Part shown: in pieces, positions 1-64,000 of the stretch
Layout: each line of letters opens with the position of its first letter
How positions within the stretch are numbered: position 1 is the first letter of the stretch
Assembly (NCBI GenBank): GCA_027459705.1
Contig: DAIDHM010000200.1
Coordinates: forward strand, 1 to 64,000
DNA: 64,000 nt
Reading direction: 5' to 3'
Source: Ktedonobacteria bacterium
GTDB taxonomy: Bacteria > Chloroflexota > Ktedonobacteria > Ktedonobacterales > JACDGC01
Made by a program: the position numbers and the translations under genes
The notes under the pieces: model-generated
Told to the model about the DNA's origin: nothing
Database searches by the model: none
Seen by the model: the letters and a program-made list of their open reading frames with translations, nothing else

Positions 1-1
1 G

Positions 2-604
2 ATCTTGCCCTGGACTGTGCCCACCTTCGTCACGGCGTTGATCTGGAAATTCCTCTTCGACTATAATTTTGGCCCCATTAACCAATTGATGCGCGTCGTG
101 ACCGGCAACCCACATGCCGGTATTTCCTGGCTGGATAAACCGTTCCCCGCGTTCATGGCAGTGGTCATCGTCAATGTCTGGATGTCGTACCCATTTTTCA
201 TGGTGCTCTCGCTCGGCGCGCTGCAGAGCATCCCCCAGGAGTTGATGGAAGCCGCGCGTGTCGATGGCGCGACCGCTCTGCAGCGCTTCCGCAATGTGAC
301 GCTGCCCTTACTGAGACCCGCCCTTCTGCCTGCGGTGATCTTGACCAGCATCACGACCTTCCAGATGTTTAATACGGTCTGGTTGATAACCTCCGGTGGC
401 CCATTCACCAGCGGCAACATTAACAATCCGGGTTCGACCGAATTGTTGATGGTCTACTTCTACGATCGGGTTGAAAATGGCGGGAATTTCTTCGTCAATT
501 ATGGGCATGTCGCGGCGATTGCCATGCTGGTTTTCCTGGTGCTCCTTGTCTTGATGGGCTTCGGCTTGCGTTATACGAATCTCATCCAGGAGGCCAAACG
601 ATGA
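2..604 (+). CDS. MalF-type sugar ABC transporter permease (5' truncated by window edge)
   Basis: Inner-membrane permease of a carbohydrate ABC importer (MalF/UgpA-like, binding-protein-dependent transport family). The reading frame is open through the left edge, so the N-terminus lies outside; about 200 C-terminal residues are visible. Several hydrophobic segments are present, and the cytoplasmic EAA loop (EAARVDGATALQRF, then TLPLLRPAL), which docks the ATPase, is well conserved. The stop overlaps the start of the next permease by four bases (ATGA), so the two are translationally coupled. An amylase follows, making maltose, maltodextrin or a similar glucan the likely substrate; this is inference from context. 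The ATPase and binding protein are not in the window, although a shared MsmK-like ATPase is common for this family. Confidence 0.92.
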   Translation: MLPWTVPTFVTALIWKFLFDYNFGPINQLMRVVTGNPHAGISWLDKPFPAFMAVVIVNVWMSYPFFMVLSLGALQSIPQELMEAARVDGATALQRFRNVTLPLLRPALLPAVILTSITTFQMFNTVWLITSGGPFTSGNINNPGSTELLMVYFYDRVENGGNFFVNYGHVAAIAMLVFLVLLVLMGFGLRYTNLIQEAKR

Positions 605-1548
605 GCGATCAACCGCTGAAGATCTCCTCACGCGATGCCATCTCGACCACAGAGTCCGTGGCACCCGCGATACCGGCCGTGCGTAACCGCGTCAATGTCG
701 CCGATGTGTTTCAACGCTATCGGGACAATCTGGGACTGGCGGGGATCTATGGTTTTCTCAGTGTGATGGTCATTTTCGCGGCGTTTCCGATCTACTACGT
801 CATTCAGGCATCGTTCAACACGACACAATCGCTGATCTCGACGCAACTGCAGCTGATTCCTCAACGACCTGGTTTCGCCAACTATCAGTTCATTCTCGAC
901 CAGGAGCCGTTCTTGAAATGGATGCTGAACTCCGTGGAGGCTTGTGGTCTCGCGACGATCATCGCGTTGATCTGCGCGACCACCGGCGCCTACGCGCTCT
1001 CCCGCTTCAATTTCCCCGGCCGTCGATTTGGCCTGGTGGCGTTGATGGTCCTGCAGACGTTTCCTGGCTTGTTGGCAATTTACGCTTACTTTAATATCTT
1101 AAGTACGTTGCATTTGACCGGTCAGATCCTGGGGTTGAGCCTGGTCTATGCCGCTGGGAATATCGTCATCGGAGTGTGGAATATCAAAGGGTACTTCGAT
1201 ACGATCCCACCAGAATTGGAAGAAGCCGCGCTGGTGGACGGGGCGAACTCGTTCCTTGCCTTCTTCCGTATCGTCCTGCCACTGGCGGCGCCCGCCATCG
1301 CGGCATCATCGCTGCTCATGTTCATCGGTGGTTGGAATGAATACGTACTGGCGAAGTTAATCCTCAATCCGGATCTCAGTCAGGTGACGGTTCCCGTTGG
1401 CCTCTTCCAATTGCAGAGCCAGAACTCGACGCCATGGGGCTATTTCGCGGCGGCGGCGGTGCTCGTCAGTTTGCCCCTGACAGCGCTCTTCCTCTTCTTA
1501 CAACGATTCTTCAAGTCCGGTCTGACGATCGGTGGTGTCAAAGGTTAG
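601..1548 (+). CDS. MalG-type sugar ABC transporter permease
   Basis: Second permease of the same importer, 315 residues, slightly longer than typical MalG-type proteins because of a polar N-terminal tail of about 45 residues before the first membrane helix (LGLAGIYGFLSVMVIFAAFPIYYV). About six membrane segments can be seen. The EAA loop (PELEEAALVDGANSFLAFFRIVLPL) is intact. Its ATG overlaps the stop of the MalF-type gene. A strong hairpin follows 30 bases after the stop and may reduce read-through into the amylase gene, which sits only 88 bases downstream on the same strand. Family assignment is firm; the sugar specificity is inferred only from the neighbouring amylase. Confidence 0.93.
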   Translation: MSDQPLKISSRDAISTTESVAPAIPAVRNRVNVADVFQRYRDNLGLAGIYGFLSVMVIFAAFPIYYVIQASFNTTQSLISTQLQLIPQRPGFANYQFILDQEPFLKWMLNSVEACGLATIIALICATTGAYALSRFNFPGRRFGLVALMVLQTFPGLLAIYAYFNILSTLHLTGQILGLSLVYAAGNIVIGVWNIKGYFDTIPPELEEAALVDGANSFLAFFRIVLPLAAPAIAASSLLMFIGGWNEYVLAKLILNPDLSQVTVPVGLFQLQSQNSTPWGYFAAAAVLVSLPLTALFLFLQRFFKSGLTIGGVKG

Positions 1549-1578
1549 CCGTCGTTACCGCCTATAGTGTGACTGACC

Positions 1579-1607
1579 GCCCTTCTTCGGCGATCCCGAA
1601 GAAGGGC
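1579..1607 (+). terminator. Rho-independent terminator or attenuator between malG-type and amylase genes
   Basis: A perfect 12-bp stem (GCCCTTCTTCGG at 1579-1590 with CCGAAGAAGGGC at 1596-1607) with a 5-nt loop, followed by TTTCG. The short T tract suggests partial termination, so the amylase may be expressed at a lower level from the same transcript. Confidence 0.65.
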
Positions 1608-1636
1608 TTTCGCATGTTCGTCCATAAGGAGATCCA

Positions 1637-3883
1637 ATGGCGCAATCCTCATCGAATTCGCGGCGGCTGACCCTTTTTGTCAGTGCGGTTGCCGCCATGC
1701 TTGTCCTCGTGATTATCGGCGTGGTGATTATTCCACGCCTGCGCACTCGCCCCTCCTCGGCAACGACGACCGCCGACACCGCCATCTGTCCGACGACCAA
1801 CGTCACCAGGCTCCCGCAAGATAGCGGCAACTTCAAGACCGGCTTTATCTATCAAGTGATGCTGGATCGCTTCTTCAATGGCGATCCAACCAATGATAAT
1901 CCACCTGGTGATCAGGGGTTGAATGATCCCACGCACCAGAATTGGAAGCTCTACTGGGGCGGCGATCTCAAAGGCCTGACGGAGAAGATTCCCTACATCG
2001 CCGGGATGGGCGCCTCGGCGATCTGGATCTCGCCGCCGGTCGAAAACGTGACGAAGCCCTTGGACTTCGGCGATGGCAACGGCCCACAGGCGGGCTATCA
2101 CGGCTACTGGGCGCAGGATGATTACCAGATAGATCCACATCTGGGGACGTGGGCGGATTTCGATACCCTGGTGGCAACGGCACATCAGGCCGGACTGAAG
2201 ATCATGGTCGATTTCGCCGCTAATCATTCGAATCCCAGTGATCTCGGCCAGTTTGGTGCTATCTATAAGAATGGCGTTCAGCTGGCGGCTTATAATAATG
2301 ATCCAAACAATTGGTTTCATCACGCTCCCAGCATCACCAATTTCAATGACCAGTACGATCTGGAGTATCAGTCATTGGAAGGCCTCGCTGATTTTGCCCA
2401 GGAGAATCCGGCGGTTGACGCGTACCTCAAGGGCGCGATTGCCCAGTTCATGGCTCACGGGGTCGACGGCATCCGCTTCGACGCGGTGAAGCATATGCCC
2501 GGGCCAACCGGTGGCTGGTTGCGGACGGTGGCCGATAGCATTGAGGCGACCGGGTCGCATTATCTGGTGGGCGAATGGCAGACGACCGACCCCACCGATC
2601 TCACCTATCCCGCATCGGTGCGCTTCGCCAATAATAGCGGCATCTCGCTGCTGAACTTTCCGATCTACAACGCGATCGATGATGCCTACGCGCGCGGCAA
2701 TCTCATCGGTCCAGTGGAGATCAATAGCGTCTTGCAGCAAGAGGAGCAAGATTTCACCTGGATGAATGACCAGGCGAACTTCATTGACAACCACGATGTC
2801 GCGCGCTTCCTGACGGCGCGCAATGACAAGAATGCGCTGCATGCGGCGCTGGCGGTGGTGATGACCATCCCGGGCATTCCGATCGTGTATTACGGCACCG
2901 AACAGTACCTGCACAACGATACCCAGGGCGGCGGCGATCCGTACAACCGCCCGATGATGACCAGCTTCGACACGACCACCCCGGCCTACAAACTACTGCA
3001 CTGCCTGGGCACCCTGCGGGATACCAACCCGGCGTTGCCGTATGGCAACTACACGTTGCTGCATGTCAACCGTTCGCAGTATGTCTATCAGCGCCAATTT
3101 GGGCAGAGCGTCGTCGTGGTCGCAGTGAATAGCAGTGACAGCGCCGTCACGGTGCCAGCGGAACAGTCGGCGCTCCCAGCAGGCACCTATAAAGACTATC
3201 TGAGCGGCGCTTTCCATGGTGGCACGCTGACTGTCGGTAATGGCGGCGCAATTGCATCATTCAGCTTGCCAGCCAACGCCATCGCGATCTGGCAATATCA
3301 GGCGCAAACTCCAGCATCGCCGCTGATCGGCACTATCGGGACGACGCTGACCCATCCTGGCGATACCCTGGTGGTAGATGGTCAGGGCTTCGCCAGCGGT
3401 GCCACGCTCATGATCGGCCAGCATGCCGCGGCCATCACGGCCAATACCGCGCAGTCGATCACCGCGACCGTGCCAACGATGCCAGGTGGTGACTACCAGG
3501 TCACTGTCTGTCAGGCATCACAGTGCAGCCCTGGTTATCCACTGGTGGTTGCCAGCGCGCCGCAGGTGCCGATGACCATCACTGTCAACGGACTCCCGAC
3601 CCTGACTCCCGAAGAACAGGTCTATATGACCGGCGCGGTGGCGGAATTGGGGGGAGGCTCCACGGCGCCGACAGCCGCCATCGGCCCCATGATCACCAGT
3701 GGGCAGGCCAGTAATCCCAGCCGCTTCTTGCTCGTGAGTCTCCCTGCCTGTCAGACACTTTCCTTTTCCTTCGAAATCGTACATCTTGGTGGCGCGATTG
3801 ATGCCGAAGGCACAACCCATACGCTGACGACACCGTGCAGTGGCGAGACCACCGCGACCTACAACTGGGGTGTCCCCAAATAG
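1637..3883 (+). CDS. Membrane-anchored GH13 amylase with CGTase domain layout
   Basis: Extracytoplasmic alpha-glucan-active enzyme, 748 residues. A hydrophobic segment at about 11-33 acts as signal or anchor; there is no lipobox. The catalytic (beta/alpha)8 barrel shows the GH13 motifs: DFAANHSNP (region I), GIRFDAVKH with nucleophile D282, acid/base E313 in VGEW, and D387 in IDNHD. A C domain is followed by an IPT/TIG domain (about 560-640) and a CBM20-like starch-binding end (about 645-748, with VYMTGAVAELGG and AIGPM). This A-B-C-D-E order is that of cyclodextrin glucanotransferases and maltogenic amylases. However, the central aromatic residue needed for cyclisation (Tyr/Phe195 in Bacillus CGTase) aligns with E248 (SLEGLADF), which argues for hydrolysis rather than cyclisation. 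SD AAGGAG lies 6 bases before the ATG. It sits behind the sugar permeases. Confidence 0.9.
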   Translation: MAQSSSNSRRLTLFVSAVAAMLVLVIIGVVIIPRLRTRPSSATTTADTAICPTTNVTRLPQDSGNFKTGFIYQVMLDRFFNGDPTNDNPPGDQGLNDPTHQNWKLYWGGDLKGLTEKIPYIAGMGASAIWISPPVENVTKPLDFGDGNGPQAGYHGYWAQDDYQIDPHLGTWADFDTLVATAHQAGLKIMVDFAANHSNPSDLGQFGAIYKNGVQLAAYNNDPNNWFHHAPSITNFNDQYDLEYQSLEGLADFAQENPAVDAYLKGAIAQFMAHGVDGIRFDAVKHMPGPTGGWLRTVADSIEATGSHYLVGEWQTTDPTDLTYPASVRFANNSGISLLNFPIYNAIDDAYARGNLIGPVEINSVLQQEEQDFTWMNDQANFIDNHDVARFLTARNDKNALHAALAVVMTIPGIPIVYYGTEQYLHNDTQGGGDPYNRPMMTSFDTTTPAYKLLHCLGTLRDTNPALPYGNYTLLHVNRSQYVYQRQFGQSVVVVAVNSSDSAVTVPAEQSALPAGTYKDYLSGAFHGGTLTVGNGGAIASFSLPANAIAIWQYQAQTPASPLIGTIGTTLTHPGDTLVVDGQGFASGATLMIGQHAAAITANTAQSITATVPTMPGGDYQVTVCQASQCSPGYPLVVASAPQVPMTITVNGLPTLTPEEQVYMTGAVAELGGGSTAPTAAIGPMITSGQASNPSRFLLVSLPACQTLSFSFEIVHLGGAIDAEGTTHTLTTPCSGETTATYNWGVPK

Positions 3884-3923
3884 GTTATAGCATGAAGCAA
3901 TCGCCCATGACAGTGGACTGGCG

Positions 3924-3951
3924 AGCGAGAAGAGCTCAGCATCTTCTCGCT
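3924..3951 (+). terminator. Terminator hairpin after the amylase gene
   Basis: A perfect 10-bp stem (AGCGAGAAGA at 3924-3933, TCTTCTCGCT at 3942-3951) with an 8-nt loop, followed by TGTCGTTTGG. It lies 40 bases after the amylase stop and ends the sugar-uptake unit. Confidence 0.6.
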
Positions 3952-4065
3952 TGTCGTTTGGTCGTCATGGGCGTGTATCCAGCATCTCTACCTGAAAATA
4001 AACAGGTGAGTAGCTTCGCGGGCATCGTCAGGCACCGACGACAGCGACGGAAGGTGCCAGAAAAG

Positions 4066-4563
4066 TTACGCGGTAGTAGCGCTGGATTCGTCTTTGAGTT
4101 CAGCCAGGATGCGTAACGACTCGGCAATATGTTTCAGCGGCTGCATCTGCGCGGAAAATCGATGGCGAATCACGCCCTGGCGATCGATGATGAATGTTTC
4201 ACGTCCTGGAATGATACCGAACGTCGCGGTCACGCCGTAGGCGCGGCGAACGCGATTGCCCCGATCGCTGAGCAATGTGAATGGCAAGCGATGATGTGCC
4301 GCGAAATTGCGATGTGAGGCGGGCGAATCGGCGCTTACGCCGACCACCCGTGCGCCAGCCGCGACAAAGTCCTCGAAGCTATCGCGGAATCCGCAGGCCT
4401 CGGCGGTGCATCCGGCTGATTCATCCTTCGGGTAAAAGTACAGCACCAATGGGCCTTGCTCCAGCAGCGACGCCAGGGTCACCTGATTGTCATTCTGGTC
4501 CGTGAGCGTGAATTCAGGGGCACGGTTCCCCACGCCATTTGTGTTGGTTGTTTGTTCTGGCAT
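4066..4563 (-). CDS. bcp: Thioredoxin-dependent peroxiredoxin, PrxQ/Bcp type
   Basis: Reduces hydrogen peroxide and organic hydroperoxides in the cytoplasm, using thioredoxin as electron donor. 165 residues, normal for the family. The AhpC/TSA fold is clear: FTLTDQNDNQVTLASLL, then VLYFYPKDESAGCTAEACGFRD. C52 is the peroxidatic cysteine and C57 the resolving cysteine, the C-x4-C spacing of the alpha/PrxQ group. ATG is preceded by GGGAGGAAAACGT, a good SD. Transcribed alone, convergent with the amylase gene. A short perfect inverted repeat (4576-4594) lies just before the SD and may be an operator or leader hairpin. Confidence 0.95.
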   Translation of the reverse strand: MPEQTTNTNGVGNRAPEFTLTDQNDNQVTLASLLEQGPLVLYFYPKDESAGCTAEACGFRDSFEDFVAAGARVVGVSADSPASHRNFAAHHRLPFTLLSDRGNRVRRAYGVTATFGIIPGRETFIIDRQGVIRHRFSAQMQPLKHIAESLRILAELKDESSATTA

Positions 4564-4904
4564 ACGTTTTCCTCCCGCGATACAGATTATCGCGTCCCGT
4601 ATTTCGGTGTATTGATGGCTACCGATGCATCGCGAGAGCGCTATCGCAAAACTATCGAAAGATCATCGATGGTGTTGTGCGGACGCTGCGCCAGCACACG
4701 CCATGTAATGTTAGCAGGTTGTTGTCTGGCTTATGATCGCTCCAGTAGTGCTCACTTTGATTGTAGGGCGGATGATAGCTTTGAAGCCAGACACATGAGT
4801 CGCGCCACAGCGCAGCGAAACAGGGCAGGTGCATATGCTATATCTATGGGGGATGATCGCTGAAATCGACCATCGCTGATACATCTCTCTGAGAGGGGAC
4901 GTTC
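4564..4904. other. Intergenic region between divergent bcp and maf
   Basis: 341 bases with no convincing gene. It must hold both promoters. On the minus strand GATAAT (rc of about 4586-4591) is a possible -10 for bcp. On the plus strand TATGCT at 4834-4839 is a possible -10 for maf, but no good -35 is visible for either. Confidence 0.4.
4576..4594. promoter_or_regulatory. Perfect inverted repeat in the bcp leader
   Basis: CGCGATA (4576-4582), 5-base spacer, TATCGCG (4588-4594). It sits immediately upstream of the bcp SD and overlaps the putative -10 region. Position and symmetry suit an operator for a dimeric repressor, but it could also be a small RNA hairpin. No regulator can be named. Confidence 0.3.
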
Positions 4905-5600
4905 ATGTCAACACTGATCCTCGCCTCTGCCTCGCCACGACGACGGGATCTGATCGGCAAGCTCGGACTGCCGGTCATCATCCGGCCAGCGAATATTGAC
5001 GAGGAAGGCATCGAAGCCCGGTTTCGCGATCCTGCGCGTTCCGCTGGTGAGCTCACCCAGCTGGCGCCGCTACTGGCAGAGATGAAAGCGCGCGCGATCA
5101 TGGATGCGCTGTTGGAGGAGGGACAGGTTGATCCCTCAGTCATTATCATTGGCGCGGATACGACTGTGCTCTTCGCGAACGACGTGTTGGGAAAACCGCG
5201 TGACGCGGCGCAAGCGCGCGCAATGTTGACCCGGCTGCGCGGGCAGACCCACACCGTCGTGACAGGGCTGGCCACCGGGATTCCTGTCCCTGGAGGACGC
5301 GTGTTGACGCGGGCCGTAGCGACCCCTGTCACGATGCGCTCCTTCAGTGATGAGGAAATGCTGGCATATATCGCCAGTGGCGATCCGTTTGATAAAGCAG
5401 GATCCTACGCGGTGCAGCACCCACAATTCCAACCAGTGGAGCGGATCGCTGGCTGTGCCACCAGCGTGATCGGGTTGCCGCTCTGCGCGTTGTCAGAGAT
5501 GCTCACAGAACTCGGCGCGGCGGTCGCACGACCTCCGCGACCAGCCAGCCAACAGTGCCCATGGGACACTCGTTGTGGACGCGTCACACCGACCAACTAA
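4905..5600 (+). CDS. maf: Maf family nucleoside triphosphate pyrophosphatase
   Basis: House-cleaning enzyme that hydrolyses non-canonical or excess nucleoside triphosphates to monophosphates. 231 residues, longer than the usual 190-200 because of a polar tail of about 30 residues with no similarity I recognise. Family motifs: ILASASPRRRDLI at the N-terminus, IIIGADTTV with the catalytic Asp, KAGSYAVQ, and VIGLPLCAL. The KAGxYxxQ version resembles the dTTP/UTP-specific YhdE branch rather than YceF. SD GAGAGGGGA lies 9 bases before the ATG at 4905. Monocistronic as far as visible. Function by family is firm; exact substrate is inference. Confidence 0.92.
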   Translation: MSTLILASASPRRRDLIGKLGLPVIIRPANIDEEGIEARFRDPARSAGELTQLAPLLAEMKARAIMDALLEEGQVDPSVIIIGADTTVLFANDVLGKPRDAAQARAMLTRLRGQTHTVVTGLATGIPVPGGRVLTRAVATPVTMRSFSDEEMLAYIASGDPFDKAGSYAVQHPQFQPVERIAGCATSVIGLPLCALSEMLTELGAAVARPPRPASQQCPWDTRCGRVTPTN

Positions 5601-5860
5601 GCCGGCCATAGCGCATGGCACATGATTATTACCGGATCGCCTCAATGTTTCGGCGATAAACGCCTGTCCACAGTTGTAGCCCATCGAGATAGATCCCACA
5701 TAAGTATGGATCTGTTGGGAAATACCGTTCAGAGAGGCGACAAATAACGAATAATCTGCTATGCTAAAGTTCGAGAACGACTGGTAGGATGGCGCTGGCC
5801 GCATGTTTTTGATGCGGGTAGTCTCTACGCTACCGGAACATCATCGCGAGGAGTCTTTCC

Positions 5861-6424
5861 ATGCTTCAAGTTGAAAAAGTCCTACATCATCTTCTCGAGA
5901 TGGTTGGCAAGATGTTTCGCCGCGTCACGATTGCCTTCCTCTCAGTCTTCGCAGCCGCGGTCATTATCGTCGAAGGCGTCAACTTTGGATTAACCTTGCA
6001 TTTTGGCTCGGGGTTGGTGCATGTCGTCGCGGTGGTGATCGGTTTCTCCCTGGCGTTGAACGTCGCGTTGGCCGTCATGATCGAGGAAGGTCTGCGCGGT
6101 TTCCTGGCGCTGATCCGCGAACTGGCGAAAGACGCGGAACAATTGGCCGGACGTGTGGCGAAAGAAGTGGTCAAGGATGGCGGCCAGGTCGTCCAATTCG
6201 CCGAGCATGAATTGCAAGCAGCAGCAACCGGAACCGGTAGGCTGGTCCAGGCAGTGGAACGCGGTGGAGCCTCTGCACTACAAGGGCTCGAGCATGGCGC
6301 GGCCACGGCGGTCCGTAATGCCGAGCAGTTGCCGGGGCGCCTGATCGGCGGCACAGAGCACGCAGTGCAAGGGTTGGAGCGACGCATAACAGGCCAGGCA
6401 GATTCGCCACCCCCAGCGAATTGA
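5861..6424 (+). CDS. Small membrane protein with amphipathic Ala/Gln-rich tail, paralogue of the next gene
   Basis: 187 residues, no recognised family. After about 20 polar residues come two membrane helices (VTIAFLSVFAAAVIIVEGVNFGLTL, then VVAVVIGFSLALNVALAVMI). A long charged and Ala/Gln/Val-rich helical tail follows (ELAKDAEQLAGRVAKEVV... AEHELQAAATG), ending in repeated EHA/EHG-type segments. The layout matches the 135-residue protein encoded at 6688-7095, including a basic N-terminus, two helices, an R-x-L-I-x-L-x-R-E stretch and a heptad-like tail. Start ATG follows GAGGAG. A TATGCT box at about 5760 may be the -10. Possible membrane-tethered scaffold; function unknown. Confidence 0.75.
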   Translation: MLQVEKVLHHLLEMVGKMFRRVTIAFLSVFAAAVIIVEGVNFGLTLHFGSGLVHVVAVVIGFSLALNVALAVMIEEGLRGFLALIRELAKDAEQLAGRVAKEVVKDGGQVVQFAEHELQAAATGTGRLVQAVERGGASALQGLEHGAATAVRNAEQLPGRLIGGTEHAVQGLERRITGQADSPPPAN

Positions 6425-6687
6425 TGGGGGCAAGCGCTGATCTGGCTTAGGTCGGAAAGTGCGCGCGAGCGGCGTACACAGAGTTGAGCGAGATGCCCGG
6501 GTGCCTGACTCCGATGGGTCCCTGCTGTGGGGACCGACGCCATGTGCTGGCGCACACTTTGCAATCCCAGGGTCTCAGCCCGGTTGCGTTATCTGCGGAA
6601 ATTCTATCCTGGCACAATACTCTCACGGTATAAGCTTCCATCATTGTCCAAAATTCGCGTCATTCGCACTCATCAGAGGAGGGTTCC

Positions 6688-7095
6688 ATGCAAGATCTTC
6701 GACGTATCCAGAGTGTAGGCGGGCATGTCTTCGCCGCTGTCAGACGGGCATTCGGGCGCATCTTCCTGGCATTCCTCGGCGGTGGTGTGGTGGGAGCCGG
6801 TGCCGTCTTAGGCACCGCCGCGGTTTCCACGCATACTATCGGGCAGACACTGACGACGGTCGCCGCGGTGGTTTTCGGGGTAGTGTTGGCATATGCGGCA
6901 GCGCTGACCGTGGCCGTGACGGAGACCGTCCGCGCGCTCATCCAGCTCGTGCGCGAAGCCAGTGATGAAGCCACCAAAGCCGAGCGCGCGGCACTGACGG
7001 ATGTCACCAAGGCGACCGGCGATGCCGGCTCGGTCGTTGGCAATGTCGTCAAGGCGGTCGAAGGCCAGGTCGGGAAACTCGAGCATCGCGCCTGA
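6688..7095 (+). CDS. Small two-helix membrane protein, paralogue of the preceding gene
   Basis: 135 residues, no recognised family. Two membrane helices (IFLAFLGGGVVGAGAVLGTAAV and LTTVAAVVFGVVLAYAAALTVAV) are followed by a soluble helical tail beginning RALIQLVREASDEATKAERAALTDVTKA. This tail looks like the start of the tail in the 187-residue neighbour (GFLALIRELAKDAEQLAGRVAKEV). SD GAGGAGG lies 6-7 bases before the ATG. The 263-base gap to its paralogue suggests separate transcription. A strong terminator follows at 7130-7170. The pair probably arose by tandem duplication and divergence; function unknown. Confidence 0.75.
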   Translation: MQDLRRIQSVGGHVFAAVRRAFGRIFLAFLGGGVVGAGAVLGTAAVSTHTIGQTLTTVAAVVFGVVLAYAAALTVAVTETVRALIQLVREASDEATKAERAALTDVTKATGDAGSVVGNVVKAVEGQVGKLEHRA

Positions 7096-7129
7096 GTCAC
7101 AACCCACTCACTTGCAACGAGAACGAAAA

Positions 7130-7170
7130 ATCAGAAAGCACTCGCCTACGCCAGGCGGGTGCTTTCTGAT
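7130..7170 (+). terminator. Strong terminator hairpin
   Basis: A 17-bp stem with one G-T pair (7130-7146 with 7154-7170) and a 7-nt loop. It is symmetrical and lies between the plus-strand small membrane gene and the minus-strand methyltransferase, so it can serve both. Confidence 0.65.
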
Positions 7171-7238
7171 TGGTCCACACTCCCACATGATGTGTGCGAG
7201 AGCAGTGCGTGGCCACTGACCGGATACCGCTGCTGACC

Positions 7239-8330
7239 CTACCGGGGAAAGCTACGCTCCGCGCGCTCTATGGTGGTGGATGTCGGCACGACCGGTGTGG
7301 AGCGCGGTCGCGCAATCACCGTCACCTCGTTGCGGTTATGAAACAGTTGGCGAACGTGCACAATGGCATAGGCTTGCGAGAGAACGCGCAGACAATATCT
7401 GACCACGCGTAATGGATCGTTGGGCGTCAACTTCAAAGTCAAAATCATCCAACCCTCTGGCTCCAGTAACCTTGCCGCGCGCACCATGAGTTCGGCCGAG
7501 ACGTCAGGGTCCATCCGCATGTCATTGGCGATGACGGAGAAATAAGCCCGTTTATCGGCTGGCGCATATTCGCGAAGAAAGGCCTGGGCGGTAGTCCGCA
7601 CATGCCGGAGATTCGCGTCACCGCCAAGTCGCGGATCCAGTGTCGCCGGATCGACGGCGGTGACGGCGAGCCCGCGCGCGCGCAGAATATGCGTCCAACC
7701 ACCTGGGCTGGCTCCGAGGTCCAGCGCGCGGCCACTGGTGGGCAATGGTAGCGCGAAAATCTGTATCGCTTCTTCAAGTTTGAATTCGGAACGCGAGATC
7801 TGCCCGGGAACTTTCGCCAGACCAACTCGGCCCCCTGGCCAATCTGTCAGGGCGTCGGCGCGCGGGTTGAGGCCGAGCAAGACACCCCGCGGCGTCACGC
7901 AGACCGAGAGGATCTCATCTTTTTGGCCGCGACCGACCTCACGGCCAGTCGCGCGGATCGCGTCCGCGATCTGATGCCAGAGGATGTCGGCACGGACCGG
8001 CAAGGCTGAAACACCACTGACCCAGAGTTGCAGCGCGATGGCGGGTTGCGGTTCCGCTGGCTTGAGTAGCGCGAGCGCTGCCGCGACTATATTTTCGCTC
8101 GTCGCTTCGCGGATAGGGATGCGTGTGAGCTCGCGCATCAAGTGTTGGACAAAAATGAAGGGCTGGCGACGGGAGGTTTCAGCGACAAGTTGGAGGGTGA
8201 TCTCGGAGGACTCCAGGACAGCGACCTCAGGCGCCAGTCGTTCGATGTGTGCCGAGGAAAATGCATCGGTCAATTCTTTTTTGACCGCGAGAAAATATTC
8301 TTCCGCGAAGGATACTCCTATTCTTTCCAT
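7239..8330 (-). CDS. RlmM/FtsJ-like SAM-dependent RNA 2'-O-methyltransferase
   Basis: 363 residues. The C-terminal half is an FtsJ-type Rossmann methyltransferase: SAM motif I is RALDLGASPGGWTHILRARG, the catalytic Asp is in VIANDMRMD, and the Lys is in MILTLKL. An N-terminal segment of about 190 residues precedes it, as in RlmM, which methylates C2498 of 23S rRNA. The N-terminal part is divergent, so the rRNA position is not certain. The ATG comes one base after the stop of the upstream gene, so the two form an operon and may be translationally coupled. Start codon is ATG at 8330. Confidence 0.8.
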   Translation of the reverse strand: MERIGVSFAEEYFLAVKKELTDAFSSAHIERLAPEVAVLESSEITLQLVAETSRRQPFIFVQHLMRELTRIPIREATSENIVAAALALLKPAEPQPAIALQLWVSGVSALPVRADILWHQIADAIRATGREVGRGQKDEILSVCVTPRGVLLGLNPRADALTDWPGGRVGLAKVPGQISRSEFKLEEAIQIFALPLPTSGRALDLGASPGGWTHILRARGLAVTAVDPATLDPRLGGDANLRHVRTTAQAFLREYAPADKRAYFSVIANDMRMDPDVSAELMVRAARLLEPEGWMILTLKLTPNDPLRVVRYCLRVLSQAYAIVHVRQLFHNRNEVTVIARPRSTPVVPTSTTIERAERSFPR

Positions 8331-8331
8331 A

Positions 8332-9390
8332 TCAACAATTGCTCAGCGTTAAACCAATACGCGCCGTACCACCGTTCGACTGAATGACCAGGGTGATCAG
8401 TTCACCTGTCTTTATGCTCTGTCCTAGAGTGACCTGGATGACCTGTGAGGCCCCCGGCGGTATCTGCCCATTGATGGCGGAGATGGTGAGGCGTGGCGCG
8501 AACAACATGCCATTGCTCGTCCACGAAAGCGCAAGTGTCCCGTTATTGCTGATGATAAATTGCGAGTATTTGCCGGGAACACAGGAGATTTTGAGGGTCA
8601 GTGGCGCCACCACCATGATCGGCGCCGCAACATTGGCAGGCGCGAAAGCAGAGACCGCGGTCGCTGTCATGGTCGCGGTGGGAGATATAGGTAATCCTTT
8701 GGCCAGCGATGTTTGCGGAAGAAAGCGTGCCGCGATGATCCCCGCACTGACAAGAATGAGCATGGTGCCTAGCAAGGCAAACAAGAGCCGTTGGCGCGGA
8801 TGCTGGCGCGATCGATAGGATGGTTTCCAGATACGCAATTGGACTTCCGTTGCCCCATCAAGGCGTAGTGCCTGCATGGCCCTGGTCGCGTCTCCTGAAA
8901 CCTCGGTCTGCGCCAGACGCTGTGGAACGCGTGGCAGAGCTTGCGGGGTCGTTTGCGACACAGGCCAATGGGCATGTTGCGCCAGATTATGCAAGAGGGT
9001 ATCCTCGGTCGTTGCCAGCAACGCGCCTTGCGCATCGATATACGCCACAAGTTCCAACCGCTCGCGTGGAAGGTCATTACTGTCGATCAAGCGCAGTGGT
9101 ACTGGCAACATCCCTGGGTAAGCCGCCAGATTGGGCGCGGCAAAGGCATCGCGGACATACGCGACGGCGGCGCGCGGACCACTGATCGCAATGATGAGCG
9201 CACGTTTGCCATTTGGCAGCAGAACCGGGCCATCATAAAACGCGGATCCGCGCAGTTCCTGGGGATCCAACCGTTCCATCCACATCTGCCAGGCTCGTTC
9301 TTCGGCTTGTTCCAGGTCGAGCCCATCCGCATTGAAGGCGATACCGAGTAGATTGCGCGCGACCGCGACTGGTTGTTGTTGCCCAGCCAA
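8332..9390 (-). CDS. Single-pass membrane protein with a C-terminal Ig-like domain
   Basis: 352 residues, not recognised as a named family. The N-terminal half (about 1-195) is soluble and probably cytoplasmic; one membrane helix spans about 202-223 (RLLFALLGTMLILVSAGIIAARFL). A Thr/Ala-rich linker follows, then an outside domain of about 90 residues with a beta-sandwich look (ISCVPGKYSQFIISNNGTLALSW ... SNGGTARIGLTLS), similar in style to BACON or Ig-like domains. The TTG start is chosen because GGAGGTG lies 7 bases upstream. It is followed after one base by the RlmM-like gene. Role unknown. Confidence 0.75.
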   Translation of the reverse strand: MAGQQQPVAVARNLLGIAFNADGLDLEQAEERAWQMWMERLDPQELRGSAFYDGPVLLPNGKRALIIAISGPRAAVAYVRDAFAAPNLAAYPGMLPVPLRLIDSNDLPRERLELVAYIDAQGALLATTEDTLLHNLAQHAHWPVSQTTPQALPRVPQRLAQTEVSGDATRAMQALRLDGATEVQLRIWKPSYRSRQHPRQRLLFALLGTMLILVSAGIIAARFLPQTSLAKGLPISPTATMTATAVSAFAPANVAAPIMVVAPLTLKISCVPGKYSQFIISNNGTLALSWTSNGMLFAPRLTISAINGQIPPGASQVIQVTLGQSIKTGELITLVIQSNGGTARIGLTLSNC

Positions 9391-9723
9391 CCTGGATCAC
9401 CTCCACATCATCACGTACAGCCAGTGCTTGTTCCTCATGCACGTTCCATTACATCATACCATTTCCCTATCGTCTCGCAGTATGTGTACGCCAAACGCAC
9501 CATGTTCGAGCCTATCAATGGATGCGCAGGTGTGCCAATGGGATTGAGACGCGGAATGTCTCATAGCAAACGGAACGCCAAAACCTACAATGCTGCGTTG
9601 TCTGCCTCTGGAAAGTTTATAATATTCCCTGGTTATTCCAGCTTGCCATGAACAATGGCTGAACGGTCGCTCGTCACAGCGCGATCAAAAAATCTCTGGT
9701 ACACTGAACACGAGGAGGTGCAG
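9391..9723. other. Intergenic region between divergent operons
   Basis: 333 bases. The only clear signal is TACACT at about 9699-9704 on the plus strand, a possible -10 close to the SD of the gene starting at 9724. No ORF here has an SD or family likeness. Confidence 0.35.
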
Positions 9724-10098
9724 ATGGAGCCTGATCCTGATTTTGATCTGCTTGCGGCGGCCTTGCGAGCGGATATGTCTGATGTAGCGATCTGGGTGCC
9801 AGCGCTTTGCACAAAATTAGCCGGAGCACTGCCGACGCGCGTTAGCCTACGCCGCGGCGGCTTGCTGGGAAATGGTCCGGTGATTGGCATGCAAGCAGAA
9901 CTCGGCACCCATCGTTATGCCTTGCGCTTAGAGCATGGGCACCCAGTGGCGGAACGAACCCACGTCGTCCGCGGGATTGCGCTGAAGACCGAACCAATGC
10001 CGCTTGATGGGTGGCTGATGGCATTGACCGAAGCATTGGCACAGATAGCGGCGGCGAGCGCTCAGGAGCGCGCCGCCATACAGCGACTTTTGCAGTGA
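9724..10098 (+). CDS. Hypothetical protein, 124 residues
   Basis: No family recognised. The ATG at 9724 is preferred to an upstream in-frame ATG (9655) because GAGGAGGTG lies 4 bases before it and a possible -10 (TACACT) falls between the two. The protein is acidic at its N-terminus (MEPDPDFDLLAAAL), then alpha/beta in character (VSLRRGGLLGNGPVIGMQAELGTHRYALRLEHG), and ends with a helical Ala/Glu-rich segment. No membrane helix or signal peptide. The next gene starts 25 bases downstream on the same strand, so both are probably co-transcribed and may work together. Confidence 0.7.
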   Translation: MEPDPDFDLLAAALRADMSDVAIWVPALCTKLAGALPTRVSLRRGGLLGNGPVIGMQAELGTHRYALRLEHGHPVAERTHVVRGIALKTEPMPLDGWLMALTEALAQIAAASAQERAAIQRLLQ

Positions 10099-10123
10099 AG
10101 TGCATGCTGAAAGGAACCGAACA

Positions 10124-10945
10124 ATGAGTAACCCGGGCGATCAGATTCCCGCGCGCGCGAAAGAGCGCTTGCAACTGATGCGTGGCGCTGGTGGCGTCCG
10201 CCCGCTCTTTACGAGCGATCTCTCCGTCAATGAATTTCTGCTGGTCAAAGAAGCTGGCTTCGATCCTCTTGGTCTGGTCGTCGGCAGCTCGATCTATCAT
10301 ATTGGCTTTCAGTTCGCCAATATGTCGCAGAATCAAGAAATGGCGGTCCTGACACAGGCGATGTACAACTCGCGCGAGCTGGCGATGAGTCGTATGGAGG
10401 CTGAAGCAGATGCTCTGGGCGCCGACGGCATTGTCGGGGTCCGCCTCCAGGTCGGCCAATATAATTGGGGCATGAATCTGGCGGAATTTATGGCAATTGG
10501 CACCGCCGTGAAATCTCGCGACGGCACCAATCATCGGACGCCGCAGGGTAAGCCATTCACCAGTGATCTTTCTGGCCAGGATTTCCGCACACTTTTGGCA
10601 GCCGGCTATCGTCCCGTCTCCCTGGTGATGGGTACCTGCGTCTACCACGTTGGGATTCAGGGAGCGCGCCAATGGTTCGCGTCCGCGACCGGCCAAAATG
10701 TCGAGATGACGAATTACACCCAGGCGCTGTATGAGGCGCGCGAATTGGCCATGGAGCGCATGCAAGCCGAGGCCAATGCAGTCGCCGCCGAAGGCATCGT
10801 CGGCGCGCGGATCGAAGAGCAAAGCTATGGCTGGGATACCCACGTCATCGAATTCTTCGCGATTGGCACCTCGGTTGTCCAGACGCGCGCTGATCATCAG
10901 ATCGAGAAGCCGCAGATGGTGCTCAGTCTGAACGATCAGTCATAG
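10124..10945 (+). CDS. Tandem YbjQ/DUF74-type heavy-metal-binding-domain protein
   Basis: 273 residues made of two copies of a YbjQ-like (PF01906-like) unit. The first runs about 20-130, with LFTSDLSVNEFLLVKEAGFDPLGLV, SSIYHIG and ELAMSRMEAEADALGADGIVGVRL. The second runs about 145-265, with FTSDLSGQDFRTLLAAGYRPVSLV, TCVYHVG and ELAMERMQAEANAVAAEGIVGARI. Typical YbjQ proteins are about 105 residues and form pentamers, so an internal duplication here is notable. The ATG at 10124 has GAAAGGAA upstream; a GTG 24 bases earlier is less likely. Function of the family is poorly known. A strong hairpin follows. Confidence 0.85.
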   Translation: MSNPGDQIPARAKERLQLMRGAGGVRPLFTSDLSVNEFLLVKEAGFDPLGLVVGSSIYHIGFQFANMSQNQEMAVLTQAMYNSRELAMSRMEAEADALGADGIVGVRLQVGQYNWGMNLAEFMAIGTAVKSRDGTNHRTPQGKPFTSDLSGQDFRTLLAAGYRPVSLVMGTCVYHVGIQGARQWFASATGQNVEMTNYTQALYEARELAMERMQAEANAVAAEGIVGARIEEQSYGWDTHVIEFFAIGTSVVQTRADHQIEKPQMVLSLNDQS

Positions 10946-10954
10946 CATAAACGG

Positions 10955-10988
10955 CGTCCGCGTCAGGTAGGTCTACCTGACGCGGACG
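10955..10988. terminator. Perfect 16-bp palindromic hairpin
   Basis: CGTCCGCGTCAGGTAG (10955-10970) and its exact complement (10973-10988) with only two bases between them. There is no T tract on either side. It probably ends the 9724-10945 unit, but near-perfect symmetry also suits a protein-binding site upstream of the histidine kinase gene. Confidence 0.5.
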
Positions 10989-11129
10989 AGTGGCTGTATC
11001 GCCCATCCCCGCACCTGTTGACCACCACACACCACAACAATGGGATCTCCACGCAGCCAGGGCGCTCGGGCGCCTTACGCCTATGTTGGCGCAAACGAAA
11101 CTTTGCGCATGGCATGCCTCTCATTCTGC

Positions 11130-11135
11130 TATAAT
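11130..11135 (+). promoter_or_regulatory. Consensus -10 box (TATAAT) for the histidine kinase operon
   Basis: A perfect TATAAT about 100 bases before the chosen start at 11236. The -35 is poor: a TTGCGC at 11103-11108 is 21 bases away. The box lies inside the longest in-frame ORF, which supports using the downstream ATG. Confidence 0.5.
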
Positions 11136-11235
11136 TTCTCTAACTCGACAATGTATCCCCAAACCCATCGTCACTCAGGTCACCGTCAATGTTGATGGCA
11201 TGGTTTCGCGTGCTGACGCGTCATGGGAGGTTTCA

Positions 11236-13506
11236 ATGCGGCACCTCATGCGCCAGAAGATCGGCGTGCAACTGCTCAGCTTGTATCTTATATTTGTCAT
11301 CCCTGTGCTGCTTGGCGGCACCGGGCTGTATCTCTTTCAGCGCAATAATTTGCAACAGAACGCCTTCCAATCTGACCAGGGGCTGGCCCAGGCGGTCGCC
11401 CTGGAGATTTCGGCGCATGTGCAGTCTTCCGCCGGGATTATTCAAGATCTGGCGACCGATGTAGCGACGAACAACCTGGACACGCGTCAGCTCAACTTGC
11501 TCTACTCCTATGCATTCGGCGCTTACCCTGATATCTCGCTCTATGCCATCCTCGATCCCACTGGCAAAATGATCTACAACTATCCATCAAATCTGGCGAC
11601 CATAGGCCAGAATTTCAGTAAGAGCGATTATTTTCAAGGAGCACTGCAGAGCAACACCCCCTATATCTCCTCGCGCCGCATCAGTACTACGACCCATACC
11701 AGCGTCTACTCCCTCGCCACCACCATGCGGAACAGTACTGGCGCGATCGTTGGGGTCATGGTCATCGAGGTATCCCTCGATATCTTCAACCTGCATCTGC
11801 AAACAATCCAACGGCAATTAACTCCCGCCAGCGAGATGGGCATCTGGATCATCGACGCCCATGGGCAAACGATCGCCACCACGAAAGCTGACCCCACCGC
11901 TCAGAATCTCCCCGACCTGCCTGGTTCGGTTGCGTCGATTGCGCGCCAGGGGCAACCGGGCCAACTTTCCAGCCGTGACCAGAAACGTGATTGGTTCTAT
12001 AGTTTCGTGCCGATCCTCGAAGCAAATTGGGCGGTTGTCGTGCAACGTCCTGCCGACGTGACCTTCGCTATCCTGGTCGAATTTCAGCGTGGACTGATCG
12101 TCGCTTTGACGCTCGTCATTGTCGGCGCGGTCTTCTTCTGGATGATGATGCATCAGCGCCTCATCGCGCCGCTCACTCGCCTGGCCGACGCGGTCTCGCG
12201 GTTTGATCCCGAAGACCCGCACCACACGGAATCATCAGGATTATTGAGCAACGACCACTCGCGCCACGATGAGGTCGGCAAATTGATAACCGCTTTCCTG
12301 GTGATGGAACACCACATTCGTTCGCACCTCCAACGCAATGATGAGACGATCCAGGCGCAATTTCATACGCTGGAAGCTATCATGCGCAGTATGGATGAAG
12401 CGGTATTGCTCGAAAGCCCATCCGGGCAGATCGTCTATGCGAATTCCGTATTCAGTCGCGCCGTCGGGATACCGCAGTCAGAATTGGTCGCCAGTTCGTT
12501 CCAGCGTGGTCATCTGCGCGAAAGATTGCTTGCGATGTTCAGCTCGCCTGCGACATTTGACGAAGTATTTGTCCCGGTCGAACGTGGCCATGGTCCACAA
12601 CATATTGAATTTCAGTTGCGTGGTGTCTTCTTGAACCAGGAGCACCTTATCCCGGTACAACGCGACATCCGCATGCGCTATTTCTCGGTGCGCGATGCGA
12701 TTGGCCAGCTGATTGGACGCGGAAAAATCTTTCAGGATGTCACTGTGGAAAATCAGGCGGAACGCATCAAGCGCAATCTCCTCGCGATTGTGTCGCATGA
12801 ACTGCGCACTCCCCTTACCGCAATCAAAGGGTATGCCACCAGTCTTTTGGACGAAGCCGAAGGCGAGATAGACCTGAACTGGCAAAAGCATAGCTTGAGC
12901 CAGATTGTGCTCGAAAGTAATCGCTTAGCCGATCTGGTGACGAGTCTGCTCGACATGTCGCAAGTCGAGGCCCATACCCTCAAATTATATCCGGAATGGC
13001 ATCTCTTGAGTTCGCTGGTGGAAGAAGCACGTGATATGGTCTTCACCGCCCAAGACCAGCACCAGCTCCAGATCCATCTGCCCGAACCACTGCCATTGCT
13101 CAACGTCGATGGACGGCGGATTATTGTCATTCTGCGTAACCTCTTTGAGAATGCGCGCCGCTATGGCGGACCTGACCTGCGCATCGAACTGAGCGCCAGT
13201 TACTCCGCACTGCAATCAGAAGACTCACCTGGTCTTCTGCTCTCCGTCGCGGACAATGGTCCGGGGATTCCGGCGCATCTCGTCGAACGCATCTTCGATC
13301 GCTTTTATCAGGTGGAAACTGGACATGAGCGGAGCCGCAATGGCGTGGGACTCGGGTTAGCGATCTGTCGAGGATTCATGGAAGCGCACCAGGGTCGCAT
13401 CTGGGCAACAAACCGATTGGATGGCGAGCATGGCGCGGTCTTCCTGCTCTGGTTCCCTCCGCATGTCTTGCGAATCCACGATCCACAGTTCGTCGAACAG
13501 GAATGA
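11236..13506 (+). CDS. Membrane sensor histidine kinase (Cache-HAMP-PAS-HisKA-HATPase)
   Basis: Two-component sensor, 757 residues from the ATG at 11236, which has GGGAGG 5 bases upstream; a longer frame from 10990 would cross the promoter. First helix about 12-34, an extracytoplasmic double-Cache region up to about 280, second helix about 285-310, a HAMP-like linker, a PAS domain about 380-500, and HisKA with H521 in IVSHELRTPL. The ATPase carries the N (LFENARR), G1 (VADNGPGIP) and G2 (GVGLGLAI) boxes. Cache domains bind small ligands such as organic acids or amino acids. The cognate response regulator starts 17 bases after the stop. Confidence 0.95.
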   Translation: MRHLMRQKIGVQLLSLYLIFVIPVLLGGTGLYLFQRNNLQQNAFQSDQGLAQAVALEISAHVQSSAGIIQDLATDVATNNLDTRQLNLLYSYAFGAYPDISLYAILDPTGKMIYNYPSNLATIGQNFSKSDYFQGALQSNTPYISSRRISTTTHTSVYSLATTMRNSTGAIVGVMVIEVSLDIFNLHLQTIQRQLTPASEMGIWIIDAHGQTIATTKADPTAQNLPDLPGSVASIARQGQPGQLSSRDQKRDWFYSFVPILEANWAVVVQRPADVTFAILVEFQRGLIVALTLVIVGAVFFWMMMHQRLIAPLTRLADAVSRFDPEDPHHTESSGLLSNDHSRHDEVGKLITAFLVMEHHIRSHLQRNDETIQAQFHTLEAIMRSMDEAVLLESPSGQIVYANSVFSRAVGIPQSELVASSFQRGHLRERLLAMFSSPATFDEVFVPVERGHGPQHIEFQLRGVFLNQEHLIPVQRDIRMRYFSVRDAIGQLIGRGKIFQDVTVENQAERIKRNLLAIVSHELRTPLTAIKGYATSLLDEAEGEIDLNWQKHSLSQIVLESNRLADLVTSLLDMSQVEAHTLKLYPEWHLLSSLVEEARDMVFTAQDQHQLQIHLPEPLPLLNVDGRRIIVILRNLFENARRYGGPDLRIELSASYSALQSEDSPGLLLSVADNGPGIPAHLVERIFDRFYQVETGHERSRNGVGLGLAICRGFMEAHQGRIWATNRLDGEHGAVFLLWFPPHVLRIHDPQFVEQE

Positions 13507-13522
13507 GAGAGGGGAAGCTCGT

Positions 13523-14236
13523 ATGGATTCCATCACGCACGAATTACCGCTTGGGAAGACGATCCTGGTGGTTGACGATGAACCTAACATACGGGATGTT
13601 ATACACCGATCGCTCGAAAAACATCAGTTCATTGTGGTGATGGCCACCAATGGTTGGGACGCCCTCGCAGCGTTTGATCAAGCGACCTTCGCGGCAGTTA
13701 TCCTGGACATCATGATGCCGCAGTTAAATGGGCTGGAAGTCTGTCGTCGCATCCGCCAGAAGAGCACGGTTCCGATCATCATGCTGACCGCCCTGAATGA
13801 AGAAACGGATAAGATTACGGCATTACGCGAGGGCGCCGATGATTATCTGACGAAGCCCTTCGCGGTCGGCGAATTGATCGCGCGTTTGCAATCCGTCATC
13901 CGCCGCGCGAATTGGGTCGATGTGCCGCGCTCCGTCGGCACCCAACGCTTTGGCGATCTCGAGATGGATTTTGACCAACGACTCGTCTGGCGCGATGGGA
14001 CGCTCATCAAATTGACACCCACAGAATATCAGATCTTACGGGAACTCGCGCTGCACCCCGGGAAGATCTTTTCTCACCAAACGTTATTGACGCGCCTCTG
14101 GGGTGCCGATCATTGCCGCGACGCGGAATATCTGCGCGTCTACATTGGTCGGGTGCGGCATAAAATCGAACGCGATGCGAACCGGCCAAAACATATCCTG
14201 ACGGAACCAGGTATTGGCTATTATTTCATGAAATGA
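13523..14236 (+). CDS. OmpR/PhoB-family response regulator
   Basis: DNA-binding regulator, 237 residues. Receiver domain about 10-125: acidic pocket DDEPN, phospho-acceptor D62 in VILDIMMPQLNG, the Thr in MLTAL, and the Lys in TKPF. A winged-helix domain follows at about 140-235 (LTPTEYQILRELALHPGK ... VYIGRVRHKIE). The ATG at 13523 has GAGAGGGGAAG upstream and lies 17 bases after the histidine kinase stop, so it is the natural partner. It ends 26 bases from the stop of a second, convergent OmpR-type gene. Confidence 0.95.
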   Translation: MDSITHELPLGKTILVVDDEPNIRDVIHRSLEKHQFIVVMATNGWDALAAFDQATFAAVILDIMMPQLNGLEVCRRIRQKSTVPIIMLTALNEETDKITALREGADDYLTKPFAVGELIARLQSVIRRANWVDVPRSVGTQRFGDLEMDFDQRLVWRDGTLIKLTPTEYQILRELALHPGKIFSHQTLLTRLWGADHCRDAEYLRVYIGRVRHKIERDANRPKHILTEPGIGYYFMK

Positions 14237-14261
14237 CACGCCCAGTCACCCTGCGGAATAC

Positions 14262-14996
14262 TCAGTCAGATGGCGAAGCCGGCAGTGGCGCAACCAGGCG
14301 ATAGCCTTTGCCTAATTCTGTTTGAATCGATCCCGTACCGGCGAGCGTGGGTTCCGCTTTGGGGAGATATCCCAATTTACGGCGCAGTCGCCCGATATGG
14401 ACACGCAGGAGATCGCGCTCATAGCGATATTCCTGACCAAACACCTCGGTCAGTATGGCCTCATAGCGCACAATGGTATTGAGATGCAATGCCAGCATCT
14501 CCAAAATCCGGAACTCCGTCGCGGTGAGACCCACCTGTTCCTGGGCATGCCAGACGATGTGTTGCGTCAAATCAATCGTGAGGTCGCCGATGTGCATGAC
14601 CCCCGTAGCGTGTGGTTCGATCTCCCAGTGTGACCTGCGCATCACCGAACGAACCCTGGCCAACAATTCATTCATCGAGAAAGGTTTCGTCAGATAATCG
14701 TCCGCCCCAATGTCTAGCGCGGCAATCTTATCCGCCTCATCATCCAGCGCCGTCACCATGATGATCGGTATGGTGCTGGTCTGGCGGATCTTCCGACAGA
14801 CATCTAATCCATTCATCTGGGGCAGCATGATATCCAGAATAATCAATGCTATCGGCTGGTGATCGAGGAGCTCCAACGCTTCCAATCCCTGACTGGCCGT
14901 CATCACCCGATATGCATTGTGCTCTAAATGATGCTGCATGAAATCGCGGATGCGCGCATCATCATCCACCAGCAGGATCCATTTGTCTGGCAGCAT
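14262..14996 (-). CDS. OmpR/PhoB-family response regulator, orphan
   Basis: 244 residues. Receiver domain with DDD pocket, D55 in LIILDIMLPQMNG, Thr in MVTAL and Lys in TKPF, then a winged helix (LTATEFRILEMLALHLNT ... VHIGRLRRKLG). It closely resembles the regulator at 13523-14236 and is likely a paralogue. It converges on that gene and has no kinase next to it. It could be a second output of the same kinase or belong to a kinase elsewhere. The ATG at 14996 has GAGG 7 bases upstream, better than the GTG three bases earlier. Confidence 0.93.
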   Translation of the reverse strand: MLPDKWILLVDDDARIRDFMQHHLEHNAYRVMTASQGLEALELLDHQPIALIILDIMLPQMNGLDVCRKIRQTSTIPIIMVTALDDEADKIAALDIGADDYLTKPFSMNELLARVRSVMRRSHWEIEPHATGVMHIGDLTIDLTQHIVWHAQEQVGLTATEFRILEMLALHLNTIVRYEAILTEVFGQEYRYERDLLRVHIGRLRRKLGYLPKAEPTLAGTGSIQTELGKGYRLVAPLPASPSD

Positions 14997-15199
14997 CACA
15001 CCACCTCATCGCAATCGGCTAACGCCCATCATGCGGGCATCCTATCACGGTGGGTGAGCATGGAACAAGAGCACGCCACCCCGGAAAACGTCTGGCAATA
15101 GTTGGTCGTGACCGACCGTGTATGATGCAGTCATGTGGGCAATCCTGGATGGCCCTGGCCATGCTAGTATTGGTCATGGCAGGGTGGAATTGCACACTT

Positions 15200-16393
15200 T
15201 CAATCCTGGGTTGCCTGGCCATCAGGGACCGCAGGGGCCGCGTTCGTACGGAGCGAGCGCAACACCGCATCCGTATCCGCGCCGAGCAATGGTGGCGGCG
15301 TCGGCGTCCGTACGGGGATCGCGTCAAACGTGATGGGCATCCTGACGGACGGAAAAGACCCAATAGTGGGATGTTCAATCATCTGGACCATCTGGCGCGC
15401 TTGCATCTGTGGGTGTTGCAACGCCTCAGCGATCGAATTGACACTGCCAGCCGGAATTCCTGCCGCAGCCAATGCCTCCAGCCATTCCTGACGGGTCCGC
15501 TGGACGAAGATGGCATTCAGCCGTTCAATCAACGTATCACGCTGGCGCACCCGGTCAGGGTTATGCGCGTAGCGTTCATCACGATACCAGCGATCGGTGG
15601 CGCCTGTACCATCCAACAATGCGCAGAGACGCAGCCAGAGGGCATCATTGCCGACAGCAAGGTTGAAATAGCCATCGCTGGCCGCGAAGGTCTGGTACGG
15701 GGCAATGGTGGGGTGGGCGCTCCCCAGCGGTTGAGGAATCTCGCCCGCGAGCATCGAGGCTTCGGCGTGATAGGTTTGCCAGGATACGACGGTCTCCAGC
15801 AGCGAGACATCGACATGATCGCCGGTGCCCTGCAGATCACGGACGCGCAACGCCGCCAGTGCGCCGATGACAGCCCACATGCCCGTGCCGATATCCGCCA
15901 GTGAAAATCCCACTTTGACAGGTGGACGACCTGGTTCACCTGTCACATACATCAATCCGCCTTCACCCTGCGCGATGAGGTCATAGCCAGGAAAGGCGGA
16001 CCATGGCCCGGTGAGGCCATACCCCGAGATGGAGATCAAGACAACCCTGGGCGCGCGTCGATGGATCTCTTCCCACGAGAAACCCAATCGACTCAGCGTC
16101 CCTGGGCGGAAATTTTCCGCCACGATATCGGCCGACTCGATCAGATCCCATAATGCTTGTTTGCCTTCCGCTGATTTGAGATCGAGCAAGAGGCTCTGTT
16201 TATTGCGATTGACGCTCAAATAATACGTACTTTCGCCTTGTACGAACGGCGGCCCCCAATGCCGCGTATCGTCCCCAGCCTCGGATTCAATCTTGATCAC
16301 CTCGGCACCCAGGTCCCCCAACGTCATCGTGCAATATGGTCCGCTCAGAATGCGCGTCAAATCGACTACGCGAATGCCTGCGAGTGGCAACAT
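15200..16393 (-). CDS. CaiB/BaiF family (class III) CoA-transferase
   Basis: Moves CoA between carboxylic acids, activating an organic acid as its CoA thioester; cytoplasmic. 397 residues, usual length. Motifs: IRVVDLTRILSGPYCTMTLGDLGAEVIKIE at the N-terminus, ENFRPGTLSRLG, the catalytic Asp in FPGYDLIAQGEGG, and GTGDHVDVSLLE. AAGGAGG lies 8 bases before the second of two closely spaced ATGs (16393). It follows the fused AccD-AccA gene by 47 bases on the same strand, downstream of a Liv-type transporter, so the cluster may take up and activate an organic acid. The actual acid cannot be read from the sequence. Confidence 0.92.
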   Translation of the reverse strand: MLPLAGIRVVDLTRILSGPYCTMTLGDLGAEVIKIESEAGDDTRHWGPPFVQGESTYYLSVNRNKQSLLLDLKSAEGKQALWDLIESADIVAENFRPGTLSRLGFSWEEIHRRAPRVVLISISGYGLTGPWSAFPGYDLIAQGEGGLMYVTGEPGRPPVKVGFSLADIGTGMWAVIGALAALRVRDLQGTGDHVDVSLLETVVSWQTYHAEASMLAGEIPQPLGSAHPTIAPYQTFAASDGYFNLAVGNDALWLRLCALLDGTGATDRWYRDERYAHNPDRVRQRDTLIERLNAIFVQRTRQEWLEALAAAGIPAGSVNSIAEALQHPQMQARQMVQMIEHPTIGSFPSVRMPITFDAIPVRTPTPPPLLGADTDAVLRSLRTNAAPAVPDGQATQD

Positions 16394-16440
16394 GCGCATG
16401 TCCTCCTTGGTACTACCCTCTACCTACTCCGTCATGTTGT

Positions 16441-18273
16441 TCACGCTGGGCCAGCAAAGCGAGCCGACTGGCGTCCGTTCAGGAGCCGTTGGCGCGTGAA
16501 GCGTCCCTGGTGGCGAAATTTACGGTAACGTCGTGCGAGCAACTGCTTGGTGGAAAATCCATCCAACTCACCCAGGGCGGTATGGAGTTCCTGACGCATC
16601 CGATGAAACATCACTGCTGGGTCGGTGTGCGCGCCCGCTACTGGTTCGGGAATCACTGTATCTACGATACCCAGGCGCAAACAGTCCGCTGCCGTCAGTT
16701 TCAACTTTTCCGCGATTTCTTCAGCGCGGCTCGCATCGCGATATATGATGGTCGCAGCCCCTTCCGGCGCGATCACTTCGTAGATAGCTTCCTGGAGCAT
16801 GAGAATATGGTCGGCCACCGCCAGGACCACCGCGCCGCCACTCGCGCCCTCGCCGATCACTGCGGTAATGATCGGGATCGGCAGATCACTCATCTCCGCC
16901 AAACATTGTGCCATTGACCAGGCCAGCCCATGCCGCTCGCTCTCAGCGCTGGGGTCGGCCCCGATCGTATCTATGAACGTAATGAGCGGGCAGCCCAGTT
17001 GCGCGGCGAGCCGCATCACCCGCAGGGCCTTACGATAGCCCTCCGGCTTGGGTTTTTGTGGCACAATGCGCGCATTGTCTTCGGGATAGCGCCGTTGCTC
17101 GCCGATGAACATCACCACGCGATCATTGGCACCGGACGTTCCGGCGATGGTGCCCAGACCAGCGACAATCGTGGGATCATCTCCATAGCAACGATCCCCA
17201 CTCAGTGTAAAAAAGCGCGGCGAGAGCGCATGTATGTAATCGAGTGCGGTCGGTCGATCAGGGTGGCGCGCGAGTTGGACGCTTTCCCAGGCAGTATGCT
17301 CCCGGACCTCTGCCATCGCATGGCTCCGCGCTCGTGGCAGATGACGAGCATGCTTCACTGGCATTGTCGCCTGGAGGAGCATACCCAGCACACCCGGTAA
17401 TGCATCCCGCGGCACAATCGCATCGATCATCCCTGCCGCCAGCAGAGATTCCGCGCGATGCGAGCCTTCGGGTAAGCGCTGCTTGAGCACCTGCTCCGCG
17501 ACACGCGGACCGGCAAAACCAATCGTTGCCCTGGGTTCAGCCAGTAAAATGTCTCCCAGATTTGCAAAGCTCGCGAAGACACCTCCCGTTGTGGGACTGG
17601 CGAGGACTGAGCAATAGAATAAACCGGCATTATGGAAGCGCCGCACCGCCGCCGCTGTTTTGGGCATCTGCATCAGGCTGAGCGTGCCTTCTTGCATACG
17701 CGCTCCGCCACTATTGACGACCGTAACCACCGGGAGCCTGTGCTGCAAGGCGTATTCAAACGCATACGCGATCTGCTCGCCGACAACCGAGCCCATGCTG
17801 CCGCCCATAAAATGGAAATCCAGGACTGCCAGTACGGCTTCGATATGCTGAATACGACAACGGCCAATCACAATGGCATCGAGCAGTCCAATTTTTTGTT
17901 GCTCACGCTGTATTTTAAGCGCATAAGGCTGATCGTCCACAAATCCAATCACATCTGTGGACTGAATGGCCTGGCCAATTGGTTTGAAGGTCGCGACATC
18001 TGCCAGCTGCGCGATACGCGCGCGCGCCGTCGTGGAAAGATGATGTCCGCAATGCGCGCAGATTGCATAGCGAGCGTATAGGCCATCGGCATCTTCCAGC
18101 GCGGCTTTGCACTCAGGGCAGGTCGGTATAGCGGCGGCGGCCACAGAACTGGGTTGCGAGGCCGCAATCGCTTTGGGCAGCAGATGGGTAGTGAGCCATT
18201 GCAGACTGGTACTCGCGACGAGTGACATGGATTCTGTCACACATCGTGCTCGTCCGACGCGGGCAGCGATCAT
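16441..18273 (-). CDS. accDA: Fused acetyl-CoA carboxylase carboxyltransferase, beta-alpha (AccD-AccA)
   Basis: Transfers carboxyl from carboxybiotin to acetyl-CoA, giving malonyl-CoA for fatty-acid synthesis. About 610 residues in one chain. The AccD half comes first, with a zinc finger (C52, C55, C72, C75) and the crotonase-fold core (TVVNSGGARMQEGTLSLMQM, SPTTGGVFASFA). The AccA half begins near residue 320 (YIHALSPRFFTLSGDRCYGDDPTIVAG, FIDTIGADPSAESERHG, GEGASGGAV). The start at 18273 is chosen because GAGAGGTG lies 5-6 bases upstream; a longer frame to 18420 lacks this. The usual form is two separate genes. No accB or accC is nearby. A hairpin-rich leader precedes the gene. Confidence 0.93.
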   Translation of the reverse strand: MIAARVGRARCVTESMSLVASTSLQWLTTHLLPKAIAASQPSSVAAAAIPTCPECKAALEDADGLYARYAICAHCGHHLSTTARARIAQLADVATFKPIGQAIQSTDVIGFVDDQPYALKIQREQQKIGLLDAIVIGRCRIQHIEAVLAVLDFHFMGGSMGSVVGEQIAYAFEYALQHRLPVVTVVNSGGARMQEGTLSLMQMPKTAAAVRRFHNAGLFYCSVLASPTTGGVFASFANLGDILLAEPRATIGFAGPRVAEQVLKQRLPEGSHRAESLLAAGMIDAIVPRDALPGVLGMLLQATMPVKHARHLPRARSHAMAEVREHTAWESVQLARHPDRPTALDYIHALSPRFFTLSGDRCYGDDPTIVAGLGTIAGTSGANDRVVMFIGEQRRYPEDNARIVPQKPKPEGYRKALRVMRLAAQLGCPLITFIDTIGADPSAESERHGLAWSMAQCLAEMSDLPIPIITAVIGEGASGGAVVLAVADHILMLQEAIYEVIAPEGAATIIYRDASRAEEIAEKLKLTAADCLRLGIVDTVIPEPVAGAHTDPAVMFHRMRQELHTALGELDGFSTKQLLARRYRKFRHQGRFTRQRLLNGRQSARFAGPA

Positions 18274-18310
18274 ACGATCACCTCTCTGCGCGAAAATCTG
18301 GGTGGGATGC

Positions 18311-18370
18311 AAGGCCCTCCCGCCCCGCACCGGACTTTCCGGCCACATGACCACGAGACGGGGAGGCCTT
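18311..18370 (-). promoter_or_regulatory. Structured leader upstream of accDA
   Basis: An outer stem pairs 18311-18321 with 18361-18370 (AAGGCC/GGCCTT plus GGGA/TCCC), and an inner perfect hairpin CCGGA...TCCGG lies at 18330-18342. It sits between the binding-protein gene stop and the accDA SD. With no T tract after it, it is more likely a leader or processing structure than a terminator. Confidence 0.35.
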
Positions 18371-18506
18371 GTGAGATGAGCTACGAGCTGATGGATGATC
18401 GCGCCAGACGACGCGGGCAACAGAAAGCTGAGCCTTCAGCATAAGACAAGCTTCATAATTCCAGACCATCCTGCCACCAGAACATGAAGCCTGCCACACA
18501 ACCGGG

Positions 18507-19736
18507 TTAGGGAGTGACTGCCGCCAGATCGGGCGCGGAGAGCAGCATGACTTGTTGCTCGGCGCCGGTCAAGTCGACTTGGAACGCGCCGTAGGGGCCG
18601 AAAACGTTGTGGTATTGGTTGAAATTGAGGTCGCCACTCGCGCCTTCCTGGTCGATCTTTGTTCCGGCCTTGATGAGGGCCAGACAATCAGTATAGGTGT
18701 AACATTGCGTACCAGGCGGGCTGGTGACATTCATCATCTGCGCGTTGATGGCGGTGGTGTTGAGCGAATTAGCTTTATCGACCGCCAATGCCAGCGAAAT
18801 GACGGCGTCATAGGCATAATTCGCGTTCGGGAGTGGTTGCGCGGTGCTGCCGAAGAGCGAAGAGAAGACGCTCATGAAATCGTCATTCGCTTTGCCGGTC
18901 ACGGATGTTCCATAGACCGAGGTCAGATGGGCGTTGGCGACAGGATACGTGATCGCCTTCAGATAATCATCCGCGCCCGTCACATCTGTGCCGATGAAGG
19001 GAATGGCGAGGTTATCCAGCTCTTTGAAGTTCTGGAACAATACCGCGGCAGTTGCTGGGTCCGTCTGTGTGAAGATGACATCGGGATTGGAATTGATGAT
19101 TTGCTGCACCTGACTGCGATAATCAGTCTGATCGGGCGCGACGGTCACGTTCGAAACGATCTTGTTGCCCATCTTCTGCCAGGTGGCGGTGATAGGTTGC
19201 GCGAACGTCTGAGCGGCAATGTCAGAGAAAAAGAGCAATGCGGCATTCTTGTAACCCTTCTTCTGCGCATAGAGCGCCATCGCGACACCCAATTGGGAAT
19301 CTGAAGGGCTGTTCCGCCAGACCCAGGGATTCGTATTATGGTCGAAAAGCGTGCTGCCCCCCTGGAATTGCAACGGAATTTTCGCGGCGGTGACAATCGG
19401 CTCAACCGCATTGATTTCCTGCGTCTCAGGGCCAATGATACCGACGAGATTCTGCGAAGCGAGCAATTGATGGAGAGCGGGGACGGAGTCGGCCTCGTCA
19501 CACTGCGTATCGGCGTGGGCGAGATTGAGCTGCCTCCCCAGAACGCCGCCATGGTCATTTATCTCTTTCTGGGCCACCTGCGCCCCCTGGAGCATCGCCT
19601 GCCCCAGACTGGCCAGCGTGCCTGTGAAGCAAGAGAGCACACCCATGGTCACCGGACCACTGCCACCGCCAGCGGACGTAGAACCACATGCAGCGAGTGA
19701 TAAGACGAGAATGACGACAAAGATGCGTTTCTGCAT
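18507..19736 (-). CDS. Branched-chain-amino-acid-type ABC transporter binding lipoprotein
   Basis: Periplasmic binding protein fold type I, LivJ/AmiC-like, 409 residues. Signal peptide with a lipobox (SLAAC, C17) followed by a Gly/Ser linker, so it is membrane-tethered outside the cell. It carries the LivJ core layout: VTMGVLSCFTGTLASLGQAMLQGAQVAQKEIN, VVGIIGPET-like (LVGIIGPETQEINAVEPIV), and a second lobe. The ATG at 19736 has AAAGGA 7 bases upstream. It lies after livF and its leader holds a stable hairpin (19757-19791), often seen before highly expressed binding-protein genes. Substrate unknown: amino acids, amides, urea and organic acids are all known for this family. Confidence 0.92.
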   Translation of the reverse strand: MQKRIFVVILVLSLAACGSTSAGGGSGPVTMGVLSCFTGTLASLGQAMLQGAQVAQKEINDHGGVLGRQLNLAHADTQCDEADSVPALHQLLASQNLVGIIGPETQEINAVEPIVTAAKIPLQFQGGSTLFDHNTNPWVWRNSPSDSQLGVAMALYAQKKGYKNAALLFFSDIAAQTFAQPITATWQKMGNKIVSNVTVAPDQTDYRSQVQQIINSNPDVIFTQTDPATAAVLFQNFKELDNLAIPFIGTDVTGADDYLKAITYPVANAHLTSVYGTSVTGKANDDFMSVFSSLFGSTAQPLPNANYAYDAVISLALAVDKANSLNTTAINAQMMNVTSPPGTQCYTYTDCLALIKAGTKIDQEGASGDLNFNQYHNVFGPYGAFQVDLTGAEQQVMLLSAPDLAAVTP

Positions 19737-19756
19737 TACCATTTCCTTTCAAGATC

Positions 19757-19791
19757 CAGACTGCTTCCCGCGCGCAGCACGCGGCGGTCTG
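19757..19791 (-). promoter_or_regulatory. Intercistronic hairpin before the binding-protein gene
   Basis: CAGAC/GTCTG outer stem with an inner CCGCG/CGCGG stem and 7-nt loop, ending 20 bases before the ATG at 19736. It could stabilise the downstream message or weaken read-through from livF. Confidence 0.35.
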
Positions 19792-19976
19792 CGTTACGTT
19801 GATCGGCGATGACCGTATCTGCTCTGATCGATCCGCGCATACCTGAGCTCGCTCTGCGAATGTCCTGCGCTCTCCTTTCTGTCTCTTCCTCTGGGTGCGC
19901 TGGCCAGGTTGCCCCGTAGATACCGCAGGCAACGACTGGGCTACCTGGTGACTTTGCTCGCACCCAGGCAAACAGA

Positions 19977-20699
19977 CTACGATAAGCGGCCGACATAGAG
20001 TTGCACGACCTCGGGATCCTCCAGCAACTCTCGCCCGGTTCCTTCCAATCGATTCTTCCCCAGGACCAGCACATACGCCCGTTGCGCGTGTCGCAGGGTC
20101 TCGCGCGTATTTTGTTCAACGATGATAATCGAAACATTCGTCGCGCGGATCTGCTCGATCCGTTCCCAGATCAACGCCTGGAAACGGGGTGAGAGGCCGA
20201 CACTGGGTTCATCAAGGATGAGCACCGCGGGATCTACCATGAGGCCGCGCGCCAGCGCCAGCATCGTCCGCTGACCACCGCTCAAGGTACTCGCGCGCCG
20301 CTGAGAGGAAGCTTTCAGGTCAGGAAAAAGTTCGAAGAGCTGGTCGATCCGCTCACGGATTCCCGATTTGCGCACATACCCACCCATATCGAGATTCTCG
20401 CGGATGGTCAGGTCAGGAAAGACGTTTTCCACCTGTGGCACATAAGCGATACCCCGTCGCACGAGCGCTTCGGCGGGTAATCCAGTAATTTCTTTGTCCT
20501 GCACAAAGATCTTGCCAGCTGATGGGCGGATCAATCCCGCGACCGTTTTGAGCAAGGTGGATTTCCCCGCTCCATTTGGCCCCACGATCGCTGTGATGGC
20601 GCCCCGAAAGGCTTTGATGCTGACACCTTCAATGATCGGTGGACCGCCATACCCAGCAGTTAACCCTTCAACACGCATCACGGCATCTTCGTCATTCAT
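19977..20699 (-). CDS. livF: LivF-type ABC transporter ATPase
   Basis: One of the two ATPases of a branched-chain-amino-acid-type importer. 240 residues. Walker A GPNGAGKST, LivF-type Q-loop (YVPQVENVFPDLTIRENL), signature LSGGQ, Walker B LILDEPSVGLSP and the H-loop region IIIVEQN. It starts with ATGA overlapping the stop of livMG, so it is translationally coupled. The short LivF form lacks the extra helical region of LivG. It pairs with the ATPase half of the fused protein just upstream. Confidence 0.94.
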   Translation of the reverse strand: MNDEDAVMRVEGLTAGYGGPPIIEGVSIKAFRGAITAIVGPNGAGKSTLLKTVAGLIRPSAGKIFVQDKEITGLPAEALVRRGIAYVPQVENVFPDLTIRENLDMGGYVRKSGIRERIDQLFELFPDLKASSQRRASTLSGGQRTMLALARGLMVDPAVLILDEPSVGLSPRFQALIWERIEQIRATNVSIIIVEQNTRETLRHAQRAYVLVLGKNRLEGTGRELLEDPEVVQLYVGRLS

Positions 20700-22570
20700 A
20701 CTGTTACCTCATCGCCCAAGTAGGCGTCGATGACACTCTGGTTCGATCGCAGCGACTCGAATGGTCCAGCGGCAATCACCGCGCCCTGCGCCATCACGAC
20801 CACCTGATGCGCGACGCGTTCGATGAATGGCAGATTATGCTCGACCACGATAACCGTGGTACCGGAGGCGACAAATGCTTCGATGGCGCGGGCCATACGT
20901 TCACCGAGGACGGGATTGACACCACCCATAGGCTCGTCCAGGATGATCAATTTGGGTTCAGCCATGCGGATGCGCGCGAATTCAACCAGGCGCTTCTGTC
21001 CACCGCTCAGGTTGCCGGCCAGTTCATTGGCCAACTTCGTGAGACCAAACTCTTCGATGATGGCGCGGGCACGCGCGAGATCCGCCTCGGCCACCGAATG
21101 ATGCCCGATGCCAGGTCCGAGCATACTGCGGAGCAGGGTCTCTTGATCAGGTTCGAATTTCGCCAGCAGGATATTCTCCAACACGGTGAGCCCTGGCCAT
21201 TCGCGTGGTGTCTGAAAGGTGCGAATCAAGCCGAGCCGCGAGATCTCATGCGGTGGCAGATTCTGAATTTCGGTCCCTTCAAAAGTCACCGTGCCCGTGT
21301 CGGAACGCTTGAAACCAGATATCAAATCAATCGCGGTGCTTTTTCCCGCGCCATTCGGTCCAATCAGCCCGGTCACCGTACCTTTGGGCACACGGAACGA
21401 ACAGCCATCCACTGCTGCTACCCCACCGAAATGTTTCGAGAGGCCTTCCAGGACGAGAATATCTGGAGGTGATTCAATGGGCGCGGCGTTGGCCACCACC
21501 GCGGGCACGGCTGCCGGGGCCATCGCGGGCGCGGTCGTCGCGACGTCTGGAACCGCTACGGTCGCCGCGGCTTCGGTCGCCGCGGGTGGCGCTGTCTCAG
21601 GCTCTGGCTGCACATGCGGCAAGTGGTAATGGTAGCGTCGCTCTGGGAACAGCCCTTGTGGCCGGAAGAAAAGGAAGAGGACCAGCACGAGGCCGATCGT
21701 AATGAGCCGCAAGCTCGGGATAACACTGGGATGTCCAGGGATATCGGGTAAGAACCTGGTAGATTCCTGCACCACCATGAAGATGATCACGACCCCAAAG
21801 ATGACCCCGCGGATGTTCCCCTTACCACCAACAAGGATCGCCGAATAGAGCACGATAGCCTCGATTGGCGACCAGGCCGATGGATTGAACGCCGTGACAT
21901 AGGCGGCAAATAAACTCCCCGCGAGCCCACCAATCGCCGCGCCCAGCACATAGGCTTTCAGCTTCAGCATATAAATGTTGCGGCCAAATGCGGCGGCGGC
22001 GCGTTCGTCTTCGCGCAGTGATCGGAGCGCCAACCCAAATTTGCTGCCAGAGAGGCGCACGAGGATCAGCACGATACCGGCGAAGATGACCAGACAGAAT
22101 ACCATGAAGAACGCGGGATAGTCGTTGAACGAAATTCCCAGGACATCAGCCATGGGGTTGATCAGGCCGAAGACGCCATTGTACCCGTCAAAGAGCGGAA
22201 CGTACTGGCTGGCAAGTACGTAGAGCACATAAACCGCGCCGAGGGTGACGATCGAGAAGTAGATACCCCTCAGGTTCCGCAAGGCAATCAGCCCGACCAC
22301 CAGCCCCATCACCGCGGCGGCGAGGGTGGCCCCCAGCATCGCGAGCGGATATGGCAATTGCAGCCCGAAGATGTACTGCGCTGGCGCGATCGGCTGACCG
22401 ACGGTGAGGACGATCGTCATATACGCGCCTAATGCCACATAGCCATAGAACGCCAGGTCGAAATCTCCGGCCCATCCCCAGATGAGATTCAACCCCAACG
22501 CCGCGATCCCAAAGATGGCCCCTTCGGTGAAGATGGTAATGATATATTGCGACCAGAACTGCAAGGTCAT
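20696..22570 (-). CDS. livMG: Fused LivM permease-LivG ATPase
   Basis: One chain of 624 residues joins an importer permease and an ATPase. Residues about 1-310 are LivM-like with 8-10 membrane helices (GIAALGLNLIWGWAGDFDLAFYGY, SLREDERAAAAFGRN). A Pro/Ala/Val-rich linker covers about 318-375. The LivG ATPase follows, with Walker A GPNGAGKST, signature LSGGQKRLVEFAR, Walker B LIILDEPMGGVNP and the H-loop VVEHN. Start and stop both overlap neighbours by four bases. Such fusions occur in this family but separate genes are the rule. Fusion fixes one permease to one ATPase, the other ATPase being LivF. Confidence 0.94.
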   Translation of the reverse strand: MTLQFWSQYIITIFTEGAIFGIAALGLNLIWGWAGDFDLAFYGYVALGAYMTIVLTVGQPIAPAQYIFGLQLPYPLAMLGATLAAAVMGLVVGLIALRNLRGIYFSIVTLGAVYVLYVLASQYVPLFDGYNGVFGLINPMADVLGISFNDYPAFFMVFCLVIFAGIVLILVRLSGSKFGLALRSLREDERAAAAFGRNIYMLKLKAYVLGAAIGGLAGSLFAAYVTAFNPSAWSPIEAIVLYSAILVGGKGNIRGVIFGVVIIFMVVQESTRFLPDIPGHPSVIPSLRLITIGLVLVLFLFFRPQGLFPERRYHYHLPHVQPEPETAPPAATEAAATVAVPDVATTAPAMAPAAVPAVVANAAPIESPPDILVLEGLSKHFGGVAAVDGCSFRVPKGTVTGLIGPNGAGKSTAIDLISGFKRSDTGTVTFEGTEIQNLPPHEISRLGLIRTFQTPREWPGLTVLENILLAKFEPDQETLLRSMLGPGIGHHSVAEADLARARAIIEEFGLTKLANELAGNLSGGQKRLVEFARIRMAEPKLIILDEPMGGVNPVLGERMARAIEAFVASGTTVIVVEHNLPFIERVAHQVVVMAQGAVIAAGPFESLRSNQSVIDAYLGDEVTV

Positions 22571-23463
22571 TCGAACATGCTCCTTCCTGGTTTGGTGAAG
22601 AGGCCGCGGGGACGCACGAGGATGACGATAGCGAGGATCGCGAAAGCAAACGCGAGGTTATAGCTGGCGAGGCTATATTTGCCGAGATTAAAGCTGCCGA
22701 TGAACTCCAGGACCAGACCAACGATGATAGCGCCTGCCATGGTGCTGAAGGGTTTGCCCAACCCACCAGCGACGGTCGCTGTGAGCGTGATGAGGAAGAA
22801 ACTGAACCCAAAGTAGGGAGTGAAGGAACCCACACTCTCGGCCAGGACAAAGCCCGCATAGCCTGCGACGAGGCCCGCTAAGGCCCAGGTGGCGGCGGAG
22901 ATGAACTGGGCGTTGATGCCGGTGACGCGCGCCAGTTCGCGATTCTGGTACACCGCTCGCAGCGCCTTGCCAAACTGCGTATAGGTAATGATCACGAAGA
23001 GCAAGCCGGTGATGGCCAGCGCGGTCAGCAGGATCATGATCTCGGTTGAGGTCCATAAGAAAGGACCGATGTGCATTGGTGCGCTCTGAGGGATGGTATA
23101 GGCGACACTCGACGCACCAAAGATGATGACCAGGATATTTTGAATGATGAAAGACATCCCTAACGTGGCGATGAACGTTGGCATCGTCCCCACTCGATTG
23201 CGAATGAATCGATCGATCACGAGGGTCTGCATGGCGAGCGCGGTGATGCCGCCTGCCAGCGCTGCGGCGATCGCCGAAAGCAGCAGATTACCCGTTCTCT
23301 GATGAACGACATATGCCGCGTACGCGCCGATCGTCAAAATCTCGCCATGCGAGAGATTGGCGACATTGGTGACGGCATATTCCAGTGTGAAGGCCACTGC
23401 TGAGAGCGAGAGGATCGCCGCCGCCACTAAACCAAAGCCCAGGGTCAGCAACAGTTGTTGCAC
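22567..23463 (-). CDS. livH: LivH-type ABC transporter permease
   Basis: Inner-membrane permease of the same importer, 298 residues from the GTG at 23463, which has GAGGTG 5 bases upstream (GAGGTGACTTCGTG). A longer frame to 23520 adds a Pro-rich segment before the first helix and lacks an SD. Family motifs: NVANLSHGEILTIGAYAAYV, FIATLGMSFIIQNI, and SVGSFTPYFGFSFFLITLTATVAGG. About eight membrane helices. First gene of the liv operon; its stop overlaps the livMG start. Confidence 0.94.
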   Translation of the reverse strand: MQQLLLTLGFGLVAAAILSLSAVAFTLEYAVTNVANLSHGEILTIGAYAAYVVHQRTGNLLLSAIAAALAGGITALAMQTLVIDRFIRNRVGTMPTFIATLGMSFIIQNILVIIFGASSVAYTIPQSAPMHIGPFLWTSTEIMILLTALAITGLLFVIITYTQFGKALRAVYQNRELARVTGINAQFISAATWALAGLVAGYAGFVLAESVGSFTPYFGFSFFLITLTATVAGGLGKPFSTMAGAIIVGLVLEFIGSFNLGKYSLASYNLAFAFAILAIVILVRPRGLFTKPGRSMFE

Positions 23464-23829
23464 GAAGTCACCTCTTCCTGATGCGCTCGTTATGGGGGGA
23501 CGGATGGATGGGGGCGGCACCTGTGGGGTGTGGGGGAGATTCGCAAGCGATAGCCACGTTGTTCACCTTCTTTGTAAGGAGGGATCTTCATCGATCCACA
23601 ATGGAGTTCGTCGAGCTTAGCGATAGTATACTTAACTGCTCATGACAAACCTCAGCAGGAAATGCCGTGCGGTATAACAGGATGTATAACAATGCCGTTG
23701 ACTCCCAATCCGCAAGGGAAAGATGGATTCGCAACCCACTGGATAGACCAAGGCGACGTACCTACCGTATGCGGTAGACGCGTCGCCTTGGTGTCTCGGC
23801 TTGGTTCACGAACTCAGTGTGTGAATAGC
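23464..23829. other. Intergenic region with the liv promoter and a large hairpin
   Basis: 366 bases without a supported gene. On the minus strand a TATACT box (rc of about 23625-23630) and a TTGTCA nearby are promoter candidates for livH, though their 12-base spacing is not ideal. The 23747-23792 inverted repeat is listed separately. Confidence 0.4.
23747..23792. terminator. Large bipartite hairpin between livH and the oxidoreductase gene
   Basis: A perfect 12-bp outer stem (ACCAAGGCGACG at 23747-23758, complement at 23781-23792) plus a perfect 6-bp inner stem CTACCG/CGGTAG (23762-23767, 23772-23777) with a 4-nt loop. It lies 38 bases after the stop of the minus-strand oxidoreductase. There is no T tract, so it may act as a Rho-assisted or processing hairpin. 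Confidence 0.5.
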
Positions 23830-24744
23830 TCAGCCAATCTGTAAGACTGCTTTGCCCGCGACTTTGCGCTCCAGGAGCAGGCGGACCGCCTTCGCGGCGT
23901 CGACCCATTCACCCTGCCAACCGATCTGCGGATCGAGTTGATGGGTGTCTATGAGACTCACGAGATAGCCCAAATCATCGGCGATATTGCCACCAGCGCT
24001 CGTGAGGCCGAACGCCAAAATCGACCTGCCAGGTCCTACCGTGCCATAGGGCGGGAAGACGGCCGGCTCATGGCTCGCGTAGCCAATCGAGACGAGGATA
24101 CCCTGGGGCGCCAATCGCTGGTAGGCGCTGACGAGTTGCGGGCCGCCGACATTATCGATAACGACATGCAGCGGCGTCTGGATCGTTTCCAGATCCGTCA
24201 CCACGGCATCGGCCCCTAATTCGCGCAGCCCGGCGCCACGTTGCGCGTTCCCCACGACGGCGATGACATAAGCGCCAGCACGATGACCCAGTTGCACGGC
24301 ATAGCGTCCCACACCGCCCGAGGCGCCAGTAACGAGCACATGCTTCCCCAGGACGGATCCGACGACGCGCAGGGCGCGCAATGCTGTCAGACCGGCCACC
24401 GGGATGGTGCTGGCCGCCGCCATATCGACATTCGGAGGTAATGGGGCAAGTTTATCGACATCCACTGCGCGCAGTTCCGCCCACGCGCCATTTGGCCCCC
24501 AGGTCACTACACGAGTGCCGACCGCTGGTCCTTCGCCATTCGCGGCCGCTTCGACAACCGTTCCGGCAGCGTCCCAGCCAGGAATGCTGCCCGTGGCAGC
24601 ACCAGAGAGTTCGGGGAGTTCGCCATGGTTGAGCGAAATTGCCGCAATTTTGACGAGTGCCTGGTATGGCGCTGGTCGCGGATTCGGCGCCTCACCCAGG
24701 GTGAGGTGCGCCGGGGCATGCGGGTCAACGATCAATGCGCGCAT
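23830..24744 (-). CDS. Zinc-independent MDR-family quinone/enone oxidoreductase
   Basis: NADPH-dependent reductase of the medium-chain dehydrogenase/reductase superfamily (quinone oxidoreductase-like), 304 residues. N-terminal GroES-like domain (ALVKIAAISLNHGELPELSG, PGWDAAGTVVEAA) and Rossmann domain with VLVTGASGGVGRYAVQLGHRAGA, consistent with NADPH use. The zinc-binding Cys/Glu residues of alcohol dehydrogenases are absent. ATG at 24744 with AAGGAGA upstream. Likely monocistronic, followed by the 23747-23792 hairpin. Substrate unknown; quinones or enoyl compounds are typical. Confidence 0.92.
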   Translation of the reverse strand: MRALIVDPHAPAHLTLGEAPNPRPAPYQALVKIAAISLNHGELPELSGAATGSIPGWDAAGTVVEAAANGEGPAVGTRVVTWGPNGAWAELRAVDVDKLAPLPPNVDMAAASTIPVAGLTALRALRVVGSVLGKHVLVTGASGGVGRYAVQLGHRAGAYVIAVVGNAQRGAGLRELGADAVVTDLETIQTPLHVVIDNVGGPQLVSAYQRLAPQGILVSIGYASHEPAVFPPYGTVGPGRSILAFGLTSAGGNIADDLGYLVSLIDTHQLDPQIGWQGEWVDAAKAVRLLLERKVAGKAVLQIG

Positions 24745-25007
24745 CGTTTGTCATTCTCCTTTGCTTGAATAGACTGGTGGTGGAGCATGCTGAATGCCCA
24801 CGAACAATCAGATCATAATCCGTATCGCAATATGCCTACCTCAGGCGCGTGGTATCAGGTCGTGGTCGGCACGGATGGGACCATCGGCCCAGAGCTTTCG
24901 GGACGAATGTTCCTGTGTATCTTCCTGGGTACACCGATAATGCGTAGTAATCGGAAACGCGGGTCAGTCAACTATGATTGATTCGCGTCAGGAGAGGAGC
25001 GCATCCG

Positions 25008-25313
25008 ATGTCAAAGATCAACACAGCCAACCCAGTTTCGGCGAACTCAGCGACTTCCATGCCAACACGGTCGACATGGAACCATACACCGCATCCTCCA
25101 CAGTTGTCGATCGCGCCGCCCGCCGCGGTCATTGAGTTACAATCGCCACCAATACAAGCGCAATTCCCGAAGTCACCGAATCAATTGGCGCTCCCCGCGG
25201 CGCAGAACCTCATGACGCCGCCAGCGACTGCGCCACCTCCGCCGCCGCCACCTGAGGCGCCGACCACCGATGTTCCGCTGGTCACGCCACCACCATCTTT
25301 GACCAGGTCCTGA
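25008..25313 (+). CDS. Proline-rich small protein
   Basis: 101 residues from the ATG at 25008, which has GGAGAGGAG upstream; no family. The sequence is low in complexity, rich in Pro, Ala, Ser, Thr and Asn, and has a run of seven prolines near residue 77. No signal peptide or membrane helix can be seen. Composition suggests an unstructured protein or a linker-like peptide. A good hairpin follows at 25353-25379, which together with the SD argues that the gene is real, but the low complexity means chance cannot be excluded. Confidence 0.45.
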   Translation: MSKINTANPVSANSATSMPTRSTWNHTPHPPQLSIAPPAAVIELQSPPIQAQFPKSPNQLALPAAQNLMTPPATAPPPPPPPEAPTTDVPLVTPPPSLTRS

Positions 25314-25352
25314 GTGTTACGTTGAACTCGTACAGTGTTCCTGAACAAAACG

Positions 25353-25379
25353 GGCCACCGGTTTCCCCTTCCGGTGGCC
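25353..25379 (+). terminator. Terminator hairpin
   Basis: A perfect 9-bp GGCCACCGG/CCGGTGGCC stem with a 9-nt loop, followed by TGTTGTTGG. It follows the proline-rich gene by 40 bases. Confidence 0.55.
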
Positions 25380-25601
25380 TGTTGTTGGCTTATCTGCTCT
25401 GCACGTCGCGTCCTGGATGCTTCCACAGCGGGCGCAGACACGCGTCCGCACACTCAGGCTCCGCCGGACTATGGCCTGACCGACTGAACAAGTTTGGGGA
25501 CGTGGCGGAATGTGCGGCCATAACACAAAATCAGCCAACGTGTGACAATCATCGGTGACCTGGCCTGGCGGGAAATGATGTGTCAGGGCTTGCGCGACAC
25601 T

Positions 25602-26699
25602 TCAACCCGCGACACCGCCGATATCAACTCCAGCATAGGTATGCCAGGCAATCGGGGCATTGGTCGCCGACCACAGACCCAGGAATGTTTGTGTTCCGTC
25701 ACTGACGGTCACCGCGAACGTTCCATCGCTCAGCACAGTGAGATGATCGAGCGTGCCAGCATGTGATGCGGTATCCGCGGCGAGCAGACGTGAATTCGTC
25801 CGCGAGAATGCATCAAGGTGCTGGCCTGGATCATCCTGGTAGGTAACCGCAACCACAGTAGCGCTGACGGCTATTCCGAATGGTTCCGACCTCACCGTCC
25901 AGTGGCTTTGTGGCACCAGGTCCGGGCTGAACGAAAGGATTTGATTGCCAGGCACTGGCGGTGTTTGTCGGGTAGGATCTCCAGCCTTCGCATAGAGAAT
26001 CGTCGTATAGACGGTTCCGTCCTGCGCGACCGCTAATCCGCCTGGTACCGCGACGCCAAAATCATAGGTCGAGGCAACGGTCCGCGAAGTCAGATCAAAG
26101 CGAATCAGCCGATACGATACATCCCCTGGCTGGTTTCCCGGTGGGGTCAGCCAATATATGCTTTTACCATCCGGCGCGATCTGCATTTCACCTGGCAGGA
26201 GCGTCGCTAACGGTACTCTCTGCGCGATGTTCACTGGCGATCCGGAAAGAAGAAGTAGTTGTCCATGGAGCGGATCGCTATCCTGCCAGAGCGGTACTGC
26301 CAGGCTCTGCCCAAATGGGTCAACTGTTGCGCTCCCCCAGCCATGCACGAGGGAGGTGCAAGTTGCCTGGCGCAACGTGCATACCAGGGTAGCGGGCACC
26401 ACGGTTTCCGCACCATTCAGAAATGCGCCGGTATACGTGACGATCAGCGATCCATCCGGCGCGATCCCGACACTGCCACTGGGAGGTGTCGTCCCAACAT
26501 GAGCTACCGGGAGAGTTCCCGCCAAAGCATATGTCGGACGGTTGACTACAGCCAGCACCATCTGTTGATTTTTCACCAGCAGGAGATATAAGGGATGTTG
26601 CGCAGTGATGGATGCTGGTTGTGTACTCCCACATGCCGCAAGAGCCACCACTACACACATACCGAGTGTCCGTATCAGCGTTCGCATGAATGCAGGCAT
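25602..26699 (-). CDS. Secreted lipoprotein with a beta-propeller-like body
   Basis: 365 residues. Signal peptide ending in a lipobox (ALAAC, C23), so it is lipid-anchored outside the cell. The rest is a beta-rich sequence with repeated patterns such as GSVGIAPDGSLIVTYTG, GEMQIAPDGKSIYWLTPPG and GGLAVAQDGTVYTTI, spaced roughly as blades of an NHL/SMP-30-like or PD40 propeller. No catalytic motif recognised. The ATG at 26699 is chosen; a longer frame to 26747 adds residues before the basic start of the signal peptide. AGGAG lies about 10 bases upstream. Likely binding or cell-surface role. Confidence 0.75.
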   Translation of the reverse strand: MPAFMRTLIRTLGMCVVVALAACGSTQPASITAQHPLYLLLVKNQQMVLAVVNRPTYALAGTLPVAHVGTTPPSGSVGIAPDGSLIVTYTGAFLNGAETVVPATLVCTLRQATCTSLVHGWGSATVDPFGQSLAVPLWQDSDPLHGQLLLLSGSPVNIAQRVPLATLLPGEMQIAPDGKSIYWLTPPGNQPGDVSYRLIRFDLTSRTVASTYDFGVAVPGGLAVAQDGTVYTTILYAKAGDPTRQTPPVPGNQILSFSPDLVPQSHWTVRSEPFGIAVSATVVAVTYQDDPGQHLDAFSRTNSRLLAADTASHAGTLDHLTVLSDGTFAVTVSDGTQTFLGLWSATNAPIAWHTYAGVDIGGVAG

Positions 26700-27130
26700 C
26701 AGAATTTCACTCCTCTCATAAAGCGCGAATGACGTCAATTTTGGCAAAGTTGGTCAAATCCCATACACCAGGCGCGGTTTGCAAAGTCGATGCTGACAAA
26801 CAAACACAGCACCATCCGGCTACCACCAATCTTGTTGTGCGATCTCCCCCTTTTCCATAAGGTCAATTGTGCCTGCGTTTTACATGTGAATTGGCAAGCA
26901 AATAATACGTCAATCCTACCATCGCTGTCTAGCTTACTCTCACCCTTGATGTCGGGAGCAGGATCACCTTGCCGAGCAGGTACCTTGCGGTTTGCGATGC
27001 CCAGGCATGATGATCCCCTCAACCTGTGTGGAGTGCTGTTTGACGTGCTACAATGAGAGGTGTTTGTCCCTTGGATTGACCAGGGTCAATCACCGATGCA
27101 AACTGGCCGTCACAAGAAAGGTCGGTACCG
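26700..27130. other. Intergenic region between divergent genes
   Basis: 431 bases. A TACAAT at 27049-27054 is a plausible -10 for the M16 peptidase operon, with a weak -35 (GTGTGG). On the minus strand a TTGACG near 26730-26736 may be the -35 for the lipoprotein gene. No gene supported. Confidence 0.4.
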
Positions 27131-28396
27131 ATGACAGCGGCACCCACACTCCCTACGGAACTCTTTTCTACCCACCGTCTGCCCAATGGATTACAGATTC
27201 TGGGGCAACGCATGCCCGATATGGAATCAGCGGCAATCGCCTTCTATGTCCGCACCGGCTCGCGCGATGAACCGACGCCAGCGCTCTGGGGCATCTCGCA
27301 TTTCCTGGAGCATATGGTCTTCAAAGGCACCGCCAAACGCGATGGCGACCAGATTACGCTCGACTTCAATCGGATGGGTGCGGAATTCAACGCCTATACC
27401 AGCTTCGAGGAGACCGTCTATCATGCGCGGGTGCTGGGCGATGAGTTGCCCAGGGCGCTGGATCTGTTGGCCGATATGATGCGCCCCCGGTTAGATGGTG
27501 AGGATTTCGCTCGCGAGCGCGATGTCATCGTTGCGGAGATCACGCGTGGCGAAGACCAACCAACCCAGGTGGCCGCGCGGCAGTTTTATCAGACCTATTT
27601 CGATGGCATTGCGTTAGGTCATGATGTCATTGGCACCCGCGAGAGCATTGCGGCCATGCAGGTCGAACAGATGCGAGATTATTGGGCGCGTCGCTATGCC
27701 GCCAATAACCTGATCCTCGCCGTCGCGGGCAACATCGACTGGGACCAGATTGTCGATCTCGCGACGAAATACTGCGGCGACTGGCAGGTTGGCGAAGAAG
27801 GCCGGGTGGCCCTCCCATTCTCCCCGATCGCGACGCGCAAAGTCATTCAGCGCGACCTGCAGCAGCAACTTATCCTGATGGGATATCCGTTTCCCGAAGA
27901 GCAGTCCAAGGATTATTATGCTGCCATGATGGCGGCGGATATTCTGGGGGACAGCAGTGGGTCGCGCCTCTATTGGAATATCGTCCATCAGGGATTAGCG
28001 GAAGCCGCATCCAGCAGCTATTCGCCCTTTGATGGCGCGGGTATGCTCTTCAGCTTCATCAGCACGGCGCCCGAGAAAGCCGATGCCGTGCTCGAATTGA
28101 TGCTTGCGGAGTTCGATTCCATTGAGCGCGACGGTGTACATCAGGATGAATTGGAGCGAGCCAAGGCCAAACTCATTGGCCATATCGTGCTGGATGGCGA
28201 ATCCACGATGCGTCGTATGCTCAACCTGCCCCATTCCTGGCTGATCGATGGCCGTCTGAAAACCCTTGAAGAAGATATCCGCGATATCGAAGCGGTCACC
28301 GTCGCGGATGTCCATCGCATCTTCCAGCAATGGCCGCACAAGGACCGCACCGTGATGCTGACGATGGGTCCACGTGAAGATATTGAGGCACCGTGA
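27131..28396 (+). CDS. M16 family zinc metallopeptidase
   Basis: Insulinase/processing-peptidase-like protease, 421 residues, the usual length of bacterial one-chain M16B proteins (YmxG/MlpA type). The inverted zinc motif HFLEH is at 57-61, with the third ligand Glu at about 136 (DVIVAEI). The C-terminal inactive-like half has SYSPFDGAGMLFSFISTAPEKADAV. No signal peptide, so it is probably cytoplasmic. In Firmicutes this family is linked to the tpx/polynucleotide phosphorylase region; here it overlaps pth by four bases (GTGA), which suggests co-translation. Confidence 0.93.
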   Translation: MTAAPTLPTELFSTHRLPNGLQILGQRMPDMESAAIAFYVRTGSRDEPTPALWGISHFLEHMVFKGTAKRDGDQITLDFNRMGAEFNAYTSFEETVYHARVLGDELPRALDLLADMMRPRLDGEDFARERDVIVAEITRGEDQPTQVAARQFYQTYFDGIALGHDVIGTRESIAAMQVEQMRDYWARRYAANNLILAVAGNIDWDQIVDLATKYCGDWQVGEEGRVALPFSPIATRKVIQRDLQQQLILMGYPFPEEQSKDYYAAMMAADILGDSSGSRLYWNIVHQGLAEAASSSYSPFDGAGMLFSFISTAPEKADAVLELMLAEFDSIERDGVHQDELERAKAKLIGHIVLDGESTMRRMLNLPHSWLIDGRLKTLEEDIRDIEAVTVADVHRIFQQWPHKDRTVMLTMGPREDIEAP

Positions 28397-29058
28397 TAAA
28401 AGTGGTCGTTGGCCTGGGAAATCCTGGGTCACAGTATGCCGCCTCGCGCCACAACGTCGGGTTTCGAGTTGTGGATCGCGTGGCGGCAGCGCGCGATTGG
28501 CATTGGGATGGCAAGCGCGATCGCGCGGTGCTGGCGCAAGGTCAAGTGCAGAACACCAAGGTGGTGCTGGTCAAGCCGCAGACTTATATGAACGAGAGTG
28601 GGGTCGCGGTAGGACCGATCTGCCGGTTCTTTAAGATTGATCCACGTGTGGATCTGCTGGTCATCTGCGATGACCTCGATCTCCCCGTCGGGCGAATCCG
28701 TGTCCGCGCCAAGGGCAGCGCAGGCGGTCAGCATGGGTTGGAATCGGTCATTGCCCATCTCGGCAATGCAGATTTCGCGCGGCTGCGGGTCGGTATTGGG
28801 AAGCCGACCCATCCACGCGCCGAGACCATCGGCCACGTGCTGGGTAGCCCACAAGGTGATGAAGCGATCGATCTGGCCACCGGGGAAGATCGCGCGGCAA
28901 CCGCGGTGCTGGCCTGGATCGCCACCAGCACCGCCGAAGTGATGAATACTTTTAATGCCCAGACAATGCCGACAAAATCTTTAGCGGATTCACGTCCACC
29001 ACGCACGCGGCAGGTGGATAGCAGCAAAAATGAGCAATCTGACCCGGCGGGTAGCTAA
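28393..29058 (+). CDS. pth: Peptidyl-tRNA hydrolase
   Basis: Releases tRNA from peptidyl-tRNAs that drop off ribosomes. 221 residues, about 30 longer than usual, with a charged C-terminal tail rich in Thr, Ser, Arg and Pro. Motifs: VVGLGNPGSQYAASRHNVGF with the catalytic His, KPQTYMNESG, and VICDDLDLPVGRIRVRAKGSAGGQHGLES with the catalytic Asp. GTG start; the G of the start is shared with the TGA stop of the M16 gene. The tail does not match the conserved helix seen in other Pth enzymes and may be lineage-specific. Confidence 0.96.
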   Translation: MIKVVVGLGNPGSQYAASRHNVGFRVVDRVAAARDWHWDGKRDRAVLAQGQVQNTKVVLVKPQTYMNESGVAVGPICRFFKIDPRVDLLVICDDLDLPVGRIRVRAKGSAGGQHGLESVIAHLGNADFARLRVGIGKPTHPRAETIGHVLGSPQGDEAIDLATGEDRAATAVLAWIATSTAEVMNTFNAQTMPTKSLADSRPPRTRQVDSSKNEQSDPAGS

Positions 29059-29196
29059 CCGCAAACAAGATAGTTCATTCGGACACATGCTGCGTCATGC
29101 GTGGAGCGTACCATAGGCACATCGCTTAGTACGCAATACCGCAGGGGTTTATTGGAATAGCCAATCCCCAGTCGCCTGGAATACGCGCACCACCAG

Positions 29197-29589
29197 TCAC
29201 AGTGCGATTTCACCGACGGCATGCCGGATGATCTCGACCTGCGGCAGGTTGCCAGGAAGCAACGCGATTGCCACCACATCGATGCGAAATGACCGGTCAG
29301 GAGTATTGGCATTCTCCAGCCAGGTCTGCGCCGCCGCGATCAGGTGGCGTTGTTTGGCGGTGGTCACCGCTTCAGCCGGGGTACCATTGGCCTGGCCTCG
29401 ACGCGTCTTCACTTCGACAATCACAAGATCATCACCCTCTTCAGCCAGGATGTCGATCTGCCAGCGACTTACCCGTACATCGCGAGCGACAATCTGGTAG
29501 CCAGCTGCAATGAGTGCGGACGCGGCGCGATCTTCGCCGCGCGCACCAAGGTGCTGTCGTGAGGTGAGATGCGTTAATTTAGCGGGCAT
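29197..29589 (-). CDS. yraN: YraN/UPF0102 family nuclease-fold protein
   Basis: 130 residues, usual length. Shows the restriction-endonuclease-like fold motifs of the UPF0102 family: LGARGEDRAASALIAAGYQIVARD, then RWQIDILAEEGDDLVIVEVKTRRG, where the D-x(n)-E-V-K pattern is the putative metal site, followed by TTAKQRHLIAAAQTWL. The function is not settled; a role in DNA recombination or uptake is discussed for the family. Converges with pth from the other strand. ATG at 29589. Confidence 0.9.
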   Translation of the reverse strand: MPAKLTHLTSRQHLGARGEDRAASALIAAGYQIVARDVRVSRWQIDILAEEGDDLVIVEVKTRRGQANGTPAEAVTTAKQRHLIAAAQTWLENANTPDRSFRIDVVAIALLPGNLPQVEIIRHAVGEIAL

Positions 29590-29819
29590 ACAGATGCATC
29601 CTTCGCATTAAACTCGTACAACAGAACGACATGATAACGTGGCTCCATTGTACGCGATCGCGACGACTCGCATCAAATTTTCTCGGTAAGGTACCTACGG
29701 CGCAAAGCACAGCACGAAAGATCGAAGATCTGAGAGACTGGAAGGGCGGATTGCGGATTGCGCGGAGAGAACGAGTTGGATGTTTGACCCATGGCACGAG
29801 ACGCTGTCTGGCGTGGCTT

Positions 29820-30272
29820 TTAGAGATGTTGATAGCGCAGTGAAATAATACCAGGAGCAAAGCGGTTGGCCCGTTGGAGATATTCCTGCTCATTGGCTTC
29901 GATCATCAGCTTGTGCAGCACAATCACATCGCCATCTGGCAGTGGCTCCGCCGGTTGCAGACAGAGCTCCATCACCGCGCAACCACGATCAAACACCTTG
30001 ACCAGGCCACCCGCGCCGGGGATGCGATATACCCTATGCTCATATGCCGCACTCTTCACCTCCAAGTATCCACAACGCGACAATTGTTGATACTCAGCGG
30101 GACTGAGCATTTCGCGCAACAATGCCCGTGCGCGATGCTCCGCCGAAAGGTGTTCGCGCCAGGGCCCTGCCAGGTGAAAGAAGCGCGCCAACGAACCGCG
30201 CGTTCCCAGTACCAGCGCGATCAACAAAGAGACGAAAACAAGACCAAGAACGTACAAAAGCATCGTGACCAT
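29820..30272 (-). CDS. Single-pass membrane protein, hypothetical
   Basis: 150 residues, no family recognised. An N-terminal helix (about 4-24, LLYVLGLVFVSLLIALVLGTR) anchors a soluble domain of about 120 residues with mixed alpha/beta character (ALLREMLSPAEYQQLSRCGYLEVKSAAYEHRVYRIPGAGG, then LCLQPAEPLPDGDVIVLHKLMIEANEQEYLQRAN). The ATG has AGAAAGGAAAC upstream. A hairpin at 30317-30345 separates it from the next gene, so it has its own promoter. Similar short proteins of Chloroflexota carry a YRIPGxxGxVxV-like core, but this is from memory. Confidence 0.7.
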   Translation of the reverse strand: MVTMLLYVLGLVFVSLLIALVLGTRGSLARFFHLAGPWREHLSAEHRARALLREMLSPAEYQQLSRCGYLEVKSAAYEHRVYRIPGAGGLVKVFDRGCAVMELCLQPAEPLPDGDVIVLHKLMIEANEQEYLQRANRFAPGIISLRYQHL

Positions 30273-30316
30273 CGCGCTGTTTCCTTTCTCAAGAGCACTA
30301 CCAGCAGATTTATAGA

Positions 30317-30345
30317 TTCGGGCAGACCGCTAAAGTCCGCCCGAA
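30317..30345 (-). terminator. Terminator hairpin downstream of the 81-residue gene
   Basis: An 11-bp stem with one G-T pair (TTCGGGCAGAC at 30317-30327 with GTCCGCCCGAA at 30335-30345), 7-nt loop. On the minus strand it is followed by TCTATAAATC. Confidence 0.55.
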
Positions 30346-30403
30346 CCCCATGGACTCGCGGGTTTTCACCGCCGGAGTGATCCACGTAGCCAAAACGCTA
30401 CGC

Positions 30404-30649
30404 TCAGCCTCCAACGACCCGCGGGATCAAGACAATTTGTTCCGCGGTACGATCAAATTGATCGATACGGGTCGAAGTCTTGGCGCCATCGACCTTGAAA
30501 GCTGTCGCGCCACGCGCCCGCGCTTCATCGAAGATGCGCTTGGCTTCTAGTACCGCAGCTTCCGCTTCCGCATCTCCTACGGCTGCCTTCCGCGCATCCC
30601 ACACAACGCGATCATCACCACGTCGTGACATGATTCGTAGCATGCCCAT
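30404..30649 (-). CDS. Small hypothetical protein, 81 residues
   Basis: No family recognised. The ATG at 30649 has GAGGAGG about 11 bases upstream; the longer frame to 30727 lacks an SD. The sequence (MGMLRIMSRRGDDRVVWDARKA then AEAAVLEAKRIFDEARARG) starts basic, then has a central amphipathic helix and a short beta-like end (AEQIVLIPRVVGG). The central segment carries repeated Ala/Glu/Arg heptad-like spacing. Soluble, near-neutral. It may be the same kind of protein as small regulators or binding partners found in Chloroflexota. It is followed by a terminator. Confidence 0.7.
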   Translation of the reverse strand: MGMLRIMSRRGDDRVVWDARKAAVGDAEAEAAVLEAKRIFDEARARGATAFKVDGAKTSTRIDQFDRTAEQIVLIPRVVGG

Positions 30650-30752
30650 ATCTGTGTCTTCCTCCTCACAGGTTGCCCAACTGCCAGCTGACCCATTGTC
30701 GCCAGCCCCTGCCCTCGACCCCGCCAAATGGAGGAGTCCTGCTGCTCACCGT

Positions 30753-32930
30753 TCACAACGCCAATGGGGCCCGCAATGGGAGCACGAAGGTAAAACGACT
30801 GCCATTGCCAGGCGTACTTACTACCTGCACTTGCCCACCATGCCGACTCACGATCTGTTTGACTATTGCCAATCCCAGACCCTGACCTGATGGTCGCATT
30901 GCCGATGCCTCTCCCGTAGCCTGATAGTACGGCTCGAAGAGATATGGCAGATGCTCAGGGGCAATGCCGCAGCCGGTATCCGCGACGCTCACTTCCAACA
31001 TAGATGCCTGCGCTCGAGCTTCCACCCAGACACGACCACCCCGTGGTGTGAACTTGATGGCGTTACTCAGCAGGTTCCGTACCACTTGGACAAGTCTCTC
31101 TGTATTACCGGGAATCTGGGGTAATCGTGGTGGAATAGTGATATGCACTGGAATCTCGCGCTCCTGAGCGAGCAACTCCACTTCTTCAAGCGCGGATTGA
31201 ATGACTCGCTGGATATCCACAATCTCAAGATCTGAGGGGAAAAACGCCACGTCTTCGGGCGAAAGGATGGTAGAAAAATCTTTCACTCGTCCCGCGAGAT
31301 GTCGGCTGGCAGCCCGCGCGTGGCGGATCAATTCCACCTGCCGATCGTTTAATGGTCCTGCCATGCCCCGCAAGGCCATCTCGAGATACCCGGTCAGGGG
31401 CACCAATGGGGCACGGATCTCATGCGAGAGCATGTGTAAGAGTTGCGTCTTCTGCCGATCCATCGCGCGGAACTCCGTCACGTCACGCGCAACGACAACA
31501 GCCTGATATCCCTCGGGTGACTTATTGGGGGAGATACTCAACAAGATCTGACGTGGCGCGCCATTTGCGGGGCCTGGCATCGTGCATTCCAGCATGGGGG
31601 CGACGGTGCGACCGCGCAAGGCATCTTCGAGCGCCTGTACGAGCGCCATGATGTCCGTGCGAGTCGCGTCAGCAGGCGCGTTGAGGGGAGTGAAAATACC
31701 CTGAAACCGCTCGCCGCGCACTTGATCGATGGTTCGCCCCGCCATCCGCGCAAAGGCACCGTTGGCGTCTACGATGCGGCCGCCATTGACGATGACCGCA
31801 ATGCCGTCGGTTGTCGTGGCAAAGATCGCGGCTAACCGCTCTTGTTCCGCCTTCACCGCGGCGTGCAGGCTGTGGTTCTCCAGTGCCGTCGCGACCAACG
31901 GCGCCAGATCCTCCATCATCCGCACATCGAGATCTTCGAACGCCTGCGCGCGTGTCAGCGTGAGAATCCCACGTAAGTGTTCTTTGGAGATCAAGGGGAC
32001 ACAAAGCAGCGCTTGGTCTTTGCCCGCCAGAAATGCCTCGGTCAAGCGACCTGGTTGGAGCGAACTGGTATCCGGCGCGTGACAGCGCGCCCGACGATTA
32101 CGCGCGACCGCCGCGGCAAGCGAGGCGGTATTATGGATGCTCACCCGTTCATTGCGCAGGCGATCGCCCGCACTCCCCTGGCTCGTTACCACGCGCAATT
32201 CTTCTGTTGCTGGTTCATAGGCGTAGATCAGTACGTCTTCATAGTTAATCAGATGACCGATCCCCAGGGCGATATTGGTAAAGACTTCGGTGGGTTCCAG
32301 CGATCGAGTCAGCGAACGTGCCGCCGTGATCAACAACATTAATTGCTGCCGCTGAATCTGCGCTTCGCGCGCCTGCCGCGCATTGGCAAGCGATGTCGCC
32401 AGTAATTCGGCGATCACCCGCAGAACAGCCAGATGGGGAGGTTTGAAGGCATTCGGATGCGTATTCCAGACAGCCAGGACGCCATACATGGTCTTCTCCT
32501 GGACGATCGGGACCGCTGCAAGTGAACCACTCAGCTGTGGATCAAAGGGTGGTTGACAGCGTTCATCCGTCCGTAGTTCATCGATCCGCGCCGCCTCGAG
32601 ATGCACCGCTACCCATCCCAGCACACCCGCGTTGAGCGGGAGGGTAGCCGACGGCGACGCGTTTGGCGAAAATCCCAGCGCGCTTGCAAGTTGCAACACA
32701 CCCGCATCACCATCGAAGAGATATACCAACCCCCGTTCGGCACCTAACAGACCACACGCATCGCGTACGCAACGTTGGGGCAATTCCGTCGGCGGCATGA
32801 GGAGCTGGTGTTGCCTATCCTGCGCTGTGCTCTCAGTGCCCTGCGGCGCGACAGCGCGAGATGTGGGTGGAAAGGTCGCGAGATCCTGATGCGTGGGATC
32901 AGAATACCATCCTGTTGGTTCGGCTGCCAT
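30753..32930 (-). CDS. GAF-GAF-PAS sensor histidine kinase
   Basis: Cytoplasmic multi-sensor kinase, 725 residues. GAF 1 about 50-205, GAF 2 about 215-365, PAS about 385-500, then HisKA with H503 in MLSHEIRAPL and HATPase (N box LLSNAIKF, G1 VADTGCGIAP, G2 GLGLAIVK). No membrane helix, so it senses internal signals through its GAF/PAS domains, which bind nucleotides, haem or other small molecules in other proteins. The ATG at 32930 has AAGGAGGG upstream; a longer frame to 33182 has no SD. No response regulator is adjacent, so it is an orphan. Divergent from the FolD-like gene. Confidence 0.93.
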   Translation of the reverse strand: MAAEPTGWYSDPTHQDLATFPPTSRAVAPQGTESTAQDRQHQLLMPPTELPQRCVRDACGLLGAERGLVYLFDGDAGVLQLASALGFSPNASPSATLPLNAGVLGWVAVHLEAARIDELRTDERCQPPFDPQLSGSLAAVPIVQEKTMYGVLAVWNTHPNAFKPPHLAVLRVIAELLATSLANARQAREAQIQRQQLMLLITAARSLTRSLEPTEVFTNIALGIGHLINYEDVLIYAYEPATEELRVVTSQGSAGDRLRNERVSIHNTASLAAAVARNRRARCHAPDTSSLQPGRLTEAFLAGKDQALLCVPLISKEHLRGILTLTRAQAFEDLDVRMMEDLAPLVATALENHSLHAAVKAEQERLAAIFATTTDGIAVIVNGGRIVDANGAFARMAGRTIDQVRGERFQGIFTPLNAPADATRTDIMALVQALEDALRGRTVAPMLECTMPGPANGAPRQILLSISPNKSPEGYQAVVVARDVTEFRAMDRQKTQLLHMLSHEIRAPLVPLTGYLEMALRGMAGPLNDRQVELIRHARAASRHLAGRVKDFSTILSPEDVAFFPSDLEIVDIQRVIQSALEEVELLAQEREIPVHITIPPRLPQIPGNTERLVQVVRNLLSNAIKFTPRGGRVWVEARAQASMLEVSVADTGCGIAPEHLPYLFEPYYQATGEASAMRPSGQGLGLAIVKQIVSRHGGQVQVVSTPGNGSRFTFVLPLRAPLAL

Positions 32931-33041
32931 CGTAACGCCCTCCTTGTCGAATGTGACGCGGTGCACGTCAAAACCTGTCTTTACCATCCCTGAAATTGGT
33001 CTATAAGGAACTGTTCGCTGGCTGCACTGCCATTTGGATGC

Positions 33042-33047
33042 TATACT
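33042..33047 (+). promoter_or_regulatory. Extended -10 promoter (TGCTATACT) for the FolD-like gene
   Basis: TATACT with the upstream TG dinucleotide of an extended -10 site. The -35 is weak. The likely 5' leader is about 70 bases. Confidence 0.5.
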
Positions 33048-33120
33048 GCTTACGACATGACCACTTTGAAATTTTGACCGCAAGGCGTGCCTTTCGGTCT
33101 TGTGGGAGCAATCTTTCCAC

Positions 33121-33981
33121 ATGCCAGCGCACCTATTAGATGGTCGCGAGTTAGCCATCGCGCTACGCGCGAGCTTGCGCACCGAGGCGCAATCTTTTAC
33201 CGAACTCCACGGGCGCCCCGCTCATCTGGCACTTTTTTTGGCCGGTGAGGACCACGGCGCCCTGGTCTTTGGGCAACAGGTACAGCGCGCGTGCCGATCG
33301 ATTGGTCTGGCAACTTCGTGGACGGCATTCGCCGCCACCCAGGACGGCGCGGTAGCAGTGGCGGAATCGACCATTCGCGCCCATGTCGCCCTGGCCAGCA
33401 CAGACCCGGCCACCGATGGCGTCGTCCTCCTGCTTCCCCTCCCCCTTGGCATTCGCCAATGGGCGGTGACCACTGTGCTGTCAGACGCCAAGGATGTCGA
33501 TGGATTGGGACCACGCAATGCGGGCAATTTGATGCTCGGCTACCCAAGCTATGTGCCAGGTACCGCCGAAGCCATCATGCTCCTCCTGCGCCATATTGGC
33601 GTTGATCTGCGCGGCCAACACGCTGTCATCGTCGGCCGCAGCAACGTGGGTGGCAAGCCGGTAGCTCTGCAATTTTTGCGCCAGGACGCAACTGTGACGA
33701 TCTGTCATTCGCGCACCCGCGATCTTGCGAGCATCACACGCACTGCCGACATCCTGGTGGTGAGCGCCGGACATCCCCGCGCCATCACTGGCGATATGGT
33801 CAAACCGGGGGCGATTGTGCTGGATGCCGGTATCAACCTGGTCGAAGGGGCGATTGTTGGCGATGTGGATGCCGCCAGTGTGGCGACAGTCGCGAGTTGG
33901 CTGACTCCCGTACCTGGCGGTCTTGGTCCGCTGACCCATTTGATGGTCATCCACCATACGCTGATCGGACCGCTGCCATGA
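33121..33981 (+). CDS. FolD-like protein with substituted active-site residues
   Basis: Methylenetetrahydrofolate dehydrogenase/cyclohydrolase family, 286 residues. The NADP-binding half is normal (VIVGRSNVGGKPVALQ, TVTICHSRT, WLTPVPGGLGPLT) and KDVDGLGP is kept. The folate site is altered: Tyr50 aligns with F50, the cyclohydrolase Lys54 with V54, and the Gln before LPLP with L104. In known FolD enzymes Lys54 is essential for cyclohydrolase activity. So the protein may only act as a dehydrogenase, or have another role. The ATG at 33121 is preferred to a start 21 bases earlier because it begins the conserved region. The alignment is by eye. Convergent with rlmN. Confidence 0.85.
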   Translation: MPAHLLDGRELAIALRASLRTEAQSFTELHGRPAHLALFLAGEDHGALVFGQQVQRACRSIGLATSWTAFAATQDGAVAVAESTIRAHVALASTDPATDGVVLLLPLPLGIRQWAVTTVLSDAKDVDGLGPRNAGNLMLGYPSYVPGTAEAIMLLLRHIGVDLRGQHAVIVGRSNVGGKPVALQFLRQDATVTICHSRTRDLASITRTADILVVSAGHPRAITGDMVKPGAIVLDAGINLVEGAIVGDVDAASVATVASWLTPVPGGLGPLTHLMVIHHTLIGPLP

Positions 33982-34089
33982 GGATCTGTGTCAGGTTCAT
34001 TTGACACCACCCCCCATTTGACCGCTGCCTATGCCACACACAGGCACACGCCAGTGGGGACGTCCTGGCAGACTGACCGCCCGCCATCG

Positions 34090-35238
34090 CTATGGCGCCG
34101 TTTTCGTCCGACGCGCCCGGTCGTCGCGCGTACGGAGTTGGCCACAGGCAGCGGCGATATCGTCGCCACGTTCGGCGCGAACGCTATTATTGACGCCCTC
34201 GCGCTGCAGGGTCTCACGGAAGGCGCGGATCGCGTGACCATCAGGTGGCCGGAACTCCGCGGACGTGGCGTTCACCGGGATCAGGTTGACGTGCGCCAGT
34301 GTCCCGAAGGGGGCCAGGCGCTGCCCAAGTTCCGTCGCGTGTTCCACACTATCATTCAGTCCCGCCAGCAGGACATATTCGAACGTCACTTGCCGTCCGG
34401 TTTGATGCGCGAAGTCCAGGCACGTGTCTAGCAACGTATCCATATCCCATTTGCGGGCGACGGGCATAGTCCGCGCGCGCATAGTGTTATTCGGCGCATG
34501 TAACGAGATCGCCAGGTTGACCTGCAGACCCTCGGTCGCCAGGCGACGGATGGCCGGAACGAGACCAACGGTGGAGACGGTCATGTGCCGCGCGCCAAGA
34601 TGAAAACCCATCGGATCATTCAGCAAACGCAGCGCGGCCAGGGTATTCTCATAATTATGTAACGGCTCCCCCATACCCATCAGGACGATGTTGGTCACAT
34701 GGTCGAGCGTCCCGCTGGTGTCGCTACCCGCCGCTGTCCAACCCCATGGGTGCGCCCGTAAAAAGCGCGCGAAGTGCAACACCTGGGCAACGATTTCACC
34801 GGGTCGCAAGTGGCGCTCGAAGCCCATCTGGCCAGTGGCGCAGAAGGTGCAACCATAGGCACAGCCTGCCTGCGTCGAGACACAGACAGTAGCTCGCGGC
34901 CGAATGGATTCCGGATTGGGAGGATACAGCATCAGCACCGATTCGATGCGGGCGCCATCTGCCAACCGTAGGAGCAGCTTCACCGTCCGCCCATCCTTCG
35001 ATCGCAGTTCGCTGACCACCTCGGGTATCGCCAGTGGCCACTCTGCCGCCAACCTGGCCCGCAGACCAAGCGGCAACGTCGTGATCTGGTCATACCCGCT
35101 GACGAGCTCACGATAGAAGGCCTGAAAAATCTGGCGACCCCGGAATGCGGGTTGACCATGCGCGACACACCAGGCCTCAATTTCCGGCAGGGTGAGATCG
35201 AGCAGCGTGGCTGGTGATGATATCGGTTCAATCATCAT
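34090..35238 (-). CDS. rlmN: 23S rRNA A2503 C2-methyltransferase (radical SAM)
   Basis: Radical-SAM methyltransferase that modifies A2503 of 23S rRNA and often A37 of some tRNAs. 382 residues, normal length. The [4Fe-4S] motif CxxxCxxC is at C126, C130 and C133 (GCAYGCTFCATG). The N-terminal RlmN segment IEAWCVAHGQPAFRGRQIFQAFYR is present, along with NIVLMGMGEPLHNYENTLAAL. The C-terminal AAACGQL carries the resolving cysteine of the two-cysteine mechanism. It starts 42 bases after the gyrB stop on the same strand, so gyrB and rlmN may be co-transcribed. Confidence 0.96.
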   Translation of the reverse strand: MMIEPISSPATLLDLTLPEIEAWCVAHGQPAFRGRQIFQAFYRELVSGYDQITTLPLGLRARLAAEWPLAIPEVVSELRSKDGRTVKLLLRLADGARIESVLMLYPPNPESIRPRATVCVSTQAGCAYGCTFCATGQMGFERHLRPGEIVAQVLHFARFLRAHPWGWTAAGSDTSGTLDHVTNIVLMGMGEPLHNYENTLAALRLLNDPMGFHLGARHMTVSTVGLVPAIRRLATEGLQVNLAISLHAPNNTMRARTMPVARKWDMDTLLDTCLDFAHQTGRQVTFEYVLLAGLNDSVEHATELGQRLAPFGTLAHVNLIPVNATSAEFRPPDGHAIRAFRETLQREGVNNSVRAERGDDIAAACGQLRTRDDRARRTKTAP

Positions 35239-35280
35239 GCGGTATTGTACCTCAAAGCTGAGGACGATAACTGTTTGCCC

Positions 35281-37434
<2,154 letters not shown>

Positions 37435-37465
37435 CTACTTTAATACATGTGTAGCGTTCATCTTT

Positions 37466-37471
37466 ATTGTA
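37466..37471 (-). promoter_or_regulatory. Candidate -10 (TACAAT) for gyrB
   Basis: TACAAT on the minus strand about 160 bases before the gyrB start. A matching -35 at 17 bases (CTACAG) is weak. Confidence 0.35.
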
Positions 37472-37675
37472 CCACATGGGTCCAGCAACTGTAGGCGAAA
37501 AAATGGCTTCCCGCCTGGATTGGCGCTCATTTTTTCGCATCTGTCTGCTTGATGCAGCATAGCCCATCAAGATAGCCATTCTTGGTATATGCTCCCCAAC
37601 CGGAAGGCATGCGCACCTCGACATATCACAATTTGCAAAATACGCGTTATTCCCAATTGTCATCGACCTGGATAA

Positions 37676-38386
37676 TCATCGATCTATCAGGGTCAACAGA
37701 TCACAACGAATGCTCTGACCAGGGACATAGTGGAGATAGCGGGGATGCTGAGGATCGGGTTCGATACGTAGTCGCAGGCGCCGAAGATGCGCGTCAAGCG
37801 CGAGCAGCGCCATCGCGGGATCAGTCGTTGGGCCCCATATCCATGCGGCGAGATCTGTGAGGGCCAGAGAGGCCCCGCCTTGCCGCAACAATGCCGCCAA
37901 GATACGTGACTCCGTCGGTGAGAGGTGGACCTGGTCGCCAGAGGGGAGCGTCAGTTGACTTGCCGTCGCATCGAAACGTGGTGACGAAGGAGGCGGGGGC
38001 GCGCGGTGCACGGGGCGCCAACCACGCGCCAGGAGGACGGCGCGCGCCTGGCCCAATAATGCCGGTGGGGCAACCGGTTTGCAGAGGTAGGCGTCGGCGC
38101 CATGCGCCAGGGCGGCGGCGCGATCCGATTCCGCCACATAACCCGAGAGGCAGAGGATGCCCGCATCAGGTATACGTTGCCGTAGCCATTGACAGAGGTC
38201 GGCGCCTGGACCATCGGGCAACCCCATATCGACGATGGCCAGGGCAGGCGGCGACGCGCTTGCCAGCTGGTAGGTCTGGCGCGCGGAATTCGCGATCACG
38301 GTCCGCAACGCCAGGGGTTTCAGAGACTGAGCGGCGAGATGCGCGGAGAGCGGATCATCATCGATGATCAATAACAAGCGTAACAT
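37676..38386 (-). CDS. OmpR-type response regulator, orphan
   Basis: 236 residues. Receiver domain with IIDDDP, phospho-acceptor D53 in IVDMGLPDGPG, Ser in CLSGY and Lys in CKPV, joined by a Pro-rich linker (HRAPPPPSSP) to a winged helix (LSPTESRILAALLRQGG ... LRRLRLRIE). The winged-helix portion lacks the usual Arg-rich final strand (KHxxTVRGVGY), having LHYVPGQSIRCD instead. No histidine kinase is adjacent. The SD (AGAGAGGGCTA) is near the ATG at 38386. It could act downstream of an orphan kinase in this window, but that is only a guess. Confidence 0.9.
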   Translation of the reverse strand: MLRLLLIIDDDPLSAHLAAQSLKPLALRTVIANSARQTYQLASASPPALAIVDMGLPDGPGADLCQWLRQRIPDAGILCLSGYVAESDRAAALAHGADAYLCKPVAPPALLGQARAVLLARGWRPVHRAPPPPSSPRFDATASQLTLPSGDQVHLSPTESRILAALLRQGGASLALTDLAAWIWGPTTDPAMALLALDAHLRRLRLRIEPDPQHPRYLHYVPGQSIRCDLLTLIDR

Positions 38387-38813
38387 GACCCATAGCCCTC
38401 TCTGTGCCCCACGCTACAACTACCCTTGCAATCATACTCATTGCCACAACGAGCACTTCCCCAAGGGCTTACATGGTAGGACGACAGGGCGAGGGAATGG
38501 AGGTTTCAGGATAAACCGATGATAGCGGCGCACAACGTGACGCCGCCAGAGACAGCACATATTCGGCGCGCATCCCCTATATAAGATAATGAGAAGGCAA
38601 CCAACGAAACGTACGCCACAGGTCGCGGTATGGCAGTCAGTCGCGAACACCAGAAGCACCCAATCGGTCATAGGGGGATCAGCCAATAAGATGCTGATCG
38701 CGTATCAATCGAACAAGCCGAAGTTACCCTAACCGAGGGAAGCGTGTAGCAAAAAGGATGGAACAGGATACATCCTGCATCGCTATGCGCGGTCATTCGA
38801 GGCCGATGCGGTC
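38387..38813. other. Intergenic region, no gene found
   Basis: 427 bases. ORFs here (for example 38438-38686 on the minus strand) lack SD sites and natural composition. A 6-bp GCGGCG/CGCCGC hairpin at 38525-38546 is the only structured element. I see no ncRNA family that I know. Confidence 0.4.
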
Positions 38814-39692
38814 CTAATAGCCTTGAATAAGTCGTTCTACCAGCGGTTCGGGGAAATGCGCTTCACGCATTTTGCGTACGGTCAACTCCCACCAGTAGGG
38901 CACTCGGCGAAAGGCAAAGCCCAGATCCGTATCGTACATCACATATGCGGCGCGGGCATCGCCATCACGTGGTTGACCGACGCTCCCAGGATTGATGATG
39001 GCGCGGAACCCTTCAGGAGGCTGCCACCAACCTTCAGGCATCGCCCGAATCGTATGGCATCGTGGCATCGTATTCAAGACTTCTAACTCGGCGGTCGTCG
39101 CCACAATGCCTTCTTCGTCGGATCCATACTCCATGATGTATTGCTCGCGCGCTTTCAGCGCCGGGAGTCGGGGTCGAGCATAGCGTCGTGCCTCTTGCAG
39201 GAAGATGACGGGAAGATGGGTGTGGCCAACGACACAGTAACGCGTCGGAAAAGAGATAAAGCTGAGTGCTGCGGCTTCGGGTGTCAAAAGATATTCCCAG
39301 ATGGGCACGACCGGACTCCCATGAACCAGCGTCGAATCTTCAGGCATGGGGACGGTAGTGCGATCCGGCAAAGAACGCAGATATTCTAATTCATCGGCGA
39401 GCAATTGCTCACGGGTCCAGAGCAGGGAATCGCGCGCCATATCACTGAACTCTTTGAGTTCCGCCAGGCCGGACGCACCCCAGTCATGGTTACCCGCAAC
39501 ACAGAGTTCTGCCGCCTGGCGCACGGTACGCACGCAGGCGCTCGGGTCGGGACCATATCCGACAATATCCCCCAGGCACCAAAGAGCGTCGAGCTTGACG
39601 CCATCCGCGACACAGGTTTCATCGATATCGTCTATTACGGCCTGCAGCGCTTCATAATTCCCGTGTATATCGCTCAAAATCGCGTAACGCAA
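38814..39692 (-). CDS. Metallophosphoesterase (YfcE/calcineurin-like)
   Basis: Binuclear metal phosphoesterase, 292 residues. Five metal motifs in order: DIHGN (with ILSDIHGNYEAL), GDIVGYGP, GNHD, VHGSP, and GHTHLP. This pattern is typical of the YfcE/MJ0936 group, which hydrolyses phosphodiesters or acts on nucleotides. The TTG start at 39692 is chosen because GGGAAGGGAG lies upstream and it begins the conserved ILSDIHG strand at once; a longer frame to 39758 has no SD. Promoter candidate TTGTAC-18-TACAAT at 39812-39841. Physiological substrate unknown. Confidence 0.88.
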   Translation of the reverse strand: MRYAILSDIHGNYEALQAVIDDIDETCVADGVKLDALWCLGDIVGYGPDPSACVRTVRQAAELCVAGNHDWGASGLAELKEFSDMARDSLLWTREQLLADELEYLRSLPDRTTVPMPEDSTLVHGSPVVPIWEYLLTPEAAALSFISFPTRYCVVGHTHLPVIFLQEARRYARPRLPALKAREQYIMEYGSDEEGIVATTAELEVLNTMPRCHTIRAMPEGWWQPPEGFRAIINPGSVGQPRDGDARAAYVMYDTDLGFAFRRVPYWWELTVRKMREAHFPEPLVERLIQGY

Positions 39693-39811
39693 TCCGCACT
39701 CCCTTCCCTGTCGCCACAAACCACAAGCTACGCCCTCTAGCCAAATATCTGACGACATTTCAGGCGGAAAAATCTCGCCATGAACAGCTGAGGGCAGAAT
39801 AGATCCATGCT

Positions 39812-39841
39812 ATTGTACCATGCGGGCCAGGAATCGTACAA
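39812..39841 (-). promoter_or_regulatory. Promoter for the metallophosphoesterase gene
   Basis: Minus strand: -35 TTGTAC (rc of 39836-39841), 18-base spacer, -10 TACAAT (rc of 39812-39817). About 120 bases to the TTG start. Confidence 0.55.
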
Positions 39842-39943
39842 TCCATTGACTGTATTGCCGGTTTGACGCCATTGATATAAATCGGAAAAATCCCAGGAAA
39901 CACCAATATGTTGGCCAAACTGCGTAGGCGTGTGTGGAATGAC

Positions 39944-39972
39944 TTGATTCTCGCGAGGAAACATGGTACCAT
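39944..39972 (+). promoter_or_regulatory. Promoter for the 108-residue gene
   Basis: TTGATT (39944-39949), 17-base spacer, TACCAT (39967-39972). It lies about 55 bases before the first possible start at 40028. Confidence 0.5.
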
Positions 39973-40027
39973 TTTCTTCTGGGAGGACTGATTTCCCAGC
40001 GAGAGTAGGCGCTCACCTGCTCATTCT

Positions 40028-40354
40028 GTGTATGCAGAGAAAGGTGTGGCGAAAAAACACATGCGTGCCACTTATACCTATGAAAGCATCCTGCGCGCCG
40101 TTGGGCGGGTGCTGGATCAGAGTGGCGTCGAGGGCGTTGCCCTGCGCGAAACCGAGACCGGTATTGTTCTTGATGGTACTTACCATGATGGCAAGACCCA
40201 GGTTCGCATGACGTTCGATCTGGCGGACCTCTGTGATCTCATTGAACGCGCCGAAGGTAATGTTGAAGAACTGTTCGAAACCGCGCAGACTTCCGCTTCA
40301 ACGGAGACGCTGCATAACTTCCTGTTGCGCCATCAAATGGTGGCGGCGCTCTAA
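40028..40354 (+). CDS. Hypothetical small protein, about 97-108 residues
   Basis: No family recognised. Alternative starts are GTG 40028, GTG 40046 (weak SD GAGAAAGG just upstream) and ATG 40061; the GTG at 40028 is the longest. The body is basic at first (VAKKHMRATYTYESILRAVG), then acidic (DLADLCDLIERAEGNVEELFETAQ), and ends with HNFLLRHQMVAAL. It has its own good promoter (39944-39972) and a strong terminator (40395-40412), so it is a true single-gene unit. Size and charge suit a soluble regulator or partner protein. Confidence 0.75.
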   Translation: MYAEKGVAKKHMRATYTYESILRAVGRVLDQSGVEGVALRETETGIVLDGTYHDGKTQVRMTFDLADLCDLIERAEGNVEELFETAQTSASTETLHNFLLRHQMVAAL

Positions 40355-40394
40355 GCTCGGTTCTCACAATCCCTCGTACATCGTGCCGTAAGCG

Positions 40395-40419
40395 AAGGCC
40401 CCTCGGGGCCTTTCTTTTT
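40395..40419 (+). terminator. Rho-independent terminator
   Basis: AAGGCCCC/GGGGCCTT stem (40395-40402, 40405-40412) with a very short loop, followed by TCTTTTT. It ends the 40028-40354 gene. Confidence 0.8.
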
Positions 40420-40541
40420 GTCCAGTTTTCCGCGATTGCTCCCGCGTTCCAAGCCTTCGTGTTCACCTCGCCCTATAGAGCAACCACATTCCTGGAGCTT
40501 CTTTCTGATCTGGGCCAGAATTTTTACCACGCAAAATAAGC

Positions 40542-40558
40542 CCGCGTCACCCGGGCCG
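40542..40558 (-). terminator. Terminator for the HxlR gene
   Basis: On the minus strand a GCCCG/CGGGC stem with a 7-nt loop is followed by TTATTTTG. It lies 20 bases after the HxlR stop. Confidence 0.6.
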
Positions 40559-40577
40559 TGGCAGACAGCAAGAATGG

Positions 40578-40967
40578 TTAGTTGGCTGGTTGTATCGCAA
40601 GCATGGGCGTTGCAAGGGATATGTCATCGCACTCGCAGCCATCCATCAGCCATTGCGTCCCAAAATACCGCATCGCATCAATCACTTCGACCAGGGCCCG
40701 CCCCTTCGCCGTGAGCGAATATTCCACTCGTGGCGGGACCTCGCCATATGTTTTGCGACTGACTATCCCCTCGCTCTCCAAGGCATGCAGTCGATCAGAG
40801 AGCGTTTTGGGGCTGATCCCCTGCAATGACCGTTCGAGTTGACAGAAACGGAGCGGGGCATCTGTAAGATCACGAATGATCAGCAATGTCCACTTGCCAC
40901 TGACTATCTCTGCCGTCCGCGCGACAGGGCAGGTAAGACTCTGTGTAAGTATAGTATCGTGTGCCAT
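40578..40967 (-). CDS. HxlR-family transcriptional regulator
   Basis: Winged-helix DNA-binding regulator, 129 residues. Typical HxlR pattern: CPVARTAEIVSGKWTLLIIRDL, RFCQLERSLQGISPKTLSDRLHALESEGIVSR, and PPRVEYSLTAKGRAL. C13 sits at the place of the redox-sensing cysteine of HypR/QorR-type members, so it may respond to electrophiles or disulfide stress. The ATG at 40967 has AGAGGA upstream. The promoter is well formed (TTGGCG-17-TATACT). The target gene is unknown; autoregulation is common in this family. Confidence 0.92.
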   Translation of the reverse strand: MAHDTILTQSLTCPVARTAEIVSGKWTLLIIRDLTDAPLRFCQLERSLQGISPKTLSDRLHALESEGIVSRKTYGEVPPRVEYSLTAKGRALVEVIDAMRYFGTQWLMDGCECDDISLATPMLAIQPAN

Positions 40968-41029
40968 GATTGCATTCCTCTGGGGCATATTGCCCGTGTA
41001 CCTCATCGTACATCGACCAGCATAATTAT

Positions 41030-41058
41030 AGTATAGCAGGGTTATGCCACAGCGCCAA
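41030..41058 (-). promoter_or_regulatory. Sigma-70-type promoter for the HxlR gene
   Basis: Minus strand: TTGGCG (rc of 41053-41058), exactly 17 bases, TATACT (rc of 41030-41035). About 60 bases to the start codon. The spacer and start region are where an HxlR dimer could bind. Confidence 0.65.
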
Positions 41059-41265
41059 ACGTCCCGATCAAGCGTCGTGTACCCGTCCCACTTCCATTCC
41101 CTCCGGGAACAGCATTTTCCCTCGCGGATCGTGCGCGATGTGATTGCTGGATATTGTGCTAGGGCTAGAATGTGCCGTATGGTAGGTGTGAAGGATGTTG
41201 CCTCATGGATATGTGGCCAGCTGTGTCATGTGTTATGGTTGAGTTAAGAAATGGGGGATGCGTCG

Positions 41266-42192
41266 ATGGCGCATACACACTCCACTCCGCGTATTCAATG
41301 GGTAGGCTCTTTGCCCCAACATTCGGGGGGTGCCAGTGCACTGGCCTGGTCGCCTGACGGCAAGATATTGGCGACAGCTGACGAGCGCGGTGTCCATCTC
41401 TGGGATGCCACACAAGGTACCATTATTACGGACCTCACTACCGCGCAAGCCCACCCCATCACAGCAATGTCCTGGTCACCGGATGGCGGCACACTGGTGG
41501 GGGCCGGTGGTAGCCATGTCTGGCTCTGGAACCACAATGAACAATACGTCATTGCGATGCCTGGCGATTGGGCAACGAGTATCTGCTGGTCGCCCGATGG
41601 GCATCTTCTGGCAACCGGGAGCAATCAGGTGGATGCCCATGCAATTATGCTCTGGGAGAAGTCTTCGCGACGGCTCGTCGGGAGATTTCAGGGGACCGAT
41701 GGGCAAATTGCCAGCCTGGCCTGGTCACCGGATGGTCAAATGATCGGCGCCGCGACCGATGACGGTTTGATCCGTGTCTGGTCGATCCAGGAACTCCAGC
41801 CGCTGATGCGACTGCATGGCCATACCGATAGCGCCTGGTGTGTCGCCTGGGCTCCCGCCGGTCGATTGTTAGCTTCTGGCAGTTTGGATGGCACGATCCG
41901 CATCTGGGATATCGCGGCGCGTATGCAATGGCGTGTTCTCGCTGGCCATACGGCCTGGGTGTACGCGCTCGCCTGGTCCACAAAAGCATCCTACCTCATC
42001 TCTGGTAGTGGCGATCCGCAACGGGGCGACCGTTCAATCCGCCTCTGGGATCCGCTCACAGGACGCGAAATCGCTGTGATCAAGGATGCTCACGAAGATA
42101 TCGTCCATGCGCTTGCCTGGGATCCGCTCCGACCGCGTTTTGCCAGTGCGTCTGCTGATGGGCGTGTCTCGCTCTGGGGTATTCAAAACTGA
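41266..42192 (+). CDS. WD40 repeat protein
   Basis: About 308 residues with seven WD40 repeats filling nearly the whole chain. Typical units include ALAWSPDGKILATADERGVHLWD, AMSWSPDGGTLVGAGGSHVWLW, SLAWSPDGQMIGAATDDGLIRVWS and CVAWAPAGRLLASGSLDGTIRIWD, which close a beta-propeller. No signal peptide, membrane helix or kinase domain. Such proteins are usually interaction platforms. Two in-frame ATGs exist; 41266 has GGGGGA 7 bases upstream and is preferred over 41251. Many Ktedonobacteria and other Chloroflexota carry numerous short WD40 proteins. Confidence 0.85.
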   Translation: MAHTHSTPRIQWVGSLPQHSGGASALAWSPDGKILATADERGVHLWDATQGTIITDLTTAQAHPITAMSWSPDGGTLVGAGGSHVWLWNHNEQYVIAMPGDWATSICWSPDGHLLATGSNQVDAHAIMLWEKSSRRLVGRFQGTDGQIASLAWSPDGQMIGAATDDGLIRVWSIQELQPLMRLHGHTDSAWCVAWAPAGRLLASGSLDGTIRIWDIAARMQWRVLAGHTAWVYALAWSTKASYLISGSGDPQRGDRSIRLWDPLTGREIAVIKDAHEDIVHALAWDPLRPRFASASADGRVSLWGIQN

Positions 42193-42316
42193 TCGATTGT
42201 CTCCACGCGATGCCTTGATCGGGTATGATACACTGGCGTGGAATCGAAGTATTGTTGTCGCCATGCAGAGCGGAACACAATCGAGGAAACACCGCCTGAC
42301 GCGAGAGGAGTTGCCC

Positions 42317-42700
42317 GTGTCTATCTTTACCCTACTCGCCATTATTCTGGGAGTACTGGCCGGTGTCATCAATCTGGGCATCGGCATCTTAAACCGCGAT
42401 GTCGTCGCGGTTATGATACTACGGGTCGCCGCCGCGATCGTCAGTTTCGCCGCGCCTGTCGTCATCCTTGTCATGCATTCCCAGGGTTTGCGGATTGTAC
42501 CAACTGGCTGGCACTCGACCGTCTACCTGACTCTGGCACTGGCGATCTTTGTTGGTATCACGCTCATGATGCCGGCCACGCTACAGCGCACTCTCATGCC
42601 CGCGCAGACATCGACCCCTCCCACTCCACGCGTGACGTCCAAGTTGTCTGGGGAGCCGGGCGTACGCATGGGCAATCAAAATGACGAATGGGTAAACTGA
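42317..42700 (+). CDS. Small three-helix membrane protein
   Basis: 127 residues from the GTG at 42317, which has GAGAGGAG 6 bases upstream; a longer frame starting at 42086 overlaps the WD40 gene and lacks an SD. Three membrane helices (MSIFTLLAIILGVLAGVINLGIGIL, ILRVAAAIVSFAAPVVILVM, STVYLTLALAIFVGITLMM) are followed by a Pro/Thr-rich polar tail. No family recognised. It lies between the WD40 protein and the aldolase-fold protein on the same strand, with short gaps, so they may form an operon. Confidence 0.7.
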   Translation: MSIFTLLAIILGVLAGVINLGIGILNRDVVAVMILRVAAAIVSFAAPVVILVMHSQGLRIVPTGWHSTVYLTLALAIFVGITLMMPATLQRTLMPAQTSTPPTPRVTSKLSGEPGVRMGNQNDEWVN

Positions 42701-42737
42701 GCACGAATTCACGCGCCTGTTGCGCGAGGGGCGCTAC

Positions 42738-43853
42738 ATGATTATTCCGCACGAGCTGCTGAGCATCATTGGACGACGACGTTTCATCGCTGAAGTTCGC
42801 ACTGAGAGCGCGCGCCAGGGACTGGCGACGATTGACGCGCTGGCGCGCGGCGGAATCTCTGTCTTCGAAATATCGCTGGCGATTCCGGGCGCCGAGGAAC
42901 TGTTACGGCATTATTCGGGCAACCCCGCCATCTTCGTCGGGGCCGGTGGCATACTGGATGCCCGCCAGGCCCATGAAGCGGGCCGCGCTGGCGCGGCATT
43001 CATCGTCGCGCCAATCGTTGCGCCTGAACTGATTCCGATCTGCGCTCAATATCAGATTGCCTGTATTCTGAGCGCGTTGACCCCCACCGAGATTATCGCC
43101 GCTCAACGCGCGGGAGCAGACCTCGTGAATGTGTTCCCGATCAGTTCCGTCGGTGGAAGTAACTATCTGCGGTCGCTGTTCAGACATTTCACTGCGTTGA
43201 ACCTGATGGTTTCAGGTGGGATTGGTCTGGATAACGTCGGGGAATTCTTGCAACTCCCCGTACGCGCATTAGGAATCAGCAGCGCACTGACTCCATATGA
43301 GGTCATTATGCGCGGCGATTGGAATATGCTCACCCACCTTGCTCGTCAGTTTATACTGGCAACGCAGGGCGACGATGCTTCAGCGAGTCAGCATGTCCCA
43401 AGCGCGCTTCCGCCGCACGCTCCGATACTCGATACGATGCGGTCCCCAACTTATGCTACGCCACTTTCTGACCATCCCGATTTCGGATATCCGGCAATCC
43501 CCATCGTGCCGCCACCGGGATCACCCAATCCTATGCGCCCCCAAACAGGCGCGAGCCAGCCACCTTACTCACCCGTGCCTGCCGCCGGAATATCGCAACC
43601 CGGCCAACCACTCTCAGCTTATGCACCGGGGACGGCACAGCCAGGCCAACCGCTTTCAGCTTATGCACCGGGGACGGCACAGCCGGGCCAACCGCTTTCA
43701 GCCTATGCGCCGCCGCCCTCTAATATCCCTGGATACCAGAGCTCGTCGCCGATCGTGGATCCGCCTACGCCGCCATCTGGGGAGCCATCCGCTCAATCAG
43801 AGACATTCAAACCATGGGACTCAAAGCCAGCAGGCGAAGACTGGATCAATTGA
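42738..43853 (+). CDS. KDPG-aldolase-fold protein without the Schiff-base lysine, with a repetitive Pro-rich tail
   Basis: 371 residues. Residues 1-200 match the 2-keto-3-deoxy-6-phosphogluconate aldolase (Eda) barrel: ALARGGISVFEISLAIPGAEELL, FVGAGGILDARQAHEAGRAGAAFIVAP, ALTPTEIIAAQRAGADLVNVFP, MVSGGIGLDNVGEFLQ. Against E. coli Eda, E45 is kept as E44, but R49, T73 and the catalytic K133 align with A48, G71 and N131. So normal aldolase chemistry is unlikely. The C-terminal 170 residues are disordered, with about three copies of a 14-residue unit (SAYAPGTAQPGQPL). ATG at 42738 with GAGGGGCG upstream. Possibly a binding or sensing protein. Confidence 0.82.
   Translation: MIIPHELLSIIGRRRFIAEVRTESARQGLATIDALARGGISVFEISLAIPGAEELLRHYSGNPAIFVGAGGILDARQAHEAGRAGAAFIVAPIVAPELIPICAQYQIACILSALTPTEIIAAQRAGADLVNVFPISSVGGSNYLRSLFRHFTALNLMVSGGIGLDNVGEFLQLPVRALGISSALTPYEVIMRGDWNMLTHLARQFILATQGDDASASQHVPSALPPHAPILDTMRSPTYATPLSDHPDFGYPAIPIVPPPGSPNPMRPQTGASQPPYSPVPAAGISQPGQPLSAYAPGTAQPGQPLSAYAPGTAQPGQPLSAYAPPPSNIPGYQSSSPIVDPPTPPSGEPSAQSETFKPWDSKPAGEDWIN
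43599..43712 (+). repeat. 42-bp tandem repeat inside the aldolase-fold gene
   Basis: Units at 43599-43640, 43641-43682 and a partial third at 43683 to about 43712. The units differ at only a few positions. In-frame; encodes the Pro/Ala/Ser-rich repeats. A candidate length-variable region. Confidence 0.85.
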
Positions 43854-43861
43854 GGCCGCCG

Positions 43862-44698
43862 TCAGATACCAATAAGACCCTTGCGCCTGTGTGTCACAAG
43901 CTGCAACAACAAACCGATCAGCAAGACCGCCATTCCTCCCCACCAAAGGAAAAAACCACGATTGGTGAACTTCACATTCGCCGGGGTGAGGTGTGGAATG
44001 ACATGCAATTGGGTCAGGATCTCGAACCCTCCGATACCCGCTGCCAGGAACAAGGGGATGAGAAATAAACCCAGACAACCAATCAGTGCGAGGCAACCCA
44101 TCCGTTTATTCAAAAGTACCAGGAGACCCCCCAGCACTGCGAGAACTCCCACTGTGTAAGTGCCTATACGTGTCGCGAGTGCTGAGAGCGTGATATTGTG
44201 TCCCTGACCATCGATTCCCCATGGCTGAGAAAGCGCCAAGAGCATCGCTACGATACCCACTGCCAGGACAATGTGTTCGATCGGCAAACTCCAGCCAAAC
44301 GCGTGGCGATGTTCCGCGCGACGCGCAGGCTGACGCGAGCGCTCATATGCAGGCGGCGGCTCTGGCACCTGCCAGGTTGGCGGACGTATCCTTTGGCCGG
44401 GGACGACTTGAGGACGTGTGGCATCCTCGACATCGTAGGGCCGATCATAGCCACGCTGATAAGGGTCAATTGGTGGAGGCCCATACCCAGGCGCAGGATC
44501 ATTTCTTGGCGCGCCATAGGGCGGTGGCCCATACCCCGGCGCAGGATCGAGAGGTGGTAATCCACCGTAACCAGCACCGCCAGACGGGTCAGGACCAGGC
44601 GGGGGATACCGGGGATCGTAGGCTGGTCGTGTCCAAGGTGACGTAGCGGGATCGGACCAGGGATCGGGCTGTCCAGGCCATCGTGGATCTTGAGACAT
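43862..44698 (-). CDS. Four-helix membrane protein with a Pro/Gly/Tyr-rich N-terminal domain
   Basis: 278 residues. The first about 115 residues are low in complexity and rich in Pro, Gly, Asp and Tyr, with repeats like DPAPGYGPPP. A short basic segment leads to about four membrane helices (IEHIVLAVGIVAMLLALS, IGTYTVGVLAVLGGLLVLL, CLALIGCLGLFLIPLFLAAGIGGF, FFLWWGGMAVLLIGLLLQL). The repeated YGPPP-type tail resembles N-terminal disordered tails of actinobacterial and Chloroflexota membrane proteins that interact with the cell envelope or signalling proteins. Converges with the aldolase-fold gene, 8 bases apart. No family recognised. Confidence 0.75.
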   Translation of the reverse strand: MSQDPRWPGQPDPWSDPATSPWTRPAYDPRYPPPGPDPSGGAGYGGLPPLDPAPGYGPPPYGAPRNDPAPGYGPPPIDPYQRGYDRPYDVEDATRPQVVPGQRIRPPTWQVPEPPPAYERSRQPARRAEHRHAFGWSLPIEHIVLAVGIVAMLLALSQPWGIDGQGHNITLSALATRIGTYTVGVLAVLGGLLVLLNKRMGCLALIGCLGLFLIPLFLAAGIGGFEILTQLHVIPHLTPANVKFTNRGFFLWWGGMAVLLIGLLLQLVTHRRKGLIGI

Positions 44699-44791
44699 GA
44701 CGCCACCTGTATCCTTTCGTGGAAAGATCGCTCCTCAGGACCATCATACAGGTGGACATCTCATCGGTCAAGAGACGACCAAGGTGGCGCT

Positions 44792-45301
44792 TTAACCGTC
44801 GCCACGCAGCCGTGTATGGCGTACATGGCGATTGATGAAGGTAATGACATCGTCGATATCAAATGGTTTGGCCAGGAATGGCACACCTTCCATTCCGGGG
44901 AGACGGGTACGGCGGCTACTCATCAAAGCAAATGGAATTGTGCCCAGGTACGGATCGTCCTTCAATTGGTGGCGTAGCGAGACACCATCCATGATGGGCA
45001 TGTAATAATCCGTCAAAATGAGATCAGGGTCATGGCGAGCAGCTAATCGATAGGCCATGGCCGCATCCATAGCAACCAGAACCTGAAATCCGGCGTCTTC
45101 CAATAACTCTTTCAGCAAGTCGCCAATATACATATCATCGTCGACGATCAGGATCATAGGTCGGTGCTGGCTCAATTGGTGTCCAGGAGTGTATCCCGGT
45201 GCCGGAGACCGCATCATGAACGGCGGCATGATGGCATCAACATCGGTTTCGTCTTGATGCGCTAAGATCGAGACATAAGGTGTATTGGTGTGGTATGTCA
45301 T
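44792..45301 (-). CDS. Single-domain response regulator with an N-terminal extension
   Basis: 169 residues. A receiver domain spans about 47-160 (MILIVDDDMYIGDLL; phospho-acceptor D98 in ILTDYYMPIMDG; SSRRT region; FLAKPFD). The first 45 residues are a non-conserved extension rich in Met, Pro and Thr. There is no output domain, so it is a phosphate shuttle or a regulator by protein contact, like CheY or Spo0F. The ATG at 45301 has AGGAGC upstream. Orphan with respect to kinases; the nearest membrane protein gene lies just downstream. Confidence 0.92.
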   Translation of the reverse strand: MTYHTNTPYVSILAHQDETDVDAIMPPFMMRSPAPGYTPGHQLSQHRPMILIVDDDMYIGDLLKELLEDAGFQVLVAMDAAMAYRLAARHDPDLILTDYYMPIMDGVSLRHQLKDDPYLGTIPFALMSSRRTRLPGMEGVPFLAKPFDIDDVITFINRHVRHTRLRGDG

Positions 45302-45688
45302 CGTGCCTGCTCCTAACATGAAATCCATTTCCAAACTCTACGCATGTCACAGGCCGATGTGATCGCTCAACCGTGAAGTATGCCTGAGAGTTGGGTAAGA
45401 CAAGACGATACAAAAGATACCTTAACCAGGAAGTGGCTGACAGGCCCCTATCCGTCGAAGCGCCAGGTGTGTGGATGCGTGCGAGATGGGGGAAATTGTT
45501 GTCCCAGGCTGTGTTGCATCTCTCACGTATCTGTCAGTTGTTTGAACTATAACACACATTCGAGCATCGTGCCATTGTCGCTCGGGCGCGCCTGAGAACT
45601 AGGATAAAAGTCTGGAAGACTAGCTGCTGGAGAAGAACATATGTACAATTATAGTAGATGTTCGCTTGCACGAGGAGGAGTTACCATA
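45302..45688. other. Intergenic region between divergent genes
   Basis: 387 bases. A TACAAT at about 45642-45647 may be the -10 of the 71-residue gene. No gene found. Confidence 0.4.
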
Positions 45689-45904
45689 ATGACCAGCCAG
45701 AGGATGTTGACCATGCTGCCCGCGACCGCCTTGAATCCGCCGGGCCGGGCGTTTCTTGAAGATCTGCTGGCCCAGAGTGTGGGGTGGCATGTTGCCTTTG
45801 AACAGATTGGCGGCGAGTGGTTCATGGTGGAGAGTGGTAACGATGGCGGAGCGACGCTGACTCCGATCGAGGTTTTTAATCTGGAAGAAGACTCACTCTT
45901 TTAA
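45689..45904 (+). CDS. Hypothetical small acidic protein, 71 residues
   Basis: No family recognised. The ATG at 45689 has GAGGAGGAG 8 bases upstream. MTSQRMLTMLPATALNPPGRAFLEDLLAQSVGWHVAFEQ is followed by an acidic part (ESGNDGGATLTPIEVFNLEEDSLF). No signal peptide or helix. It precedes the FemAB-type gene by 77 bases on the same strand and may be co-transcribed with it. The short, conserved-looking hydrophobic/acidic pattern suggests a genuine small protein, but homologues would have to be found. Confidence 0.6.
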   Translation: MTSQRMLTMLPATALNPPGRAFLEDLLAQSVGWHVAFEQIGGEWFMVESGNDGGATLTPIEVFNLEEDSLF

Positions 45905-45981
45905 TGTGGTGAGTCCCATGCATATGACGCCCTGGAACGTGGATCGTACGATGTGCGAGAGATCGAAGTTCAGGGGGTCGC

Positions 45982-47019
45982 ATGCGCGCAGAGATCATTG
46001 ATGATGCGGCGACGTGGGATAATCTGGTCGCCATGTTGCCGGGCGCCCATCCATTACAGACGTGGGGATGGGGTGAAGTGAAACGAGCTACGGGATGGGA
46101 TGCACGGCGGGTCGCGTTAATGGATGGTGCGACCCCCCGTGCGGCAGCGCAGGTGCTCACACGCCGTGTTCCACGCCTCCCATTCTCCATGCTCTACATT
46201 CCACGCGGACCATTACTAGATCCGCTTGATCAACCAGCACTGCAGGCTTTGGTAGAAAGCCTCAGGCCCTATAGTCGCCAGCAAAATGCAATTTTCCTCA
46301 AGGTCGACCCGCCCTGGCCAGCGGGCACTCCGACCATATTACCCAGCGCGGGGTTCGCTCCCAGTGCTGAGACCGTCCAGGTAACCGATACCTATACCAT
46401 CGATCTCACGCGGTCAGAAGATGCGATCCTCGCGGCGATGCGCCCCAAAACACGCCAATATATTCGCAAGGCCGAACGCGAAGGCACGGTGATCGTGCGT
46501 GACCTGACCGGATCGTGGCTCGACTCCTGCTATCACATCTATCAAGAAACGTCGCGGCGCGCCCACTTCGGATTGCATCCACGCGACTACTACGATACGA
46601 TTTTTCAGCGCTATCCAGCTGACCGACAGTATCTCTATGTCGCACTTCGCGAAGATATTCCTCTGTCGTTCCTCTGGATCGCTTGCTACGGTCAGTTCGC
46701 TATCGAGTTATATGGCGGGGTGAGCGATGTGGGACAGGACTACAAATCAAATTATCTGCTGAAATGGCAGGCAATCCAGGCGATGCGCGCCGCGGGTTAT
46801 ACCATCTATGACCTGAATGGGCGTGTCACCGAAGGCATCAGCCAGTTCAAAGAAGGATTCGGTCCCACCGATACCGCCTGGATCGGGCCTTATGACCTTG
46901 TGTATCATCCCATCCTCTATCATGGTTACACCCGCGCGCTCCCGCTGGCACGCAAATGGTTGGCGCGCGGCGAGGTGGAATCGGCTGTGCCAGATACTCA
47001 GCGATCAAACAATGTTTGA
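45982..47019 (+). CDS. FemAB/MurM-type peptidoglycan aminoacyltransferase
   Basis: 345 residues, tandem GNAT fold. It carries the FemABX pattern: LQTWGWGEVKRATGWDARRVAL near the N-terminus, YIRKAEREGTVIVRD, SRRAHFGLHPRDYYDTIFQRY and the end motif YDLNGRVTEGISQFKEGFG. This family transfers amino acids from aminoacyl-tRNA to lipid II, making interpeptide bridges in the cell wall. ATG at 45982 with AGGGGG upstream. It supports a cell wall with cross-bridges, as in Gram-positive-like Chloroflexota. The amino acid added cannot be told. Confidence 0.9.
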   Translation: MRAEIIDDAATWDNLVAMLPGAHPLQTWGWGEVKRATGWDARRVALMDGATPRAAAQVLTRRVPRLPFSMLYIPRGPLLDPLDQPALQALVESLRPYSRQQNAIFLKVDPPWPAGTPTILPSAGFAPSAETVQVTDTYTIDLTRSEDAILAAMRPKTRQYIRKAEREGTVIVRDLTGSWLDSCYHIYQETSRRAHFGLHPRDYYDTIFQRYPADRQYLYVALREDIPLSFLWIACYGQFAIELYGGVSDVGQDYKSNYLLKWQAIQAMRAAGYTIYDLNGRVTEGISQFKEGFGPTDTAWIGPYDLVYHPILYHGYTRALPLARKWLARGEVESAVPDTQRSNNV

Positions 47020-47108
47020 GTTTGAGCATGTCGCCAGATGACATAGGAAGTTCCGGTAGAGAACTCCACCGGGCTTACCTGCACAATGAAGGAAAGGGAA
47101 GAAACTCA

Positions 47109-47924
47109 GTGGAAGATAATCTGCTCTACCCGTTGAAGGGCGCGCATAGCCCTCCTAACTCGACTGTTTTTGCGCCTTTGGGAGACGTACCTCCGCTTCG
47201 CGAATTGCAGCGACATCCCTCGGATCCATTTGTCGTCATGGCGGCGTTTCCACCGAATGGCCAGCAGGCGGCAATCTGGCATCTGCAGACGGGGCAATTG
47301 GTCGCAGCGCCGATTGGCGCCATCGCACTGGCGTGGCTGCCAGATGGCGCACGCCTAGCAATGATCCGTGCCGCAGAAGACGGCTCAACGCGCTGCGAGG
47401 TCGTCACCTGGCCAGACCTCCATAGCATCGCCCAGTGCCCTCTCGCCCTCGCCCCAGGACAACCCGTAGACCTCGTGATTTCGCCACGCGGCGACCTCGC
47501 GGCCTGCACCTGGATGGATGAAGGGAGCGCTGGTGTCGAATTCCTGACTATCACGGAGGATGCGGTGACGCAGATTGACGATGCTGGCTATGAGGTCTCT
47601 ACAGATGTCATCACGCGGTCTGTCTTCAGTCCCAGTGGACGATATATGGCGTTCGGCGCCCAGGATCGCGTTGTGTGGTGGGCAGATGCGTATGACCAAC
47701 CCGCCGTGGGCGGCGAATATGAGATAGGTTGGATCACCATTCTGGATTGGCAAGAACACGAGTTTCGTTCCGTCGTGCTGGACGAAGTGGTCGCCAATGG
47801 CTGGCTCCCTGATCCCGAAAGTGAGACCGTCATGCTCGCAGATCCCATTTTTATCGACGAAGATCATCTGCAGGTTTCATTGCCAACTGGTTCGGCGCGG
47901 ACCTTCTCACCACGACCGCAATGA
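47109..47924 (+). CDS. WD40/propeller-like hypothetical protein
   Basis: About 271 residues from the GTG at 47109, which has AAAGGGAAG upstream; a longer frame from 46956 overlaps the previous gene. It shows short propeller-like repeats (VVMAAFPPNGQQAAIWHLQTGQ, AIALAWLPDGARLAMIRA, RSVFSPSGRYMAFGAQDRVVWW) separated by acidic loops, but WD dipeptides are not regular. No signal peptide. Follows the FemAB-type gene by 89 bases on the same strand. Probably a folded interaction protein of unknown role. A long hairpin follows at 47941-47985. Confidence 0.7.
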   Translation: MEDNLLYPLKGAHSPPNSTVFAPLGDVPPLRELQRHPSDPFVVMAAFPPNGQQAAIWHLQTGQLVAAPIGAIALAWLPDGARLAMIRAAEDGSTRCEVVTWPDLHSIAQCPLALAPGQPVDLVISPRGDLAACTWMDEGSAGVEFLTITEDAVTQIDDAGYEVSTDVITRSVFSPSGRYMAFGAQDRVVWWADAYDQPAVGGEYEIGWITILDWQEHEFRSVVLDEVVANGWLPDPESETVMLADPIFIDEDHLQVSLPTGSARTFSPRPQ

Positions 47925-47940
47925 GGCTGTGACACCATCT

Positions 47941-47985
47941 CGACCCGGACCAGCGGCACGGCAAGATAACTGCTGGCCAGGGTCG
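47941..47985 (+). terminator. Possible terminator hairpin
   Basis: A 14-bp imperfect stem (CGACCCGGACCAGC at 47941-47954 with GCTGGCCAGGGTCG at 47972-47985), two mismatches. No T tract. Placement after the WD40-like gene favours a terminator. Confidence 0.4.
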
Positions 47986-48095
47986 ATGTCAGCATGAGCC
48001 GCACGCAAAACAGTGTTCTCTCATAGAGGCTCTATAGGGCAGAGAGCATTCTCTCATGGCCTACTGCTACCGATCGTCGCGCCATGGCAGCCAAT

Positions 48096-48335
48096 TCACT
48101 GACTGTACCCGAAACGCTGCGGGTCATACGCGAACGCCTTCGCACACTGCGCGCAGCAGAAGAAAACCGTCCGCATTTCGCTGGCGTGCAACGGACTCGC
48201 CATCGTATTCAGTGCTGTACGTGTATCAATCAACATCGAGCAGACGGGATCGCTAGCCATATATTGTTGCGCCACGTCTCGCGGTGGATGGTCTGTCTGG
48301 AAAAGCGCACGCTTTGCATCAATAACTTCTTGCAT
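48096..48335 (-). CDS. Small YHS-domain protein
   Basis: 79 residues. Residues about 27-76 match a YHS domain (DPVCSMLIDTRTA ... VFFCCAQCAKAFAYDPQRF). The two cysteines of CxxC and the upstream DPVC cysteine can bind a metal; the usual second glycine (DPVCGM) is replaced by Ser. YHS domains occur in copper P-type ATPases and in small metal-binding proteins. No metal transporter is next to it. The ATG at 48335 has GAGGAGG upstream; on its other side the -10 TATACT (rc of 48377-48382) is a candidate. Confidence 0.82.
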   Translation of the reverse strand: MQEVIDAKRALFQTDHPPRDVAQQYMASDPVCSMLIDTRTALNTMASPLHASEMRTVFFCCAQCAKAFAYDPQRFGYSQ

Positions 48336-48830
48336 CAACTGTCCTCCTCAATGCTCAACTTGTGTCATCCTCCCCCAGTATACAGGCTTCCACGCAAGCG
48401 CCATGCCTATTGCCACGTCGCTTGACACGACAGCCTCGCGGTTAACGCACATCTGCTCTAGAATCGCCTCAAGACTCGACCAGATATCTCCTCCGCCGTT
48501 TCTCCCACGATATTTGGAGTGGATCGCTACTTTGGAATAAGAGCCAATCGTCGCTCGAGTCCGGCAGATCTGGTTTTCGCGACCGCTCTGCCACACACTT
48601 GATCATGAAGTCCGCCAGTTCCATGGGGCAAAGATCGCTGCGGCGTATGCCCTGGATCGTGGGGCTTCATCACGATGCTGATTAAAAAACATCTGGGTGT
48701 CGGGAGAAAGACACCTGTTTTGCACTGATTCCAGTTGATCCAGCCGTACGACCAGTAGATATTCGGATGGAGAGGACTGAGCAGGTTCGAGCAGGTTCCC
48801 CGATATCCCTCACCGCTGATGGAGGACACG
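48336..48830. other. Intergenic region between the YHS and histidine kinase genes
   Basis: 495 bases without a supported gene. A TATACT (minus strand, 48377-48382) probably serves the YHS gene. A short direct repeat GAGCAGGTTC occurs twice near 48779-48798, just before the kinase gene. Confidence 0.4.
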
Positions 48831-51185
48831 ATGGAGTTGGAACGAGATGGCTGGAGTGCGCGTATCACGGCGCGAGGACAGAAGCGCCAGCTTGATCGCG
48901 AGCGACAGACGGAACATGCTCAGCCTGAGGCGAGGTTAGCCTTGCGCGACCACCAGCAACTCCAAGCGGAATATGCACGAGCTCAGGCGCGCGCGGAACA
49001 ACAGGAGGCCCAGGCTCAGGCCCTGTATGCATTCAGTCAATCATTCTCTGTGACGCAAGACCTGGATGATCTCCGCCAGGGAATCGTTGATGCGTTGTAC
49101 GACGCCCTCCGTGCCGACACGACCAGCCTCTTCCGCCAGGAAGATGATGGACGGTTACGCATGGTGGCCCAGCGAAACATCGACATCACGCGAGCACGCA
49201 TTGTCTTTGGCCCAGACGAAGGCCTGATTGCGCTGGCGATGCGGGAAGAACGCGTCGTCCACGTGCCAGATACCGCCGCCAACGCCCATTATCTGGCGAC
49301 GGGCTACGACCGGCCACGATCGCTGCTAGCGATTCCAGCCTATCCACAGGCTGGGCCGAGCTATGCCATCTGCATCGTGCGACGGCGTATCTCCGCCTTC
49401 ACAGATGACGAAGTGCAATTTGCCACGATCATGGCCAATGTCGCTGCGCAGGCCCTTGGCAACGCCGATCTGTACCACCAGATGCAACGCATGGCAAACG
49501 AGCAAGGCATACTGCATACGATCGCCCAGTCTGCCAGCTTCAGCGATGGGGTGACGGGGTTCATCGGCCGTACCCTTCCAGATTTGCGGGCGGCGCTCCA
49601 AGCATCTGGCTGTGTCGTCGCTTTTCTTCATGGTCGTTTTACCGAGGGTAATCCGCCTGAACCCCAGATTGACGGTGCTTTGAGTCCATTTGGCAAGACC
49701 AGGCTCACCACCTTTATGGCGGAACTGTCCGAACAGCCCGCGGCAGCTTCAGTGGCCCTGCGTTGCATCGCCAGCCCGGAAGGAGCGCGGATGATCCTGG
49801 CGCCGATTGTCGTACGGGGCGAGGGAATGGCCATCGTCGGCTGGGAGTTTCCGCGCCCACAGCCCGGTGAGTCGTCCTCGCCGCTGGAGGATGATCCCGC
49901 GGCGCTGCAATGGTCAGACACCACACCGCTGCCGATGGGTGACCATAGCGTGCCTCCTGTACCGCTACAACCTGATGAAGCCGCCTTCATCGCCAACGTC
50001 GCCCAGCATCTGGCGCTGGGGATCGAGAACCTGCACCTTCGCGCGCGAGATCTGAGCGTGCTGGGTCGGCTCCACGCGCTGCCAGCCTCACGCCCCCACC
50101 TCGATCAACTGCAACGCGACATCGTACGTGAAGTCGAACGAGCCTTCGCTCCGACCAGCGTGGCATTAGTCATGCGCGACTCACGTGATGGCACACCGCG
50201 CCTGGCGGCGGCGACCCCCGATGCTCCGCGGACGTGGCTTCAGGCCGCGCTGGCGTTGGCGGAAGGCGCGCGTGACCGACCATTCTTGCAGCGGCGCAAT
50301 GTCGTGCTGGCGGCGCTGGTGGCCGATGAGCGACTTGAACCAGGTGATCACTTCCACACTAGCGCTAGCCTGACTACGAATATCGGGGAGCGCCCCAATA
50401 CGGATGTGACCGATGACACAACCGTGGATACGCTTCCCATTCTGGGTTGGTTGGTCATGCGCATTCCTGGTAATACGCGACTGGCAGCTGACCGCGTCAT
50501 GCTCTTCACCTCACTGGCAGCAGCGGCGGCACTGGTACTCCACAATGCGCGGCTCCATCTGATGACGCGTGAGGCCGTGGTGGACCGCGAACGCCAGCGC
50601 ATCGCCCGCGAGATTCACGACGGTGTCGCGCAGAATCTCGCGCATTTGATGTTGCGGCTGGAGCTGATCGCTCGCCTCATCCCCACGAATCCAGACCGCG
50701 CCGCCGTGGAGGCCCTGGCATCGCGCGAGGTACTCTTCGCCAGCCTCAACGACCTGCGGCAATCGATCGCGGCGATGGCGCCCGCGCAACTCGATCGCCT
50801 GGGCTTCACTGGTGCGGTACGGGCGATTCAAGATGATATCGCCACCAACACGCCCGATCTCGCCGTCCATTTCACCGCATGTCCTGATGATGCCATCCCA
50901 CCTGAACTGCGGGCCCCGGCCTATCGTATCGTGCAGGAAGCCCTGACCAACATCCGTAAACACGCGCAAGCGCATCACGCCTGGGTCAGTGTTGAGATTG
51001 CCAAAGGGCCAGTGTTGCGCATCATCGTGCGCGATGACGGTCAGGGATTTGATCCCACTGCCACAACTACCGGACATTTTGGCCTTTCCGGTATGCGCGA
51101 ACGCGCCATCGAGAGCGGCGGCGAGCTCGCCATCGCCTCGGTGCCTGGCCAGGGGACAATCATCACGGTCACCTTGCCCTTTTGA
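48831..51185 (+). CDS. GAF-domain histidine kinase of the NarL-type (HisKA_3) group
   Basis: 784 residues, cytoplasmic. A coiled-coil of about 60 residues at the start (RDHQQLQAEYARAQARAEQQEAQAQ) leads into GAF domains (about 75-220, 230-400 and 410-570). A HisKA_3 dimer domain follows with H596 in IAREIHDGVAQNL, then the ATPase (DDGQGFDP, GHFGLSGMRERA). This type phosphorylates LuxR/NarL regulators. None lies near, so its partner is elsewhere. The ATG at 48831 has GGAGGAC upstream. One of three orphan-like or paired kinases in the window. Confidence 0.93.
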   Translation: MELERDGWSARITARGQKRQLDRERQTEHAQPEARLALRDHQQLQAEYARAQARAEQQEAQAQALYAFSQSFSVTQDLDDLRQGIVDALYDALRADTTSLFRQEDDGRLRMVAQRNIDITRARIVFGPDEGLIALAMREERVVHVPDTAANAHYLATGYDRPRSLLAIPAYPQAGPSYAICIVRRRISAFTDDEVQFATIMANVAAQALGNADLYHQMQRMANEQGILHTIAQSASFSDGVTGFIGRTLPDLRAALQASGCVVAFLHGRFTEGNPPEPQIDGALSPFGKTRLTTFMAELSEQPAAASVALRCIASPEGARMILAPIVVRGEGMAIVGWEFPRPQPGESSSPLEDDPAALQWSDTTPLPMGDHSVPPVPLQPDEAAFIANVAQHLALGIENLHLRARDLSVLGRLHALPASRPHLDQLQRDIVREVERAFAPTSVALVMRDSRDGTPRLAAATPDAPRTWLQAALALAEGARDRPFLQRRNVVLAALVADERLEPGDHFHTSASLTTNIGERPNTDVTDDTTVDTLPILGWLVMRIPGNTRLAADRVMLFTSLAAAAALVLHNARLHLMTREAVVDRERQRIAREIHDGVAQNLAHLMLRLELIARLIPTNPDRAAVEALASREVLFASLNDLRQSIAAMAPAQLDRLGFTGAVRAIQDDIATNTPDLAVHFTACPDDAIPPELRAPAYRIVQEALTNIRKHAQAHHAWVSVEIAKGPVLRIIVRDDGQGFDPTATTTGHFGLSGMRERAIESGGELAIASVPGQGTIITVTLPF

Positions 51186-51745
51186 GCATCACCCCCCTAT
51201 CACGCACTGTAAGTGGGGAGGCTCGCAACGGTTTTCGCGCCAAAAATACAGACGGTCTGCTACAAATACTCGCCATCGCGCGTCGGGTTCGGACAATACT
51301 ATAGCAGGGATGAAAACATTCCTTCTGTAGTCCCTTCGCGGGTCGGTCGCAACCCAACCCGCGAAGACGTGGCCCACAGGCCTTCAGGCACGATTGTATT
51401 CGCCCGCGCTCCCCCGACGCGCGCCCTGCCTGATGACCCGCGTACTCTCCACGTTTGCCGCGCATCCTACCCAATCCGGCCTTAACCGCGCCATGTGATC
51501 GCGCCAGTCGCTGCAGCATCGTAATGCTAGCGGATCTCTACATGACGTCCGGCCATCGCGCGGCGCGATACACTATTCTCATAGCTTGCCGATCCGCACG
51601 GCTAAACGCTGACACGCGATCCAGCCATCCGCATGTACAATATTCTATGTATGTTCAGGCGAGTAGGGCAGTACCTCTACGCCAATAGTTCACCCATGCG
51701 ACATTCGCGCGTTCGACACACGCGAGCGAGAAAGGCCAGTCTACC
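51186..51745. other. Long intergenic region with a hairpin, no gene found
   Basis: 560 bases between the kinase and hemL. A perfect 10-bp hairpin CTTCGCGGGT/ACCCGCGAAG at 51334-51366 (13-nt loop) is 150 bases after the kinase stop. Weak -10 boxes (TACTAT near 51295, TACAAT at 51636-51641) are present; the latter could serve hemL. A small RNA between about 51300 and 51370 is possible but unproven. Confidence 0.4.
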
Positions 51746-53050
51746 ATGCGGACCGACAAGTCTCAGCAACTCTACGCCGCGGCGCGGCGCGTTATCCCTG
51801 GCGGAGTCAATAGTCCTGTCCGCGCATTTCGCGCCGTCGGCGGCAACCCGCTCTTCATCGCGCGTGGCGCGGGTTCACACCTCTGGGACGTTGACGGCAA
51901 TGAGTTTATCGACTATGTCCTTTCGTGGGGACCGCTGATTCTGGGACATACTCACCCCGACATCCTGGCGGCGATCAGCGCAGCGGCAGCCGACGGCACG
52001 AGCTTTGGCGCGCCGACTGTCCGCGAGACGGAATTGGCGGAGCTGGTCTGCCAGATGGTGCCGAGCATCGAACGCGTGCGCTTCGTCAACTCCGGCACGG
52101 AGGCTGTGATGAGCGCTATTCGACTGGCGCGCGGCTACACGAATCGCGAACTGGTCATCAAATTCGCAGGGTGCTATCACGGCCATATGGATGGACTGCT
52201 GGCGCGCGCTGGCTCCGGTGTGGCAACGCTGGGGTTGCCTGATTCGCCGGGGGTACCGCAAGCGGCAGCGCGAGCGACACTCCTCGCGCCGTATAACGAT
52301 CTGGCAGCGGTCCGCGCGATCTTCGCGCAATATCCGGAAGAGATCGCCACCGTGATCGTCGAGCCGATCGCGGGCAACATGGGCTTCGTTTTGCCACAAC
52401 CAGGATTTCTGGAAGGCTTGCGCGACCTCACACGCCAGTACGGCGCGCTCTTGATCTTCGACGAGGTGATGACCGGTTTTCGGGTCGCGCCAGGCGGGGC
52501 ACAGGAGCTCTTCGGCGTGACGCCAGACCTGACGACACTGGGCAAAGTCATCGGCGGCGGTCTACCCGTGGGCGCCTATGGTGGGCGGGGCGAGATCATG
52601 GACCAGATCGCGCCCAGCGGTCCGATCTACCAGGCCGGAACGCTCTCGGGCAATCCGCTGGCAATGGCGGCGGGCATCGCGACGTTGCGCGCCCTGCGCC
52701 AGCCCGGTATCTATGATCGACTCAGCGCGCTGACGGCGCGGTTGGTGATGGGGATGCAAGAAGCAGCGCGGGCGGCTGAGATCCCGCTGGTCGCGGCAGC
52801 GGCGGGCGGAATGTGGGGATTCTTCTTCCATGAAGGGCCAGTGACGGATTACGCCAGCGCTGGCGCAGCCGATACCGCGCGCTTCGGACGCTTCTTCCAC
52901 GCCATGCTGGAGCGCGGCGTCTACCTGGCCCCTTCGCAGTTCGAAGCCGCTTTTGTCGCATTGGCGCATAGCGACGAAGATATCACCCAGACGCTCGCCG
53001 CCATGCGCGACGCTCTTGGCGCGACTGCGGTGGAATCCGCATACGTTTAA
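51746..53050 (+). CDS. hemL: Glutamate-1-semialdehyde 2,1-aminomutase
   Basis: Makes 5-aminolevulinate for haem, using PLP; cytoplasmic. 434 residues, usual length. Motifs: [72 protein letters not shown], and the PLP-binding lysine K267 in [22 protein letters not shown] at 51746. A TACAAT box lies about 105 bases upstream. No other haem gene is adjacent. Family and function are clear; the C5 pathway (from glutamyl-tRNA) is implied. Confidence 0.97.
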
Positions 53051-53111
53051 AAAGCAGATATTACCAGGGCAATGAGCCTATATCGCCAATCAATCGCTTG
53101 ACGCTGCCCAC

Positions 53112-53141
53112 TGGCGAACCACGCTGTGTATGCGCTACAAT
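53112..53141 (+). promoter_or_regulatory. Promoter for mnmA
   Basis: TGGCGA (53112-53117), 18-base spacer, TACAAT (53136-53141), about 85 bases before the start. Confidence 0.5.
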
Positions 53142-53225
53142 ACCATGGACTATGCCGTCCCGTCGGAAGCATCGCCAACACTATCTGATAGAGCGAGGGG
53201 ACGCACGCGAAGGAAGTGACCCAGC

Positions 53226-54350
53226 ATGACACGCGTGGTAATCGCCATGAGCGGCGGTGTGGATAGTTCCGTGGCAGCGGCCTTGCTGAAGCAGCAAGGC
53301 TATGATGTCGTTGGCATTATGTTACGACTCTGGTCAGAGCCGGTGCCAGAAGATGCCGATGAGGTTGTGCGCGTCGCGGAGAACAAGTGTTGCTCATTGG
53401 AATCGGTCTATGACGCGCGGCGCGTAGCGCAGAAGCTGGACATTCCCTTCTACCTCATCAATGTCGAAGATCAGTTCCGCCAGACCGTGGTGGATTTCTT
53501 CTACGACGAATACGAGGCCGGGCGGACACCCAATCCCTGCCTGCGCTGCAACCGGTCGATCCGCTTCACCACCCTGTTGGAGCGCGCACTGGGATTGGGG
53601 GCCGAGTATCTGGCGACGGGACACTACGTGCGCGTCGATGATGACCCCGCCACGGGGTTACGGCGATTGCGGCGCGGGGTGGATCGCGCCAAAGACCAAT
53701 CATATGTCCTGCACGTGCTGCAACAGGAGCAACTCCGGCATGCGATGTTTCCCTTGGGCGAGTTGACCAAGCCGGAGGTACGCGCGCTGGCGGCGGAATT
53801 TGGCCTGGAAGTGGCACAGAAGGCGGAGAGCCAGGAGATCTGCTTTGTCGCCGACAATGACTATCGCGGCTTCCTGCGGCGCTATGCGGCCAAGCGCGGT
53901 GAAGTGCCCGCGGGAATGGTGCGCGGCCCGATCCTGACGCTCGATGGCGTGCGGTTAGGTGAGCATCAGGGATTGGCGAACTACACGATTGGCCAGCGCA
54001 AGGGATTGGGAATCTCGACACTGGAACCAGTGCATGTCGTCAAAATGGATCGCGCGCAGAACGCGCTGATCGTCGGCCCCGCCAGCGCACTGGAGCGGAT
54101 GAGTTGCACGGTACGCGAAGTGACCTATCCGCGCGGCATCATTCCCACCGCGCCATTTCCGGCGGCCGTGCGCATCCGCTACAAAGCGGCAGAGATCCCC
54201 GCGCTCGTCACCCCCCTCTCTGATAGAGAGGTACGGATCGACTTCGAGTCTCCAGTCCGTTCGACCACACCGGGACAGGCGGCGGTCTTCTATGGTGGCG
54301 CAACTGGTGACGAGGTTTTAGGAGGCGGTATCATTTTCAACGAGAATTGA
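53226..54350 (+). CDS. mnmA: tRNA 2-thiouridylase
   Basis: Adds sulfur to position 2 of wobble U34 in tRNA-Lys/Glu/Gln, working with a sulfur relay. 374 residues. PP-loop motif AMSGGVDSSVAAALL, then CLRCN with C105, ATGHY, and the second catalytic C206 in QEICFV. The C-terminal beta-barrel has VIPKKGLGISTLEPVHV-like features (GQRKGLGI). ATG at 53226. Standalone gene, no other tRNA modification genes nearby. Uracil thiolation partner IscS and TusA are not in the window. Confidence 0.96.
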   Translation: MTRVVIAMSGGVDSSVAAALLKQQGYDVVGIMLRLWSEPVPEDADEVVRVAENKCCSLESVYDARRVAQKLDIPFYLINVEDQFRQTVVDFFYDEYEAGRTPNPCLRCNRSIRFTTLLERALGLGAEYLATGHYVRVDDDPATGLRRLRRGVDRAKDQSYVLHVLQQEQLRHAMFPLGELTKPEVRALAAEFGLEVAQKAESQEICFVADNDYRGFLRRYAAKRGEVPAGMVRGPILTLDGVRLGEHQGLANYTIGQRKGLGISTLEPVHVVKMDRAQNALIVGPASALERMSCTVREVTYPRGIIPTAPFPAAVRIRYKAAEIPALVTPLSDREVRIDFESPVRSTTPGQAAVFYGGATGDEVLGGGIIFNEN

Positions 54351-54378
54351 TAGGAGCGATCTGTAAGGGTACCCCGGT

Positions 54379-55530
54379 CTAGGGCTGTGTAGCTTGAGTG
54401 GTACCAAGGAAACGTGCGAGGATATGTGACGGCTCCTCCAGCGTTTCCCGGCGCAACGAATAATAGCTCAGATGATCGCGCATATGCACGGTCACCAGAC
54501 CCGCCGCTCGTAGCCGGATCATATGGTGGCGGGTCGTCGCCTTCGTCAATTTCAGATGTTCCGATAGCTCGGTCAAATACATCTGGCGGTCCGCGAGATG
54601 GCGCAAGATACGAAGCCGCGTATCATCTGCCAGCGCCTCGAAGAGTCGCACCATCTCGCGTCGACTATTGGCTTCTTGTTCAGCGGCAGTCTTCGCCGAT
54701 TCAAGGATCGGATAGCAATAAGTCAGCGTGTCATCCACGGTGAAACTGAAGACGATGGGCATAATCATGACACTCGGCGCCAGAATGATCCGCGTGACGT
54801 GGGCAGGCATCTCAAAAGCAATGCCATGAATGACTTCGGTAAAAATCTGCGCTGGCGGCAGCAACATTTGTCGTTTCTTCTGGAACTCCACCTCGCGGCG
54901 CAGTGAGGGCATGATGCGCTCCGCTTCAGCCGCGAAGAAACCTTCGTACCATTGGCGCAGCATACCGACGAAGATGAGCCGTTCCCCTTCGGGATCTTCC
55001 AGAAGGCGTCGTACAGCGAGGCGTTCGATAGGGGGATAGCGCCTGATGAAAGCGGCGATGCGTGGCATGACCTCGTCGCGACTTTCCGCATTCTTGTACT
55101 GTTGGATGATACTCCTGGCCACCTCGCGCCAGTCATCCCCCAATCCGTTACTCTCCATAATCGGGATCAAGACTTCTTCAACTGGGATGGTTTCCATCCA
55201 GGCTAAAGTCGCCAAAATATCTTGCGGATCCGGCGAGAGGTTGAATATGCCATAGATGTGGACCGCGTGCAATCCGCCACGTTCCTCCTCGCCAAAGTAA
55301 AACGAGAGGCGATCGACGAGGTCTGGCGAGCAGGCAGCGCGGGCCCGTTCGATCCATTGGGGATCGAGATCGGCTTCGGAATAAAATGATGCGTTAAACG
55401 CAATGTGCAGGCTCAAGATCATGTCGAAGAGAGGGCTCGCAATAAATGTCAGAGCGGGAGGATTCGGTCGGGGCAGGGGAAGTTCAACATGGCGGATGTG
55501 ATTATTCCCCTCATCATCGTGTTTAGACAT
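54379..55530 (-). CDS. ArsR-type regulator with a large N-terminal domain
   Basis: 383 residues. The C-terminal part (about 290-370) is an ArsR-like winged helix: RLFEALADDTRLRILRHLADRQMYLTELSEHLKLTKATTRHHMIRLRAAGLV. The N-terminal about 280 residues resemble the DUF5937-type domain found fused to ArsR helices in Actinobacteria and Chloroflexota; it is all-alpha with several Trp/Tyr clusters (FASPLFDMILSLHIAF-like). The usual metal-binding Cys of ArsR are absent, so a small-molecule or protein signal is more likely. ATG at 55530. Convergent with mnmA. Target unknown. Confidence 0.82.
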   Translation of the reverse strand: MSKHDDEGNNHIRHVELPLPRPNPPALTFIASPLFDMILSLHIAFNASFYSEADLDPQWIERARAACSPDLVDRLSFYFGEEERGGLHAVHIYGIFNLSPDPQDILATLAWMETIPVEEVLIPIMESNGLGDDWREVARSIIQQYKNAESRDEVMPRIAAFIRRYPPIERLAVRRLLEDPEGERLIFVGMLRQWYEGFFAAEAERIMPSLRREVEFQKKRQMLLPPAQIFTEVIHGIAFEMPAHVTRIILAPSVMIMPIVFSFTVDDTLTYCYPILESAKTAAEQEANSRREMVRLFEALADDTRLRILRHLADRQMYLTELSEHLKLTKATTRHHMIRLRAAGLVTVHMRDHLSYYSLRRETLEEPSHILARFLGTTQATQP

Positions 55531-55708
55531 CGCAAGACTCCTCTCGTCGGGTCCCTCAAAATCGCATCGAGGTGGGAAACATGGAAAACAACCATGCCTT
55601 CAGGTGCAGGTCTGCGTGTCGCCTCAATGGGTATCAACCATTATGGTATGGGATTGGCCAGGTCGTCGTCAAGCAAGCAAGAAGATCAACCGATTTCACC
55701 CATACGAG

Positions 55709-55737
55709 TGGCGATCGTCGCGCGTATATGGTATGCT
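55709..55737 (+). promoter_or_regulatory. Promoter for the small basic ORF
   Basis: TGGCGA (55709-55714), 17-base spacer, TATGCT (55732-55737). About 45 bases before the TTG start. The -35 matches the mnmA one (TGGCGA). Confidence 0.45.
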
Positions 55738-55783
55738 CTAGCGTGTCATATACGGAAATCATACGACAAAGGAGGTGGTGCAG

Positions 55784-55900
55784 TTGTCGGGACGTGGCGC
55801 GGTGAAAAATCGTATCAAGGCGCGCAACTTGCGCCGAGGACTTTTGGCACGACGAAAGCGCAACATCGGGCGCAAAATGCGACAGAAGCGGGGCGTATAG
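55784..55900 (+). CDS. Tiny, very basic protein (38 residues)
   Basis: Too short for usual gene finders. TTG start at 55784 with AAAGGAGG 8 bases upstream; stop TAG at 55898-55900. The 38-residue product has 16 Arg/Lys and no Asp or Glu. It begins MSGRGAVKNRIKARNL and ends RKMRQKRGV. It has a promoter candidate and a strong terminator (55916-55950), so it forms a complete transcription unit. Charge and size recall small ribosomal proteins (bL36, bTHX, bS22/mS38-like), but I do not see a match to any of them. Possible RNA or DNA binder. Confidence 0.6.
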   Translation: MSGRGAVKNRIKARNLRRGLLARRKRNIGRKMRQKRGV

Positions 55901-55915
55901 CCTCGAACGGCACAG

Positions 55916-55950
55916 GAGAGGGAGGTGACCAGCGTGGTCGCCTCCCTCTC
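55916..55950 (+). terminator. Strong terminator hairpin
   Basis: A 15-bp stem with one G-T pair (GAGAGGGAGGTGACC at 55916-55930 with GGTCGCCTCCCTCTC at 55936-55950), 5-nt loop, then ATTTC. It ends the small basic ORF and, on the other strand, the M19 remnant. Confidence 0.65.
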
Positions 55951-55956
55951 ATTTCA

Positions 55957-56361
55957 TCACGCGCGCCACACTGTCTGATATAACCGCAACCAATTGCCAC
56001 CCATGATTTGCCGTACGTGCTCCGGTGTGTAGCCCCTCGTCAACAATGCCTGTGTGACGTGCACGCATTCGGCGATCGAGGTGAAACCGACCAATGGAGG
56101 TGCATGCAAGAATGTCTCCAACATTTCTGGCGGCATGCCACGGAGGACGCGCAGGGCCACCTCACGTGGCATGTGTTCCATGAAATCCGGACCCAGACCA
56201 ACTTGATCGATTCCGACCAAATTCACCAGTGTATCAATGATGGCAATATAATCGTCCAGGGTCGCATTGAAGTTGCCTGTGACCATCAAAGGAAATGCCA
56301 CTGCACCAATGACGCCACCGCGCCATGCGGTAGAATCAGGGCGTATAGCGTCGTGCAGCAC
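55957..56361 (-). pseudogene. C-terminal remnant of an M19 (renal) dipeptidase
   Basis: 134 codons matching only the end of peptidase M19: GGVIGAVAFP, LDDYIAIIDTLVNLVGIDQVGLGPDF, FTSIAECVHVTQALLTRGYTPEHVRQIMGGNWLRLY. A whole M19 protein is about 330-400 residues and carries most zinc ligands in the missing N-terminal two thirds. Upstream in this frame a TGA lies five codons before the GTG start, and no longer frame is found. So this is a truncated, inactive gene or a relic of a deletion; the DNA up to the next gene (56448) shows no clear remainder. Confidence 0.7.
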
Positions 56362-56447
56362 GTGCGCGGGGATGGATCAATCGCCCCCTCTCGTCGTTGG
56401 CGGCGCCAGCACCATAGGCAGATTCTGTTAAACTGAGTTACCCGGTG

Positions 56448-57353
56448 CTACGGTTTCTGGCCAAAGGCCACGTAGAAAGGTTGCACCGCGCGAGAACGGG
56501 CGAATTCCTCCGGCAAGCGCGCCAGGGCCGCGCTATATTCCTCAGCGGAGGCAATGCCTTGCGAGACCACCGGGCCTTGCATGCCGCCCATCAAGGAAAG
56601 GCCATTCGTCTGTAACATCAGCCCGACATGGCCACCATATGGCCCAATCGGTCCTGGAATCTCGCGGCTGACAACCCGGACTAAACCCGCCTCCGTGAGA
56701 AAGCCGCCGATGCGCTCGCCGAATTTTGGCTCAATGCCAAAGCGCTTGCTCATGGTGATGCCCCAGTCAATGATCTGGGTCAAGGCGGGACCACCATCGC
56801 GTGGCAAGCTACCCTCGGTGAGTTCGATCCACCCACCGCGGGTGGTCACGCGAGCTAACTCGCGAACCATACCCCCCCATTGCTGCGATGGGATCGCGCC
56901 AGCCAGGAACCGCATATGCACATACTCGAAATTATTGTCAGGGAACGGCAGTCCTTCCAGGATGTTCGCTTTGAGGAAAGTGTAGTTCTCGGGCAAGGAG
57001 GCGACACCTTCGCCCAGGATACCGGTCTGTTCGGCAGGAGGATCAGCGATATCGACGCCAACAACATTGGCATCCGGAAAGATGGTCGCCATTTCGATCG
57101 CCCAGCGACCTGTACCCGAGCCTACATCCAGGATACTCAGCGGTGACCGCAGGGGCGCCGCGTAAGGTGCCTTGAGCAGGTAGCGCAAAATATAGTGCTG
57201 AAAATCGAGGCGTCGTTGCTCCATGAGATCATTCGGCAGAAGATAAGGGATAGTGGCGATCCGCCGTCGACCACCAAGAGTGACATAGCGTTGTCGTGCC
57301 GGTGACTCGGCCTCCGCTGTCCGGGCTTGTTTGCGCCAGTTCCACCAGGGCAT
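56448..57353 (-). CDS. SAM-dependent methyltransferase
   Basis: Class I methyltransferase, 301 residues. SAM motif I is SILDVGSGTGRWAIEMATIFP, with the acidic end of beta 2 in VVGVDIADPP; later motifs follow (FLKANILEGLPFPDNNFEYVHMRF, ELARVTTRGGWIELTEGSL). The layout resembles UbiE/cyclopropane-synthase-like small-molecule methyltransferases. The ATG at 57353 has GGAGG 7 bases upstream. Two hairpins lie in its leader (57380-57412 and 57438-57473). The substrate is unknown. Confidence 0.85.
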   Translation of the reverse strand: MPWWNWRKQARTAEAESPARQRYVTLGGRRRIATIPYLLPNDLMEQRRLDFQHYILRYLLKAPYAAPLRSPLSILDVGSGTGRWAIEMATIFPDANVVGVDIADPPAEQTGILGEGVASLPENYTFLKANILEGLPFPDNNFEYVHMRFLAGAIPSQQWGGMVRELARVTTRGGWIELTEGSLPRDGGPALTQIIDWGITMSKRFGIEPKFGERIGGFLTEAGLVRVVSREIPGPIGPYGGHVGLMLQTNGLSLMGGMQGPVVSQGIASAEEYSAALARLPEEFARSRAVQPFYVAFGQKP

Positions 57354-57379
57354 CAAGATACCTCCAGAAGGATGAGAGC

Positions 57380-57412
57380 AGCGGCCTGACGGGTAGCTCC
57401 GCACAGGCCGCT
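57380..57412 (-). promoter_or_regulatory. Hairpin in the leader of the methyltransferase gene
   Basis: AGCGGCCT (57380-57387) and AGGCCGCT (57405-57412), perfect 8 bp with a 17-nt loop, ending about 27 bases before the start. Confidence 0.35.
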
Positions 57413-57437
57413 CCACAAGAAACCAAATGGTGTGCTC

Positions 57438-57473
57438 GCCTGCTCATGCTAACATATATGAGCAAGAGCAGGC
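57438..57473 (-). terminator. Terminator of the Etf-oxidoreductase operon
   Basis: GCCTGCTC/GAGCAGGC 8-bp stem, which can instead form a 7-bp TGCTCAT/ATGAGCA stem with a shorter loop. It lies 36 bases after the stop of the membrane oxidoreductase on the minus strand. Confidence 0.5.
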
Positions 57474-57508
57474 AGAACCCCAGTGGATCTTCCCCTGGTC
57501 AGCCGCCA

Positions 57509-59665
57509 TCACTCCTCGGCGGGTGCGCTCACCGCCCCGCTGGTTGGAGCGCTTTCCAGCGCGCGCGCCAGAATCTCGGCGATGTCCTCGACCTTGAAAT
57601 CATCGCCTTTGCCCTTAGCGGTGATGCCATCCTCGAACATCGTGATGCAGAATGGGCAGGCCGCCGCCATGGCTGACGCGCCCGTATCCAGCGCTTCCTG
57701 TACGCGCGCGTGATTCACGCGCGTTCCCGTCTTCTCTTCCATCCAGACGCGCCCGCCGCCGCCGCCGCAACAAAAGCTATGGTTGCGATTACGGCCCATC
57801 TCGGTAACCCCGTTGCTGCTGATGACATTGAGGATCTTGCGCGGCTCATCATAGATATCGTTCCAGCGGCCGATATAGCATGGATCATGATATGTCATGG
57901 TCCGTGTATCGAAGCCCTCGGGCAACTTGAGCTTGCCGGTCATCATCAGCACGTTGATATATTGCGTATGATGGACGACATGATAGTCTCCGCCCAACTG
58001 CGTATACTCATTTTTGATAGAGTTAAAGCAGTGTGGGCAGGCCGTCACGATCGTCCGTCGGCGCGGCGGCCGCGCCACCGACGCCTCAACGTCTTCCCCG
58101 CTGGTCGCCGTCGCGACGCGGCGATTGAAGCCATAGCCATTGAGCACTTCGATATTTTGTTGCGCCAACGTCTGCCAGAGGTACTCATTGCCGATGCGGC
58201 GCGCCGGATCGCCCGTACAGCTCTCTTCCGGCCCCAGGATCGCGAAATCCACACCGGCCGCCTGCAATACTTTGACAAAGGCCGTCGCTACTTTGCGATT
58301 GCGCGCATCGAACGATCCCATACAACCGACCCAGTAGAGCACCGGCACATTGGGATCATCTGCCAGCAACTTGATGCCCAGGTCACGCGCCCAATCGGCG
58401 CGAGTATCATTGCGCATCTGCAGGGCGTTGTTATTGCGTTCCATGCTGGTGAAGAGGGGCGTCAATTCTTTGGGGAAGCGGCCTTCCTCTTCCATAACCA
58501 GGTGGCGGCGCATATCGGCGATCTTGGTCACATGATCGATATTGACCGGACAGACCTCGACGCACGCACCGCAGTTCGTGCAAGACCAGAGTGTCTCATC
58601 TTTGATGCGTCCGCCGACCAGCGGGATGACTCGACCCTGGTCCTCATCACCACTGGTATCAATGGTCTTGGCCAGCAGTCGACCGCCATCATCGAAAAGC
58701 TGCTCTTTGACGCCCAGGATGATCTCCTTGGGCCAGAGCGGTTTGCCGGTCGCCAGCGCCGGACAGACCGCATTGCAGCGGCCACATTCCGTGCAAGCGT
58801 AACCATCGAGCAATTGTTTCCAGGTGAAGTCCGTGATCTTGGAAGCTCCCACCGGTTCTTCGCGCTCGAAGCGCCCCTCGATATCTGGGATCAACGGCAG
58901 CGCGCCTTTTGGTTGCGCTTCGGACTTTTTGAGGAAGACATTGAAGGGAGTCGCCAACAAATGCAGATGCTTCGAGTAAGGAATGTAAATCAGGAACCCC
59001 AGTACGGTCAGGATATGTGACCACCAGAAGAGGCGATAGAGTGCCAGAGCCGCGCCCATGGGAATGCCCGTGAAAGGCGCCGAGAAGAAGCCAGCCAGTG
59101 GTGTATATTCTGCAGCGGACTGACTTGCGGCGAGATAACCGAATGTCTCGGTCCCTACCAACGTCACGACGACCATCAAGATCAACCCCAGGATGATCAT
59201 GCCGTCTTTCCAATCATGCGACTGGCTCTTGAGTGCCATCGGCCGCAAGATCGCCCGGCGATAGGCGAAGACCAGCAGTGCGACGGTCACCAGCACAAGG
59301 AAGATATCCAGGACGACTCCATATTGGGGCGTCGCGATGACCGGCAAAGAGAAGCCCAGGCCATTGGCCCAGAGATTGAGCGCACCTAACTGAATGACGA
59401 TGAAACCCCAGAACGTAAAAAAATGCGCCAGACCCGGGATAGGGTTGCGCAAAACACCACTCTGGCCCAGCACGCCGCGCAAGAAGAAGCCGATGCGCTC
59501 GGGCAGGTGATCCAGTCGGTTCTCTGGTCGACCCAGGCGCAGCAGGCGGATCAGGTGGCGGATGCGCAGGGCAAAGAACGTCCACGCGCCGACCAGAACC
59601 GCAGCAAAGACGACCGCCCCGAAGATGTTGCCCGTTGGCAGGACGGCAGGTGGGTGGAACCACAT
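57509..59665 (-). CDS. Membrane Fe-S oxidoreductase, EtfAB:quinone oxidoreductase type
   Basis: 718 residues. The first about 250 residues have six membrane helices like the haem-binding gamma subunit of nitrate reductase. Next come two 4Fe-4S motifs (ACTECGRCNAVCPAL and SCTNCGACVEVCPVN), then two cysteine-rich CCG-type domains of heterodisulfide reductase (VGCMGSFDARN ... ESCTGDPARR, and HDPCYIGRWN ... FCCGGGGGR). This matches the membrane-bound EtfAB:(mena)quinone oxidoreductase (EMO/EtfD, DUF224) that passes electrons from EtfAB to the quinone pool. etfA and etfB lie just upstream on the same strand. ATG at 59665 with GAGGAG upstream. Role: electrons from acyl-CoA dehydrogenases. Confidence 0.92.
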   Translation of the reverse strand: MWFHPPAVLPTGNIFGAVVFAAVLVGAWTFFALRIRHLIRLLRLGRPENRLDHLPERIGFFLRGVLGQSGVLRNPIPGLAHFFTFWGFIVIQLGALNLWANGLGFSLPVIATPQYGVVLDIFLVLVTVALLVFAYRRAILRPMALKSQSHDWKDGMIILGLILMVVVTLVGTETFGYLAASQSAAEYTPLAGFFSAPFTGIPMGAALALYRLFWWSHILTVLGFLIYIPYSKHLHLLATPFNVFLKKSEAQPKGALPLIPDIEGRFEREEPVGASKITDFTWKQLLDGYACTECGRCNAVCPALATGKPLWPKEIILGVKEQLFDDGGRLLAKTIDTSGDEDQGRVIPLVGGRIKDETLWSCTNCGACVEVCPVNIDHVTKIADMRRHLVMEEEGRFPKELTPLFTSMERNNNALQMRNDTRADWARDLGIKLLADDPNVPVLYWVGCMGSFDARNRKVATAFVKVLQAAGVDFAILGPEESCTGDPARRIGNEYLWQTLAQQNIEVLNGYGFNRRVATATSGEDVEASVARPPRRRTIVTACPHCFNSIKNEYTQLGGDYHVVHHTQYINVLMMTGKLKLPEGFDTRTMTYHDPCYIGRWNDIYDEPRKILNVISSNGVTEMGRNRNHSFCCGGGGGRVWMEEKTGTRVNHARVQEALDTGASAMAAACPFCITMFEDGITAKGKGDDFKVEDIAEILARALESAPTSGAVSAPAEE

Positions 59666-59714
59666 AACAGAACTCCTCATCCGGTGCTATGCGCGACAGT
59701 CCGCTATTCAGCGG

Positions 59715-59748
59715 CGGCCGATCCGGCCGCAATGGGCTGGATCGGCCG
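59715..59748 (-). promoter_or_regulatory. Intercistronic hairpin between etfA and the membrane oxidoreductase
   Basis: A perfect 10-bp CGGCCGATCC/GGATCGGCCG stem (59715-59724, 59739-59748) with a 14-nt loop. No T tract. Suits a partial terminator or RNA stability element that sets the Etf to oxidoreductase ratio. Confidence 0.4.
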
Positions 59749-59808
59749 GAGCATACGAGCGGGGCAAAAATGGCGGACCCGGCGCGCTCATGGTCGAGGC
59801 AGTGCGCC

Positions 59809-60849
59809 TCAGTGGGTCTTGCGCGCCTCCACCAGGCGCGTCAATTCTGGCACGATCACCGTCAGATCGCCGACAATGCCGAGATCGCTAAACGTGAAGA
59901 TCGGCGCGTCTTTGTCTTTATTGATGGCAATGATGGAGCGACTGGTCTGCATGCCTGCCTGGTGTTGGATGGCACCAGAGATGCCGCAGGCAATGTAGAC
60001 CTCCGGCTTGACTGTGCGACCCGTCTGGCCGATATGGTGGCGATGCGGCAACCAGCCATCATCGGTCACCGGGCGCGAGGCGCCGACGACACCGCCCAAC
60101 GCCTTGGCCAGTGCATCAATCATCGCGAAGTTTTCGGCGCTGCCAACGCCCCGACCACCTGAGACAATGATTGCGGCCTCTTCGACATTAGCGCGACTGG
60201 GCGGCGGTACGTACTGTGCATGGCCGCCTTCCGTGCTCATGTGGCCTTCGGCCGTGATGCCTTCGATGCCAAAGGGACCACTGACTTTCGCGCCCTGCGC
60301 GGGAGCCGCAGGCGCCGGGAGGGCTACTAACGTTGCAGTGGCATCGGATCGAGTAATCTGAAACGCGTTCTGACGGGCAAGGATCAGCTTCGTCCCCTCG
60401 CCAGCGAAGGCGACTGAGACATTCAACTGGCCACCGAAGGCAGGAACTACCATCGCCAACGCGCCATCGACAAACTCTGCCGCCGTCACGTTGTACTCGA
60501 TGCCCAGCCCAAGGCGCGCCGCCAGGCGGCCAGCGATATCGCGACCCACGTTAGTGGCAGGGATCAAGACCGCAAGGGGTGCTTCCGCGCGGATCAATTC
60601 CGCTAGCGCGTCGGTCGCGGGCTGTGCCAGATAGGTATCGTAGACCGAATCATCGCTGTAGAGCACCTTGGCGACGCCGGTGCCTACGAGGGCAGTAGCG
60701 GCCGCCTGCGCGCCCGCGCCCAGCGCGATCGCCGTCGCGCGACCGCCACTGGCTTGCGCCAATTGGGCAGCTTTGCTCGCCAATTGTAGCGAGATGTTCT
60801 TCAGCTTCCCCTGCTCCAACTCCGCTACCGACCAAATATCGTTGCTCAT
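59809..60849 (-). CDS. etfA: Electron transfer flavoprotein alpha subunit
   Basis: 346 residues. FAD-binding C-terminal domain (ASRPVTDDGWLPHRHHIGQTGRTVKPEVYIACGISGAIQHQAGMQTSRSIIAINKDKDAPIFTFSDLGIVGD) and the N-terminal Etf fold (WSVAELEQGKLKNISLQLASKAAQLAQASGG). Both are typical of the group that works with acyl-CoA dehydrogenases. Starts 19 bases after the etfB stop on the same strand. It takes electrons with etfB and hands them to the membrane oxidoreductase encoded downstream. Confidence 0.96.
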   Translation of the reverse strand: MSNDIWSVAELEQGKLKNISLQLASKAAQLAQASGGRATAIALGAGAQAAATALVGTGVAKVLYSDDSVYDTYLAQPATDALAELIRAEAPLAVLIPATNVGRDIAGRLAARLGLGIEYNVTAAEFVDGALAMVVPAFGGQLNVSVAFAGEGTKLILARQNAFQITRSDATATLVALPAPAAPAQGAKVSGPFGIEGITAEGHMSTEGGHAQYVPPPSRANVEEAAIIVSGGRGVGSAENFAMIDALAKALGGVVGASRPVTDDGWLPHRHHIGQTGRTVKPEVYIACGISGAIQHQAGMQTSRSIIAINKDKDAPIFTFSDLGIVGDLTVIVPELTRLVEARKTH

Positions 60850-60868
60850 GGTTGGCTCGCACCCCTTC

Positions 60869-61648
60869 TCAGATAATCTTCTGTTCGATCAAATAGTCGA
60901 GAATGCGTTGGGCGGCACCCTCATTGCCGACATGGATCTCTCGGCGGCGCTGAGTAGAGACCGCCTGGCTCCCTGTCACACGCTCACGCGCGGCGGCGGT
61001 GCCAACGGTGCCCGCGGCGATACCGAGGTCTGCCAGGGTCCACGTCTCAACGGGTTTCTTCTTGGCATTGACGATGCCTTTCATCGAAGGGTAGCGTGGA
61101 CTATTATTGATACCTTTGGCAATACTCACCAGCGCGGGGAGCGGCGCTTCGGCGACGGTATAGCCCACCTCGGCCTGGCGCTGGATCTTGACCGTGGTCC
61201 CGGCAACCTCGAGCTTGGTGGCGAAGGAGAGGAGCGGAACTCCGAGGAATTCGGCGACGATGCTCGGCACGACCCCACCATACGCATCCGCCGAGGCCTG
61301 GCCAAAGAGCGCCATATCGTACCCAATCTTGGTGAGTGCCGCCGCCAGGACGCGCCCGGTGGCGACGGCATCCGAACCGGCCAGGGCCGGATCACTCACG
61401 ACGACGCCGCGATCGACGCCCATTGCCAGCGCGCGGCGGACAGCGGTATCGGTCTGGGCGGGACTCATCGTCAGGACAATGACTTCACCACCATGTTGCT
61501 CGAATTGTCTGATGCCTTCTTCGATCGTGTATTCATCGAATGGATTCTGGATGGTCTCAGTGGGATTGCGGACAAGACGCTGGTCAGTTCCCAGGGATTT
61601 ACTGACCTCAGTTGAAGGCGTCTCTTTCATGCACACGACGATTCTCAA
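60869..61648 (-). CDS. etfB: Electron transfer flavoprotein beta subunit
   Basis: 259 residues from the TTG at 61648, which has GGAGG 8 bases upstream. Family pattern: RIVVCMKETPST, NPFDEYTIEEGIRQFEQHGGEVIVLTMSP, GVDRGVVVSDPALAGSDAVATGRVLAAAL, and DAYGGVVPSIVAEFLGVPLLSFATKLE. First gene of the etfBA-oxidoreductase operon, with an excellent promoter at 61754-61783 (TTGACA-18-TACAAT). The longer ATG frame adds five residues only. Confidence 0.96.
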   Translation of the reverse strand: MRIVVCMKETPSTEVSKSLGTDQRLVRNPTETIQNPFDEYTIEEGIRQFEQHGGEVIVLTMSPAQTDTAVRRALAMGVDRGVVVSDPALAGSDAVATGRVLAAALTKIGYDMALFGQASADAYGGVVPSIVAEFLGVPLLSFATKLEVAGTTVKIQRQAEVGYTVAEAPLPALVSIAKGINNSPRYPSMKGIVNAKKKPVETWTLADLGIAAGTVGTAAARERVTGSQAVSTQRRREIHVGNEGAAQRILDYLIEQKII

Positions 61649-62159
61649 CGTCGAAACCTCCATCGCAAATGTCGGGGGAGAGGGAGGCGAGGGCGCGCGC
61701 CGATTTGCGCGGGGTATGGAACGCCCTTGTTCCCGGATCAGTCATTCATGTGCATTGTATGCAGAGCCGTATGGCAGTGTCAATGTTGCCAGTTGACAAC
61801 ATCCCAATCGCTGGCTAACAAGAATGCACTAACTGTGACGCTGCACAACGCACAACGCCACGGATGACCCATCCCACTTACTACTCATGTCCGCGACCGA
61901 CCGATTGTCACGGCTGTGCCAACAGCGTCCAGGTAATATCAGGAGATCTGCCACGCGCGCCACATGCCAGGACCAGTGACATTGAGGAGAATGGATCACC
62001 AGCAGATTAGACGAATGTGCGACACTATACTGAGGAAACAACGTTCTATAGAGTTGCTGCGAATGCGGATGAGTGGTGTCCCATCGCAATGGGACCGCAT
62101 CAATGACGAGGTCGACACGGCGTGGACTTCGTTGGGAACGTTTGGGAGAAAGGCAGACC
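61649..62159. other. Divergent region with the etf promoter
   Basis: 511 bases. The etfB promoter (61754-61783, minus) is the clear signal. On the plus strand a TATACT at 62026-62031 is a weak -10 for the hydrolase gene. No gene supported. Confidence 0.45.
61754..61783 (-). promoter_or_regulatory. Near-consensus sigma-70 promoter of the etf operon
   Basis: Minus strand: consensus -35 TTGACA (rc of 61778-61783), 18-base spacer, TACAAT (rc of 61754-61759). About 100 bases of leader to the etfB start. The best promoter in the window by eye. Confidence 0.75.
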
Positions 62160-62720
62160 ATGACCACACTTGAGAATCGCCCCAAGACTGCATTGCTCGT
62201 CATCGATGTCCAGAACGGTGTCGTTGCGCAGGCGTATGGCCGCGATGCGGTCGTCGCGAACATCGCCGAACTGGTCGCGCAGGCGCGGCGCGAAGAAGTC
62301 CCGGTCATTTGGGTGCAGCATTTCGATGAAGAACTGGCGCGCGGTAGCGACGCCTGGCGCATCGTATCCGAGTTGACACCTGGTAAGGCTGAACCGGTCA
62401 TCGAGAAACACTACGGCGATGCCTTCGAGGATACCACCCTCGAGACCGTGCTCGCTGGTCTGGGAGTCGGGAGACTGGTGGTCGTCGGCGCCCAGACCGA
62501 CGCGTGCATCCGCTCGACCCTTCACGGCGCATTCGCCCGAGGCTATGACGCGACACTTGTCAAAGACGCCCATACGACTGATGACCAATCCAAATGGGGT
62601 GCGCCTCCTCCAGAACAGGTGATCGCGCATACGAACCTGTATTGGACGTACCAGACAGCGCCAGGACGCACGGCCGGAACAGTATCGACCAAGGAGGTCG
62701 ATTTCGGCGGCCACCCCTGA
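62160..62720 (+). CDS. Isochorismatase-family cysteine hydrolase
   Basis: 186 residues, cytoplasmic. Cys-Asp-Lys triad: D16 in LLVIDVQNG, K83 in VIEKHYGDAF and C116 in GAQTDACIRSTLHGAF. The same family includes isochorismatase, nicotinamidase and various amidohydrolases; the sequence does not settle which. The ATG at 62160 has GAGAAAGG upstream; a longer frame from 62073 lacks an SD. A hairpin follows (62993-63029) but only 270 bases later. Substrate unknown. Confidence 0.88.
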   Translation: MTTLENRPKTALLVIDVQNGVVAQAYGRDAVVANIAELVAQARREEVPVIWVQHFDEELARGSDAWRIVSELTPGKAEPVIEKHYGDAFEDTTLETVLAGLGVGRLVVVGAQTDACIRSTLHGAFARGYDATLVKDAHTTDDQSKWGAPPPEQVIAHTNLYWTYQTAPGRTAGTVSTKEVDFGGHP

Positions 62721-63029
62721 GGCCAGCGCTCCGTGGACGTCTCGACAAAAGAACCGAGCACCACCGGACTCATTGCGAATGCCAGGAGACGACAACTGAT
62801 CTGGAAAATTGACCCTAAGGTGCCACCAACAAATATCGTCCGTCGCTAGCTCGACGAGGAATCAAAGTACATGCCGAGCGGCTTCATGAGGCTAGATGAC
62901 GGAAAATAGACGACGATCTGCCCAGCAGAGTGACCTGTTAGATTGATCGTGTCTGCGTCTACTGGTGCTTACACCGCAGTAGCGGAGCGAGTTTGACCCT
63001 CCCCCGGCTAACACGCGGGGGAGGGTCAA
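62721..63029. other. Intergenic region, with a strong hairpin at its end
   Basis: 309 bases. Only the 62993-63029 hairpin is structured. No gene. Confidence 0.45.
62993..63029 (+). terminator. Perfect 14-bp terminator hairpin
   Basis: TTGACCCTCCCCCG (62993-63006) pairs fully with CGGGGGAGGGTCAA (63016-63029), 9-nt loop, followed by TTCTATGGG. It directly abuts the start of the broken NADAR frame. Confidence 0.65.
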
Positions 63030-63462
63030 TTCTATGGGACACGTGACAAGCCGTACGGCTGTTTTTCTAATTTCTCTCCTCATGGATTTTCCCATAATGG
63101 GGTATATTGGCCGACTCTCGAACATTATTTTCAGGCACAGACATTTGTCGGAACGCCCGATGAAGCGATCATTGGCCTCTCTCCATCTGCAAAAGTTGCG
63201 GTCCGACGTGGTCGTCAGCGCTCACGACCATTGCGCCCCGATTGGAAAGCAGTCAAAGATAATATCATGCGAGAGGGTGTCCGATGGAAGTTTTCTGCGC
63301 ATGACGTGATCAGAACTACCTTGCTGAGCAACGAAAGTGAGGAGATCGTTGAAGCTCCGCCTATTGACTGGTACTGGGAGGGTCGGCAGCGATGGTACTG
63401 GGAAAAATAGGCTCGGTCGAATTCTCATGGAGATACGAGCCGAGTTCGCCGCCAGTCAATGA
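63030..63462 (+). pseudogene. Frameshifted NADAR (YbiA-like) gene
   Basis: Reading in frame from 63030 gives FYGTRDKPYGCFSNFSPHGF, VYWPTLEHYFQAQTFVGTPDEAI, PLRPDWKAVKDNIMREGVRWKF, and IVEAPPIDWYW, all typical of NADAR domains. No ATG, GTG or TTG precedes the first motif in this frame; a TAA lies six codons upstream, within the terminator hairpin. After IDWYW the frame runs to a TAG at 63408. One-base shifting near 63375 restores the C-terminal motif SDGTGKNRLGRILMEIR and stops at 63460. So the gene has lost its start and has a frameshift. NADAR proteins act in ADP-ribose/NAD metabolism; sequencing error is possible. Confidence 0.75.
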
Positions 63463-63751
63463 CTGCTGAGATGAATATGATACGTTCGCTTATCGCTCAT
63501 TCGCAACACCATACGCGTTTTGTGCTTTGTCTCGATCTTTGCCTGTGGATATATAACTGATATTTGTCTTTTGGGATGGCACTAATATCCCTCTGCACCT
63601 GATGCTTGCTGATCGCATCCGTGCCTTCCGCAAGTCTGGGGCAAGGCACCGAGGACGCGTCGCGTGCCCCCACCTTGTGATTGTGTACAATATGAAGCAC
63701 GCGGCAACAACGCGCGCGTTTCTGAGGGAAGGTACCAGGGAGGACCGGGCG

Positions 63752-64000
63752 ATGTCATCACCTAATCTGCGAGCTGATGATCCGGGCGCCGCGAAAGGGC
63801 GCGCCGAACCAATTGACACCTTGCGCGCCGATGTCCGCGTCATTGGCGATCTGGTGGGGAACGTCTTGCGTGAACAGGGCGGCGATGATCTCTTCGAGCG
63901 CGTCGAATTTCTCCGGCAAGCGATGATTGCGCAGCGCAATGGCCCACAATCCAACGAACTGACCGCGAATCTGCGCGACTGGATCGCAGCGCAATCACCC
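63752..64000 (+). CDS. ppc: Phosphoenolpyruvate carboxylase, 5' end (cut by window edge)
   Basis: Open frame from ATG 63752 to the right edge with GGGAGG 6-9 bases upstream. The first 83 residues read MSSPNLRADDPGAAKG, then TLRADVRVIGDLVGNVLREQGGDDLFERVEFLRQAM, the conserved N-terminal region of PEP carboxylase (LRxDVRxxG, L-G-x-V, E-x-x-G-x-x-L-F-x-x-V-E). The enzyme carboxylates phosphoenolpyruvate to oxaloacetate, refilling the citric acid cycle. Most of the gene, including the catalytic His and GRGGT motif, lies outside. Confidence 0.85.
   Translation, partial: MSSPNLRADDPGAAKGRAEPIDTLRADVRVIGDLVGNVLREQGGDDLFERVEFLRQAMIAQRNGPQSNELTANLRDWIAAQSP

Follow-up and report, generated by a model that had tools for sequence, protein, structure and literature searches.

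A conserved gene for a 38-residue, Arg/Lys-rich protein of Ktedonobacteria and its possible role at the ribosome

The window, a stretch of 64,000 nucleotides from a Ktedonobacteria bacterium, carries a single-gene transcription unit for a conserved, basic and predicted helical protein of 38 amino acids. The protein belongs to a real, conserved and undescribed microprotein family. By analogy, the reading that we consider the most likely, with chances of about even, is that of a lineage-specific accessory ribosomal protein that would work in the manner of bS22 or eL41.

The transcription unit and its conservation

The elements of the unit, i.e., the -35-like box, the -10 hexamer, the Shine-Dalgarno sequence, the TTG, the 38 codons and the TAG, were all re-read, with both strands of the region inspected, and the coordinates given in the initial annotation are correct (Table 1). 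The hexamer TATGCT (55732-55737) lies 17 nt behind TGGCGA and is part of the extended motif TGNTATRCT, which was found upstream of all five genes of the family, 46-89 nt ahead of the start codon. The background frequency of this motif is 0.0042 per 110 nt, which gives a naive probability of ~1e-12 for five out of five, with the motif being defined on the same sequences. The Shine-Dalgarno sequences of the relatives (AAAGGGA, AAAGGAA or AAAGAGAG) are located at similar places. As a transcription unit the region therefore stands on its -10 element and Shine-Dalgarno sequence, but the -35 box is weak and does not recur in the homologs.

Downstream of the stop codon a hairpin of 16 pairs (one G-U) with the loop GCG is predicted, and none of 200 shuffled sequences folded as stably. 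This hairpin (55916-55950) is unlisted by the consensus scan. Since it is followed only by ATTTCAT, which is no true T-tract, it is best described as an imperfect intrinsic terminator; the 15-bp terminator proposed before thus holds for its strong stem, whereas a good T-tract is absent. Hairpins or T-runs are also present downstream of the homologs. No Rfam match was obtained in 54300-57500 at E ≤ 1.

Table 1. Features of the 38-codon gene and its flanks in the window.
Feature	Position	Strand	Remarks
ArsR/DUF5937 regulator	54379-55530	-	flanks the 38-codon gene
-35-like box TGGCGA	55709-55714	+	3/6 matches to TTGACA; not common to relatives
Extended -10 promoter TGGTATGCT (TGNTATRCT)	55729-55737	+	motif common to 5/5 homologous genes
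Shine-Dalgarno sequence AAAGGAGG	~55768-55775	+	8 nt before TTG 55784
38-codon gene	55784-55900	+	TTG start, TAG stop 55898-55900; product MSGRGAVKNRIKARNLRRGLLARRKRNIGRKMRQKRGV
16-bp hairpin, probable terminator	55916-55950	+	weak T-tract; fold z = -6.8
Peptidase M19 (membrane dipeptidase) fragment	55957-56361	-	profile positions 226-318 of 319 only

The encoded protein contains 16 Arg/Lys residues among its 38 amino acids, no Asp or Glu and no Cys, which confirms the 42% Arg/Lys and the absence of acidic residues reported initially. Among the 1354 candidate starts for frames of 30-60 amino acids in the 64-kb window, three frames reach at least 36% Arg/Lys without acidic residues, and only the 38-codon gene is preceded by a Shine-Dalgarno sequence.

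Homologs were searched in 200 related genomes. They were found in four of the five other genomes examined from the same family (G001-G004), all with 38 amino acids, aligning without gaps and showing 55-74% identity to the protein of the window. In all four an ATG is aligned with the TTG, supporting TTG 55784 as the start codon. Stops and frameshifts in relatives, on which the initial annotation had made its claim depend, were looked for and none were found, the frame being intact in all four homologs. Sixteen columns are invariant (M1, G3, G5, A6, R10, A13, R14, N15, R17, G19, R24, K25, R26, Q34, G37 and V38), and Asp, Glu and Cys are absent throughout the five members, which carry 14-16 Arg/Lys residues each (37-42%). 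The closest pair (G002/G004) shows 7, 2 and 19 differences at codon positions 1, 2 and 3, respectively (dN 0.09, dS 2.0, dN/dS ~0.05), and an excess at the third position is seen in 10/10 pairs, with dS saturated in several. Judged from these substitutions, the protein is under purifying selection. G005, the sixth genome, has a contig matching the neighbourhood of G003, but this contig starts beside a repeat and misses the expected gene by ~400 bases; since it ends before this place, absence from G005 is not informative.

A short frame with a TTG start and a weak -35 box could be taken for a chance ORF with chance signals. However, conservation in four other genomes, the synonymous-biased change, the aligned ATG and the common promoter motif all argue against this, and the intact, ungapped homologs exclude chance. 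At the level of sequence this extremely improbable reading is in practice already refuted by conservation, and the ORF is almost certainly a genuine gene. It is too short for most gene finders; that such programs would miss a real gene here is supported, as both frame and promoter are conserved across genera.

Distribution and comparison with small ribosomal proteins

The range of the family was searched with a profile built from the five members. This profile gave no convincing match when run against the remaining 41 genomes of the order and against 400 genomes sampled from the phylum, and in contigs of 84,980 species the sole match (L058) belongs to the same MAG as G003. Viral contigs and plasmids gave no match to the family, so that a mobile origin is unsupported. 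Likewise, neither the protein nor the profile matched anything in Pfam, NCBIfam or PDB, the best match of a single member being DUF6243 (E = 0.12, in one of the five). The previous statement that the protein fits no known family is borne out by these searches, and it is the lack of a match in all three databases that makes this conserved family noteworthy.

Several weaker candidates were rejected. Beyond the family, single-sequence searches gave weak matches (E 0.02-0.1), many of which correspond to elongation factor P genes or to the antisense frame of such genes; the others are frames contained in further long ORFs and do not represent homologs. The weak profile matches within the order and the phylum are located in ORFs that are either unrelated or out of frame.

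The initial annotation had likened the protein to small ribosomal or nucleic-acid-binding proteins, naming bS22/mS38, bTHX and bL36. These comparisons were run and membership failed for each of them: the resemblance holds for the composition and the predicted helix, but not for the sequence, which shows no homology to bS22/mS38, bTHX, bL34 or bL36.

Like bS22 (PF08213 COX24_C, AURKAIP1/COX24 domain) and mS38, the protein is very short, Arg/Lys-rich and helical, escapes annotation and is patchily distributed. It differs in its length (38 versus ~32 amino acids), its lower Arg/Lys content, the missing GSVIKKRRKKM signature and the undetectable homology. PF08213 matches 14 of the 121 Chloroflexota genomes searched and finds nothing in G000-G005 or in any genome of the order to which the window belongs, with 13 Chloroflexota other than G000-G005 being over its cut-off. 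A typical Chloroflexota bS22 (L059-L068) reads GSVIKKRRKKMRKHKHKKMLKKTRWQRR, and bS22/mS38 is patchy in the phylum. In similarity tests against seven targets with column-shuffled controls, the comparison with Chloroflexota bS22 gave z = 2.1 (p = 0.03 among seven comparisons, not significant), eL41 was not above its shuffled controls (z = 0.8) and bTHX was below them (z = -1.1). A bS22/mS38 (COX24_C) member that has diverged beyond recognition by sequence search would agree with the weak similarity to bS22 and with the presence of COX24_C elsewhere in the phylum and its absence from this order. We nevertheless consider it very unlikely, because none of the five members matches COX24_C at E ≤ 10, the signature GSVIKKRRKKM...K.TRWQRR is lacking, genuine Chloroflexota bS22 is easily recognised and most Chloroflexota without bS22 are also without the 38-residue protein.

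With bTHX, a short basic protein of the 30S subunit, the window protein shares an N-terminal GKG, the Lys of which is, however, not conserved among the family members. It does not match the Thx profile (PF17070), for which no genome of the order is over the cut-off; a Thx-like match in G025 was discarded because it falls, out of frame, within an ORF of 611 codons that apparently encodes an ABC transporter. bL34 and bL36 are similar in size and charge, but the L34 profile (PF00468) gave no Pfam match and the L36 profile (PF00444) no match either, Cys for a zinc site being absent. As separate bL36 (G000:C96), bL34 (G000:C126) and bS21 are present in the same genome, the 38-residue protein is no disguised copy of or substitute for these. 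Near the bL34, bL36 and bS21 loci that were read, TGNTATRCT is absent except for one match far from the gene concerned, and co-regulation with these genes is therefore unsupported.

The eukaryotic and archaeal eL41/eS32 is a single basic helix as well and shows a local look-alike, RKMRQ(R/K), but eL41 has only 25 amino acids and is more basic. Finally, bL37/bL38 (Actinobacteria; Bacteroidota, Borrelia) are lineage-specific small ribosomal proteins that were found through structures, and some were unannotated (PMC10618245, PMC10085706). Unlike for these, no sequence in PDB matches the 38-residue protein or its profile, and we found no paper on a cryo-EM ribosome structure from Chloroflexota.

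Possible function of the protein

AlphaFold2, run with two sequences, predicts one helix spanning residues 4-36 with a mean pLDDT of 90.7. Single-helix predictions are easily obtained for Arg/Lys-rich peptides and are not diagnostic. eL41 has this predicted form, and so does bS22, although its helix is bent. Conservation was not significantly biased to one helical face (p = 0.07).

The fixed length and fixed residues (16 invariant, no indel) speak for a specific binding site and against an effect of generic charge, and together with the invariant Gly, Asn and Gln, the lack of acidic residues, the free-standing expression and purifying selection they fit a defined nucleic-acid site. As an accessory ribosomal protein, the long Arg/Lys-rich helix with its Gly-containing ends (N-terminal MSGxGA, C-terminal RGV) would insert into a groove of the rRNA and steady it, a mode of action like that of bS22, mS38 and eL41 without detectable sequence kinship. 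The helix as the bound form, the rRNA target and the ribosomal location are what we infer from this analogy. bS22, mS38 and eL41 are basic helices that lie next to h44/h45/h27, close to the interface with the 50S subunit (PMC10618245, PMC6582356, PMC10085706), and the bS22 pocket in the small subunit is formed at h2/h27/h44/h45 (PMC10618245). The precedent of Borrelia bS22, which was unannotated when found and has a GUG start and 61% Arg/Lys (PMC10618245), illustrates that such ribosomal proteins escape annotation.

In favor of the ribosomal role, the protein is of the general kind of a small lineage-specific ribosomal protein, being short, basic, conserved and under purifying selection, and no genome of its order shows a detectable PF08213 bS22 or a bTHX over the cut-off. 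Against it count the missing sequence homology to any ribosomal protein and the Arg/Lys content of 37-42% versus 55-65% in bS22/eL41 (PMC10085706). The absence from other families of the order, as far as it can be judged from the sequence searches, would be unusual for a core part of the ribosome but not for accessory ones, which may be patchy, as the 14/121 for bS22 illustrates. More specifically, and as a tentative suggestion that is somewhat less likely to be right than wrong, the protein might represent a new ribosomal family of independent origin, private to one Chloroflexota family, that fills an rRNA pocket, perhaps the one of bS22/mS38/eL41. If the protein is ribosomal, the known ribosome composition of Chloroflexota is incomplete and bacterial lineages go on gaining ribosomal proteins of their own, overlooked by annotation, as for bS22 and bL37/bL38.

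The same chemistry would suit a small RNA-binding regulator or a translation or hibernation factor with transient contacts to the ribosome or to some other RNA, as opposed to a stable ribosomal protein. That the protein is not universal in the order agrees with such a role, but the five neighbourhoods contain no gene of such a process and we regard it as rather unlikely. Also unlikely is a DNA-binding protein of the protamine or nucleoid type with a role in condensing or protecting the chromosome, e.g., in spores or stationary phase. A highly basic, acid-free, predicted helical product of a free-standing gene would be in line with this, but neither an exact length nor 16 invariant residues, with Gly, Asn and Gln among them, would be needed for non-specific neutralisation of charge. 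A secreted cationic antimicrobial peptide is highly improbable: the predicted helix is cationic, and bS22 and bL37 peptides inhibit bacteria in vitro (PMC10085706), but a leader peptide is absent, no transporter or immunity gene is common to the five neighbourhoods and the sequence is strongly conserved rather than diversified.

Genomic neighbourhood

The flanking genes differ among the five genomes and no neighbour is conserved, which indicates that the gene is free-standing and that selection acts on the protein itself. The peptidase M19 fragment next to the gene in the window is probably a truncated remnant, i.e., a pseudogene, and beyond it a methyltransferase gene is located on the minus strand. 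In G003 a NUDIX frame lies close downstream on the same strand as the 38-codon gene, so that co-transcription is possible in this genome. Near the gene of G003 an element of ~56 bases (L028:9874-9930) is present that recurs at several contig ends of G005, with copies spaced ~112 bases, where the assembly of G005 breaks. In G007 (L033, ~1300-1470) a series of GTTAGAAGCTGGCTGAATCTCCGCTGGAGATTGAAAC repeats that is apparently a CRISPR array was observed beside a transposase-like frame.
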